The translations under genes and the position numbers were made by a program. The notes beneath the pieces are model-generated. The model saw only the letters and a program-made list of their open reading frames with translations, was not told the DNA's origin and did not search any database. 64,000 nucleotides of DNA, taken from Gordius sp. MW1 (taxonomy: Eukaryota; Nematomorpha; Gordioida; Gordea; Gordiidae). The stretch is from assembly GCA_964036665.1 (NCBI GenBank), contig OZ038526.1, forward strand, positions 10,602,001-10,666,000, given 5' to 3'. Positions 1 through 64,000 of this stretch are shown piece after piece; positions within the stretch are counted from its first letter, which is position 1; every line of letters starts with the position of its first letter.

Positions 1-528
1 TAGAGTCACATATAAAGCAGACATCAAGGGGGATACGATTCCTGGCTAATTTATTGTTTTAATTCCTGGATTTATAAAGTATAATATAAATTTCCTAAAA
101 TATTTGCAAAATTTAACCATAAAATAAAATTTTAAAAATTTTGAATGATTTTTCTTGAAATATAATTTTTTGTATACAGTGCCTTTTACTGCAAGAAGAC
201 AAAAAAACGGATGAAAGATCTTTAAATAAACAAAGTTTAAAGCAAGATGATCACTTTGAAAGAGTTGATGTTTAAAATTTCCATGAGCCTAAGCTGAAAA
301 GTAGCTTAATGTTTTATATACCTCTAAGCCCAAATCATTTAAGCTAAATTTATTTTTGATACTTTCGGTAATTTTCCTTATAATAAACCTCTGCTATCAG
401 CTCTAGATTTTGTGGAAGAATTTAACTATTCAAATATAATCATATTGATTGACAAAAAACCTCGTTTTTCATATAAATATTCACCTTCAAAAATAGTTGT
501 TTTAATGCTGAGGGATATGAATTAGAAA

Positions 529-1141
529 AAGGCGCATAGCCAAGGGGGCAGAAAGCGGGAATTTTCTACCCCCTTTACCAAAATTTGAAAATTTTCTTGA
601 AGGTTAATGTCCTATTTTAAGGTATAAAATGGATAGTAAATGCTCTAATTAATGAAGAGAAGAGATTTTTCCAAAGCTGGTGATATAGCGCCTTGAAGTT
701 TCGCACATATTGTACGCGAAGTTTCCTATTGTTACATCTTATATATAAAAATAAAACTATGTGTATGTGAGTGTGTATATATGCAGCCACCAATGGAAAA
801 CTACGAGACCGATTTGGCTCAAAATTTCAGTTTATTCCTGACATTCCGGAGCATGTTTTAAGATTTGTTCGAGCCAAATCGGTCTAGTAGTTTTCGAGTA
901 TTCGTACGCGTTGCACTGTATACGGAAATAGAACAATAGAAGTAGAACATATGGACATCAAACTTTATTTTTACTTCAATAACAGCTTTATCATCATATA
1001 TGCCCTAAAATTCCAACATAATTTAATACACCCGGGTAAATGGCAAAACAACGTTTGCCGGGTTTATCTAGTTATAAATAAAAGTGTCAAAAAATTTTTT
1101 GAATTTTTCTTCCCCATGAGAAAATCCTGGCTACGCGCCTG
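529..1141. mobile_element. hAT-type non-autonomous element, CGTAGCCAG family
   Basis: The ends are imperfect inverted repeats (AAGGCGCATAGCCAAGG on the left; reverse complement of the right end CAGGCGCGTAGCCAGG). They are flanked by a perfect 8-bp duplication ATTAGAAA (521-528 and 1142-1149). Removing the element and one duplication restores an open reading frame in the host locus. The interior has no transposase. It holds a stem-loop (797-820 pairing with 870-893, 23 of 24 bases) built on a GACCGATTTGGCTC motif. The 8-bp duplication and the C/A-A-G terminus fit the hAT superfamily. Confidence 0.8.
797..893. repeat. Short foldback inside the 529-1141 element
   Basis: Two 24-base arms (797-820 and 870-893) are reverse complements with one mismatch, enclosing 49 bases. 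The arms contain GACCGATTTGGCTC. No coding content is seen. Confidence 0.6.
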
Positions 1142-1376
1142 ATTAGAAAAGGAAACAGTTATAAGAAATGCTGAACTTAGTTCCTATTTTTATGTTAGCC
1201 TCTGTGACTATAGAAGATTAATTGCAGTATACAGAAAGCTCTTTGAAATGAACGTTGAAAAGGAGATGTTGCAAATAATCATAAATCGTGTATATATGAT
1301 TATTGGTTTTAAAAGTATATTTGTAATATCATCAATCTTCCAATTTATTTTACATTTTATAACTATATTTTGTTAA

Positions 1377-2638
1377 AGCACAGTGTAAAAATAAAAATAG
1401 CTTTATAGTTAAGTAAGGACTATAAAATAAGAATTATGATTTTTTTATGTTATGGTTTTCGAAATTTATCAAATTTCTGACATTTATATTTAAATGAAGC
1501 TTGAACGAGTGCTTTTAATTAATATATGAGGCATTGCCTTTTTATTGTTTATGTAATAAAATTCCTATATAGGTATAGTTCCAATGAAAGAAAGAAGAAT
1601 GGGTTCATGCAGAATGCCTGTGCCATTTGATTATTTGTACTTATATTTTACTATGTTGATGTACTAAATCATGTAATAAATTTTACAACCTATGCATATA
1701 TTTTATAAAATGAAACTACGACTAATTTTATTTTAATCTAAGTGATTGTAATATTTATCTGTGAATTTTTACATTTTGCTGATTGCTTCTTTTCCATTTA
1801 GGGATTTTTTTTCAATTAGTTCAATCTTAAAAAAATTTAATCCACAACAATGGAATAAAACTTATTTAAAACTTGGTAAGAGCAAAAATAAAAATCTGTC
1901 TATTTTTAATATTAATATTTGTCAAATAAATCATGGTTGCGTTATAAAAACTAGATAAAAATAAGTAAGAATTTTAAAAATCAAACATAAAAAATTCAAG
2001 GGGGAGTTCTTGTTCTCCCTGTTTATCCTATTTACCTTGTGCTAATAAAAAATGCAATTTATTAAAAATTTAAGTCAAAGAATGGTTTTATTCATTAATT
2101 GTATCTAACATTTTTTCATCTTTAATTAATCATATTATTGATCAGGATTAGCTCATAAAATCATTTGCAATTATTGGTTAAATTGATATTTAATATTATA
2201 TAGCAAAATTTTGCTTCATAATTTTTGCAACATTTTAAGCAAGAATTTAAAACTAACATTAGGGAAAAATTTGATAAAACCATTATTTTGGGATAATAAT
2301 TTTTTTGTTGACAATTAGTTAATTTATTAGAATAATTATACTTGTGAAATTTTGCATGATACCCGGTATCGTTTTATGTAAAATTGTAACTTTATTATTA
2401 ATTAATATTTATAATAAAATATATTATAGATGGCGCTATTTTCATTATTCTTATTATTATTCAAAATTGTTAAATACTTTTTTTCTCTGAAACTTTTTTA
2501 AAATTTAAATAGATTTGTATTTTTCTTTCCCTGATATATATTTTTTCTTTAATAAAGAAAATAAAACGTGAATATTTAACCAATCTTATTAATCGAAACA
2601 AATAATTTTATTCTTACCTTATTTTATTCCATTATTAG
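1377..2638. other. AT-rich stretch without recognised gene
   Basis: Very AT-rich sequence. The short reading frame at 1761-1958 has low-complexity composition and no recognisable motif. No splice-consistent coding pattern, repeat pair or RNA gene was found. Confidence 0.5.
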
Positions 2639-4125
2639 GATAATGCCCAACATTCCACATCGCGCGAAGGAATAATAAAATAATCCGTGAAAAATATTAT
2701 GCCAACTATTTTTTACATATATATCGGAAAAAATCAACTATGTATTAAAGTACAATGATCTCCTTAATCCACGTTTGAATTGCCAGCGCAGCTGGCTTGC
2801 TTTAACACGCGTTCAACAAAGCGAGGGGGAGAGGGGAAAGACGCGCATAGGAAGATGCACATAGGAGATTGCGAATGGGTGCGCATGTGTAGCCACAACA
2901 CCATACCCTTTGAATAACTTCCTCCGACCCGAGTGTTGACCTCTTTCAGAACGGTCGTCGGACCTGAGTTTATGACCGCATTCAATTTTCTATAGTTCCT
3001 TATTCGGGCGTACGTATCGAACTGTATTGAACGTCTAATTGTTTTCTGGCTTGGTATTTCAATCGGTGTTTTCGATTTGATTTCATTCACCTAAAATTTG
3101 ATAGTACTTCCCCATCGAGCTTGTTACGGGGAGGGATTGTTCGAATGTAACGTTAGATCGATGGCTAACGTCTGACCACGTATATCTGAGCGTCGTTGGG
3201 TTCAGGATACTCCATTCAAATGTTTTCGTTTACCGCAACCTAAAGAATTTTCCTTGTTTTCCCCCAAGAGAACGAGACAGAAACATCTTCACCACCCTAA
3301 GTCGTTCAGGCCGCTCCTCAATAAGAGCTGCTAGCCTCTCGACCAAAAGAGTACGATATTTCCGTTAAATTATCGACGTCGCTATATCACACATCTACTA
3401 TAGGCGCCGACACAGGCACCAGCGACATCACTAAGTAAAAAAAATTGTCACAGGCGTATCTCGCATAAAATGCAACTCCGCCTACCATAATCACCTGGGC
3501 GCTATGAACTCCATAAAAGTTGGACCTGACACGATGGTATTACCTCTCATGAAATTAAGTGCGACGTTCCGGTAACAAAACCAATTATATTAATAACACC
3601 ATGCGCAATCGGCAAAAATATTTGCCCATCCAGGAAATTCGACCTCATCAAACCTATAAAGGTGATACGGCGTATAGCCAAAAAACAGGGCGTAACCGGC
3701 ATTAAGCCTCCGAAGCATCTGGGATCAACGTGCGCACATGCAATATTAAATTTCATACCCGAATTATAGTCGTATACGCACTGCTCTTTACCGACAGAAT
3801 CCCTTAGGGGTTGGCTCTACCGTCCCTATGCACCGGCATTACCCATCAACACATATTGACCACACTGATCCACATCGCGCCCAGGAATAATAAAATAATC
3901 AGCGAAAAATATTATGCCAACGAATTTTTACATATATATCGGAAAAAATCAACTGTGTATTAAGGTACAATGATCTACTTAATCCACGCTTGACTTGCCA
4001 GCGCAGCTGGCATTAACAAGCGTTTAACAAAGCGAGGGGGAGAGGGGGAAGACGCGCATAGGAAGATGCGCATGGTAGGCTGCGCATAGGAGACTGCGCA
4101 TGGGTGCGCCTGCGCAGCCACAACA
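2639..4125 (-). mobile_element. LTR-like element: two 255-265-bp direct repeats flanking about 0.95 kb
   Basis: The repeats at about 2639-2904 and about 3870-4125 are strongly alike. On the minus strand each begins TGTTGTGGCT, as many LTRs do, and runs through a CTCCCCCTCGC block to a GCGCGATGTGGA end. The interior has a more balanced base composition than its surroundings; its 3370-3720 part has a diverged relative at 12655-13010. No reverse transcriptase is visible, so this may be a small non-autonomous LTR element. A convincing target duplication was not found and the exact inner ends are uncertain. A third diverged copy of the terminal repeat lies at 10999-11238 in opposite orientation. 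Confidence 0.45.
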
Positions 4126-5078
4126 TTTACTAAGGGTTTTTGTTATGATTTATTAACTTAATTTATAAATTTTAAAAAAATGTAGTAAAATAGAACGAAA
4201 TACATTAGTATGAGTTCTTTAAGCAGGTAAAATTTCAATCAACATGGCGGTTTAAAAAATTACTTTAGAATTATCAGCTGTTCGGCAGTCTATGTCACTT
4301 TCGCCCTTATATCTGGTCAAGCAAAGATAAAGAGATAGATGAAGGGAACGAGTGATGTGTTACTAAACATTGCATCATCTGTTTTCCCAGACACAATGGG
4401 AGGAATTTTAATGCGGGGAGGTTCAAATAAACGCTGATCAAACAAAAAGTAATAATGAAACAAAAAAATAAAATTATGATCATCTAGACAAATAAATGGT
4501 GTATAATATTATATAATAATTATTAAATATAAATTTAATATGGCGTAAGAATTAGTTTCAAAAAACGTAAAGGCCAATTTTTGCACCTTTGACCTAATTT
4601 ATCGCGAAATCTGTATGACTAGGAAAATATTAAAAAACATATTATTGTCGTAAAATTCTCTATCAGAATAAGTTGTCAGATCACGGGATACTATCAAAAA
4701 GTCAATATTTGTAGACCTGTGTAATTTTACATTAAATTTACAAATAAAACGATAATTGTAACCTAAGTAAACAGAATTATTTGCTTAAAACATAACATTA
4801 TAACATAACTTACAAAACTGATAGACGTTTTTGTTTAAGTAAAATTAAATAGTTGAAACGTTTTTGAATACAAAAACAAGCATTGCCAATTATATTAGGG
4901 TTATGTGTGAGTTTATTTTAACAAAACTTTATGTATTTATTGATTATATAGGTACAAACAAGATATACGAAGGGATGAGGTCAATTATGGATAAACAGAG
5001 CCTTGCAAAATTGCTTTCAAAGGACTATCATTTATTTTCCGACTCCAAGTCCCACCCGCGTTAAAAAAATATTTTTAA
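4126..5078. other. No confident gene; one possible exon near 4950-5064
   Basis: The region is AT-rich. A short open stretch at 4951-5064 follows an acceptor-like TTATATAG and reads GTNKIYEGMRSIMDKQSLAK before a stop just short of the hAT element that begins at 5087. It looks more protein-like than random AT-rich frames but is not recognised. It could be an orphan exon or chance. Confidence 0.2.
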
Positions 5079-5939
5079 CCTCACACTAGAGAACTGCACG
5101 GGTGACCCGTTGGTCAAAAATATTGAAATTTCTTCGGGTCGGGTTCGGGTTAAAAATTTTAAAATGCTTTCGGGTCGGGTTTAAAGTGTCGGGTCAAAGG
5201 TTATGAATCTTACAATCCAAAATACACGGGACATATTTTTTAAAATTAATGCTATGATGTATAATATTTGTTAATTAATATCGAAATGTGTAATCAAGAT
5301 CGTTCATTTAGTTAATTTTTTTGTGCAATAGAGTTTTATTTAAATTCCTTTTATTTTTATAGATCTGATAGTTTTAATTTGGACGCAAATTTAAATTTGA
5401 CTCGTGAAAGGTAAAATATATCAACAAATTAATATTTTTAAATTGTAGTTAAATAGTGTAAAGTGGTAGTTCATTATTAATTTAACCTAAAAATATAGAT
5501 TCAAAAATAAAAACTCGGGCCTTCGGCCCTCGTGGGAAGAGGGAGGGGAGAAGGGAAGGGGGGAAGGGAAGGGGGGACGACTCATCTTTACTTCGTATAA
5601 ATGTATCATATTTGCTATGCAATTTATGGGCGAGAAAGGTGGGAAGGGGCGAGAATGCCTATAGGGGGGTATTAAATGCCTAATGATTAATTAATTATTT
5701 ATACAAATTTTTCATTTATAGGCAAAATGTAATATAGGCAAAATGTAATATAGGCAAGGGTTAGGGTTAGATTTAGTGTTTGCATCTAGTTGTGTATTAC
5801 ATTGGTTTTTATGGCCTTTAGTGATTATGGGTCTAACAAACATTATATTATAAAACATCACAATGTTAAGAATTTGCAGAATTGTTGGGAGAAATTTTTT
5901 GTTGAATTTGAACAATTTTTAATTAAAAAAATCAAAAAT

Positions 5940-6625
5940 TTGGCCAATGGTCATTTTTTCTCCATTGGTCAGTACCAACAGATACTCTATAAGTGAATGA
6001 TAGCCAAAAAAACGGAAAAAAAATTTTGAGGCTCACTTTGGCCAATGGTCATTTTTTTCCATTGGTCAGCAGCCAGCACACGGTAAAAGTGGATATAAAT
6101 TCATAAGAGTAAAAAAAACGAAAAAAAAATTTTCGAATCACATTTTGGCCAATGGTCATTTTTTTCCATTGGTCAGCAGCCAGGACACGGTAAAAGTGGA
6201 TATAAATTCATAATAGTCAAAAAGAAACGAAAAAAAAGTTTTCGAATCACATTTTGGCCAATGGTCATTTTATTCCATTGGTCAGCAGCCAGCGGACGGC
6301 CAAAAAGTCATAATAGCAATGGTAGGAACAGGAACAATCATAATAGTCAAAAAAAACGAAAAAAATAATTTCGATTCACATTTTGGCCAATGGTCATTTT
6401 TTCCATCGGTCAGGAGCCAGCGGACGGCCAAAAAGTCATAATAGCACTGGTAGTAATAGGAACAATCATAATAGTCAAAAAAAAACGAAAAAATAAACTC
6501 GGATTCACATTTTGGCCAATGGTCATTTTTTAATTGGTCAGCAGCCAGCGGACGGCCAAAAAGTCTTATTATCAATGATAGTAACAAGAACAATCATAAG
6601 AGTCAAAAAAACTCCGGGATTCTAA
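5940..6625. repeat. Tandem array, six units of about 98-129 bp with inverted CCAAT boxes
   Basis: The motif TTGGCCAATGGTCATTTTTT begins at about 5940, 6038, 6145, 6254, 6383 and 6512. Each unit follows it with CCATTGGTCAGCAGCCAG, so every unit can fold as CCAATGG...CCATTGG. Unit spacing grows from 98 to 129 bp. Related arrays lie at 17880-18440 and 62806-63825 in opposite orientation. Confidence 0.8.
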
Positions 6626-7424
6626 CCCAAAAACTAGTTAAATTGCAGAGCAATTAAAAGTAAACAACTTTTATTTATGTTTATTATATAATAAAATGAA
6701 ACAATAATAGAACAAGCGGACGGCCAAAAAGTCATATTATCAATGGTAGTAACAGGAAAAATTTATTAATTTAATTTAATTTAAAAAATAAAAATAAATT
6801 TTGCCCTCTCCGATGAATCGAACCAGCAATTCAGAACGTTCGCCGGGGTTCGAACCCACATTAATAGAGGCATAGGCTTTTGTAGGGGCACAGGGACTCA
6901 TATCAGTAGAGGCATAGGCCCTTGTAGTGGAGGGCATAGGGTAATTATAGCAATTAATATCAATGTTACCCAATTCAAAAACGAATAGATATACTTATGC
7001 ATTAATTCAACGTAGCAATTAAAACCCGACCCCGCCCGAAAGCGAGGGAGATAGAGATGAGGGGTGGGGCACCTCTTATGCATTAAGTTAAAAAATAACA
7101 CAGCGAGGGAGATAGAGATGAGGGGTGGGGCACCTCTTTCTCATGCATTAATTTAAAAAATCGATAACCTAATATACCCAATGCAAATAGATAGGAGGGT
7201 AACGGACAACCAAAAACGAGCCCATAAATTGCATAGCAATTAATAAAAGTAAGTTTAAATTTATTAAATAATTCATTTGCAAAACTATGTATGTCAAATT
7301 AAATGTGACCCGATATTGTAGATGCTATAATATATCATTTAAATAAATTTGGCAAACAATATCTGTGGTATCAATTAGATTCATAAATCACACTTTAATT
7401 TGTCGATTAAATTTTAAACACCCT

Positions 7425-7587
7425 CATGGGCGTATCCAGGATTGAAATTAGAGGGGGACAATAATGATTAAGATTAGCAAAATAACCATTTTTATTAATT
7501 TTAGCCATAATTTGATAAAATATCTAAGTTTTTTTGGATTAGAGAGGGGCAGCCGCCCGTCCCTGCCACCCCCTGGCTAGGCTCATG
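7425..7587. mobile_element. CGTAGCCAG-family MITE nested in the 5087-7769 hAT
   Basis: It begins CATGGGCGTATCCAGG and ends CCCTGGCTAGGCTCATG, with G-rich and C-rich inner halves. The flanks AACACCCT and CACACCGA share only five of eight bases, so the target duplication is weak. Confidence 0.6.
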
Positions 7588-7769
7588 CACACCGATTATT
7601 CTTGGCACTCGCGAAAATTTGAAACCCGTTCGGAGGAAATTCGGTTAACAAATTTTTAACGCTTTCGGGCCGGGTCGGGTTGAAAATTTTAAAATGCTTT
7701 CGGGTCGGGTTCGGGCTAAAAATTGTAAAAAAATTTGGAATTGACAAAAAGTGACTTTGCAGTTCGCTA

Positions 7770-8674
7770 CCTCACACCCAACATAACACGACAGGGTTTT
7801 TAAATCGTAACTATTAAACAAATACGATTTATTTCCACTTATAAAAAAACATAACTATCTCCATAATTAAATGTATTTATATCAATTAAAAGGATACTAA
7901 ATACCCCGCCGTCTGCATTAAGATCTTCATTTTGTAATAACAAACTAATAAATTATTTAACAATATTCAACTTCAAAATTATTTAAATATTTTGCAAATG
8001 AACACAATAAACCTTTTTTATTCATCAAATCAAAGTACTGACTTTTTTCATATTACCAACAATCAAAATTTACAAACTTGGAAATGATTTGGTACGCGTC
8101 CGGGAGGAATTCGGTTAAAAATATTTAAACGCTTTTGAATCAAGCCGAGTCGCTGGTTGAAAATTTCAAAATACTTTTGAGTCTAATATTTTAAAATGCT
8201 TTCAGGTCGGGTTCAAGATTTTAAAAAAATTTCGGGTTGGTCGGGTTGAAAAAAGAGACTTAGCAGTTCTCTAATTTAAGCATTGCAACTTTAATTTTGG
8301 GAGCTTAATAAAATCAATTATAAAGAAATCAACTCATTTTCTTTGAATTTTATTCAAACATAATGCTTAAAAATAATAGATGCTCTAGTAAGATTCTCAG
8401 CATTCATTAACAAAATGTTATAATTAAAGAAAGTTGTTAAATGTTATTATTTAGACAATTATGTTGAGTTTTTAACCAGATAATAATCAAGGTGTTCTTA
8501 AAAACATTCCAATTTTTTAAAATTTATTAATTTTGCTTTATATAATCTTAATTAAACTATTTAATTTAGTAACAATTATAAACCATGTAAATATATGTGC
8601 AAGCTATCACAGTCAATTAGTTTTACTTAATCATGAACATTCATAAACTACAAACAAAAACAAATATTAATGAA
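7770..8674. other. AT-rich DNA with the right end of a second TAGAGAACTGC hAT copy
   Basis: 8095-8273 carries the same subterminal GGTCGGGTTGAAAA pattern and the same terminus GCAGTTCTCTA (8263-8273) as the hAT at 5087-7769. Its left end was not located, so it is a truncated copy. The rest is AT-rich with no gene. An AATAAA on the minus strand (8523-8528) lies about 150 bp beyond the OS-9 stop codon. Confidence 0.5.
8523..8528 (-). promoter_or_regulatory. Possible poly(A) signal of OS-9
   Basis: AATAAA on the minus strand about 150 bases after the OS-9 stop codon (8675-8677). The position suits a 3' UTR end, but the sequence is so AT-rich that chance is possible. Confidence 0.35.
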
Positions 8675-10245
8675 TTAAAAAATTATTAGATCTTTTTTAT
8701 TCTTTCCTTCTTTACTCTTTTTATTTTCAGATTGTTGGTTATAATATGCCTCATAAAGTTTTGTAAATCTTTTTCTTTCCTTAGTTTTGTCATTTCGCAG
8801 CAAATTATTCTGTCAAAAAGTGATGAGTTAATTATTCAATAAAGTCTTACAATCAACAATTTGACAAGGCTCTGATGATCAACTTTATCCTCAAAGGCTT
8901 CCTTGTTTAAAACAATCTTTATAGAACTTTTTCGCGATTTAGCTAAAAGTTATGAGCTAGATTTATTAATAACTATCTAACCTGTTTGCACATCTTCTAA
9001 ATGTGATTCCTCAAAATTGGAATCATCAAGATTAACTCCAACAAGATCCTCCACCCCTTTTTCTATTGGTTTATTATCATTATTATCTATTCCTATATCT
9101 ATTCCTTGAAAATTGTTATCTTCTATTTCAAAGTTATCTTTCTCCTGAGTTTAATGTGAAAATATATTCATACATGAGTATTTTTTATTGAAATGTATAT
9201 TATAAAATTCTCTAATCAATTAGATATTTAAAAAACTCACTAAATAAATTTAATTAACACAAAAATAAAACTTGCCTGTAAAGTGTCCAGATTATCATGT
9301 TTATGAACGTCTATAGCTAATTTAATTATATTTAACAATATTTTAGTTACTTGTTTTGGTTGATTTAGAAAGGCAATTAATTTTATGAATTTCTTGTGTT
9401 TCTTTTTTATTGAAAAATGGATTTTTACACAAATGCTTTGTGTGTATATGAACCATATAAGAGCATGGCTGGTACTCCTCTACATCAGATATATAATCAG
9501 ATTTAGTTGTACAGTAAAACTAGACAATAGACTAGTCAATTAATAGTTTAGATACCTTAATAGTTGCTTCCCTTGGCATTTTACTTGCATCACAATATGT
9601 TCCATTGTTATAGTATTGTATATGGTAATTTTCATCAAAATATTTTTTGTAATCAATCAACTATTAAAAAAATAAATTTTTATTATTTATTTTACTTCAC
9701 TGGTCCAATTATATTCATGGCTGTATGTGCCAAGGTAGGTTTGCATTCCACGCACTTTACCATCTTATTAAGATATAAGAAAAATGCATACCTATTTACC
9801 TTGAAGATGGTATTGGTGAATATAACGTTTATAGCAAAACTCATAGGTCCACCAGCCTTTATTCTAATGAGTTGTTAATATTTTAATAAGTTTATGCTAC
9901 AAATAATAGGCAAGGTGCTTTTAAAAGCGGCTTTAAAGATGCAGAAATATTTTTTTGAAATTCATTTACATTTTTGACAATTATAGGTTTAGAAATCTTT
10001 ATGTCAGGAATGATGCAATAAAACTTTTCTCCATATTTTGAAGATATTAAAACGTGATTGTGGTCATTTGCTTCATCGGAAGTACCTTCACATAGTTGTA
10101 AAAATTTTATTTACTTGCTTGTAATACTTTTATGTTTGGATAGACTAATGTCATATGTAACTAATTCGATTTCCTCAACATTCAAACTAGCAATGTAGCC
10201 TTGAATATAGGCATGCAATAAAAATATACAAAAAAACTCATTCAT
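8675..10245 (-). CDS. OS9: OS-9, ER lectin of ER-associated degradation (ten exons)
   Basis: Exons, in order of transcription: 10119-10245, 9901-10085, 9800-9863, 9696-9763, 9556-9660, 9351-9519, 9276-9316, 8982-9144, 8851-8942, 8675-8809. They join in frame to about 382 residues. Residues 1-19 form a signal peptide (MNEFFCIFLLHAYIQGYIA), followed by SLNVEE, a typical OS-9 start. The mannose-6-phosphate-receptor homology domain spans about 94-225 with GWWTYEFCY, IHQYH, CDASKMPRE and EEYQPCSY. The family's sugar-binding residues (WW, Q, D, R, E, Y) are all kept. A short acidic stretch and a charged C-terminal part (ERKRFTKLYEAYYNQQSE) follow. OS-9 recognises trimmed N-glycans on misfolded proteins and hands them to the SEL1L-HRD1 ligase in the ER lumen. 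The protein is much shorter than human OS-9 (667), lacking most of the acidic middle. Eight introns are 33-41 bp and one is 131 bp. The first could instead use an acceptor 15 bp further in. Confidence 0.9.
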
Positions 10246-10249
10246 TTTT

Positions 10250-10700
10250 TGCAAAAAAATATATAGTAATGCGTCACATTTTTTAAATATTCAAAACATT
10301 ATTTGAATTATGTTGTCAAAAAACTATTCGTTCAAATTTATGAATATCTCAATCAGGTGGCGAGAATGTCCATATCAAATTTAAATTTTTTTTATATACA
10401 CCCTATCTTAAGAATAATTGACAATCTTATTAAATATAAAGGCAAACATCTGTATAAAAATAACAATATAGCACTTATTATGAAATTTCTATACTCCCAA
10501 ACTATTGGTCTCCAGATAATATTCACTTTTTACAAGTTAAGCAAACTAAAGATCAAAATCGCCAGCCGTTAATATGCTAGGAAGATAAATACTTATGTAC
10601 ATTTTGTACATTTATAATTTTATATTTAAATGCATTATAATGGTATTTAACTTGATTGGAGGGTAGCTAAATGAGGATTATATAATAAATACCTTACGTT
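10250..10700. other. OS-9 upstream region, no confident gene
   Basis: An open frame at 10303-10572 (+, 89 codons) starts 58 bp from the OS-9 start codon and points away from it. It has no recognised domain. A divergent partner gene is possible but unsupported. Confidence 0.25.
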
Positions 10701-10705
10701 ACTCT

Positions 10706-12600
10706 AAAACTAGAGCTTGTAAAGATCATCTTAGATATGAACTAGTTCAAGTTCATAATTCGGTTTGAAAAAAAAATAGTTCAAGTTCATATATTTTCCA
10801 AATTAACTAGTTCCAGATTAAGTTCATTTTTAAAAAAACGAAATAGTTCATTTCTTACAAATTTTACAAAAGGAACAAGTTTAAAATTCTATTTCAAATT
10901 TTTATTGATGAATGAGTTTAATTATTTAAACATATTATCGTTTAATTTAAATTAGAAATATTTCATTATAAAAAATTTAATAAACGTTTTTCATATATGT
11001 TGTGGCTACGCATCTTCCCATGCGCATCTTCCTTTGAACTTCTTCCCCCTCTCTCCCCTCTCTCCCCTCTCTCCCCTCTCTCCCCTCTCTCTGTTAATTG
11101 CCGCGTCATTAATGAGATCATCGTACCTTACAACACAATCAATATTTTAGATATATGTAAACTCTCGCACATTATAATATATATATTTGCGGATATATAT
11201 ATTTACCTTCGCGCAAAGTGGAATGTTGGGCATTATCACGAATTATTAATGTGTAGTTCTATTAAGAATCAATAAATTAATAAAATTATTAATAATCAAT
11301 ATACCAACAAGCTTTTTTTATACAAAACTAAATCAGCAATATAATTTTGAAAAATCATTCTATATATAAAACTTTTATTTTTCATTTCAAACAATATAAT
11401 ATATATAATTACAATTGATAATAGAAATCAAGGGGAAGGAGATGAGAACTGAACTTGAATAAATATTATTTTCAATATTATCATTAAATACAAAAGAATT
11501 TATTAAATAGGTTGGAAGGTGCATTCAACAAAAATTTCTACATGGGAATTCTGCAAATTAAATACACGATATATACTGTTTAAAAAATAAATATTTAACG
11601 GCAAAGTTAGTTAAAAATGGAGAGGCAATTTTTTTGGAATATAAACTGGGACCTTAAACTTTATTATCATAGTTTGCTTTTGATTATAATAATTTTTGTT
11701 TTAAAATAAAATATGTGCAATTAATAACAAAATAACAAACCCTATGTTTTTATTCCACTAATGCTACTTTTATGGTTGTTTTACAACGTTCAATATGTGA
11801 ATAACAATTTATTCTTATATTAAAAGTATACACTCGTTTGTGGTTTATAATGTTATAGTAAACAAGCAAAATACTCTATGGGCTATAATTGATAATGGTA
11901 ATATCAACGGACTAAAATGTTTGCCATAAATTAGCTAAACAAAGGTTTATTTTGAGCTTTAGGCTTTACCCAGTGGTAAAAAAGTGTCTCAATTAGCCCA
12001 TATATATCCAAGGCAAATATAGGTAAACTTATAAATTTCTATGTGTATTTATATTTAACACAGTGAATTTGATATATATGTTATAATTCGCAAAAACTAA
12101 AAAAATCTATATTCTTTACTTTAGGCCTATTTATAGTCTCATTATCATATTGCACTTTCTATGTTAATTTAATAATTGGTTCATATTTTTATATTGTCAA
12201 TGACATGTCGCACTAAATCTAAGTTTGTGTATTAAAGTTATTAAAAAATAAAATACGTCTGCCATTTTTGATTTTTTATCATATTAAATAACATAAAGAG
12301 ATATTTCTATTTAGTATAACATTTTTTTAAAGGGTCGAGACTAGTCGAGATTTTTTTAGACTGAGAAGAGACGAGATCGAAACAATAAAAACAATCAAAC
12401 TCGGCTTATAAAATCATTTTAAATAATAATTTTTGTGATGAACTAGTTCATTTATATTGTAAAATTCAAGTTCAGAATATTTAAAAAACTAGTTCAAGTT
12501 CATAGTTCAACTTTAAAAGAAATAATTAGTCCAAGTTATAGTTCAATTTTTGGAAAGGTAACTAGTTCAGTTCAAATTCTATAACTATATACGTGTAGTC
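10706..12600. mobile_element. Probable hAT remnant with AACTAGTTC subterminal repeats
   Basis: 10706 begins CTAGAGCTTGTAAAGATC, like the 63826 terminus TAGAGCTGTAAAATG. Clusters of AACTAGTTCAAGTTCATA occur at 10740-10880 and in similar form at 12435-12590. This looks like an element with repeated subterminal motifs at both sides. The right terminus and a target duplication were not found. The LTR-like copy (10999-11238) and one arm of a long inverted duplication lie inside. Confidence 0.35.
10999..11238 (+). repeat. Solo LTR-like copy with CTCTCTCCC minisatellite
   Basis: It begins TGTTGTGGCTACGCATC and ends GTGGAATGTTGGGCATTATC, matching the terminal repeats of the 2639-4125 element in opposite orientation. 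A short run of CTCTCTCCC units (about 11047-11091) has expanded inside it. No second terminal repeat in the same orientation was seen nearby. Confidence 0.55.
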
Positions 12601-12654
12601 ATTATGCTAAGTTGAAATTAAAACCTCTCGATCACAAGGGTACAAATATTTTTG

Positions 12655-13010
12655 TAAACTATAAATGACGTCGCTATATCACACATCAGCCATCGGCTCT
12701 GCGACAACTCGCGACATCACTTAAGTTTAAAGAAATTGTTACCTGGCTTATCTTGCATAAAATAGAACTCCGCTTATAATCATTAAAGAGCTATGAACTT
12801 CACGACCAGTAACCTTGTACCTGATTACGATGTTTACCTCTCATCGAATTACATGCGAATTTCCGGTAACCGCTCAACCCTTAAAACCAAATCATGCCCA
12901 ACCAGTATAATCTATCTGCTCATCCAGGGAATCCGAGCTCATAAAACCAATTTAGAGGTGATATGGCATATAGCCAAAACAAATCACTACGGGCATTAAG
13001 CCTTCAAATA
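12655..13010 (+). repeat. Diverged copy of the interior of the 2639-4125 LTR-like element
   Basis: It shares with 3370-3720 the run GACGTCGCTATATCACACATC, then CGACATCACT, CTTATAATCA and GGTGATATGGCATATAGCC in the same order and spacing. No coding function was recognised on either strand. Confidence 0.6.
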
Positions 13011-13406
13011 TAAATTCGCCTGCTCACAAAATTTTAAATATCGAAAAATAAAAATGTTTAATTTTTTCAGATTAATTCTAAGGTTAGTTATATTGAGTAT
13101 TTTTTCCTGACACCATTAACAAAAAGAGCTAAAAAGAGAAAAATGAATTAGTCTAGGGATATTAATAGCAATACCAGATTTACATTGACATATACTTAAA
13201 TTATATACTATTATTTCTGCTTACACTTAATATAAATAATAATATTGGAAATATCTCATTATCTATAAATTTACTGGGCGGGATTATTTTCGCTCTAATG
13301 GGGAAATTAACCGTTACCACGAAATAAGTGATGATCGAATAGGATTCTTACAAAAACTTTTCTCCTTGAAATGTAAAATGTTAGTTCTAGAGAAAATTAA
13401 ATTCTA

Positions 13407-13686
13407 CGCTTGCTAGCACCATCTGCGCTAGCAAGGATTCAGTTGCAATTGACAAAAAAGCAAAAAACAAATAAATGTCTACGAAAATGCATTTGTCGAT
13501 TTAAATGTGTGCATCTAACTCTAACCCTAACCTAAAACCCCGACCTAAAACACTAACCCTAACGTTTTCGTCTCTGTAAACCCCTCTCAAGGAGCATTTT
13601 CGTTAATATTCATAGACATCCATAGACATTCATAGACATTTTGTCAGTTAAACTTTGGTCGAATGCATCGATACCGCTAGCAAGCG
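13407..13686. mobile_element. Inverted-repeat element (MITE-like), 280 bp
   Basis: The ends CGCTTGCTAGC (13407-13417) and GCTAGCAAGCG (13676-13686) are exact reverse complements. The similarity continues inwards (TTGACAAAA and TGTCTATGAATGTCTATGGA blocks). No open frame is present. A few CTAACCCTAACC-like bases near 13510-13560 are not a telomere array. Confidence 0.55.
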
Positions 13687-13689
13687 GCA

Positions 13690-14840
13690 TTTCACAAACG
13701 CATTAAATATAAGCGAGAGGGACAAAGAAAGGGGCGAGGGGATTATGCATTGTATATGAATTTAACGACAACAGTCTTCTATACCAATATTAAACCCTTT
13801 AAGATGATAATATAAATGCACACTGTCTTGTCTTCCCTTTTTTGTAATAACACACTTTTTAATTTTTACTTAAGATAAACCTTCTATGGCCCTAAATATC
13901 ATATTTTCTTTCCCCCTATTCATCAAAGGTCTTCTCTGTGACCTGGCCTGATTTATAATTTAATTACCCGCCCGCGCCCGACGCTATAGGTCTCAGTCCA
14001 ACCATGCCCGAATTATTTAGACCTGCCCCCCCCCCCGAAATATTGAATTTGCCCGTTATTTATAAATAAGCATCGTTAATGACATATTAATGGAAGCAAG
14101 GCTATCTATATTATATTTTTTGTAAATAAATTGTAGGAACATTAAGTCGAAAGGGACTTCGAGATCAATAAGAAAAATATTAATACCCTTCCATTTAAGA
14201 TTTTATTATCAAAACAACTAATTTAACTATAAATTATAAACTCAACATTTTTACCGATAAATTTTACGGATTATTGTATTTTTTCTGTTTCATTAGGAAC
14301 TTCGGTTTGAATATTATAAAATTAAATAAATGTGTGATTAAATTACAAAAACATAAATTCATAAAAAAAATCTCTTAAACCCAATTCGCCCGAAAGGCAA
14401 TCAGGTACGTCCGGTCCTGCCCGAAATTCTAAATTCACCAAACCGGCCCGCCATCTCGCTTTTCTGCCTTTATTTAGATGTACCCTAGAGTCAAGATATT
14501 TGAATTCCTTTTATTGTTTAACACCCAGTCATTAATTTGTAGATGCAAGTCATTGTTTTGAATTTCCTTACCCTCAGTTTACTTTAAGACCATTGCTTTA
14601 AATTCGAACCATACACACTTTTTAGTGTTTTAATCCAGTCTCGGTTTCGAAATCACAATCTCGGCTCATCTCGGGTGCGATTATAATAATCTCGATCTCG
14701 TCTCATCTCGCTTTAAAAAAATTTTGGGCTCGTCTCGACAAAACTTAAAAAAAATTATACCAAAAAATTTGCTGATTATTAAAATTATTAAATAAGTATA
14801 AAAATTTAAAAAAATCAAAATGGCAAATTTTTTTATTTTA
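13690..14840. other. Repeat debris: CCCGCCCG/GCCCGA and TCTCGTCTCG clusters
   Basis: 13970-14060 and 14385-14460 carry CCCGCCCG/GCCCGAA runs like the subterminal zones of the TAGAG-type hAT elements. 14640-14745 carries repeated ATCTCGTCTCATCTCG, also seen at 12333-12400, 20420-20520 and 23745-23880. No gene was seen. Confidence 0.4.
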
Positions 14841-14853
14841 CAATGCTTTTGGT

Positions 14854-14974
14854 ACGATGTGTCATTTATAAAAATATGAACCAATTAATAAATACAACAT
14901 TTTCTATAGATACAACGATGTGTCATTTATAAAAATATGAACCAATTAATAAATATAACATTTTCTATAGATAT
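14854..14974. repeat. Two-copy 61-bp tandem duplication
   Basis: ACGATGTGTCATTTATAAAA starts at 14854 and again at 14915. The two copies differ at very few positions through CATTTTCTATAGATA, so this is a recent local duplication. Confidence 0.8.
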
Positions 14975-16209
14975 TGCAAGTTAAAACACTAAAAATAAAT
15001 TTGAAATATAGATAATTAAATTTTTTGGGTTTTGGCAAAAAATAACATTTGTATCAAATTCACTATTGTCAAACATAAATAGACTAAAAAATTTATAAGT
15101 TTCCTTATATTTGACCTGGTTAAATATTTGGGCCAATTGAGACCGTTAACACTGGCTAAAGCCTTAAAATAAACCCTTTGTTTAACTAATTTAAGGCAAA
15201 CGTTTTAGTCGTGATATTACCGTCTTCAATTAAAGATCGTGGAGTTTATTGCATGTTTACTATAACGTTATAAAACACAAAGTGCGAGTTATTATTTACA
15301 AAATTGATAACTTGAGCGTATTAATAAGTTGTAAAAACAAAAATTAAATTAGCATAAATATAAGAATGATAACATAAAGTTTTAGATTTTGTTTAAAATA
15401 CAGGTATATTTTAGAAATTATTTTATAAATAAATCATAATAATAAAATTCATATTGCGAAAAATTGTTTTTTAACTAACTTTGCCATTAATATTTATTTA
15501 TAAAATAGAGTATATGTTATATTTATATAGTATAATGTCCACATTTATAGATTTTAGCGAATTCGAATGCACCAGCCAACCCCAGCTAAAAATGTGAAAA
15601 TAATGAATATGACATAACAGCATAATGTCTTTTTAAGGTTCGAAAATCTAGGAGCAATACTATGAGTTAAAGCATAAAAACATCTAGAGAAATCAGACTA
15701 TAATGGCTATGCAATTTATTGGCTCGTCCGACCGTCCGTTGTCTAACTTGTAATTTTTGCATTCGTGAAGACTTTTACTGGCTGTGGACTTATGCTTCTG
15801 TAAAACACATTTATTTCCAAAATAAACTAGCTAATGACCGCTGGTTGGCTTTAATTTTATGACCTCGCCCGAGCCCATTATTCATTATTGTTGTTGTGCC
15901 CGACTAGTGTTGTGAAGGGCGCGCGGAGGTGGTATTGTAGTCTTAAGAAAAAAAACCACACTTACACTGTTAGTCTCCTTTTCTTGTGAAGACATTCAAT
16001 GTGGGTGTTTTGAAAACCGACCACTAGTCTATTATTTTTTCATAGAGACCCGATGGACCATTAGATATATGCTTAGGGGGTGTTAGCTAGTTGTTATTGA
16101 CATCATCATCAACACGGTGTGTGCTGTTGTGCGTGCAGTCAAGTATAATACCAAGCTATCTGTAAAGTGTAAGTAAACGGATGATAAAGACTTTGTTAAT
16201 ACGATAGAT

Positions 16210-16920
16210 CAGTGGTTCTTAACCTTTTTATACACGCGACCCCCCAAATATTTTATAATTTGTTTGCGGCCCCCCTTTTTTCATAATAATTTATATTTGT
16301 TATATTATCTATAATATATTGATTTTCTATTATTTTTTCATTTTATTATATAATAAACATAAAACACAACTTTATTATTTCATTATTAAAATTTAAATAG
16401 ATAATGAAATAATAATAACATAAAAACTTCATAATTAAACATAAAAACAATGTTTAAAATAAAAAATATATGCATTCGGAAATATATTTAATGAGATTTC
16501 TGCTGCTGAACATCTTCAGCCGTTTTGTTAATTTTTGGTTCAATTGATTGTAATGCTATCCTTATGCAGGAATCTAGTCGCAATCGATTGCGTTTTTTAG
16601 TTTTTACATCCACCATAGTTGAGAAGCCTTTTTCACACAAATATGTACTAGCGAAAGGCAGCAAATTTTGAATTGCTGCTGAAAATAATGGAGGACATTC
16701 TGCACGAATTTGTATCCAAAATTGCGGCAAACTTTTAGTTTTAAACAAAGATTTTAAATTACAATCATTTATTAATTCTAATAATGAATCTTAAGACAAC
16801 GAGTTCGAATCCCCTGGTGAGTATTTTTTCTAAAGCTTTTCTGAATATTTTTATTTTATTCTAAAAAAGTTTGGCGACCCCCCGGCAAACTTTTCACGAC
16901 CCCCAGGTTAAGAATCACTG
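16210..16920 (-). mobile_element. Charlie-like hAT deletion derivative, 711 bp
   Basis: The left end CAGTGGTTCTTAACC and the right end GTTAAGAATCACTG are inverted repeats (one mismatch), flanked by a perfect 8-bp duplication CGATAGAT (16202-16209 and 16921-16928). CAGTGGTTCTTAACC is the classic terminus of Charlie/MER1-type hAT elements. On the minus strand it still encodes the C-terminal dimerisation part of the transposase (16488-16748). The rest of the transposase is deleted. Confidence 0.92.
16488..16748 (-). pseudogene. hAT transposase C-terminal (dimerisation) fragment
   Basis: 86 codons containing FWIQIRAECPPLFSAAIQNL, FASTYLCEKGFSTMVDVKTK and RNRLRLDSCIRIALQSIEP. This is the hAT C-terminal dimerisation region as found in ZBED5/FAM200/SCAND3-type proteins. 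The catalytic part and BED finger are missing because the element is internally deleted. The frame lies inside a 711-bp element with intact ends. Confidence 0.88.
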
Positions 16921-17029
16921 CGATAGATGGTAGCGGACATTGATACTCCTCTTATAACAAAAAATAAGCCAGGGGCACGCAGGATTTTTTTTGTTTGGGG
17001 GGGGGGGGGGGTGGTTTCAAATTTTTTCT

Positions 17030-17640
17030 TGAAATATCAAATAAATTTTATAGGAAAATAATAAAAATTTATGTGATGTGAATTTGTCCAGTCAAATTTT
17101 ACATTCTGATGCAAAGAAGATGAGATTATAAAAAGCTAATTTGGTATTAAAAAATTGTAACACAACAAATTATCTCACTTTGTAATTGTCTTACATTAGT
17201 CCTAAAAAAACCAAATTATCTCAATAATAAATACCCGCTTTTAAAACTAACATTAATTTCCTCTATTAAATTTGTTTTCAGTTGTTTCCCCTTATTCATG
17301 CCATAGCCATAGGTTAGGCTATACATTTATTTATCCATAGTGTTACTAATTTATGTAAAAAAAAGTAAATAGTACAAATATTTCCTCCTCCTCATGCCTT
17401 GCATCAATGTGATGGTTAATGTAATATCACACATGTGGCGGTTCTATAAAAACAAGAGCGCTCTCCCCATAGTAATTTTATCTACCATTTAGGACCATGG
17501 GGGAGGGAATTAGTAATAAAAAGGGATCTTACACTTGGGAAGCGCATCCTACGAATGGACCTTTACAATAATGTGGCTACTTAGTCTGTTTACTCCTTTT
17601 ATAGGGCTGGTCTGAAATGACTCTCTTTAACGCAACACTG
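17030..17640. other. No gene recognised
   Basis: AT-rich DNA preceded by a G tract (about 16995-17010). No coding or repeat structure was supported. Confidence 0.4.
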
Positions 17641-18440
17641 TGCCCGACTGACTTTATACATAAAGTACTTTGGGCAACTTGTCTAGGTTGTTGCTCTATA
17701 TCGGATAATTGCAAAACTGGCTACATGATTCCCAGCAAATTATGATGACTGTTCCTTCTTCTACTTCATCTAACACCAATAGCCAAAATTATTAATTTAG
17801 TTAATAGCTATTTAATTGTAAATTAGCTGCTTTGTGAATTTTTTTCATCTTTTTGTTATTAACCTAAATTTTGCATTGCTAATATATATATAGGCTTTTT
17901 GGCCGTCTCCTGGCTACTGACCAATGGAAAAAATGACCACTGGCTAAAGTACTTTTTTAATATTTGGCCTTATGTATTTATACGCTTTTTGCTGACTGCT
18001 GACTATTAGAAAAAATGCCCACGCCAAAGTGTGAATTAAATTTTTTATTATAATTAAAGGCTATTTGGTCGTCTGCTGACCATTAGACAACCACTGACCA
18101 AAGTGTAAATCGATTTTTTTTCTATATTATAATTATAGACTATTAGGTCGTCTGCTGGCTACTGATCAGTGTAAAAAACGACCACTGGCTTAAGTTTAAT
18201 TGGAATTTTTTTTCGTTTTTTTAAAATTTGGTACTTATGTATTTATATGATTTTTGACCGTCTGCTGACTGCTGACCAATCAAAAAAAATTAAAATTGGC
18301 CAAAGTGTGATCGAATTTTTTTTAAATATTTTGCCCTTATATAATTTATAGGCTATTTGACCGTCTGCTGGCTACTGACTAATGGAAAAAATAACCACGG
18401 GCCAAAGTGTGAATCGAATTTTTTTTCTATGTTTTGCTCT
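17640..18440. repeat. Dispersed repeat with inverted-orientation CCAAT-type array
   Basis: 17640-17880 aligns with 62570-62805 (CAACTTGTCTAGGTTGTTG, TTTTTGTTATTAACCTAAATT). It is followed by about five degenerate units with GGCCGTCTCCTGGCTACTGACCAATGG. The same combination occurs at the right end of the window. An upstream part of the same repeat (15710-15860, TGGACTTATGCTTCTGTAAA) matches 61320-61528. Both copies have been split by later insertions. Confidence 0.6.
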
Positions 18441-19382
18441 TATATAATTAATTTTCCACGTCTCACCGCACTCCACACCCCTTACAAGGGCTGTAATTAA
18501 TTGCTATATATATATAGTTTTACAAATTGGTTTGCCCCGTCTGTTTTTGCTTCTAAAACCGCTATTTACTAACCTAACCCTAAATATAGTGCATAATTTT
18601 TACCTTCATTTCACCGTCTAACCTAATATTCGCACCAAAATTTATTCTTTTACTCGCTAGATTATGTAAATTGTTGCCATTTCATTGTTGCATTGTTGTT
18701 TTATACAAATGCGCATGATTTAAATCGAGTCTATATTCATAATTCAAACTATCAGTCGCTTCGGATTTATCCGCTTTTACTTTAATTTAGAGTTGTACGT
18801 TTTGGAACGATGACTGTTGGCTTTTCCAAGGTCATCCCCTCAATTTGCCATCCCTTCGCTATAAATCATATTTTTGATTGGTTTAGAATTTGAGGCAATG
18901 ATAAAGCAGTTTATAATTAAGAATGATTGAAAGAAAACCTATGTCTCAAAATAAAGTATAAAATGCAAAAACTTAGTTTTTCCATACAAATACTTAAAAA
19001 GCTAAATTTTTGTAATAATAAATTGCTATGAAACATTTATAAATACTTTATTTACGGAGGTAAATTATTTTTAATATGAAAATAGTGTGTGTAAAAAACA
19101 ATTATAACGTTGTACTAGTATTATCTGACTCACTGCTTGACCATTGCCCCCTCCCCTCGCATAGGCATTCTAGCCCCTTCCCAACTATCTCGCCCATAAA
19201 TCGCATAGCAAATGTGCTACGTTTATACTGAGTATAAAGGAGTTTTTTAAAAACAAAACTCCAATATAGGCGAATGTACCACAAAAAAACGAACCCCAAG
19301 TCGGACCAAGGGTGAAGCCCTATTACGGTTTTATCAAATACTTAAATATAAGTTAGAAAATAATGGTTCTGCAGACACAGAT
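18441..19382. other. No gene recognised
   Basis: AT-rich. 19130-19330 contains CGCATAGGCATTCTAGCCCC and CCCATAAATCGCATAGCA, the reverse complement of 5590-5665 within the 5087-7769 hAT element, so it is old repeat debris. Confidence 0.4.
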
Positions 19383-19390
19383 GTCGCTAG

Positions 19391-19850
19391 CATAGACTAC
19401 ATAGACTGCTCATGTCATATATTCCATATGGCAAATTGTGTGTGAAATTTGCCGCCATTTTGATGAACAATACCGTCCTATATCACATAATGGCGTTTTG
19501 CGCTCTGCCGTCTTTTTCGAACAGGGGAGGTAAAGGAAAAAGGTTTTGATTCCATAAATAAGTAGAATATTACTAAATATATGATATTTTTAAAAAATTT
19601 ATTATTGACACATTTCATAAAAATTAAAAATGGAAAAACTGTAATGTTATTAAAATTTTTTAAAAATATCATATATTTAGTAATATCTTACTTATTTATG
19701 GAATCAAAACCTTTTTTCTTTACCTCTTCTGTTCGAAAAAAACGGCAGAGCGCAAAACGCCATTATGTGATATAGGACGGTATTGTTCATCAAAATGGCG
19801 GGAAAAAACACACACATTTATACCGTGATGAGCAGTCTATGTAGTCTATG
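19391..19850. mobile_element. Foldback element, 460 bp, perfect 8-bp target duplication
   Basis: Ends CATAGACTACATAGACTGCT and its complement are flanked by GTCGCTAG on both sides (19383-19390 and 19851-19858). Almost the whole element is one long inverted repeat: the arms run through ACCGTCCTATATCACATAAT and the GCAGAGCGCAAAACGCC zone to a small loop near 19620. Because the arms mirror each other, matching 64-codon frames appear on both strands; they are structural, not genes. A sibling with the same ends lies at 59259-59694. Confidence 0.92.
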
Positions 19851-19919
19851 GTCGCTAGGGTGCTTACAAAAGCTCGAGCCACCTTAGCTTAACTCGGATA
19901 ATTGAAAAAGATTGACCAC

Positions 19920-20078
19920 CATGTGCGTAGCCAGGCAGGGGGGCGGCCGTCCCCCTAAAGGAAAAAAAAATTCAAAACAAAATCCTTTAAAAATTAAAAA
20001 AATTATGTTTTGCCCCCCCCCCCTCTAATTAAACTTAAAGAACTTTGCCCCCCAATCCAAAACCTGGCAACGCCCATG
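19920..20078. mobile_element. CGTAGCCAG-family MITE, 159 bp
   Basis: It begins CATGTGCGTAGCCAGG and ends CCTGGCAACGCCCATG. The flanks TTGACCAC and TTGACGAC form an 8-bp duplication with one mismatch. Confidence 0.8.
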
Positions 20079-20419
20079 TTGACGACCAATTTATTATTCA
20101 CATCCTATATGATGAGAAATTGCGAAATTTAAATAGGCTTTAATATATACTCCATCAGATATGAAAAATATGTGATAAAAATATTTTTAAATGATTCACT
20201 TACCCTAAGGGCCACTCACACTTGGTAAATGAAATGAAATTACCTAAATTTGAATATTTTGCAAAGATTTATAATATTGATTATACCTGATTGTTATTTT
20301 AATATCAATAATATTCCATTTATATTTATTACATGTAATACCTTAAATATGAATCATACAAAATAAAAATACCTACACAATAAATTTACTAAAAGTTTTA
20401 TGATTAATGAAATATTTAA

Positions 20420-20517
20420 GCCGAGATCTCGCTAAAAAATCTCCTATCGCCTCGTTATTCTCGTCTCGATCTCAGGTCTGTTTTTTAAATTCTCGTCTCG
20501 TCGGGTTATCATCACTG
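20420..20517. mobile_element. Terminus of a hAT-like element with CTCGTCTCG repeats
   Basis: Repeated CTCGTCTCG/ATCTCG motifs end in GGGTTATCATCACTG. On the minus strand this reads CAGTGATGATAACCCGAC, a hAT-like end. The opposite end was not found. Confidence 0.35.
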
Positions 20518-20539
20518 ACACTTTTACTCATGATGCCAG

Positions 20540-21070
20540 TTTTATTTTTAATTTTAACATCCACATTATCCGCAAGGAGCATCATTGCCCATTGAGAGTT
20601 TCAAGTCTGTATATAATCCATCATTGTTATAAAGAGCATAACTCATTGCAGAACACATCTACATTTAGACCGAATTCTTTTAATATAATGTTAGGTGTCG
20701 TGTGCTGACTTTGGTTTTTATCTCGTTATACACGTCCTTCATAAAACCTCCGGTAGACCACTGTATATCAGGCTATCCCAAAGATACTGTATGTGTATAG
20801 TAACTTTATGAAAGATTTTCTCGAGATCAATGAGACACATGTGAATGTGTTTTTCGTTTTAAAATTTAAAAAGTTGCCACACTTCATCCGATGTCGACCT
20901 CTAGACACCTACTCAAATTGTGCTATCAAAATAATCTTTTTGTATATAACTATCATCTTTCCCCACATATTCATTGCGTGATTCGCTAGTTTTATCTTTT
21001 GCACTTCTATACATCTCCGTTCATTTAATACATTAATATAACATAGCTTGCCCTCCTCTCATCAGGCATT
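20540..21070 (-). pseudogene. RTE-like LINE reverse transcriptase fragment
   Basis: Minus-strand frames, broken by stops and shifts, resemble LINE RT segments: a LIDLEK-like block near 20820, then LWDSLIYSGLPEV and NEIKTKV near 20700. It may belong to the same family as the copy at 21240-23690, in opposite orientation. Confidence 0.4.
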
Positions 21071-21239
21071 CTTCCACTAAATTTTTAGACTAGATTTACA
21101 AGTAAGTGGGTATCTAAAATACCTAATAATTAAAAAGCTTTCATAAGTATGTTGTCTGGTATTATTACTCTACCAATGGTCATCGCTACAGGACAAAGAT
21201 TTTTAGTGTGATTTATAGCTTTGGTTCTTTCAATCAAAA

Positions 21240-23690
21240 ATGGGGTCGGTATCGTATAAAGCCAATCTTCAAGGCAAGGTGGTAAGTCAAGCGTTGTTAA
21301 AACAGGTTAATGTGGGTGAAGATTGAAAATCAAGGAAGCCTCGTAATGGTTATTTGCGTGTATGCTCCCCAAGTGTATGGAATCAGAGAAAGATTTATTC
21401 TACGATTCGTTGGGAAGAGAAATGCAAGGAATCGGACAGGAAGAAAGGCTAATTATTGGAGATTTCAACACTCACGTAGGGATAGATCGCCTCGGTTATG
21501 AACGAAACCATGGAGGCTAGCATGATCTGAAGAACAAAGAAGGGAAAACTTCCTCAAGTATCCCAAGCATACGACATGGCGATCGTAAACACCTATTTTT
21601 TAAAACGCGAATAGCATATTGTGACTTATAGATGTGGGAATCTGCTCGGCGAAAGGATTTATAAAGTATCATGGATTTCAAAGTAATACCGGAAGAAGAA
21701 ATTGGCAGGCAACATCGTCCCCTTATTATATATCGCGAGGGAAAAGTATTACCCAAAAGAAGAAAGGGTTTTGAACCTTGAATTCGATACTAAAGGCTAG
21801 AGGATAGGTCGACGAACGAAAAATACCATCAAAAAGCTTCCTCACTCTTGGGAAAGTTGCAAAGGGACTTGGAAGACGATTGAGAGACGCTAACTAGGGA
21901 CATGGAAACAGCGATTCGAAGTGACAGACCAAAAGAAGCAAAGCTTTAAATAGGGAACTATGATAGTGGGATAATTCGGTAGGGGGCTTTAGCGAAAGGC
22001 GGTGGCTTATATCAAAAAAGTTGGAGATCTATTAATATAGGAAGGCGAAGAGAGGCGCGAAAAAGGCCGTTGCAGTAATGAAGAATATCGCGTACGCCGA
22101 GATTGCAAACAAACTGGACCATAATAAAGGCGATAGGCTTATTTAGAAATTTGCCAAGATAAGGAAGAAGAAATGCCGCGATGTCGCAGACCTTAAAACA
22201 GTCAAACACGAGAAGGTTCAAACCTCATTTAATGTGGAAAGAATATTTAAACGAACTTATAATTATTGCAAATGACAAAGATTTTCTTCCCGATATTGAG
22301 CCAAACATGGTATAGTCGAACTCTATTTGGAGGATGAAAGTAGGACTTAAAAGAATAAAATGCAAAAAGGAAAAGTTAATGGCCCAGATGATATATCTAT
22401 GGAGGCATTGCTTGGATGCCGTGAAGAAGGTGTCACGACCATGATGACTCAGATATATATTGGTAGAAGAGTGAATTACTAATCAATGGAATGGAGTGCA
22501 AGGACACCCTTGTTTAAAGGCAAAGGAGACCCTCAAGATTGTGACAATAACAAAGGTACCAGGCACTTACCACTCTTGGTAATGAAGAAGAAAAACGAAG
22601 TGGAAATATCAGTTATTCAATTCGGATTTGTGGCCGGCATATCCACAATCGACCTAATCTTTACACTAATACAGATGATGGATAAATATGGTGTAAAGAG
22701 AAGAGACTGTATATGGTCTTTATCGACTTGGAGAAAGCTTAGGACGCGGGCCCTTGTTCTTTAATATGTCGGTGCCTGAGAAAACATAATATATAGCTTA
22801 TGAAATATATTTATGAAGCCTAAATTCGTACGTTAGGACGACAGTTGGAATCTCTAAACCTTTATAAGTCCCTTTATATTTAATATAATTTTAAAAACAA
22901 AATGTCATCACCATGGTGCATTCTACATGCCGATGATATTGTGCTATGCGAAGAGACGGAGAAAGTATTAGAAGAAGCCGAAAAGTGGTCAAGCTGGATA
23001 TGGTTTAAAGGTCAATCGAAAAATTGTATATATGGAAATGAACGTTACAGGTAGCCCATCGCTGTATGATCATCTAATGTTCTCAAAAGTAGACAGGTTT
23101 ACATACCTCGGCTCAATGGTACATCAAGAGGGAGGTTGCGCAACAAAAGTCAATGCCCGGATCCCAAAAGGATCCCCTAAATGGCGAAGTACATCCGGTG
23201 TAATGTGCAACATGTAAATGCCAATATGGTTAAAGAGCAAAGCTTTCATCCATCGTAAGACCGGTGTTACTATATGGAAGTGAAACATGGGTATTAAACA
23301 TCACGGAAGAAAAGCTATTACAAGCCAAAGAGACGAAGATGATGCGGTGGAGTTTGGGGTATACTAAGCTCGACCATATGACGAATGACTTTCTCATGAC
23401 AAAGATGGATATACAACTCATGGCGGCCATGATTAACGAAAATAGGCTAAGGTGATACGGCATATACTAAGAAGGGTGACAAATGATATAAATTGAAAAG
23501 TACTGGACATGGAGGTACCGGGGAATAGAGAAAGAGGCGTGTCACGTGGAAATGGCAGTTCGACAAAGTTATGGAAACAAAAGAGATTAATCAAGATACG
23601 GCACATACCCGGTCAAGATGGAAGAAACTCATCGAAACAAACCCAACGATTGTGGGACCAAATACTTGATAAAGAAAAAGACATATAATT
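21240..23690 (+). pseudogene. RTE-type LINE, degraded endonuclease-RT copy
   Basis: Short frames on the plus strand follow the order of a non-LTR retrotransposon ORF. An AP-endonuclease piece (ICVYAPQVYG, then LIIGDFNTHVG near 21450) comes first. RT pieces follow: PLFKGKGDPQDCDN, QFGFVAGISTIDLIFTL, and HADDIVLCEETEKVLEEAEK (22929 on; the catalytic YADD is written HADD). The C-terminal region reads FTYLGSMVHQEGG, LLYGSETWVL, and ends with a LWDQI block near 23660. Frames change many times, so this is dead. Related fragments: 36031-36180, 51775-52131 with 58060-58243, and 61007-61240 (minus). The YLGS...LLYG.E pattern is typical of RTE/BovB-like elements. Confidence 0.8.
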
Positions 23691-23699
23691 ATTTACATA

Positions 23700-24811
23700 T
23701 AAGGGAAAATTTAAAATTGTATAAATTTTTGTTATAAAGTCAATACATGTCGAGATTTCGTGTCGAGACGAGATGAGACCGAGATTTTTCTAGGCCATTA
23801 ATTGAGATCGAGATTTTCATATTAGCCCACGAAACGTCGAGACGAGATTTTGATTTCGAGAGGAGGCGAGATCAAAACAAGATCAGCATATTGCTCTTTT
23901 CTAAATAAATTAAGATCTTGTTTTGTGAAAGATTTATTGTTTGTTGTAAAGTATGTCGTGGCAAAAGCGACTATTTTACTAAGCAATATAAATAAGATAG
24001 ACCTATATATAGAGTTGTTGTGCAATTACTTAAATATATCGAAGTGTGTGCAATAAAAGGATAAATATTATCTAAGGTAAATCAAGGTTAAGTTAGCTGC
24101 AGAGTTAATAAGCTAAATAATTAGTATTTAAATTAAGATACTACATAATTAAATATAATTTTTCTAATGGAACACTTATTTATTTATTTTAAATTTATAA
24201 AAGTGTAAAATCTTCAGGACCCATTTTACAAAAATTAAATTTTTAAAAATAAATATTATTAATTCTTCTATTGATTAATGAGTTTGATATTCGTTTACAA
24301 TTAATATTAAAGTTAACATCTTAATTGGCATTCATTCACTTTGCATAACAATCATCTGAAACAATTAAACAAAACATCGGAAAATGCTCAAAATTTGGCT
24401 GGGTTTCTTTTTCCTTATAGATTTTTTCACAAAACTAAGTGAGATATTGCTTAATTTTATTTATTTATTATCTATATAGATTAAATACTATTATCTAGTT
24501 AGTTTTACATCCATTTTAGTCAATCATAGCTTTGAAAGATAAAATCTTTTAACCTTTTAAAGATTAAAAATTTACACCTATACATTTTTGTAGTATAAAT
24601 AAAAAATATTTTTTAGTGTTTGTAGTAAACAGCATCTGACTCTTAAGCCTGCAGAAGATATAAATAGATTAAAACTATATATTTATATAATTATATGAAA
24701 TATAAATAATATTTATCAAGATTTGTATTATTTATAATGCATATTCTACACCTTAACAAGTCTTAATTAAGTTAACTTTTGGCTTTGCTCTTATGTTTGA
24801 AATAGGTTAGG
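23700..24811. other. No gene; GAGACGAGA repeat cluster at 23745-23880
   Basis: The cluster repeats GTCGAGACGAGAT/GAGATCGAGAT and resembles the hAT-like subterminal arrays at 12333, 14640 and 20420. The remainder is AT-rich without recognisable coding. Confidence 0.4.
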
Positions 24812-24956
24812 AATGGGCATAGCCAGGGGGGTGGCTGCCCCCCTAATTTACAGAAGAAAATTTTTTGAAAGATTAAAAAATTTTATGTTTTGCCCCCTCT
24901 AATTGAACTTTTAAACGTTTTGCCCCCCCCCAATCCAAAACCTGGCTACGCCCATG
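24812..24956. mobile_element. CGTAGCCAG-family MITE, 145 bp, perfect target duplication
   Basis: It begins AATGGGCATAGCCAGG and ends CCTGGCTACGCCCATG. It is flanked on both sides by AGGTTAGG (24804-24811 and 24957-24964). This is the cleanest copy for defining the family ends. Confidence 0.92.
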
Positions 24957-25773
24957 AGGTTAGGGACTAATATAATTGATAATATAAAAGCTAAGATTTT
25001 ATGTGTATTGAAATAAATTTAAGCTGCATAATATTATCTTTATCAAATAAGTAATATCAGGTAAAAAATTAATGGTTTTGTAAATGAATGCTTTATAAGA
25101 TTATTTGTTTTAGGGCTTTATATACAAATCTCATTATTTAAATTTGGCAATATTTTATTTATGAGCATAAAAAAATTTTAATGCTTATGTTATCAATAAC
25201 TTTTTAAATAAAAATACAGTCATGTATAAAGTTAATTTGGGCATTTTGCAAGTTATGTCCATATTTTATTTTTTAGTTGAAGCATATTACATGTTTTCCT
25301 TTTAATTTTAATAGACCGAATAATTATCATTTATTAATTGATTGCTGGGATCAATCGTCTTGACTATAATTATATCTATAAATGATAAAATCAATTCTTC
25401 CCTCAAGCATATTATGTAGCCATATTATCATAATCCCTCCACAGTCCGCATCACCTTGCCTTGAGTGATTTGCGAATAAATTTAATCAAATCATATCTTT
25501 TCTTCAAATTTAAGTTTTTAAAATAATTTTGACTAATGCTGTATAATGGATTCATATTCTAACACTCAAAAAAGAGGAAAGGGGAAACATAAAAGGTAAT
25601 CAAAATCTTTATAGCATTAACCCAAGAATGTTGGTTTCGTCTTATGTTAGAAAAAGAATACAGCTTATAAACTCCTAAGTTAATAAATACATTAAGCCCC
25701 TCGATTGTACAATTTATCATACGTGCAGCAGCAGCACAGCTTGTTGTAACCATTTATCCCGCAACATTTGCAG

Positions 25774-28700
25774 TTATGGGGTTGAGATGCTTTTGTGACA
25801 GAGATTGCCCGCCCGACTTTTTGGCACCCAAACTGCTGGAGCTGAAAGACAACAATTCGTGCTTGGCCCCGGCGCACAGCCAATGCTTTAGCGCGGTCCG
25901 TGTCGATTACGACTATCGCACCAAGCGCTACAAGGAAGTCTACACTTACGGTTGCTTGCCCCCCGAGGAGAAAAGCCTTATGCAGGTCAGTAGTCTATTA
26001 GCTCGTTTATGATTTGCATTCATGGGCGTTGCCAACATTGGGATTAGAGGGGGGTCATCATGATTTAGGTAGGAGCAAAATGATGAATTTTCAAATTTTT
26101 GGATTTAGAAGGGGGCAGCCGCCCCTCTCTGCCCACCCCTTGTCTACGTCCATGTTTGGATTAAAAAAATATGTTCGCTGATTCGCGTTTAGTTTTGAAG
26201 CGTACTAGCACTAATGCAAACCTGACTTAGATGTGACAAAAACTTGAGACATACCTGTAAGGGGCTATTTTGAGTGACGCTAAACGGGTATGTGATTTAT
26301 GTATTGAATTCTGAGGTGTCAATTTTGCTGGGTCAATCGGCTTAAATCGCTAAAAAGTATGTAATTGTTGGTTAGGTCAAAATGCTTTAGCCGAAAATAG
26401 GCACGAGGTGTAACATAATTAGGGCTAATGTAAAATCCTAGTTTTACCTTTGAATTATAATATATAGTAGTATCTTTTAATCGGCCCATGACATATCGCA
26501 TTTAACCTTGAAATATGGCTTGGCTAGAGCCGAATAAACACATTTGTCATTTTGCCCGTTTTACCATCAAAGGGCGGTTTTGGTAATAGTAAAGCCACAG
26601 GGCAAACCATTTAAAAGTTGAATATGATTGGGCAGTAATTTATTTATTTGATATTATTATGAAAAACCTATGATTTTAACACGGAAATAAAATAAGTTAT
26701 CGTTGCTTTCTATAAAAAAATCCCTAAGCTTAGGATCGGGATTATGCTTAGAGGTTTTATAAAATTTACATCATGCTTATTTGTCTGATGTAAAGAACCA
26801 TGGGTTTTTTACTGTTTTAATTAAAGATGTGTAAGAAACACAAAAATGAGTTGTATAGTTAGTTGAGGATATTAAGTTTAAATCGTGCACCTCCAGTCAC
26901 GGCCAGTGTGTGTGTTTGTCCAAATATTTATTAACAGGCATAAACTCTATAGACACTAACGACCTCAAGGAAGTTTGTGATGAAGGGTAACCGTTTGATG
27001 TAGAACGGACGTCAGAAACAAAACCATATTTAACCTTAAAGCACTTCTGTTCACTTTGTGTGACCTTTTTTTATCATAGTGACAACTTTTAACTTAATGA
27101 ACCTTGAATACGTCAAAAACTGAACGAAACATTTATCAAAATTTTTAATAAGTTATTATTATCTTTGAGGTTTTACTAAGTTTATTTTTTGTATTACCAA
27201 CGACTGATTGCCTATAAGTTGAGGGGCAATAGTGTTATCGTGTTGTAGGTAGGATTCTATCCGTATGAAGACTTTTTATATATAACATCTTTGCTAATTT
27301 AATAATTCATAACCCTTCATAATTTGCATAAATTTTAAGACTTGCGATTATAATTGTCACACTAAATTTTGACAACAAAAAGATTAAGGCATCCAATTTT
27401 GATTCTTGGAAAGCGGAAAAAATATTTTAAAAGATGAATTATTAAAAAAACACGTTTTCTTAAATAACCGACGACTTATTTAACGCATGTTTAATAAGAC
27501 TGAAAGTCAAACGCGTTCACTTTTTCAATTATTTTTCCTGTATTTACAGTGTCACGGGGATTTGGTGCCTCACTATTTGCCCAAAAATATCATATGCTGC
27601 GACCACTCCGATCTCTGCAACCAGGGCATCAAGCCACCCTACCAATGGCACATACCTCCCGAAAGTGGTGGAGGTAATGCCACGTTGTTATAACTCATTA
27701 TCTTTAAAAATGTTAAGGTTGTTGACTTTACAGTTGTTTAGAGTCATAATCTTTCAAAATTCATATGTTGGAAATCATTTTTGTACAAATTTTTAGTTTT
27801 GTTTTTTACGCTGAAACTTATTATTTTGTGTTAGAATTGTTGGTAAATGGAGACAGAAGTTTTACTGCGATCCTGGCCGTTACCATTGTCGGCTTCATGC
27901 TCCTCGCCTCTCTCATCATCTTCATTTATATCAGGTAAAACCTGGCGTTTTGTGAATGTTATCTAATCTAATCCCTCGATTCTTCCTACAGTCCATGCAT
28001 ATCAATGAAATAAATTGAGCGTGTTCGTTTTTAAATGTTGGCTTAAAACATGAAATAAACTCCCACTAAAACTTTCCTCAATTGATGATTTATGTTAAAA
28101 GTATAGCATAATTTATTTTTTAGTTATATTAAATATAGCAAAGCGAATCAAACACACGCCTCAATTTTTATTGTCCTGCTTCGTTTGACTCGAACGTTTT
28201 TTGAACCTGTGTGCTCTGTTAAAGTAAGAATCGTGCCAATTTCTGTTTTGGTCGGGTGCGCACCCCCCGAAACCCAATGTCGTTCAAAAATTAGGGCATA
28301 ATTTAGTGTTTTTGCTGCGATGTTAAATCTAAATTAAGGCTTCCAATGTAATTGGCCGACACTTAATACGGCAAGTTAAGAAAAAATTGTATTTCACCCT
28401 TTGACTTACTGTATATTTGAACCGATTAACGAATTTTAACCTTTCGCAAGGCTACGCAAGCGGGATAACATGCGAATTATTAAAAGCTTGTGCGCCGGTG
28501 GCAAGAACGGCTCCTTCTCCAGCCAGATAGACGACGAGCCACCCGGCTTCGGCCCCGACCGTTGCGGTGCCTGCCCTTGCGACGATCTAAAGGGGGCCTG
28601 CTGCATCGCGGGTCCGGCCTCGGCCTTGCACCACAAAAAACGCGGGCCCGGAGAATCGTTGCGCGATTGGATCGAACAAAGTTCGGGCAGCGGATCCGGC

Positions 28701-31700
28701 CTACCACTTTTGGTAAGCCCACACTTAAACTTTATGACCGCATAGAAGGAAATTTACTTGAGCGTTCTAGTGAAGTAACAAGCTCTAACATATGGGAACT
28801 ATAAGACTTACCATTTTGTTGTTTTTTCATTCGTTTTTATAGTGCTAGATCTATTATGGGCTAAATTGTTTGGTTTGATAAAGTTGAATTGGGTGCTATG
28901 AGAGCCCGCGTTCGTTACTCATAATCGCCTTTACATATTACACATTAATTATACGGTAGGATTTAGTTGATTTGGCGTTGAAATTTGTTTGCCTTAGTGT
29001 TTTTAAGCAATTATTAAATCACTTCTTACAAGTTCGATGTTCCTGCTCATATGAATTGACGATAGTGTCCACTCACTAAAAGAACGAGGAGCATATCAAA
29101 TTATTTGCACAATTATAAACCAAAAATTATTTATTTAAAGCTGGCTTTTTTTTTTAATTAAAAAGAGGCCACGTGAGGGAAGTAATTATTTGCTATACCG
29201 TCGTTTTTTAAAATAATGATCGTACCCAAAGAAATTCCCATCTTCATGTCATATGAATTACTTTTATATTACGCATGATGTGCCTAGGTTCAAAGGACCA
29301 TAGCCAAGCAGATCCAATTGATCAAAGTGATTGGAAAGGGGCGGTACGGCGAGGTTTGGGAAGGAAGGTGGAGGGGTGAGAGCGTGGCCGTCAAGATTTT
29401 CTTTACCACGGAGGAGGCCAGTTGGTTTCGAGAAACCGAAATTTACCAGACCACCTTGATGCGGCACCAAAACATCCTGGGTAATTTTGCCACTCCTGCT
29501 TGGGCTAGGTTCATTACTTTTGCCTTCTCCTATTTCGTACATTTCTTGGTTTTGTGAAATTACATTCACGAACAAATTTGCATCGCTGCACTTAGGAAAT
29601 GTGGTTTTTTATTATTTAGATTGTGTGTTTTTGGAAAGGAGCTTATGTAATACATTTTCGTTTAAGGCATTGTATTTACTTTAACCCGACGAGTACTGAA
29701 AATTATTTGCAACCGACGCAATGCATTATATTGCTATTTGCTATATTCGCCTTTAAACGGTGTGCTTTAAATTAAACGATAAGAAAAAATTTTGACATGG
29801 CAAAAAATTTCTTACTTACCGCATTATGCCCCCACGGGTTTAAAATTATCAAAGTGGTACTGTTTATGGAAATACGATCGAAATATTAATCCCTTCACAA
29901 CTTTATTTTTTGCTCTTTCACCGCTACAGGTTATATAGCCGCCGACATAAAAGGGACCGGGTCTTGGACGCAGCTCTTCCTCATTACGGATTATCACGAG
30001 TATGGTTCGCTGTACGATTACCTTAAAACCGCCATCCTGGATCAAACTTCCACTCTGAATCTCATACAGTCCATCATTAGTGGGCTGTGCCATTTACATA
30101 CCGAAATACTCGGGACTCAAGGTTAGTAATTGCTCGTTCTCTAATTATAAAATGATTGAACAAACTATATCAGGAACGACCAAGAATAAATGATGTTTTA
30201 AGGAAGGGGGGGCGGGTAATGTTTTGTTTCCTGCTCAGTCTCGGTCTTTGGGCATTCAAGCCATGCTGAATCATTTATTTACCTGAATTTTTTGTGGTTG
30301 ATGTTATACAATAGTTCGAATTATGCGAAAGATATTGTAATCACCAAATTCTTGAATTTAACCTTAGAAAACTTTTTAGAATTGTATTGATAGTATCAGA
30401 TGAGGCTAGAATATGAGCTCACTTGAAACTTTTTAGTTTTGCTCTCGGATCTTTACGCTTGCTACATTTAGAAATCGGTATTTAATAGGGAAACCTGCCA
30501 TAGCCCATCGAGACATGAAGAGCAAAAACATCTTGGTCAAAAAAGATGGCACCGCCTGCATCGCCGATTTGGGATTAGCCGTAAGATTTATCAGGTAATT
30601 AATAACTGAATTATATTTACTTTTGATTTAGTTTTGTGTTAATCTTCATCTCTCGCTTAACTAAATAGGCCACCTATTAACAATTATTGTTTTTTTATAT
30701 CTCATTTTCATTATAGATTGTTCATCAAACGTACATGGTATTATTTAAAACATTCTTTAAATCTAGTTTGTGTTGCCATTTCATTGATTCCGAATATTTT
30801 TGCTATTTTAAAATCACGTTTTGCTTCAGATTTGTTTAACCTATTCATACAAAAAAGCAACAATTTTTTGCGCCAATCGAGTCTTAAGCTTAAATGGGGA
30901 AATATTTATAATTAGTGAAACCAACGAGATCGACATCCCAGCTAATCCCAGGGTCGGGACCAAGAGGTACATGGCTCCCGAGATACTGGACGACACTTTT
31001 GACCGCGACAACTTTGACTCGTTTAAGGCGTGTGACGTTTACGCCTTCTCCCTCATTGTGTGGGAAATATGTCACAGATGCGTGTCCAAAGGTAAAGCCG
31101 CATTTGTTACGCTCACTAAAAATACCATAACTTCATGTTATTATTCACGTGCACGCAAAGTTTATAAAATAACGTGTCGAATTCAGGTTTGGGAAGGAAG
31201 TATTATAAATCTCGGGTTTAAGTTGTAATAATAATGTGAAACGTGGTTGGTCACATGAACAAAACCCCCAACTTTAAAGATTCTTTGCTTAATTATAACC
31301 AATTGGGAGGCTCTTAAATGTGGTGCTGAAGTTTCAGATATTTTTTGGTGTGTTTTAGTCACAAGAAGATTGGTTAATTCTTTACAGTTTCCCGGACCAT
31401 TAGCGATGGGATCAATAAAACAAATTTGGCAAAAACAAAAAATCCTGATTTTATGATTTCTTTTCAAATCTAACCCAATAAATTTTTGTTGATAAATCTA
31501 ACGACAATAACTCAATTTTCTAAAGGCATCATTCAATAAAGTGCAAACGCCCAAGTCACTTATATTAGCTTTTTACTTTAAAAATGATTTTGCCTCCTTA
31601 ACATGTATGAATTTAGGCAAGGTTGATGAATACAAGATTCCTTATTACGACTGCGTGGCGGCGGATCCATCATTCGACGAGATGAAAGAGATCGTAAGCG

Positions 31701-31935
31701 TGAAAAAGATCAGGCCCAAGCTGCATTCCAGATGGCTGGCTGATAAGGTAAAATTAGTATATAATTTTTGCGTCAACTCAATTTGCTTTAACTCTCACCC
31801 TTTCAATAGTTTTTGACGTCTTTGATCCGAATTATGCAAGAGTGCTGGCGCCCTAACCCCAACGCCCGTTTGACGACGCTCAGGATCAAAAAGTCACTAA
31901 ACGACATCAAATGTGACAATATAGCTGCTGTTTAA
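25774..31935 (+). CDS. BMPR1: BMP type I receptor serine/threonine kinase (thickveins/BMPR1), ten coding exons
   Basis: Exons: 25774-25985, 27550-27673, 27835-27934, 28451-28712, 29288-29480, 29930-30121, 30489-30594, 30916-31091, 31617-31747, 31810-31935. Junctions are GT-AG and keep one frame, giving 539 residues from the first Met. The ectodomain has the three-finger cysteine pattern (CFCDRDC ... [11 protein letters not shown]). A membrane helix lies at about 122-144, the GS box [11 protein letters not shown] at about 222-232, then the kinase: [17 protein letters not shown]45 loop [11 protein letters not shown] (the BMP-Smad-specifying sequence of ALK3/6/Tkv), [18 protein letters not shown]. 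The receptor binds BMP ligand with a type II receptor and phosphorylates Smad1/5. The first exon may continue upstream: the same frame is open for about 33 codons ([17 protein letters not shown]), or an acceptor ends at 25773 and the signal peptide lies on an unseen exon. The cytosolic juxtamembrane part carries an unusual cysteine cluster. Exons are GC-rich against AT-rich introns (62-1564 bp). Confidence 0.95.
26021..26154. mobile_element. CGTAGCCAG-family MITE in BMPR1 intron 1
   Basis: It begins CATGGGCGTTGCCAAC and ends GTCTACGTCCATG. Flanks TTTGCATT and TTTGGATT give an 8-bp duplication with one mismatch. It starts 36 bp after the exon's donor site. Confidence 0.8.
27992..28013 (+). CDS. 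Possible alternative terminal exon of BMPR1 (decoy isoform)
   Basis: A strong acceptor (ATTCTTCCTACAG, ending 27991) lies 57 bp after the donor of the membrane-helix exon (27934). Splicing to it keeps the frame and adds SPCISMK followed by TAA. The stop overlaps an AATAAA (28009-28014) and another AATAAA follows at 28054-28059. The product would be a secreted-domain-plus-membrane receptor without GS box and kinase, comparable in architecture to BAMBI. Seen in sequence: acceptor, stop and poly(A) signals. Inferred: that it is used. Confidence 0.4.
28009..28059 (+). promoter_or_regulatory. Two intronic poly(A) signals in BMPR1 intron 3
   Basis: AATAAA at 28009-28014 and 28054-28059, directly behind the candidate alternative exon and upstream of the juxtamembrane exon (28451). 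Confidence 0.4.
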
Positions 31936-32600
31936 TACCGCCGGCTACTTAATGTCCCGACAACACCACATATGTACATACCCACCCACTCTCACTAAAA
32001 ATGTTTGTACATAAATTTTAGATAGATGATAATATCGAAATGACTTATTATAAATTATGCTCTATTTTTGATACCACTCATTCTCATTACGTCGAACACT
32101 CACTCGGTAACAACGAGAAGGCCAGAGATCTTGCACAAACTATTATATCATTCGTATTTTTTTATACGTCATGATTACGTCTTCCCTCCTCGGTCGGTCA
32201 TCTTTCACATATGATAATACATTTGCCACTATGCATAAGTAATATGACTTTTAAAACCCTTGATCCTCCTATACGACTTCCACCACCGCCCCTCCCCCTC
32301 ACCTCAACATTGTACATCTATGCATCTTACGCGTGACATATTTTCATATTTTTTACACTAGACTAGATTGAGCTAATCCAGGCTGCCAATTTATATATGC
32401 ATACGTATGTGTACCTATGTGCATGTTCAACTATTTACATTTTTGTCTACCGTCTTTATATATTTTTTATAATATCTTTCTATAAAAGGAATTTTGACTA
32501 TTTTTTTAATTTATAATCGTGATTATTATTACGAGGCGTCTACCATACTGTAAGGCTACCATTATGTGAAATAAACTTTTGATTAAAAACGGCGTTTTTA
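31936..32600 (+). other. BMPR1 3' UTR and poly(A) signal
   Basis: Less AT-rich than its surroundings up to about 32580. A single well-placed AATAAA lies at 32570-32575 (GTGAAATAAACTTTTGATT) before the sequence returns to background. This would give a 3' UTR of about 650 bases. Confidence 0.5.
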
Positions 32601-32824
32601 ATTAATATCAAGATATGTTTTCATATAATACATGGCTTGAGCTCATTATATATAATCTGTTAACAATTTTGAAGATTCTTAAAAAGGAGTTATATTGCTT
32701 TTAATAATTGCGCTTTTCATATAAATTAAATCAAGTTGCACCGTTATTTTAAGGTTAAAAAAATTATGTAACTTTATATTACTCTGTGTGAGTGCGACTT
32801 AAAATAAAAATAAACAGCTAAGTA

Positions 32825-32977
32825 CATAGGCGTAGCCAGCATTGCAATCAGAGAGGGGCAATAATTATTTTGGGAGGGGAAAAATGATAATTATTTGAAA
32901 TTTTAGCCATAATTTTAATAATTAACCAATTTTTTGGATTTAGAGGGGGGCAGCCACCCCTCCCTGCCCCCCCCCCG
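32825..32977. mobile_element. CGTAGCCAG-family MITE, right end damaged
   Basis: It begins CATAGGCGTAGCCAGC; the C-rich right half stops without the expected ACGCCCATG end. GCTAAGTACAT occurs on both sides (32817-32827 and 32978-32988), a direct repeat that marks the insertion. Confidence 0.6.
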
Positions 32978-33524
32978 GCTAAGTACATGCATATAGCTTA
33001 AAAGCTATCAGAAGCAATGTATTTTATTCAAGTACTTGGCATTATAAATATCTTTTTATAAGGGCACCTTATAAAAAACTGTTTAACAACATGTAAAACT
33101 TAATTTAGGTGTATAAATATTATACAAACTTTATTTATATTTCTCAAAGTTTTGATATTCTTGTATTATTAGATGCGGGTGTTTAGGCAGTTAAAACCAA
33201 CATTTAAGGCACCGTTAAAATTTTTAATTAAAATGTTGCGACTCTTGTTTAAAATTAATAGGCTAAGAAAGAACTCTCATCAACTAAAAAAATAGGGCAC
33301 GATTTTAAATTCCTCACTCACTAGAAATTTACATTTTCGTAAATCCTACCTTTTAATATATTAGCAACGATGAGCAAGCTTTTATAGGGTGTTTTTTCAA
33401 CCTAAATCGCAAATCTGGCATTAATAATTTTGCCAACTGCGACTAATAACATTTTTAAACCACTGATGAATTAACGACACTAGATAATACATGATTTAAA
33501 TTTCGGCATATTTAAGTATTTATG

Positions 33525-34340
33525 GGCCTAGCCAAGGGGGGGGGGGGCGCGGCTACCCTCCTCTAAACTCGGAAATTTATTAAAATTATGGCTAAAATTT
33601 CATTTATTCTGCCCCTCCTAGAGCCCTGCACTGGTCGTCCGAAGCTCGGCCCGAGCCCGACCCGATCGGGTTTCGGGCCGGGCTTGGGCAGAATTTAATA
33701 AAACAATCGGGCCTCAGGCTCGGGTCGGGCCTGATGAGGCGGCCTGACCCGAGGCCCGAGCCCGGCCCGAATAGACTAAAGACTAATTATAAAATATAAT
33801 TTAAACAAGCTCAACTCGATATTAAATTATTATCTTCGTACAACATACATAAAATAGTTTCCAAGCTTCAGCTTTTTACCCCTGTCTATTAAAATATTTT
33901 GACCTAAATTGCTAATTTTATTCTAGTATTTAATTATTTTCATATAGCCGTTACCTTATAAAATAAAGAAATATTTTAAAAAGTTTTTTATTTGGAACTG
34001 TTAAATAAAACATATCTTATAAAGTTAGATTGCCAGTTTTAAATTATTAGCTGAATAGATCGTAGCGAGTAAAAATGAAATTTTATTTCAAACTTATCCT
34101 GGTTGTAAATTACGAGTAATAACAATTTAATACATTATATAATATGTATTTATAAGGTGCAATAATTATCAAAAATGTTATAAATTTTCGGGCTCGGGTC
34201 GGATCAAAAATAAAAAAGTCATTCGGCCCGGGCTCGGGCACTGAGACGTCGGGCCCAGACCGGGCTCGGGCAAAAAAAATTTCATTTTGCAGGGCTCTAA
34301 CCCCTCCCTAAATCATTATTGCCTGCCTCTAATTCCAATC
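33525..34340. mobile_element. CGTAGCCAG-family element split by a hAT insertion
   Basis: The left half (ATGGGCCTAGCCAAGG, G tract, then AAATTATGGCTAAAATTTCA) runs to 33618. The right half (CCCCTCCCTAAATCATTATTG) resumes at 34300. The 681-bp hAT at 33619-34299 sits between them with its own target duplication. Confidence 0.65.
33619..34299. mobile_element. TAGAGCCCTGCA hAT element, 681 bp, with GCCCGA subterminal repeats
   Basis: Exact inverted ends TAGAGCCCTGCA and TGCAGGGCTCTA, flanked by GCCCCTCC and ACCCCTCC (7 of 8 bases). Both inner ends carry runs of CGGGCCGGGC/GCCCGAGCCCG. The AT-rich centre has no open frame. It belongs to the same broad group as the TAGAGAACTGC elements. Confidence 0.85.
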
Positions 34341-36030
34341 AGGTCAGATTTGTTTGAAATTTTCAGCCCGAACCCGACCCTATTCAATAATATTTTAACT
34401 TCCTTGCCCGTCCGGGCCCGCCTGAACCCTTCGAAGTGTCCGCCCGGCCCCGCCCGAATCGTTAAAGCTGCCCGAATTACCCTGCCCGAAATATAAAATT
34501 TGCCCGTTAAGCCCGAATTTATGCGATCCTAAATAGAGGTCAGATTTGTTTAAATATTTCTGCAGAACCCAGCCCGGTTCAAATTTTTAACTGAATTGCC
34601 TGCCTGAACCCTTCTAAGTGTCCGCTCGGCCATGCCCGAACGATTAGAGCTGCCCGAACTGGCCCGATTAATATGTCACAAAAATTTTAATAGATTAATT
34701 GCTAATGCATTTAGGTTAATAAAAAATAATTGCAATTAGTAATACTTAGTTTTTTTTAAAAAAAAACTATATTCAATCAATAAATCACCTTCTTGTTAAA
34801 GAATGTAACGGGGAAAATTTTTATTTGAAGCACAAAAATGGTATGGGAATTAATTATGTTTTATAAAAATAAGTAATAGCGTAGATAAGGGAATAAAAAG
34901 GGCGAATTGCGAAATGGGGCAAAAAAAGAGTGATATGGAAATTAAAGTTTATAGAAATAAGTAATAGCGTAGATTAGGGAATAAAAAGGCGAATTACAAA
35001 TTGGGGAAGCTTTGTTAAATCAAATTTTATTTGTTAAAAGAATTAAATGATGAATAATTAAATTTAGCACTTATTTGTTTTAAGTTTAGACGGCACAGGC
35101 GAACAATGAAAGGGCTACATAAATATTTCAATCCTTTCCATAAGCGTAGCTAGGGATCTGAAAGAAATGGAGCCGGGCAAAGATTATAAAAATAACTTTG
35201 AAAGGGGTGGCAAAATTATGCTATTTTAACATTTTAAGCATTCTCGATATAAATTTTACTAAAAAAGTAACAAAATAATACACTATGTTTTTAATTTAAT
35301 CATGCCCGAATTGCCCGAATCTTATCAGCGTGCCCGCCCAAAATTTAAACTTTAAGACAGTTGCCCGGGCCGGGCCGGGCAGATTCGGACAGCGGACCTG
35401 GCCGGGCAATCTGGTGTCTGACTCCAATGCTAGCTACGCCCAGCACACGCTTATGCTTATCCAAGTTTTTTGAAACGACTAGATACAAAAGTTAAAGCAT
35501 TAATGTTCCAGTGTTGTAGTTCTTTTTTTATTACTTATATCTTAATGGTTTTTGGTTATTCAGATTTTGAAAACTCGCACCCAAATTCAAAGGAACCCTT
35601 GCGCTAATCAGCCGCAGACGATATGCTAATGAGACGACGGCTAAGCCAAATCACTCTATATAAATGGAAAAAACTTAACGAGAGAAAAGTTTTATAGAAT
35701 TTTTTTTATTTATCTCTTAAGTTACCCCCTCTCAAAATATCCTCCCCCCCCCAAAAAAAAAAAATCTCCGTATTATTGCTTATATATATTCTATAAATTA
35801 TTGTATTTCTCCAATACAGGAACATTAGAAATTATAAATAGATTTTCGATTTTAAAAAACCATTCAAGTATTAATAGTAGCATGAAAAACAGAGCCCAAT
35901 ATACCGAATTTAAAACTGCACGTTATTCTGATCAACCGATATCAGGCGTATCCAGGGATTAGGGTAATAAGGAATTCTTTAAAATCTTTCCTAATAATAA
36001 TAATTTTTATATTATTGTTTATAATTTGTT
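34341..36030. other. GCCCGAA-rich repeat debris, no gene
   Basis: 34345-34500 and 34545-34670 are tandem-like copies (TCAGATTTGTTT, then AACCCGACC/GAACCCAGCC). 35300-35410 has more GCCCGAATT/GGGCCGGGC. These look like hAT subterminal zones without intact ends. 35143-35437 carries degraded CGTAGC-type ends (AGCGTAGCTAGG ... GCTAGCTACGCCCAG). Confidence 0.45.
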
Positions 36031-36187
36031 TATAAAGTGCATGGAAATGAAAGGTACAGGCAGCCCATCGCTGGATGACCATTTAAAGTACAAAAGTAGA
36101 CAGGTTTTTACATACCTCGGCTTGATGCTACTTTAAGAGGGAGGTTGCGCAACGGAAGTCAATGCCCGCTTCCAAAAAGGTTGGCTT
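36031..36187 (+). pseudogene. RTE-type LINE fragment
   Basis: It matches the 23028-23180 part of the degraded LINE (GAAATGAAAGGTACAGGCAG, then ACATACCTCGGCTTGATG). It is cut off exactly where a TAGAGAACTGC hAT terminus starts at 36188. Confidence 0.75.
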
Positions 36188-36560
36188 TAGAGAACTGCAC
36201 GGGTGACCCGAGACCCGACCCGACCGGTGGGGTCTTGAGACATTCTTTGGTCATTTTCTATATTTCGGAAGAACTAACTGATTGAGTAAAATCATCGCGA
36301 TCTATAAGACTTTTTATTTCTTCATAAGTTTCCCTTTTCTCTTGAGTAGTAGCCATTTTCATGTGTTTAAATTGGGGTGAAGAGCCGTAGCCATTCTATG
36401 CAACGAATGGATGGCATATTTTTGATTAATCAATTCTTTAATTTTATTTTTGATATTTCTAATTTGATTGTCAGATATCCATCATTTTCCATCATATTAA
36501 TTAATTTCAATTTCCATAAAAATACATAAGGCATAGTGGGTTTTGAGTCCGCCTATAATT
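36188..36560. mobile_element. Left end of a TAGAGAACTGCACGG hAT element
   Basis: It starts TAGAGAACTGCACGGGTGAC followed by CCCGACCCGACC. The opposite end was not assigned. A related terminus (complement TAGAGACCTGCACGG) lies at 41832-41842, but the 8-bp flanks (GTTGGCTT and ATGTAAAT) differ, so they are probably not one element. Confidence 0.5.
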
Positions 36561-36570
36561 GTGTGCTTGC

Positions 36571-39560
36571 TCCTTTTTTTTTTTTTTCTTTTTTTTTTTT
36601 TTGGTTAAAAAGTTTATTTTCACGAAACAAGGTTACATAAATAAGCGAAGTATATAAATAAAGAAAGACATATTGGTTAAATACAAAGATCTATATCATT
36701 ATCTTCTAAAACGGGCCATGAGTCGGCGAAGGATTTAAAGTTGTATCGTACAACAAGAATCCCTGGTTGTTGCCTGAGTAAAAAGGATGCAGAAATTTTA
36801 GATTTCGGTGAGCGTTTTCCGACTTCTTTAAAAAACCCCATTGCCTGTTTACCGAAGGAACCGGAGCACGAGGCAACGACAGGGATAAAAATATTGGATG
36901 CCAAAAGGGCAGAGTACTTGGTAGTTTTACGCCCTTCTGCTGTAACGATAGGGTCGTAATTAAATGGGAAGGGGCAAATAGGTCAATACAAGTAAAATCC
37001 CATTTGAGGGATAGGCCATTTTGCCAGGGGACTAGAGAAGAGCCGTCAGGGCGCATCCTACCCTCGAGAGAGGGATCTGACGGCTCAAGAATTGAGGGGA
37101 TTTTTGCATTTTTGAGGGCAGCTTGAATTAATAAATTCGCTTTAGTGTGCCTAACATATTTATATTTGTTTGCTAGGCAGTGTAGAGGGTGCCTAGCATA
37201 TTCGTCTACAGTGGAAAGACAGTTTCGACAATTGAATTCTTTGCTGTAGCTGATCCCCAACCTTAAAGCTATGGAATATGATAGCTCAAAGTCTTCAAGC
37301 AGCATTCCCAAAAGTTTGCTGGGATAGGCTTCAAGCCACTCGTGACCGGAACCATCAAAAGCGAGGGACCTAAGGTTGTAATGCTGGCTATCGTCGCTGC
37401 TCGATAAAAGGTAATCAACGGAGCGCGATACGAGTCCAGAATCCCAATCCTTTTGTCTCGTACTTTGAGGTTGAACGGTCTCGGGTGTGACATTCAAATT
37501 CCAGAGCTCTAAGGCTTGAGTTAGCAGAGGGTCGGAATCATGTTTTGTGAATTAAAAATAAATTTTTGGACCGACTTAAAAGAGGAAATAAAAGCAACTA
37601 GCGATATGCTGCCAGGAGGACGAATTCCCAATCCTCCAGATTTGGTTGGAAGGGATGCCTGAACCCAATTATTAGTGTTAAATTTTAAATTTAAAATTTT
37701 TTCTAATAAAGTTTTAAAAAGCCTTCGTACGACTTTAAAACTTCTGGGTGTAAAAATGCACCAGATGAGCGAAAACAATGATTAATCTTTGAAATGTTAA
37801 AATAATTTTTGATTATGTAAAAAGAATGATGTGCAGGCAAGCATTTTAAAAGTTCCATTTTAGATTTTAAAATTTCGAGGTTTTTATGAAGAAAATTTAA
37901 AAGAGATTTTTCACCGCCAATAGGTGATCCCAAAAGGGATATGTTTTCTCTATCTAAAACTAAAAAAGTTTTGAAAAAGGGAAAGTCAATAGTGTTAGGG
38001 GCCTGATAGATTTCACATTTTTTCGTGTTTAATTTAAGATTTAGAGTGGGTTCAAAATTGTTGATAATTTCTATAGCTTTACTAATCGCTTCCGGGCGGC
38101 CACATAGGGTGGCGTCATCGAGGTACCAAACATTTAAATCGAGGGTACACTGAGATGATATTGCCTCGACTAAATTATGAATGGCCAAACAAAACAAGGG
38201 AGGGCCTAATGGATCTCCTTGTTGGATGCCTTCGGACGAATCAATGACGTATTCGCCGAATCGAAGCTTGGTTGTAGAACCATAGCTAAATAAATGTAAT
38301 TTAAAAATTGCGGGAATTCAGCTAAAAAAGTGTTAATAAGGGTTTCTCTTCGAATACTGTTAAAAGCATTGGCGAAATCTAATTTGACAAAGCAGGACTT
38401 GGTAGAAATATTTTGAAGTGTGATCCGGCCAGCATGGCTGGCTGCCTCACAGCCGCCTTTAATTCCGAAGCCGAGTTGATGAGGGCAGAGCTTAGCGGAC
38501 AAGGAGGGTTTTATGAGTTTGCAGAGTATCTTAGATATAATACGGCGAAAAAGGCTTTCAATAGCAATGGGTCTAACTGAGTTATCCGGTTTTTTGATGG
38601 CGATTAGTTTTGCACCGAATAAAATAGGGATGATTTCATAAGGAAATTTTCCATTAACGATGATATTGCAAAAAGAAGTAATAGAATTTAAAAGAGGTTC
38701 AGTATTTAAATTATTAAATTGAGTAAATCTTGTAGATATACTGGGCGCCATCCGTCAAGTCCAGCTGCGGAGTCCAAAGGAAAGGAGTTAAGGGCTTCAC
38801 GGATGTCTGAAGACTCAAGCACTATTGATGATGGAGATGTGGGATATTTACTGGCTGAGGATGCTGGTGGGTGTTTTTGATTAAGCTCCCTATAAGAGTC
38901 AGGGCAACAAGGGGCTATTGAGTTGTTATCATAAAAAGCTCTAAGGGCACTTTTTGGGTTAAAATTATGGATTTTATTTGAGATGTGCTTGGCAGTTTGG
39001 TTAATTGAGAATTCCAGTGGAAAGGGTTTTGTTTTGCTTGTGCATGTAATGGGAACATCAGTATTAAAACACAGAAAGGATTCCTTGATGAGACTTGATA
39101 AATTATGTTCATTAGGTTCCCTAACATAAAGGATATGATATGGAAATTTAAAAAGTTTGTCCCAATTAGTTAAGTTATAAGGGTTTTTGATAATAGAAGT
39201 GAATAAATTTAGCAGAGATTGTTGAATGGAAGGTCTGGCTCCTCTTGGGATTCTAGAGATAGTATTAGGAAATGAATTTGTTAAAAAAGAATTGCTCCAA
39301 GATAAGTCAGGCGGTTGTTTAATTAGTGGGGAGCATTGTAAGGGTGGGGGGATGACAGGGCTAGGGATTGGCAATAGGGGAGCCTCTTCAAAGTTAGAAG
39401 CCAGGGGTGGAATTGGTAAGGAGGTTGGAGGTAATTTGCCAGAAGAAGGGCACCTTGAAGACACAGGGCCATGAATCCAAAAAAAATTGTGTTTATCAAG
39501 GCATATTCGTCGCTTACAAGTTGGGCATAGGGGTTTAGAGATTAACATGTGGGATAAAAA
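36571..39560 (-). pseudogene. R2-like LINE (zinc-knuckle, RT, restriction-like endonuclease), frameshifted
   Basis: Minus-strand frames give, in order: an N-terminal zinc-finger-like CPTCKRRICLDKHN (39548); a fingers region to about 38706; RT core AIKKPDNSVRPIAIESLFRR, FVKLDFANAFNSI (38751-38206); then IQQGDPLG and WYLDDATLCG (38240-37703; the YxDD catalytic box is intact); thumb; and a C-terminal part (37497-36706) with CRNCLSTVDEYARHPLHC followed by RMRPDGSSLVPW and KWDFTCID. A CCHC knuckle plus RPD...WD pattern matches the restriction-like endonuclease of R2-type LINEs. At least three frame changes (near 38730, 38290 and 37700-37500) disable it. It ends in a poly(A) tail, seen as a T tract at 36572-36602. 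Confidence 0.75.
36572..36602 (-). repeat. Poly(A) tail of the minus-strand LINE
   Basis: Two T runs separated by one C on the plus strand mark the 3' end of the retrotransposed copy. It indicates target-primed insertion from the right. Confidence 0.8.
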
Positions 39561-40288
39561 CTTGATTTATAAGAGGATAAGTTGAACAATTGATACTAAA
39601 GTTGGGATCATTTTAAATTTTAAAGCTGTATGATTTATAAGAATTTTGCAAGTTTAATAATACAAAAGAGTATCTGGGAAATGTTTTATTAATTGTATGA
39701 TATTGAAAAAAAATGGCTCAAAGGATTCACCAAAGGTCATATTAAAACTTGTAGGGTATATTGCTTACCTTTTATGGAAAGCATCATAAAATGTTTGTGA
39801 ACATCCTCTGATAGTAGTTAAGAGATATTAAAATATATTTCAAAGTAGAATTTGATAATAAATATATTGTGCAAATGTGAGGTATATCTGGAATAACTAG
39901 CATTGGTTAATGCATCCTCATGATATATAATTGTTGCTGCTGGTGGTAATTAAATAAATCCTTTTGAAATAATATGAGTTTTTGAATGAATTAATTGCAA
40001 TTGAATGGGTTTATAATTTGATTAATTGTAAATCAATACAAAAGGCTGCACTGTACAATGTAGATAACAATTAAACTTTTTTTTTATTGTATTTGTTAAC
40101 TTCAATACACAAGCATATAGGTGGAGATTTCATAGTTTCAGATATAGAAGGACGAATTGAAGCTTTTTATCGTAATTTTAGTTAAGAAAATTGGTTTAAT
40201 TAATCAAGCACTACAAAGAAACACAGAGCAATTTATAGATGGTAAATACACCAGCTCAATTTAATAGTGGATTTTAGCAAACGTTTGT
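39561..40288. other. AT-rich stretch without recognised gene
   Basis: No coding frame or repeat ends were recognised. The 5' end of the LINE should lie near 39560-39600 but no target duplication was found. Confidence 0.4.
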
Positions 40289-41345
40289 TTATATTAACCA
40301 ACTAAAGGTTTCATTCCTTTTTGTTAAAATCACTTCAATTTCATCTAACATATTATTAACAATTTCCAAAAGATTCAATTTAGAATTCCACCTAACAGCT
40401 ACATCTTGATGTAAACAATGGCTTAGATTTCTATTTAAGCCACTTTGTTTAAAGTACCGTACAAGAGTTTTAGTGTCATTTATCATGTTCAACACATCTG
40501 GAGCATTTTCCCCCAAAAATAATTCATTAAAAGCCCCTTTAATGATATAATTTATCTGATGAGCCTTACAATCCAGTCGTCTATAATTTTGTAGAGCTTT
40601 TATGATCTGAAACAAATGCAATTTTAAAAATATCATTTAGAGATAATCCGAATGATGTCAATTTATTTAGGATTTCACTTTTAATATTTTCTGCATTTTT
40701 TCATGTGGGAATTGTGCTGTGAACAATATCCTTTTAACAAGTTTATCATTAATGTAGTGTATACTTAATGTTATATAAGAATTCTTGGTATAGTCATCTG
40801 CCCACATGTCTGTGGTTGCCAAACACAATCCCCTTTCTACATATGATATTACTTCTGGTAAAATTAGCTTTCTTACAGCAATGGCAGACTGCTTGACATG
40901 CCTGGCTACAGTAGTTGGATGAGGCATTATGTCCTCTATCTTCACTTGTCCAACTATTGAAACACTTCAAAAATTGGCAAAAAAATTTATATCCTTCTTT
41001 GGCTAATGCATCAAAGGGTCATAAATCTTTGACACAAAATTTAATTCCCTCATCTATTATTTTGGTTTTTAGGAGTTTTGCTTTTTTTGTATCCATCACC
41101 GTAACACATTGATCCATCGTTCCAGACTTTGAATCATTGCTAGCACATTTATGTCTTTTTAGATGGGATGTTCCATCGGACGGTTTGTAGGATAAATACT
41201 TTTTGCAGATGCAAATACCAGTTTGGGTCATTTTCATCCAGTAGTATATCAACCTTTTCCACACTTCATTCTTCAAGTTATGGTTTAATTTTATTTTGAG
41301 ATTATTATAAGTTCTTTTATCAGCCATTATTAATTCTTCCGACAT
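40289..41345 (-). pseudogene. hAT transposase with BED zinc finger, broken
   Basis: Three minus-strand frames follow a Hermes/hobo-type transposase. 41345-41019 holds a BED finger (ICICKKYLSYKPSDGTSHLK, RHKC). 40945-40667 contains MPHPTTVARHVKQSA and GLCLATTDMWADDYTKNSYI, the start of the catalytic core with its first acidic residue in TTDMW. 40636-40289 contains CKAHQINYIIK and HQDVAVRWNSKLNLLE. The C-terminal dimerisation region is not found. Frame changes and the missing end show an inactive copy. A TAGAGACCTGC-type terminus lies upstream at 41842. Confidence 0.85.
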
Positions 41346-41714
41346 GCTAATATATTATGTACTATTTCTAAAACAATAAATTAATTAAAACATAAAATTT
41401 TGTTATAGAGTGAAAATCTCAAATAGTTATATAACAAAGTTTTATAATGAGAATATTTAAAATATTAATCTTGAGTAGAAGGATAATGTAGTTTATTCTT
41501 GTACATAGTAGTTAATGAAAACTTATCTATTTGAATTGCGCGGTATTTTTGTAAATGAATGAATAAAGAAGGAAATTCAAATTTAAAAAATCAATTAAAA
41601 ATTAATAAAAAGCGAGCCCATAAATTGCATAGCAATTAAAAATGTTTAACATATCTTTGTTTTTCTTTATATTTCTAGTATAATAAAAACCTACACTATT
41701 TTGTAACGGGCTTT

Positions 41715-41842
41715 TAGCGGGCCTCATTTTAATCTAGGCCCAGCCTGAGCCCAGAATTGAACGGCCCGTCCAGGCCCGGCCCGTTTTTGTAAACCTAAAG
41801 CCCGGCCCGTCCGCGGGCTGGGCCGGGCCGTGCAGGTCTCTA
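41715..41842. mobile_element. hAT terminus with GGCCCGGCCCG subterminal repeats
   Basis: The plus strand ends GCAGGTCTCTA at 41842 (complement TAGAGACCTGC), preceded by repeated GCCCGGCCCGT. It could be the 5' end of the element encoding the 40289-41345 transposase, but the other end is not identified. Confidence 0.5.
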
Positions 41843-42370
41843 ATGTAAATATCAAACTCTGTAGTATTATTTAAACGTGGGGAATATAGGGCCCAACATT
41901 TTAGTACAACATTATATACATAAATTATAACATCAAAATTCGTGGCGACTAAAAACATGTCAATTTCCGATGACCATGTTCCAAAGGTTTGTTTGTTGGT
42001 ACCAACAAAATGATCAGATACATTACGATAAGGATAAACTAATGGCAACAAAAATGTAGTGATAAAATTTAAACGATGAAAAACAGATTGTCGAATCACA
42101 AAATGGTGATCTTGATCCTTGTAAATTGCTTGACTTAGGCACCGATAAAAACAATTTCCAGCAGGATTAATGTTTATTATATCAAATGGCGGACATAATC
42201 TTTTAGAAATCGGTCATTTTTTTGAGAACTCCAATCTTTTCCCACAATGGGCACCTATGCTTCTCCCCACAATCATGTCGGAACTGCAATTGTGGAACAT
42301 ATTTAAAATTTCGCGTTTTTCGCCTTCGTCAACAATAACCCTTAAAAACTTTTCTCTAATATAAACAAAG
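41780..42370 (-). pseudogene. OTU cysteine-protease domain beside an integrase-type zinc-finger relic
   Basis: On the minus strand, 42180-41850 reads NPAGNCFYRCLSQAIY, HHFVIRQSV, TWSSEIDMFLVATNF and IIYVYNVV. This matches an OTU domain: GNC nucleophile box, then the WG/S-acidic-E helix and strand. The final catalytic His block was not found; the frame runs into hAT subterminal repeats. Upstream, 42370-42190 reads VDEGEKREILNMFHNC and, after a frame change, IGAHCGKDWSSQKNDRF, resembling the H2C2 zinc finger of gypsy-type integrases. OTU domains occur in several transposon groups. Whether the two pieces were one protein is inference. Confidence 0.5.
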
Positions 42371-42375
42371 ATTTT

Positions 42376-42860
42376 TTTAGATTTTAGTTATTTAAAATAC
42401 TTTAGTTCTAATATTATAATAGAAGCTAATAATTTAAAAAGAAAATGACCGTTAACTTTTCTATAAAATAAACACAAAAAATTTTAGTTTTTTAGTCATT
42501 TAAATTTTTTTAGTTCTAATAAATGATCATGGGCGCAGCCAGGTTTTGGATTAGGAGGGGGCCAAAACGTTTAACGATTAGCGGGGGGCAAAACACAAAG
42601 ATTTTTAATATTTCAACGTTTTTGCATTGAAATATTTTTTCGTAGTTTAGGGGGGGGGGCAGGCGCCTTCACCTTGCCCCCTCCCTCCCCCTGGCTACGC
42701 CCATGAATATAATAGAAGCTAATAATTTATACAGAAAATGACCATTAACTTTTCTATAATATAAACAAAGTTTTTTTTAGATTTTTAGCCATTTAAAATA
42801 TTTTATCTCTAATGATATAATAGAAGCTAATAATTTATAAAGAAAAAATTAGTTTTTTTA
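42376..42860. repeat. Tandem triplication, unit about 105 bp, middle copy split by a MITE
   Basis: Units start near 42376, 42484 and 42776. Each runs TTTTAGTTATTTAAAATA, TAGTTCTAATATTATAATAG, AGCTAATAATTT. The second unit is interrupted by the element at 42528-42705, while units one and three show the uninterrupted site. Confidence 0.75.
42528..42705. mobile_element. CGTAGCCAG-family MITE inside a tandem unit
   Basis: It begins CATGGGCGCAGCCAGG and ends CTGGCTACGCCCATG. The flanks TAAATGAT and AATATAAT share five of eight bases. Neighbouring tandem units act as internal empty sites. Confidence 0.75.
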
Positions 42861-43644
42861 CCTGTCACTTCAGGACCATTCTTTATGATGTTCTTATAAT
42901 ACAAACGATCATTCTCCAATTTGAATGATTTGGCTTTTTGCCTAAGATGAAAGCGATTATTTTTGTCAAAACTTAGGTATCCGCTTTTTAAATATTCAAT
43001 TATAGTTTAGAAATCGTACGTGGACATTAATATGGTAGAAAAAATTTAATCGACAAAAAAATTAATAAACTTTTTTTGAGAGATTTAAAGCTTAATTTAA
43101 AAAGAAATTATTTAATAGTTTAAGAGAGGAGTTGGATTTAGATATGAAGAGAACAATACAAGTTTTAGTATGTAAAAAATTAATAATGTGCTTTTTTGGG
43201 TAGTTAAAGCTCAGTATATAAGGGAGGAATGATTTATTGCCTATTTAAGAACAATGTCTTAGTAGTAACACGATGAGCGCTGGGTGTTAACACGAGCTAA
43301 AATTCTCTTTAAAAATCTCATTAGTCACGCCTCTACCCAATCTCATTGGAGGGAGAGAGTGTGAAAAAGCCTTAAATCATCCCTTTACCCAATCAAAAGG
43401 AGTGTTTGGAAAAACCACGCTGGCTGCTGACACCCTACATTATTAAAAGTTAAAACTCACGGTATCCACTTATGTAAAATCAAAAGTTCTACTTCTATGA
43501 ATTAATGACGAGGAAAAAGTAATATTGATTGAATCATTATTAAAGAATCAAATAATTATAAAATTTAATAAACATTATAAAAAAAATACAATTTCTTATA
43601 ACTTAAAATAAGAAAAACATTATTTAAGTAATTTGCTAACCAGC

Positions 43645-44547
43645 TCCAGTGGCTTAGCTAGGTGGGGGCCCAAGGGCCCGGCCCCCCCCCAAGAGCAAAA
43701 ACCGGGCCCCATGGCCCCCCCCCCAAGGGAAAAATCTTGGGCCCCTAAGCCATTTTTTTATTTTATCTTAATTAAGAAACAATATATATTATTTTCAGAA
43801 GGAGTTTTAAAGCCCAAATTTTGTTTAATAAATGCATTACAACGGTTAATAGCCTAATATTAACTTAAAATGATATTAGAAATGAGGATTACTATAAAAT
43901 TCATTATAATAAGGCGAAAGATTTAGCTACTTTTGGTTCAGTACCTTCTAAACGTATTAAAAAACCAAAAAAGTATGACACATTTTACTCTCTTGATTAC
44001 ACTAATTCATTAATTGATTTCAAAATTGATTTTTCTATCCCATCATCGATATAATAGCAGAATTAAATATAATTCTGAAATTAATTGTAATTTATATATG
44101 TCCTTAGAAGGCAAACCCTTTATCCCCTTTTTTTGCGATAACTCTCTTTTATCAGAAGTAACTAACCATTATGAATTAAAACTGCAAGATGCCGAAATAA
44201 AAATGGCAAAAAATTATGTAATATATTTTAATTCCTTATCTTCGTATAAAATAAAATGCAATGATATTTTTTCACTTTTAAAAATTTTGCCCTCAATTCC
44301 ATATTTTAATATTTTGATTAAAATAATTTTAACTATCCCAATAACTTCATGTTCATGCGAAATATCGTTCTCATTTGCTAAAACGGATTAAAACTTATCT
44401 TCGTTTCACAATTGGACAAGATAGGTTATCTTCCTTAGCTTTATTGAGCTTAGAACATTACTTTATAAATGTTATTCCCCCGGATGATATTATAAATTCG
44501 TTTGCAACATCGAATAAAAGGCGGAATGAACTACTATTTAAAGACTA
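43645..44547 (+). pseudogene. ZMYM1-like hAT remnant with C-terminal dimerisation domain
   Basis: 43645 begins CAGTGGCTTAGCTAGG, a hAT-type terminus with G/C-rich inner bases. From about 43893 the plus strand reads KDLATFGSVPSKRIKKPKK, then YFNILIKIILTIPITSCSCE (within 44014-44391), and after a frame change LKRIKTYLRFTIGQDRLSS and LALLSLEHYF to a stop near 44547. SCSCE...LKRIKTYLR...GQDRLS.LALLS is the C-terminal signature of ZMYM1/TTF-type hAT transposases. Stops near 44050 and the frame change make it inactive. The right terminus was not found. Confidence 0.8.
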
Positions 44548-45640
44548 ATTTTATTATTTAAATTATCTGGTCTTTTAAACTTGTTTTAAACTTTTTAATA
44601 CTTTCAAAATATATTAAAATGTTATTAAATTTACGAAAAATCCATCTTGGATTCAATTTAATTGTCCATCTCACATGCTCATTGTAACATATCTTGCACA
44701 TTTTTATGTACCACATGCACATATAAAGCCAATAGTTTTCCAAAAAATAGTTTGTACACCATTTTTTCCCTTATTAGTGATATCCCATCATAAGTTTGAT
44801 AAATTAATATTAATAACCAATTCCTGAATTTTATAGACAATTGTAAACGCATCAAATCTTTCAAGGGATGAAAATCCTAAAAAAAATCATGTTCGTCTTT
44901 GGACGCTAAGCTATACAGTGCATCTCACATCTCTGATTTCATCTAAAATTATTAAATAAAATTTTGATTCATTTGATTTTGACAGAATATTTTTAAGGTT
45001 CATTTATCTGTTAAATTTATTAGTTCATTTTAATTTTTAGGTGGTGTAAACGGAGGGGAGGGTTGTGCATATAAATTTATAATATCAGGGGCAATAACTT
45101 CAAAATACTCATTCTCGATGAATTTTAATTTCATAATTAATTTCTTTTATATTTTATGTTATAATTACGCCTTTTGAGGATCTAAGCTCAAAAAAGGCTT
45201 TTAAATGTTCTTATTGTTTTCCTGATATATATGCCGCCTGAAAATGCTGCCAATGTTGCATATGTAAAATTAAAATTTGTTATATATATGGCTAAGAGTT
45301 TTGGGGTTGTGGCAATATTTTTTATAAAAACTTTGTTATATAGATTTTTAACTATTTGTATTATTTTTTAAAATGTCAAAGATTTCTTGTCAATATCCCC
45401 GTTCCACTTTGTGCCCTTACAATTCATTTATACAAAACTTATTATACCATGTGAAATTTTATATATTGTTTCAACTACATTACTTTGTTTTATTTATGAA
45501 TAAATTTTATTTATTTTATGCCCTATAAACATGAGGGTCTGAGACATACCAGTGTGATGTTATTAAAAAAATACACAAAGTATTAGCGGAATTTTAGGTT
45601 TGTCCAACGTTTATGAGGGAAAAATTTTCAATTGCATTTT
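44548..45640. other. AT-rich, no gene recognised
   Basis: Short overlapping frames at 44558-44864 (-) have no recognisable motif. Confidence 0.4.
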
Positions 45641-45643
45641 ACC

Positions 45644-45753
45644 CATGGTCGTATCCAGGTTTTGGATTGGGGGGGGGGGGGCAAAACATAAATATTTTTA
45701 ATTTGAGTTTGCGTAGGAAATTTTTTTATCCCCCCCCCCTACCTACGCCCATG
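45644..45753. mobile_element. CGTAGCCAG-family MITE, 110 bp
   Basis: It begins CATGGTCGTATCCAGG and ends CCTACCTACGCCCATG. Flanks ATTTTACC and GTTTGACC agree at six of eight positions. Confidence 0.7.
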
Positions 45754-45789
45754 GTTTGACCAGCTCAGCCCACCCAAGACAAAAAGGCT

Positions 45790-46420
45790 AGCAGCTCGTT
45801 CGGTTATTTAAGCCCGCCCAAGTCGGCCCGCAAAATTTTCTTCAACGAAAATCCCATCCATATCCGACAGTGTGGGCGCGCATGTTTTTAGATCCACATG
45901 AATGGGTAAAGGGCACAATAACAGCCAGGCACGCAGCGCGTTCTTACGAGGTCTGGGCGCTAGGTAGACGACGCCATCGCAACGTGGATCGTTAAGGGAA
46001 AGAAAAACGGGAATTTGAGGATGGGTAGACATGAAAACCGGGGATCAACCCCAAATATCCGGTGGAGATCGCGTCTCGCTAGTCTGTCCGATCTTAAAGC
46101 TTCTCCGATAGCAACGCGTCAGAGTAACATTGGATCCTCGCTAAAGCGGATACGACATGCCCAGACTATCGAAAGCATCCTACTTGTAAAAAAGGGGGGG
46201 GGGGAGTGTTGAGGGTTAAAAGATTGTGATACGTGTGTGTAATGTTTCGATTGATCTATTATTTTATTTCGTTATTCCTCGCGAAATGATATTAAGTTTG
46301 TATTACGCACCTAATTTGAATATATATATCGCTTCTCGTCAGCTATAGTCCCTCCTTCCAAATAAATTATTAGTTGTGATGGCTCCTCTAAAACAATGGT
46401 TCCTGCCTTCTTCAACATTC
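45790..46420 (+). mobile_element. 3' end of a Ty3/gypsy element: integrase C-terminus, polypurine tract, LTR start
   Basis: A plus-strand frame near 45860-45990 reads FLDPHEWVKGTITARHAARS followed by YEVWALGRRRHRNVD. This is the integrase C-terminal pattern of gypsy elements (W-x-x-G-T-I ... SYEV ... G-R...RH). It is followed by a polypurine tract (about 46188-46207) and an LTR-like start TGTTGAGGGTTAAAAG at 46208, with AATAAA near 46363. The 5' part is missing, cut off near the MITE at 45644-45753. Stops interrupt the frame. Confidence 0.55.
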
Positions 46421-46783
46421 CTTCCTTCAATGGGATACTCCCGCGTAGGTTCGGAAAGAGGTGATTTTAGGAAGGCAGGAGAGAGCCTTCTTGCGAATTC
46501 CAATCGGGCCAACCGTTCTCTTGACTCAGACTAGTCCAATCAAGCACTTTTCGTTGTCTTATTTGATCCAGGTGTCTGTGGGGCTTTTTTCCTTGGGCCC
46601 ATATTATGTAGGAGCGACTACCATATTTGGCTGTTATAGATCCCTCTACCCATTTGCTAGGCCCCCCAAAACATGCGCCCCCAAACCTTGTCTTCTACGC
46701 CGAACGTACGCTAATTTCGCTCTCCGTCTATTGTTGTGGTACAATTTCCCTTAACACCTCCCACTCGGTTCAAATTTTTCGGC

Positions 46784-48440
46784 TTAACATTTTTCTACGG
46801 AAGTTATTCTTGTCGCTGGGTGGGTTGTTGCCCTGTAATTTTCTAAGAATAAGCTTAAATCAATGCTGGATTCGTTGCGCACCACCACCTTTTTTGCTAG
46901 CCGAACGTACCTCTCCGCTAATCCATTGACGCGGAGTGATAAGGTGCTGACCAACCTTTTTTTCATCCTCCTGCGCCTACAAAATCCTCGAATGTCCTGA
47001 CTTCTGAACTGCGGGCCACCGAACCTGGCGAACACCTCGACCAGCTTTGTGATTATGGTGCGGTTACGTATCTTCTAACTTGAAAACCTCCACCATTTTG
47101 TTCCATTGTCCACCATTACTAAATACGATTTGCCGAGCATCGGCCTAAACAAGTCCACGTGTACCTGGTTCCAAGGCCTAAAATTTTGTTTACCCCTGAT
47201 CAACGGTGCCCTTTTTGGTGCTGCGGCCGTTTGGTTGCATGCCCTGCCACTTTTTGCTAGGTTTGCGATATCTTAACGCATTGTTGGCCATCACATATAT
47301 TATGCTGCTACCTGTTGCATTCGCTTAAAGCCAACGTGGTCCTTGTGCAATCGTTGTAGCACGGTGTACCTTAATCTGGCTGGATGAGGACCCGTCGTCC
47401 CTTGTAGACTATTACATCTACATCATTAGACTCGTGTAACTTTGACATGTACCTTTTGTAGAGGCGCATAGTACCCTAGGGTCCCCTTTATCCACTCATT
47501 GAGTTATTGTATGTTCGCATCACCACAAGCATATTCACGGACCACCTGTAGTGAAATGAATGAGTCCGGGGCATCCTCGAACACCTCCTCGGTAACTTCT
47601 TGATGCGCTATTCACTTAGTCGCCTGGACAAAAAGTCGGCCGCATAATTCTTACCTTATTGTAAGCGAACATGGCCGCGTAACCCGACACGAATAACGCC
47701 CACCGTGTAAGGCGAGGGGACTATTGTTGCTTCCCTCTCTTGCTTTGATCAAAAATGTAAATCAACTGCTTGTGGTCCGTTATTATAATGATCTCTCTCC
47801 CCTGAACGAAATCATTAAATTTCTTTAGTCTGTAGACGACAGCCAAATCCTCGCGTTCGATGCTAGAGTATCGCCCCTCCACCTCGCTTAGGGCTCTTGA
47901 GGCGTACGCCCCCACTTTCCCCTCCACCCGGCGGTCGTTGTTGCAAAATCGCCCCTAGACCTATTCCCGACGCATCAACTAATAACCCTATCTCCCAACC
48001 TCCGTTGATATAGGCTAAAACTGGCGCGATAACGAGCGCACTCTTGATGTTCCCGAAGGCTAACTGTTGCTCTTCACCCCAGTGGAAGACTGCGTTCGCC
48101 TTTGTTAAGCTTTGGATGGGTTGTTTTAACTGAGCGTAATTTTTGATAAACTTCGCGAAGTACGATGTCAGCCCCAAAAAGGATTTAACTTCCGTCTTAT
48201 TAGTTAGCTGCCCCCATTCGACGACCCCCTTAACCTTCTCGTCATTCACCTTTATTCCTTTGTTGCTGATGATGTATCCCAAGAACGTCACTTGTGTAGC
48301 ACAAAATTACGGTTTTAGAAAATTTTGGGATAAAGCCTCATTTATGCAACGTTGTGAACACTAATGGAATATTCTCGCGTAGGTTTGGTTTTTACTCACG
48401 ACACCAATTGTGAAGAAATGAATTCAAGATGGCAGGAGAA
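46784..48440 (-). pseudogene. Ty3/gypsy pol fragment (RT thumb, RNase H, integrase), internally deleted
   Basis: The minus strand, 48291-47930, reads MTFLGYIISNKGIKVNDEKV, FLGLTSYFAKFIKNY and GLLVDASGIGLGAIL: RT thumb and start of RNase H. 47927-47721 continues with EREDLAVVYRLKKFNDFV and IIIITDHKQLIY. 47035-46784 gives integrase pieces FARFGGPQFRSQ and ENYRATTHPATRI. The upstream leader at 48361-48440 contains a primer-site-like TTGGTGTCGTGAG. The RT catalytic region with its YxDD box is absent, so leader and thumb were joined by deletion. Several frame changes follow. A related leader piece (AACCTACGCGGGAGTATCCC on the minus strand) lies at about 46430-46455. Confidence 0.8.
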
Positions 48441-49271
48441 TAGGCCATTCTATAATTTTATTTAATTTTGAGTTTTTGATCGTCATCTCTATTGTAAAAT
48501 TAGCACGCCTGTTTCTAAATTAACGAGTTTTTAAATCAATATAAAAATGAAGCATGCATGAATGATGCAAAACGGCCTGTAAAATTATCATTTAATTATC
48601 AATCCAAATCCACCGACTTTAAACAATGACATTTATATAAACGGATGGAAAATTCTTGATTACATATTACTTATTTGTTTTTTATTTTTCTAGTAGTATT
48701 AACACTCGCCTAAAGGAATATAAAGTAAATTTAAAAAAGCAGGTCAAACGCTTGGAAAAATTAAATACAATAATTTGACTTGCATTAGCATAGTCCTCTT
48801 ATATTGTAGAAGTTGATAGTTTTTTAAGGAAATAATTTAGAAAACTTTTTTTTCAATATAAAAACGAACTCGGGTCTGAAATTTTTTGTATAAATAGTTT
48901 AAATTGTAGCTTTTTATCTAAAATTAAATCTTATTCAAAAAAGAGAATAATGAAGTTTTAACATCCACCCTCATTTTAAGATAAATCAACTGGTATAGAA
49001 TTATAAACATAGATCAATGATCATCAGCTCAAGTTAAAAAATACATATCAAAAGAAGTAAATGCAGAATGCTAAATATGATAAATTTTAATTAATGTTGT
49101 AAACCATGGTTGAATTATAATCAATATTTTTTGTGAATTTTATAGGTTAGTAACTAAAAACATCTGTTGATTGACGTTTGTCTTAGCCCATAGAAATTTA
49201 ATTTCAAATTTTAAGAAAAATTTTTGATTGGCATGTCGATTTTTTTGAGCGTCGTGGAAATGGATATTACA
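48441..49271. other. AT-rich stretch without recognised gene
   Basis: No recognisable motif, repeat pair or coding run. Confidence 0.4.
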
Positions 49272-50381
49272 CCGGGCCATCCCTGTTCCCAACCCCACAT
49301 AACCCAAATATTATTTTTTATGGGAGGCGATGCGCTACTATGCTATGACGCATACATATCCATATGCATAAGTTAGGGAGGGAGGAGAAGGGGAGAGTGC
49401 GTGCTGTGCTGCTACAAGCTATGCATAAGCTATGCAGTAGTTAAGAGAGTGAATAAACATTACTTACATGGCGTTTAGATGAATTAGCTAATTTAGATTT
49501 TACCTGAATATTTTCCCTTAATTTAACCCTCCAATGTACTTATAGAAATCCCAACCCTGAAGTGACTTATGGGGTTTGTAGGACCCCATTCTTAAAATGA
49601 TCATAATTTTAAAACCAATAGAGTAACACGTCTCAAATTTTAAATATAAGTTTATTAAAGCCTCTTATAGGTTTGTAAAAAAATTAATATAATTATAAAT
49701 ACTAATTTTTATATGCAAATTACCAAACACTAAGAAAATGAATAAAAATCAAAATGACATGTTTTATTTTTGTAATGGAGACCAAACAGTTAGTAGAAAT
49801 ATAAAAAGCAAATGTTTTTTTATTAAAAGAAGGTTTGAATAATATAAAAAACATGCATTCATGATAAAATGATTATACAGGAAAAAAATCACTATTATCA
49901 TCAAACAAGACATTAATAAGTTCATAGGTAAATAATTATTAAGCCGTAACTGATTATCGGAAGGTAGTAAACAATTAAATTTTTACATATTGGTTATTTT
50001 TTAAGTTTTAACAATATATTGTCGCCATCAAGTTGTCTCTCTTTTAGACTTTGAATTTAAAACATAAAAACATCTAATAAAAATGCCAATATTTGCGAAG
50101 ATATCATCAATAAGTACATAATTAAAACCACTTGATCAAATAGCCAAATTAATATATTACACCGCCTTCACAGCACGCACGCACCATATTTATTAACAAT
50201 AACTATAATTACTGCATAGCTTGTAGCAGCACACACAGCACGCACTCTCCCCTTCTCCTCCCTCCCTAACTTATGCATATGGATATGTATGCGTCATAGC
50301 ATAGTAGCGCATCGCCTCCCATAAAAAATAATATTTGGGTTATGTGGGGTTGGAACGGATTTGGGAACAGGGATGGCCCGG
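49272..50381. mobile_element. Element with about 170-bp near-identical terminal inverted repeats
   Basis: Arms 49272-49440 and 50211-50381 are reverse complements over nearly their whole length (CCGGGCCATCCCTGTTCCC at one tip; CTATGCTATGACGCATACAT inside). They differ by short indels. The roughly 770-bp centre is AT-rich with no open frame. The right arm's sequence continues beyond 50381 in similar G-rich style, so the left arm may be clipped. No target duplication was established. Confidence 0.75.
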
Positions 50382-51774
50382 AGTAGAGCAGGGTTGGAGC
50401 AAGGCGACTGCCTTGCCCTTTGGGTGTGAATATTTTGGAGCAAGGGTATCCCCATGCTCGCATTATACGCTGGGTTGTGTGAGAAGGGAAAGAGAAGGGG
50501 GGGGGGAGTTATATGGTATGGTGCTGTGCTACTACTACATGCGTGGTATAAGATAAGGATATAATGTGTTAATCTAAATTAAAATAGTTTATAGATGGCT
50601 AAAACCGATATAATACATTTACATTTTTTATTACAATATAGTAGAGTATTTATTTGATATTATTATTTTATATATTGGTATTAGGATACAATATTATTTT
50701 AATTTATTTTTTAAATCAAAACAAATGATAATTAAGAATTTATTTTATAAAATTGCTTAGTGACCGTCATTCAGCCGAAATATTAGGATATAAAAAGCAT
50801 ACCTTATGAATGGAAACCCCAAGGTGACCTGACCTTGGGGTTTCTCGGGGTTTTGCATTTCGTTCCGACCTAATGTTTTGGGCTAGAGTTTGAATCTTGC
50901 CCCAAAATTTTAGGTAGGGACGTTGGGGAACCCTTAGGTGGATGCAAAACCCATGCTAAACCTAAAAGGTTTTAGGTTAGGTTGGTTTAAAACCTCGAGG
51001 TTTTCAAACAACCTAACCTAAAACCTCAGGCTTGGGTTTAGAAAACCCCGGGTTTTCCCACCACTAGGTATAAACACGTAATCATACGGGTAAATTCAGA
51101 TGGGTATTGGTAATAAAATGTATAAAGTAAGACTTTTAGAGAATTATAACGAGGAGGTATCTAGTTATTATTAATGCAGATATAATTCATTCAGGTGGAT
51201 TTCTATACAGCTTGATGTGTGGGGGTGAATGTGGTGCGTTGGGCAAGAGATATTCGACCGCGACATATTCACTTGACGATCGTAATTGGAGTAAATGAAA
51301 TTCCAAGGATTTTGGGAATGTTTAAACTTACCTAACGATAACACCCACAGAAACAAGCCAGCGCAGAAGGTGCGAGAATAATTCTCGAATAAGGTATAAA
51401 GATTGCAGCAGATGGCACCAAATCTAGATGTGTATGGGTCAGAAAATCGCGTCTGTTGATAAGATACAGACTTCGCATACAGCCACGGAAGCACTCCTTG
51501 GCGCATTTTTAACTAAAAAAGATCAATAATTGTAATTTTGTAATTAAATATGCCTCAAGATTTTTAAGCATTAAAAAACTTTGTATTTAAAAAAGACTAG
51601 GCTTTTTGGAAAACCATTGGCATTTTCTAATAGCATTTCCTTTAAAAACTTAGCATTTTTATTAAAAAGCTTAGAATTGTTTTTAAATACTTTGCATTTT
51701 ATTTTAAATACTTTGCATTTTGATTTAATACTTAGCATAAAAAACATAGCGCCTTTGAATAAAATACTCAGTAG
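50382..51774. other. Repeat debris, including an AACCTAAAACCT palindrome cluster
   Basis: 50805-51068 contains several hairpins (AAACCCCAAGG...CCTTGGGGTTT; AACCTAAAAGGTTTTAGGTT). It ends GGTTTTCCCACCACTA; the complement TAGTGGTGGGAAAACC looks like a hAT terminus. 51600-51760 is a degenerate repeat of AAATACTTTGCATTTT. No gene. Confidence 0.4.
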
Positions 51775-52131
51775 TTGAGGTTTTGCAACAGAAGTCAATG
51801 ACCGGGTTTAGATGGGATGGCTAAAATGGCGAAGTATATTTAATAACGTGCGACAAGAAAAGGCCAATATGGTTGAAAAACAAAGCTTACAATTCCATCG
51901 TATCTATGGAAGTGAAACATGGGCATTAAACACCACAGAAGAAAAGCTATTACAACCCACAGTGATGAGAAAGATACGGTGGTGCTTAGGGTATAGTAAG
52001 ACCATAAGACGAATGACTATCTCATGACGAAAATTGGTATTCAACCTATGGCGGACATGGTTAACCAAAATCGGCTAAGATGGTATGGGCATATACTAAG
52101 AAGGGAGACGAATAATGTAAATCAAAAAGTA
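51775..52131 (+). pseudogene. RTE-type LINE fragment, left part (interrupted)
   Basis: It matches 23130-23500 of the degraded LINE: IYGSETWALNTTEEKLL, then MRKIRWCLGYSKT and RWYGHILRR. It stops at ...AAAAAGTA where a TA-flanked DNA element begins. The sequence resumes as CTCGACATGGAGG at 53676-53688 and as GAGGTACCGGGGAAGAG at 58060. Confidence 0.85.
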
Positions 52132-53673
52132 GGGGAGCCCGGGGCTATACGTAGCTGGGGGCTATATTAATTTACCCAGTCAAATTTATATACAAAATTT
52201 ACTTTATAAAGGCGCATTTCAGACTTAAAAAATTTTTGGGAAAAATTATATAGGGAAAAAATTAAAGAGAAAATAAGGTTTTTCGGGGCTAAAAGCTCCT
52301 TTTTCTAATTTTTCTATTTTGCGAATAACTTTAAAACTATTTAATCTCTAAGCGGGTAAAAACGTATAAATTTTTCTATAAAAATCTACTCGGAATAAAT
52401 AATTTTGTTAAGGATGGTTATTTTAAAACAACTCGCAAAAAAATATTTTAGTCGTGGGGCTATTGAGAGCGGGGCTATAATTACCTCTAATTCATTCATG
52501 CATTAAAAATGGTGTAAACTAACAAATAAATGTAAAACAAATTTGTACGAGATAATGAAATGAAAATAAACAAGTAATTTATCAATATATGGTCAAATTT
52601 GTTAAGGTTAGGTAGTTGCTTATCAAATGGCAGTACAATTTAATTTATCAATGCCTAATTCATGGGTAGAATATGAATAAGCAGGTGCTGATTGGATTTC
52701 ATCTTTTATTCAAAGACCTGATTTCATCTCTAGAATCAACATGATATTATATTTATATGCAATAAATTTTAATTCCATTTCATGATTGTCAAGTTTATGT
52801 GACACTTTTATATTAATAAAGCATTTAAATCTATGATTTCAACATAACAATCTCTGTAAAAACACATTTACCTTATAAATTTGTTTATGAAGCTTTATAA
52901 GCTATAAAAGACAAACTTAATATTTAACAATATTATAAATTATCAAATGAAACTTTATAAATAAAAGACAAACTTAATATCTAGCAATATTATAAATAGC
53001 AATATTATAATTTATTATATGAAACTATAGCTTTAAAAACAAACTTATAATATTATAGCAATTATAAATGAAAATGATTGTATGAAACTATATTTGTTAT
53101 GAAAGATAAACCTTTACTATTTTAGCAATTATAAATTATTTGATATACTATTAAAAACAAATCAATTACAAAAGTTAAAAAGGGAATTAATTTGTCTAAA
53201 GATAGTTGCATAATTTGTGCTAAAGACTATAAGAAAAATCATCAGAACGAAGATTGGTTTGCATGAAGAAGTTGCTCATGTGGGTAAATGGATCATGTTG
53301 CAATAATAATGTTTTTTTATATGTCACAATTTTAAACAATAAAAAAGTATTTTATGGTTATATTTTTGTTATTATAGTAGTTGTATTTGTATAAATCAAA
53401 GGTTTAAAGATTTTAAATACAAAATAACACAAAGGATAATATAACCCCGCTTATGGATATGAATAACCCCGAACATTTTTTTAATTTCTAGAAATTGCGT
53501 TTTTTTTAAAACTATCTGGCATAAAAAGTATTGATCGTTATAGTATAAAAAAAAAATTTCAACGTAGAATTAGTGAATAAGAACATGTTTATGAAATTTT
53601 TTTTTAAAAAAGCTTAAACTTAGTTACCTAGGGGTAATTGATTTATTATGGCTACAATAGCCCCGGTTTCCCC
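52132..53673. mobile_element. DNA element with GGGG...CCGGGGCTAT ends and TA target duplication, 1542 bp
   Basis: Left end GGGGAGCCCGGGGCTAT; complement of the right end GGGGAAACCGGGGCTAT (15 of 17 identical). TA lies on both sides (52130-52131 and 53674-53675). Precise removal rejoins the LINE sequence AAAAAGTA|CTCGACATGG, as in the copy near 23500 (AAAAGTACTGGACATGG). There is no transposase frame. The TA duplication suggests Tc1/mariner/pogo-like or another TA-targeting group; the terminus is not one I recognise. Confidence 0.8.
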
Positions 53674-53688
53674 TACTCGACATGGAGG

Positions 53689-53928
53689 TGTAGAGGCTCT
53701 TTCGCACGCTACTTTCCCTTGACCCCGTCTAGGCGAATTCTATCACGTGATTTTTATTTTAATAGCCCCTCGCTTGTACTTAACCATCACGTTATTTTTT
53801 ATTTTAATAGCCCCTCGCTTGTATTCAATCATCGCCTGATTATTCAAATTATAATGGGCTCGCCCAGCTAGATAAGCACAACTTTTAAAACTAACATTTA
53901 TTATTCGTTTTTTCGCTAAACTCCATCA
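53689..53928 (+). repeat. 5' LTR of the gypsy element
   Basis: 240 bp, starts TGTAGAGGCTC and ends CTCCATCA. It contains an internal duplication of TTTTATTTTAATAGCCCCTC. It lacks 12 bp present before the end of the 3' LTR. If the LTR is instead taken to end at CGCTAAA (53920), the two copies are almost identical but the target duplication is lost. Confidence 0.85.
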
Positions 53929-53930
53929 TT

Positions 53931-53939
53931 TGGTGACCC
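53931..53939 (+). promoter_or_regulatory. Primer-binding site
   Basis: TGGTGACCC, two bases after the 5' LTR, matches the 3' end of a tRNA ending GGGTCACCA (tRNA-Trp is the primer reported for CsRn1-type elements). Confidence 0.7.
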
Positions 53940-53943
53940 AAAA

Positions 53944-54735
53944 ATGTCCACGCAACCATCTGATATGGAGGTTAAAAGCGAAAATGCCACATATTTTAAA
54001 CTGCCACAGTTTAACAATATAAACCCCCGCTCATGGTTCATCCAAATAGAGGCTCTTTTCTTGGTAAGAAAGATAAAAAGCGAAGCTACCAAAGTTGGGT
54101 ACTTAATAGAAGCCTTGCCACTGGAAATAACCATCGAAATTCAAGACATCCTACAAAATATGCCCGACATTTTACCCTATACAACCATGAAAGCAGCCAT
54201 CATAGACCGCACTAGCCAATCCGATTCTGCTAGACTTCGTGCTCTTCTCACAACTGTCGAATTAGGAGATCGCACCCCATCCCAGCTTCTGTTCATGAAA
54301 AATCTTCTGGGAACGAATTCCATGGATGAACGAGTTCTTAAAGAACTTTGGTTAGAAAAACTTCCAAAAAACATGACCGGCATTTTGGCAATTGTTTCTG
54401 ACGAGCAGTCCCTCTCCAAATTGGCCGAAACTGCGGACAAAATTGTAGAGACCTACCACAACTCCACATGTCCAATTGTAAATGTAGTCACGGAAGATGA
54501 ATCGACTCGGCTTAGGGAGATGATTGCAAAACTCACACAGGAGTTACAAAATTTAAAAATCTCAATCAATAGGCCACGTGATCGTTCCAACTCGAGACGC
54601 CGCAATCCCTCTACCGTTCGCCACCCTAGCGCGCATATTCAACCATATATACTTTGTTGGTACCATTACCGCTTTAAAGAGAAGGCGCTCAAATGCGTGC
54701 AACCTTGCGCATTTAACCCCTCCTCGACAAACTAG
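53944..54735 (+). CDS. gag: Gag of the CsRn1-like gypsy element
   Basis: 263 codons. The N-terminal half has the Gag pattern of this group ([50 protein letters not shown]). The C-terminus carries [18 protein letters not shown], a C-x2-H-x9-C-x3-C motif, in place of the usual CCHC knuckle. This variant is the hallmark reported for CsRn1 and its relatives. The protein would form the particle and bind the element RNA. The frame is intact; pol starts in the -1 frame a few bases after its stop. Confidence 0.9.
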
Positions 54736-54749
54736 TAGACCACCCAGGG

Positions 54750-57656
54750 ATGGCGACGCCTGGACTTGGTCTAAAACTTAGTCGCCTATTTTACATATTC
54801 GACAAATCCACGGGTCAGCGATTTCTCATTGACACAGGCGCAGAAATTTCCGTTATTCCGCCTTCTCGAGACCATTCCTTGACCCCTTCATATGTGCAAC
54901 TTCAGGCCGCCAATTCTACCCCTATCAAAACATATGGCCAAAAGCTTTTCACTTTGGACCTCGGCCTACGCAAAGAATTTAGATGGATTTTTACAATAGC
55001 AGACGTTAAACAGCCAATCATCGGAGCCGATTTTCTTAATCACTACCATCTAGTAGTTGATATAAAAAAGAAGCAGCTTTTCGACACTCAAACGACATTA
55101 ACATCTGCAGGCAAGGCTACATTCGCTACGTCAATCAACATACAAGTTGGGATAATTGGCACCTCCCCCATCAAATCACTACTTCAGAAGTATGCCTCCA
55201 TAGTGTCCCCTTCTGATTATAAGGCTCAAGTAACTCATAGCACTCAACACCATATCCACACCAACGGCCCCCCGGTTCGCTCAAAACCAAGGAGACTCTT
55301 CCCGGACAAGCTTAAGATTGCCCGAGACGAATTTACTCACATGCTCGAACTTGGTATAATCCGTCCCTCTAACAGTGACTGGTCCTCACCCCTGCACATG
55401 GTACCCAAGAAGGCCGCGGGAGATTGGAGACCTTGTGGCGACTATCGCATGCTCAACAGTCGTACAATTCCCGACTGTTATCCCCTTCCCCACCTCCATG
55501 ATTTTGCGCTCACCCTTTGCAATAAAACGGTATTCTCAAAGATCGACTTAGTCAGGGCATACCACCAAATTCCAATGGCCCCCGAGGATATTTCTAAAAC
55601 CGCCATTACAACCCCGTTCGGTCTTTTTGAATTTCTTCGCATGCCATTTGGCCTTCGCAACGCTGCCCAGACGTTTCAACGCTTTATGGACCAAGTTTTT
55701 AGAGAACTTGACTTTGTTTTTGTTTACCTTGACGACGTACTCATCGCGAGTTCTTCCATTGATGAACACCACAATCATATTAGACTGGTTTTTGAAAGAC
55801 TCAAGTCTTTCGGTATTAAAATCAGTCAGGATAAATGCGTATGGTGTCAAAACGAAATTAATTTTTTGGAACACAAAATCACCCCTCAAGGTTTGTCACC
55901 CCTTCAGGACAAGGTGGAAGCAATCCTCAATTTCCCACAGCCTACTTCGATGACTCAGTTGAGACGCTTCTTAGGGATGATTAATTTTTATAGACGGTTT
56001 ATTCCGATGTGTGCCGATTTACTCAAACCTCTCACCGATTTGCTCGACGGTTCAAAGAAGACAATTTCCTGCACCCCGGAAGCTTCGACTGCTTTTAACA
56101 ACGCCAAACTCGCTTTAAGCAATGTCGTGCCTCTCTCCCATCTTCAAAAAGACACTCAACTCTCAATCACCACCGACGCCTCCAACTCAGCTGTAGGAGC
56201 CGTATTACATCAAACATCTAACGGTAATACGCTGCCTTTGGCCTTTTTTTCCCAAAAGCTAACAAAAACTCAACAACGATACAGTGCATTCGGTCGCGAA
56301 TTATTAGCAATATATTTAACAATCCGCCATTACCGCCATCTTTTAGAAGGGCATGAATTCACTATTTATACAGACCACACCACTAACTTATGCTTTCAGT
56401 ACACCTATCGACAAATACTCCCCGCGGGAGATTAGACAGTTGGACTATATTTCGCAATATACTACCGACCTCCAATATATAGCTGGTAAATCAAATGTAG
56501 TCGCTGACACCCTCTCAAGGTCTGAAATTAATTCCGTTGATTTTAAAGACAGGCCCCTAGTAGAAAGGTTAGCTTTGGCTCAGATAGAAGAAAAGTCGGC
56601 ATTTCAGGACCTAAAGTCCCTAAAATTAACGCAACTTCCTATACCTGGCTCTGATTTGACCGTGCAATGCGACATGTCCACAACCTCACCTCGACCACTC
56701 GTTCCAACTTCACTCAGACGCGTAATTTTTGATAACTTCCACAACTTATCACACCCTGGTACGCGTGCAACACTTAAGCTGATTTCACGTCGATATGTTT
56801 GGCCCTCCATCAATATGGATGTAAGGAAATGGGCCAAATCATGCGTTGCTTGTCAAAAATCGAAGATTCATCGTCACATAAAAGCCCCTTTAGGCACATT
56901 TGCTGAACCTGACGCTCGATTTAGCCACATCCACGTCGATCTCGTTGGTCCACTACCACCGTCGAATGGATATACCCACTTACTCACCATTATTGACCGT
57001 TTCACACGATGGCCTGTCGCCATGCCGATCCGTGACACCTCAACCCAAACGGTTGCAAAAGCTCTGATCAAGTATTGGATAGCTGACCTCGGAGTACCAT
57101 CAAGCCTCACAACAGATGGAGGTCCCCAGTTTGAGTCCCAATTATTTCGGAATCTCACGCAACTCCTTGGTGTAAATCACATCACAACCACTGCCTATCA
57201 TCCACAAGCCAACGGCATGATTGAGAGATTTCATCGACAGTTGAAAAGTTCCTTGATGGCACAAGGTGACACAAACAAATGGGATGAGCTCTTACCATTA
57301 ATTTTGCTTGGCATTCGAACCACAATCAAGGAAGACTTAGGTTGCACTCCAGCTGAATTAGTTTATGGCACTACACTTAGACTTCCCGGCGAATTTTTTA
57401 AGAACTCAAGAACACCTCATAACGCCTCCGAATTCATTAAATGCCTAAAACAACATTTTTACCATTTACCTTTTAAAAAAGTCAGGACACAATTGACAAA
57501 TGCGAGTACAACTTCACTTCTTAAGGACTGTAAATACGTTTTTATCCGTAATGATTTCGTTCGAAAAAGTTTGGTGCCACCATATGACGGCCCGTTCAGA
57601 GTAAAGTCCAAACATGCTAAATATTTTATTATTGAAAAAAACGGAAAAGCTGACTG
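54750..57656 (+). pseudogene. pol: Pol of the CsRn1-like gypsy element (protease, RT, RNase H, integrase), one frame change
   Basis: Order: aspartic protease ([14 protein letters not shown], about residue 30), RT with [18 protein letters not shown] and the catalytic [11 protein letters not shown], RNase H ([33 protein letters not shown]), then integrase. The integrase has an HHCC finger (LSHPGTRATL ... CVACQKSK) and the DDE core (HVDLVGP, TTDGGPQF, NGMIERFHRQ). Two overlapping frames (54750-56435 and 56353-57656) meet at about 56380-56390 inside RNase H. A one-base difference separates an otherwise unbroken reading frame, so the copy is just short of coding-complete. A base-call error is possible. 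Confidence 0.92.
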
Positions 57657-57807
57657 AGTTTCGATCGAGCGATTGAAACCTGCATATTTAGATACTTTAA
57701 CTCAGCCGCTTACGGCTACCGAAAATTTAAATCCACCCAAAGTTTGTCCCTCCGACGACATCGCCGGACCAGCTAACTCCGACCCAGAGTGGAGCCCCGA
57801 GGATAGT

Positions 57808-58059
57808 TGTAGAGGCTCTTTCGCACGCTACTTTCCCTTGACCCCGTCTAGGCGAATTCTATCACGTGATTTTTATTTTAATAGCCCCTCGCTTGTACTT
57901 AACCATCACGTTATTTTTTATTTTAATAGCCCCTCGCTTGTATTCAATCATCGCCTGATTATTCAAATTATAATGGGCTCGCGCAGCTAGATAAGCACAA
58001 CTTTTAAAACTAACATTTATTATTCGTTTTTTCGCTAAATAATGAAATAAACTACTTCA
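57808..58059 (+). repeat. 3' LTR of the gypsy element
   Basis: 252 bp, TGTAGAGGCTC ... AACTACTTCA. It differs from the 5' LTR by one base in GGGCTCGCGCAG, a 12-bp insertion after TTCGCT, and two bases near the end. Confidence 0.88.
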
Positions 58060-58243
58060 GAGGTACCGGGGAAGAGAGGAATAATACGACCTCATGTCAC
58101 GTAAAAAGGGCAAGTGAACAAAGTGATAAAAATTAAGAAGATTAATCAAGGCTTGGCACATACCTAATCTAGATGGAAGGAACTCATTAAAACAAACTCC
58201 ACGACTTGCACCAAATATACGATAAAGAAGAAGATCTAGCAGA
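58060..58243 (+). pseudogene. RTE-type LINE fragment, right part
   Basis: It continues the LINE of 51775-52131: GAGGTACCGGGGAAGAG, TTAATCAAGGCTTGGCACAT, and a degraded GATAAAGAAGAAGA end. It aligns with 23516-23690. Confidence 0.85.
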
Positions 58244-59258
58244 AAGAACTTAGCATTTTGCCATTTTCTACTTAGCATTTGAATAATACCCATTATAAAA
58301 TATCCCAGAACTCTAAAAGTCAAAATAGGCATTCTGAAGTGAAAATTTTTTGAAATAAATAATTTAAAACAAAGCATAGCAATTAATAACTTTAATTATA
58401 ACTTGGTAATTAAATAAAAAAATACCCAAAACTTAAATATTTTTTAACAAGTTTGACACTATATTACATGTTAAATTATTATCAAAAAAGTTAATGTCTT
58501 GTATATACAGGTTTTTATGTTGGGGTGCATATTAATATAATTTATATAAATATAAAAAACACAATAAATTTAATTTATTTAAAATAAATTTGTAATGACG
58601 AGACTAATATAGTATATATATACTAGTGATGGGAAAACTCTTAGCACTAGCGCGCTTAGCATCTCCCCGCTGATGGGAGTAGCCTATTATATACGCTATG
58701 TATACTAGCACATAGTCACTTTAAGTGCTATTTGTTTATTAGATATTAAAATACATCTGCTGTGCGCCACCACCCTTTCTTTTATTTCTATATCTATTTA
58801 ACAACTTTTGCTGTGAAATATCATTTTTATTGCCTACCTCACCATCTAACTACGACTTATTGAAATTAAAATGTGTATTTATACTTCGCATTGCTTCTAC
58901 ATAAATTTTATCAATAACTCGCCCTTCCCCCCCCCCCCCCCCCCCACCTCTTGCAATGGAGAAAATAGAATATTTTGAAATTCCACCTAAGAAATTTAAT
59001 CAAATATTTAGGACCTATGACTGTTTTCATATTAATATTTCATCTCCCCCCTACAGCAAGAAAGGGAGTGGGATTTTGTGCCCCCCCCCCCCTGGGATAA
59101 CATTTTGGCTTATTCAACAAATTTTAATTTCCTATCTCGTTTTTTTTGTTGTTTTTGAGAATAAAAAAATTAAACTCCCCCCCCCCCTTAAGTTAATCCA
59201 TATCCCATCTCCCTCGTATTTTTATTTTCACTTTTAGTTTATATGAATGAGGTAGGAC

Positions 59259-59694
59259 CATAGACTAGATAGACTGCTCATGCCATATGTTGCATATGGT
59301 TAATTGTGTGTCAAATTTTCCTCCATTTTGAAGAGTGCGATTGGTGTTTTTTAACCATGTAATTTTGCCCTATAACAGTCAATTTACCTTCCTAACAAAT
59401 TATAAATTAAAACGAACGTCAATAAATTAATATTATACAAAATATTGATGGCGCTATATTATTATTAAACAAATTTTAATCGCAGTTTTTACATTTTTAT
59501 GTATTGTGTATATATATGACATTTATTTTAAAATGCTGTTTTTGATATCTACCCAATTCAAAATTTTTTTATTTACCTTTTTCTGATTATTTAATTTGCG
59601 AAAATTACTAATTTCTATATGATCACCACTTTAACATGCGCATCAAAATGGTGGAAAATGGGTGCACATTTTGTGCGTTGATGAGCAGTCTATG
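59259..59694. mobile_element. Second CATAGACTA... element, 436 bp, nested
   Basis: It begins CATAGACTAGATAGACTGCT and ends GATGAGCAGTCTATG. Flanks GGTAGGAC and GGTAGGAT give an 8-bp duplication with one mismatch. It shares outer ends and the CCATTTTGA zone with 19391-19850, but its centre is unrelated AT-rich DNA. Confidence 0.88.
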
Positions 59695-59963
59695 GGTAGG
59701 ATTAGACTAGGGTGATTATGTAAATGGCAAGGTCAATACATGTTTTAATGAAAACAATGGCCCAACAACATTACATATGTACTCTAAATCTTGTGAGTTT
59801 TTTATTCTTAACAACATAGATGAATTAATCGAACCATTTAAAAATAAAAATGGTAAAGTTAAATTAGACTAGATAAAGTGGTATAAGATCATTTTGCCAT
59901 TATCCCCACTAATTAAAATCCAATCCTTGAGTCTTTTAAATAATTATTTTATTGCAAAAGGAG

Positions 59964-60120
59964 GGGGGGGGGGGGGCAGGGAGGGGCGGCTGCCCCCCTC
60001 TAAATCCGAAAATTTATTGAAATTTATTAAAATTATAACGAAAATTTTTAAAAATGTTCATTTTGCCCCTCCCTAAATCATTTTTGCCCCCCTCTAATTC
60101 CAATGCTGGCTACGCCCATG
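59964..60120. mobile_element. CGTAGCCAG-family MITE, left end damaged
   Basis: It starts in a G tract, runs through GGCTGCCCCCCTCTAAATCC, and ends AATGCTGGCTACGCCCATG at 60120. The left terminus is not recognisable. Confidence 0.6.
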
Positions 60121-60481
60121 TCATACAATATTAAAATAAATCGGTATTAACCTTAAGATTAGTTAAATGGTGAGATAGGGCAAAAAAATTATATTTTCAT
60201 AGCAAAAGTTGTTAAATAGATATAGAAATAAAATAAAGGGTGGTGGCGCACAACAGATGTATTTTAATATTTAATAAACAATTAAAAAAATTATTATCAA
60301 TATTAGCGCCGTGCTATAGCTCTAGCGCATTTAAGTGCTATCGGCTATAGCTTTAGCGCCTCAAACCTCCCATCTCCTATAGCTTATACCACTTAAAGTG
60401 ACTATGTGCTAGTAGACATAGCGGAATATGGTTGCTATGTGCTATCTTTAGCTCCTTAAAAACGATATTTCCCCATCACTA

Positions 60482-61006
60482 GTATAGACTGGCGAACTGA
60501 TTTTTAAATTTATTAAGAAACTTCGGCAGCCATTTTAAAATGACTTTTTTTAAAGTGAGTTGTGCAATAAAATATTAACTTATGGTAAGATAAAGCCATT
60601 TTTTAGATCCTAAATATCATATAACGTTCTTTGAATAATTCAAATAAATTTTAACAGATATTTTTGTTAATTTTATTTGCATTATACCAAATTTGTGTTT
60701 GACAATGTTTTTCTAGGTCAATAATTGTCTATATAAATCAATTTGACATCTTTTAAATATCCTTTACTGTTTTAAAAACTATATTTCATATTATATTAGA
60801 GAAAGATTTAATAAATGATGTCAATTATTATTTGTCCTCTAGGTGAACATTGCAAATTTCAGAATTAATGTAAATATCTGTATCGTCTATTACAATTAAC
60901 CCGTTAGATACCATGTAACCTGAACGTAGCATTTTCTCATAAACCACTAGAACCATTTTATTAAATTAAAAGATTGGATTAGGATAAATTAACCGATATA
61001 ATTTTA
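60482..61006. other. AT-rich stretch without recognised gene
   Basis: No motif or repeat ends recognised. Confidence 0.4.
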
Positions 61007-61240
61007 TCACTCCCTCTTTTGGTTGGTGAATTCTTCCTCTTCTTCTTCTCTATCAGTTATTTGGTCCCACAATCGTGGGGTTGGTTTTAATAAGTCACTT
61101 CCATCTTGACCGGGTGAGTGCCATATCTTGACTAATCTTTCTTGTTTTTTCATAACTTTGTCGACATGCCCTTTCCACGTCACACGGGGTTGTCCTCTTC
61201 TTCTCTTTTCCGGTAACTCCATGTCCAGTACAAGTTGAAA
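61007..61240 (-). pseudogene. RTE-type LINE 3' fragment
   Basis: 71 codons on the minus strand with MELPEKRRRGQPRVTWKGHV, KIWHSPGQDGSDLLKPT and RLWDQITDREEEEEE. It is the C-terminal tail of the same LINE family as 23510-23690 and less decayed than that copy. Confidence 0.85.
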
Positions 61241-61319
61241 AATTGCAAATTCGACCTACCTTCTTTTAAACAATATTTTTACATACTCAACCATATCTTT
61301 CTCTTTGATTAACCTATAA

Positions 61320-61528
61320 TTAAAATCTGTATATTTTAATTGCTATGCAATTTATCGCTTGTCGTTTGTCTTGTCTTGAGTGAGTGTCCTGTCTACCTTA
61401 TAATTATGGGATAATTGCCGTGGAAACTTATAAGGGTTAGTAATGGCTGTGGACTTATGCTTCTGTAAATGCCTTTTATATTGCTTTCGCAAATACACTA
61501 TGACCGCTGGTTGGCTTTAATTTTTTTG
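61320..61528. repeat. Dispersed repeat, 5' part (split by the hAT at 61537)
   Basis: It shares TTGCTATGCAATTTAT, TGGACTTATGCTTCTGTAAA and TGACCGCTGGTTGGCTTTAA with 15705-15860. It resumes after the hAT at 62571. Confidence 0.65.
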
Positions 61529-61536
61529 GGTTCGAC

Positions 61537-62562
61537 TAGAGAACTGCAAAGTCACGTTCTTCAACCTGAACCCGACCCGACCCGAAAACATTAAAAAAAA
61601 TTTAACCCAAACCCGACCCGACTTACAAGCATTTTAAAATTTTTAACCCGAACCCGACCCGACCCGAAAGCATTTTGAAATTTTGAACCTGACCCGGCTC
61701 GACCCGAAAGCGTCTAAATTCTTTTACCGAATCCCTCCCAAACAAGTTTCAAATTTTGACATCCAACGCGAGTGTAAGAAAAATTGTGGTGTGCATGATG
61801 GGCCTAGCCAGTGGGTGGCAGGGACGGGCGACTGCCCCCCTTTAACTCGAAAAAATCTTAAGAATTTTATCAAATTATGGCTTAAATTTAAAAAAATGGT
61901 TATTTCCTTCCCTTTATCATTATCCTCCCCATGGCGGTGTGTAAAATTTAATCGACAAATTAATGTGCGATCTACGAAAATTTTTGACATATTTTAATCA
62001 CCAAATTGATTTGTATGATTTATTATAGAGATGTATAAAAATATGATAGCATTTACAATATCGGGACACATTTAAGTTGAAATATATAGTTTTGCAAACG
62101 AACCATTTTATAAATTTAAACTTAGTTTTATTTTTTATGATTACATATTTATGTAGTTTAAATTAAATGAACTACCACTTTGCATTTTTAAATACTATTT
62201 AAATATATTATTTTGTTGATATATTTGACCATTCACGTTTCAAATTTGTCCAAATTAAAACAATCAGATTTAAAAAAACAAAAGGAATTTAATTAAGTGA
62301 ATGAATATTCTTCAATTATACATTATGATGTTAATTAAAAAGTATTATACATAATAACATTAATTTAAAAGATATGTCCCGTGTATTTAGCATTGTAAGA
62401 TTCAAAACCTTTGACCTGATACTGACCCGACCCGATAGCTTATTAAAATTTTTAACCCGAACCCGACCCGCCCAAAAGCATTTTAAAATTTTCAACCCGA
62501 ACCCGACTCGACCCGAAGACATTTCAAAATTTTTGGGTTAACGGTCACCCGGCAGTTCTCTA
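61537..62562. mobile_element. TAGAGAACTGC hAT element, 1026 bp
   Basis: Left end TAGAGAACTGC; right end GCAGTTCTCTA (exact inverted repeat). Flanks GGTTCGAC and GGTTTGAC give an 8-bp duplication with one mismatch. AACCCGACCCGACCCGAA repeats fill both subterminal zones (61570-61720 and 62400-62520). The centre has a degraded CGTAGCC-type insert near 61798-61940. No transposase frame; same family as 5087-7769. Confidence 0.9.
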
Positions 62563-62805
62563 GGTTTGACTTATTAGCTTTATACATAAATTCTGTTTGC
62601 AACTTGTCTAGGTTGTTGATCGGATGTTTGCAAAACTGCCTAAATAATTCTGGCCAAATTAATGATGACCGTTGTTTACTTCAACTATCTGACCCCGGCC
62701 AAAGGCTAAAATTATTATTAATTTGGTTAATTGCAATTATCTTAATTGTATGTTTGCTGCTTTGTGAATTATTATACTTTTTGTTATTAACCTAAATTCT
62801 GCATA

Positions 62806-63825
62806 GACGTTTTTGACCTGCTGACTACTGACCAATAAAAAAATGACAACTGGCCAAAGTATCACTGCGACAGCTTGGAATTCGATTAAGCCATCCTGAG
62901 TACGATACCCTGTGCCCCCCCCATTCAAGGGCCTATGCCTCTACTAATATGGGTTCGAATCTCGGCGAGGGCAATTTTTGCTATGCAATTTATGGGCTCG
63001 CTTTTTGTTGTCCGTTGTCCGTCCGTTGTCCGTCCGTCAGTCCGTTCAACGTTCTTAATTGCTGGTTCGATACCCGGAGAGGGCAATTTTTTTTTCAAAT
63101 TAATATATTGTTCTTGTTAATACCATTGATAATATGACTTTTTGACCGTGTCCTGGCTACTGACAAATGAAAAAAATGACCATTGGCCAAATTGTGATTC
63201 GAAATTTTTTTTTTCGTTTTTGAATTGGTATATTAGGTTAACATTGATAATTACCCTTTGACCTCCCCTAGAAGGGCCTATGCCTCTACTGATATGGGTC
63301 CCTGTGCCCCCCCTCCTACAAAAGCCTCCCCCTCTACTGATGTGGGTTCGAATCCCGGCGAGGGCAAATTCTCAATTGCTTGTTCGATACCCGGAGAGGG
63401 CATAAATTTATTTTTTTTAATTAAAAAAATATATTGTTCTTGTTAATACCTTTGATAATATGACTTTTTGACCGTGTCCTGGCTACTGACCATTGAAAAA
63501 CCAAATTGTGATTCGAAATTTTTTTTTTCGTTTTTGAATTGATTAGGTTCACATTGATAATTACCTAAGCCCCCACCCCCCCCCCCCCTACAAGGGCCTA
63601 TGCCTCTTCTGATATGGGTCCCTGTGCCCCCCCCCAGTCCGTCCGTCCAACGTTCTTAATTGCTGGTTCGATACCAGGAAAGGGCAATTTTTTTTTTTAA
63701 TTAAATTAATATATTGTTTTTGCTAATACCATTGATAATATGACTTTTTGACCGTGTCCTGGCTACTGACCAATAAAAAAAATTGCCATTGGCTAATTTT
63801 TTAAATTGCTATATTTGGTTAACAT
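62806..63825. repeat. Tandem array of 280-330-bp units with tRNA B-box-like motifs
   Basis: Units begin with (GA)CTTTTTGACCGTGTCCTGGC at about 62806 (diverged), 63136, 63462 and 63742. Within them come TGACCATTGGCCAAA, a CCTATGCCTCTACTGATATGG segment, GGTTCGAATCCCGGCGAGGG or GGTTCGATACCCGGAGAGGG, and an AT-rich spacer. GGTTCGAATCC is an exact Pol III B-box; no convincing A-box or complete cloverleaf was found. Confidence 0.7.
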
Positions 63826-64000
63826 TAGAGCTGTAAAATGAGAAACTGGAACTGGAACGAGTTCCTTTCTCAAATTATCGCAAAAGGAACTACTTACAAG
63901 TTCCTTTTAAGTTCGTTTTGCCAATTTCTATTTGCATTAATTTTTTTAAAAATTTATAATTTAAATATTATTTTATTTAGTATTTTATTCACGGTAGTGT
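63826..64000. mobile_element. Left end of a TAGAGCTGTAAA hAT-like element (runs off the window)
   Basis: It begins TAGAGCTGTAAAATGAG followed by GGAACTGGAACGAGTTCC and AAGTTCCTTTTAAGTTCG repeats, the same style as the element near 10706. Confidence 0.45.

What the first reader, a model, noticed from the sequence alone, without database searches (positions are those of the whole stretch)
27835..28059. Predicted kinase-less BMP receptor isoform from an alternative last exon
The exon with the membrane helix can splice over only 57 bp to a strong acceptor (ATTCTTCCTACAG). It then reads seven residues (SPCISMK), stops, and meets two poly(A) signals, all before the juxtamembrane/GS exon. The product would be an ectodomain plus membrane helix, a dominant-negative decoy like BAMBI but encoded by the receptor gene itself. 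The acceptor, frame, stop and AATAAA are seen; use of the exon is inference.
Basis: partly seen in the sequence, partly recalled or inferred. Interest (0 to 1): 0.75.

Follow-up and report, generated by a model that had tools for sequence, protein, structure and literature searches.

The report
Possible kinase-less hairworm BMP receptor exon
In a hairworm's BMP receptor gene, the intron after the membrane helix holds a usable splice site, a stop codon and poly(A) signals that could make a receptor without its kinase, but nothing shows that the worm uses them and chance explains them about as well.

Summary
The sequence is as described. The gene is a type I BMP receptor of a nematomorph (best hit Gordionus, 66% identity). 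From the helix exon (27835-27934) a 57-nt intron reaches an AG at 27990-27991; the frame reads SPCISMK and stops (28011-28013), with AATAAA at 28009 and 28054, before the juxtamembrane/GS exon (28451-28712). Introns of 43, 62 and 82 nt occur in this genome, so 57 nt is acceptable. The acceptor is ordinary: better than 5 of 9 real ones in the gene.

In shuffles of this intron an equal acceptor occurs in 18-24%, acceptor plus stop plus AATAAA in about 2%, acceptor plus two AATAAA in 0.2-0.3%. No transcript or related genomic DNA was available, and no nematomorph short form stands out among 64 protein hits.

A kinase-less product does not need the alternative acceptor.

Most likely an ordinary intron with a cryptic acceptor (0.57); a true alternative last exon is possible (0.23). 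The kind, truncated receptors by intronic polyadenylation, is known.

The parts
25774..31935 (+). BMPR1 coding exons found here: 25774-25985, 27550-27673, 27835-27934, 28451-28712, 29288-29480, 29930-30121, 30489-30594, 30916-31091, 31617-31747, 31810-31935; first exon(s) with start codon and signal peptide not found
   Evidence: one frame of 539 residues; Pfam ectodomain, GS, kinase; Gordionus 66%
27835..27934 (+). membrane-helix exon, ends in phase 2 at CAG|GTAAAA
   Evidence: most hydrophobic 19 residues of the short form lie here (residues 124-142, mean 2.91)
27935..27991 (+). putative alternative intron, 57 nt, GT...CTACAG
   Evidence: acceptor 7.51 bits
27992..28085 (+). putative alternative last exon (end approximate, inferred from the second AATAAA); reads SPCISMK-stop
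   Evidence: use not shown
28011..28013 (+). in-frame stop TAA of the short form
28009..28014 (+). AATAAA number 1, overlapping the stop codon
28054..28059 (+). AATAAA number 2
28128..28133 (+). ATTAAA in the same intron
27935..28450 (+). constitutive intron of 516 nt, unique in the genome; reading through its donor gives arginine and stop
   Evidence: one match, itself
28451..28712 (+). next constitutive exon: juxtamembrane stretch and GS box
32570..32575 (+). candidate AATAAA of the normal 3' end
   Evidence: use not shown

Best explanation
This is the ordinary constitutive intron between the membrane-helix exon and the juxtamembrane/GS exon of a hairworm BMPR1 gene. It holds one acceptor-like site of average quality 57 nt after the donor, and AATAAA words, which are common in this AT-rich sequence. 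The working receptor is made by splicing 27934 to 28451. Any use of the 27992 site is low-level splicing noise without a regulated product. Shown: exon structure, frame, sequence elements and their chance rates. Inferred: that the site is not used to a meaningful degree.
For: Equal acceptors occur in 18-24% of shuffles of this intron and 14 of 100 (10 of 64) such acceptors in 121,000 nt of real sequence have an AATAAA near by. AATAAA occurs 151 times on the + strand of the 64-kb window. A second unused site of equal strength lies in another intron of this gene (30830). The canonical acceptor scores as well (7.90) and the encoded protein matches Gordionus across the canonical junction (RLRKRDN / RLKKIDN). 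No nematomorph short form stands out among 64 hits. In human data skipped terminal exons lie in much longer introns and membrane proteins are depleted among intronic polyadenylation genes (PMC5928244, passages).
Against: The full conjunction is uncommon for one intron: acceptor, near stop and AATAAA about 2% of shuffles, with two AATAAA 0.16-0.34%. The site sits in the one intron where it would give an anchored ectodomain. A branch-point-like CTAAT pair lies 20 and 25 nt before the acceptor, though no real intron of this gene has that word there. Absence from the protein database is weak evidence because no protein of this species was seen there.
Confidence: 0.57

Rival explanations
1. One reading: a real skipped terminal exon. 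The helix exon splices to 27992, the transcript is cut after the second (or first) AATAAA, and the product is ectodomain plus helix with the tail SPCISMK. With its stop in the last exon the mRNA should escape nonsense-mediated decay. The protein would bind ligand or sit in receptor complexes without GS box and kinase and so damp BMP signalling.
For: All signals in order within 125 nt of the donor; acceptor better than 5 of 9 real ones; acceptor plus two AATAAA in only 0.16-0.34% of shuffles; introns of 43, 62 and 82 nt exist in this genome; ectodomain cysteines intact.
Against: No transcript, no conservation data, no nematomorph short form among 64 hits. With the first AATAAA the exon would be only about 45 nt long. 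Criteria were chosen after the site was seen.
Confidence: 0.23
2. Composite terminal exon: the donor is sometimes not used, the transcript is cleaved at an intronic AATAAA, and translation stops at once after the helix (IR-stop). The alternative acceptor plays no part. The product is the same anchored ectodomain without SPCISMK.
For: Phase-2 GTAA donor gives an immediate stop. Two AATAAA and one ATTAAA within 200 nt of the donor. In human data composite exons are the commoner form, 1648 of 2675 assembled isoforms (PMC5928244, passages). The exon boundary is shared with other animals: 8 of 64 short hits end exactly there.
Against: The donor is not weak (7.6 bits, real donors here 5.1-9.4). The donor hairpin is not special. 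No RNA evidence.
Confidence: 0.1
3. Poison cassette exon: 27992 is joined to the helix exon, and a downstream donor rejoins 28451. The premature stop sends the mRNA to decay, so the site tunes receptor amount and makes no protein.
For: Donor-like sites AAA|GTAAGA at 28224 (6.6 bits) and CGG|GTGCGC at 28256 (9.3 bits) lie downstream (generic matrix set from memory).
Against: AATAAA signals lie between the acceptor and these donors. Donor-like sites are common by chance (not quantified here). No RNA evidence.
Confidence: 0.1

Closest known systems
Truncated receptors by intronic polyadenylation, e.g. DAF-2B insulin receptor of C. elegans (PMC7041946, passages) and PDGFR-alpha (cited there)
   Same: Ectodomain kept, signalling domain lost, short tail read from intron sequence, intronic AAUAAA.
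   Different: DAF-2B is shown by cDNA and knock-in and lacks a membrane domain; here the helix is kept, the receptor is a serine/threonine kinase, and nothing is shown to be expressed.
BAMBI pseudoreceptor (PMC9964332, passages)
   Same: Type I receptor-like ectodomain and membrane anchor without kinase; blocks receptor complexes.
   Different: BAMBI is a separate gene of 260 residues with its own function shown; here it would be an isoform of the receptor gene with a seven-residue tail, and no activity is shown.
Skipped terminal exon isoforms in human cells (PMC5928244, passages)
   Same: New acceptor after an existing donor, then an intronic AATAAA.
   Different: Those are defined by 3'-end and RNA-seq reads and lie in much longer introns than this one of 516 nt.
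Truncated ALK4 and ALK7 isoforms of mammals (recalled, no call)
   Same: Natural type I receptor isoforms with incomplete or missing kinase.
   Different: Mammalian activin/nodal receptors, known from cDNA; not compared here.

Membership tests
Type I BMP receptor (BMPR1 / Thickveins group) | Activin-receptor ectodomain, GS box and kinase in one protein | tested here: met
   Pfam PF01064, PF08515 and PF00069 above cut-off; best solved match BMPR1B kinase
Type I BMP receptor (BMPR1 / Thickveins group) | Closest relatives are BMPR1 | tested here: met
   Best hit Gordionus BMP receptor, 66%, full coverage; the named hits among the 120 listed are mostly BMPR1B-type; no tree was built
Skipped terminal exon isoform (intronic polyadenylation) | Donor, new acceptor, in-frame stop and poly(A) signal inside one intron | tested here: met
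Skipped terminal exon isoform (intronic polyadenylation) | Spliced and 3'-end-processed RNA exists | not testable with these tools
   No RNA reads available; protein search found no such form but this species was not seen there
Skipped terminal exon isoform (intronic polyadenylation) | Signals conserved in related species | not testable with these tools
   No genomic DNA of another hairworm held; the genome has no relatives here
BAMBI-type pseudoreceptor | Ectodomain and membrane helix without GS box and kinase | tested here: inconclusive
   The predicted short form has this anatomy, but the protein is not shown to exist
BAMBI-type pseudoreceptor | Own gene | tested here: not met
   The exon lies inside the receptor gene
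BAMBI-type pseudoreceptor | Blocks BMP/TGF-beta receptor complexes | not testable with these tools
   needs an assay

The most novel reading that the evidence does not exclude
Hairworm BMPR1 carries its own anchored antagonist: a helix-exon junction with a built-in stop, plus an alternative last exon, lets the gene switch between signalling receptor and kinase-less decoy, perhaps by stage in the host. The shared phase-2 junction would make the same switch available to BMPR1 genes of other animals.
Probability: 0.2. Interest if true: 0.55.

Novelty: new member of a known kind. Interest (0 to 1): 0.25.

Why it matters
If used, it would be a receptor-encoded BMP decoy in a phylum with almost no functional data (my judgement), and a serine/threonine-kinase counterpart to truncated insulin and growth-factor receptors. 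If not used, it shows that an acceptor, a stop and an AATAAA can come together by chance in AT-rich introns, and that any phase-2 intron entered through AG|GTAA has a stop at its door.

Tried and rejected
Branch-point argument: two CTAAT words lie 20 and 25 nt before the alternative acceptor and make the conjunction look rare (0.08-0.22% of shuffles). I noticed them after the fact, and 0 of 9 real introns of this gene has CTAAY in that stretch, so I discount it.

Donor hairpin: a 6-pair stem covers the donor, but 3 of 43 comparable sites in the window fold as well, 25 of 43 are as hidden, and other real donors of the gene are as hidden. Rejected as a switch.

Short proteins as isoform evidence: P0001 and proteins ending at YLR, YLK or YMR looked like isoforms. 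P0001, P0129 and P0146 seem to carry upstream intron sequence, P0124-P0126 begin with intron-like sequence, and P0127 is a partial gene model, so they are most likely translations of genomic DNA. P0143 and P0144 I saw only as tails.

Mobile element: the intron has one match in the genome, itself (that search skips very common words). No Rfam family at 25000-33000.

Paralogue comparison: in the activin-type receptor L020 the exon with the likely helix runs on into a basic stretch, so its intron is elsewhere and gives no test. Loci L022 and L023 (flanks) were fetched and not used.

Literature: the listings (8 to 20 rows shown of those found; one search showed 3, one search found none) showed no paper on a natural kinase-less BMPR1 isoform by alternative last exon. 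The library lacks most subscription journals. Truncated ALK4 and ALK7 isoforms are recalled.

Full report
What the gene is. The window lies on contig C8 of a 212-Mb animal genome in 12 contigs. I rebuilt ten coding exons on the + strand: 25774-25985, 27550-27673, 27835-27934, 28451-28712, 29288-29480, 29930-30121, 30489-30594, 30916-31091, 31617-31747, 31810-31935. They give one frame of 539 residues from MGLRC to the stop. It has the activin-receptor ectodomain, GS box and kinase. The best solved structure is the BMPR1B kinase; the short form finds the BMPR1A ectodomain (E 9e-4). The best of the 120 listed proteins is a BMP receptor of Gordionus, a hairworm, at 66% over the whole query; the next is an annelid (Paralvinella) at 56% over 95% (4309 hits, only the 7987 candidates sharing most words were scored). 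So the gene is a BMPR1 of a nematomorph that is not that Gordionus; I did not establish the species. The start codon and signal peptide were not located: the frame is open upstream to 25671 without an ATG.

The observation. The helix exon ends CAG|GTAAAA in phase 2. An AG at 27990-27991 closes a 57-nt intron. The frame then reads SPCISMK and stops at 28011-28013. AATAAA lies at 28009-28014 and 28054-28059, ATTAAA at 28128-28133, all before the juxtamembrane/GS exon at 28451. A 57-nt intron is acceptable here: the last intron of the gene has 62 nt (31748-31809), and a second receptor-like gene (L021) has introns of 43 and 82 nt (the script printed the shorter one with one base too many, and I set its boundary by hand so that the frames join).

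How unusual is it? I scored acceptors with a matrix from the gene's nine acceptors plus generic columns that I set from memory. The alternative site scores 7.51 bits, better than 5 of the 9 real ones and near the intron's own acceptor (7.90); one other unused site in the nine introns reaches it (30830). In 5000 dinucleotide shuffles of the intron an equal acceptor appears in 24% (18% with the generic columns alone); acceptor plus stop within 60 nt plus AATAAA within 75 nt in 2.5% (1.8%); acceptor plus two AATAAA in 0.34% (0.16%). In 121,000 nt of real sequence 14 of 100 (10 of 64) equally good acceptors have an AATAAA within 75 nt, and 1 of 100 (0 of 64) has two. At these rates the gene's 4.5 kb of introns should hold 0.2-0.5 acceptor-plus-AATAAA pairs. 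The conjunction is thus uncommon in this intron taken alone and unremarkable over the gene; two AATAAA make it rarer. The thresholds were set after seeing the site, which favours the finding. The CTAAT pair before the acceptor would sharpen the figure to 0.1-0.2%, but no real intron of this gene has that word there (0 of 9), so I do not count it.

Because the donor is phase 2 and begins GTAA, failure to splice gives AGG TAA, arginine and stop. A kinase-less, membrane-anchored product thus follows from polyadenylation in this intron with or without the alternative acceptor. The exon boundary is shared with other animals: 8 of the 64 hits of a profile search over BMPR1 ectodomain and helix end exactly there, as YLR, YLK or YMR (P0124, P0125, P0126, P0127, P0129, P0143, P0144, P0146). 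Those that I read look like translations of genomic DNA or partial gene models, not isoforms, and P0125 and P0126 are the same gene, so these are not eight independent cases. One oddity is P0145: it matches P0124 up to YLR and then has 50 other residues. I could not trace it.

Evidence on use. There was no RNA and no related genomic DNA. The first short-form search gave one hit among 6 candidates (P0001, 37%). The profile search gave 64 hits among 1279 candidates; at 90% coverage or more the best identity to the hairworm sequence is 38%, so no nematomorph short form stands out. Its query included the Gordionus ectodomain and its length limits admitted a short form, so an annotated Gordionus short isoform should have appeared. 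Absence of one from this species says little, because no near-identical protein of this species was listed for the full-length receptor either.

How it would work if real. Ectodomain and helix would be kept, GS box and kinase lost. With the stop in the last exon the mRNA should be stable (general knowledge). The product would compete in receptor complexes, as kinase-deleted activin type II receptors do in frog embryos (PMC6953019, passage). Known models are DAF-2B, a truncated insulin receptor of C. elegans (PMC7041946, passages), and BAMBI, a separate kinase-less pseudoreceptor (PMC9964332, passages). In human immune-cell data 1648 of 2675 assembled intronic polyadenylation isoforms were composite exons, skipped terminal exons lay in much longer introns, and genes for membrane proteins were depleted (PMC5928244, passages). 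Those trends tilt against a skipped terminal exon here, if they hold in hairworms.

Verdict. Most likely (0.57) the intron is ordinary with a cryptic acceptor; a true alternative last exon stands at 0.23, a composite terminal exon at 0.10, a poison exon at 0.10. These odds are my judgement. The kind is known. One RNA-seq mapping would settle it.

Noticed in passing
28451-28712: Both hairworm BMPR1 proteins (this one and Gordionus P0002) have a juxtamembrane stretch between helix and GS box about 50 residues longer than in the annelid, nemertean and horseshoe-crab receptors aligned; the insert itself is poorly conserved.
   Followed up: partly
L021:2350-3700 (minus strand): A second receptor-like kinase gene with GTKRYMAPE but an altered glycine loop (VEKGSQIEIW) and a long insert between HRDLKSKNILV and DLGLA; possibly a divergent type I receptor or weak kinase.
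   Followed up: no
L020:2500-9424: An activin-type type I receptor whose GS box appears split by an intron (TSGSGSG near 5720, GLPLLVQRT near 7713), which may explain why the GS family search found one match in the genome.
   Followed up: no
P0124 and P0145: Two unnamed proteins that match through ectodomain and helix: one ends at YLR, the other continues with 50 unrelated residues, as an alternative or unspliced end of the same gene would.
   Followed up: no
26092-26154 and 32927-32989: A 63-nt repeat, 84% identical, in the first intron found and after the 3' UTR; a similar C-rich stretch is seen by eye near 24814-24960. Probably copies of a short mobile element.
   Followed up: no
about 22000-23700: Broken open frames upstream of the gene (e.g. 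23264-23455) look by eye like remains of a non-LTR retrotransposon; not searched.
   Followed up: no
25671-25775: The first exon found is open upstream without an ATG and reads AAAAQLVVTIYPATFAVMG before the ectodomain, which may be part of the signal peptide; the start exon was not found.
   Followed up: partly
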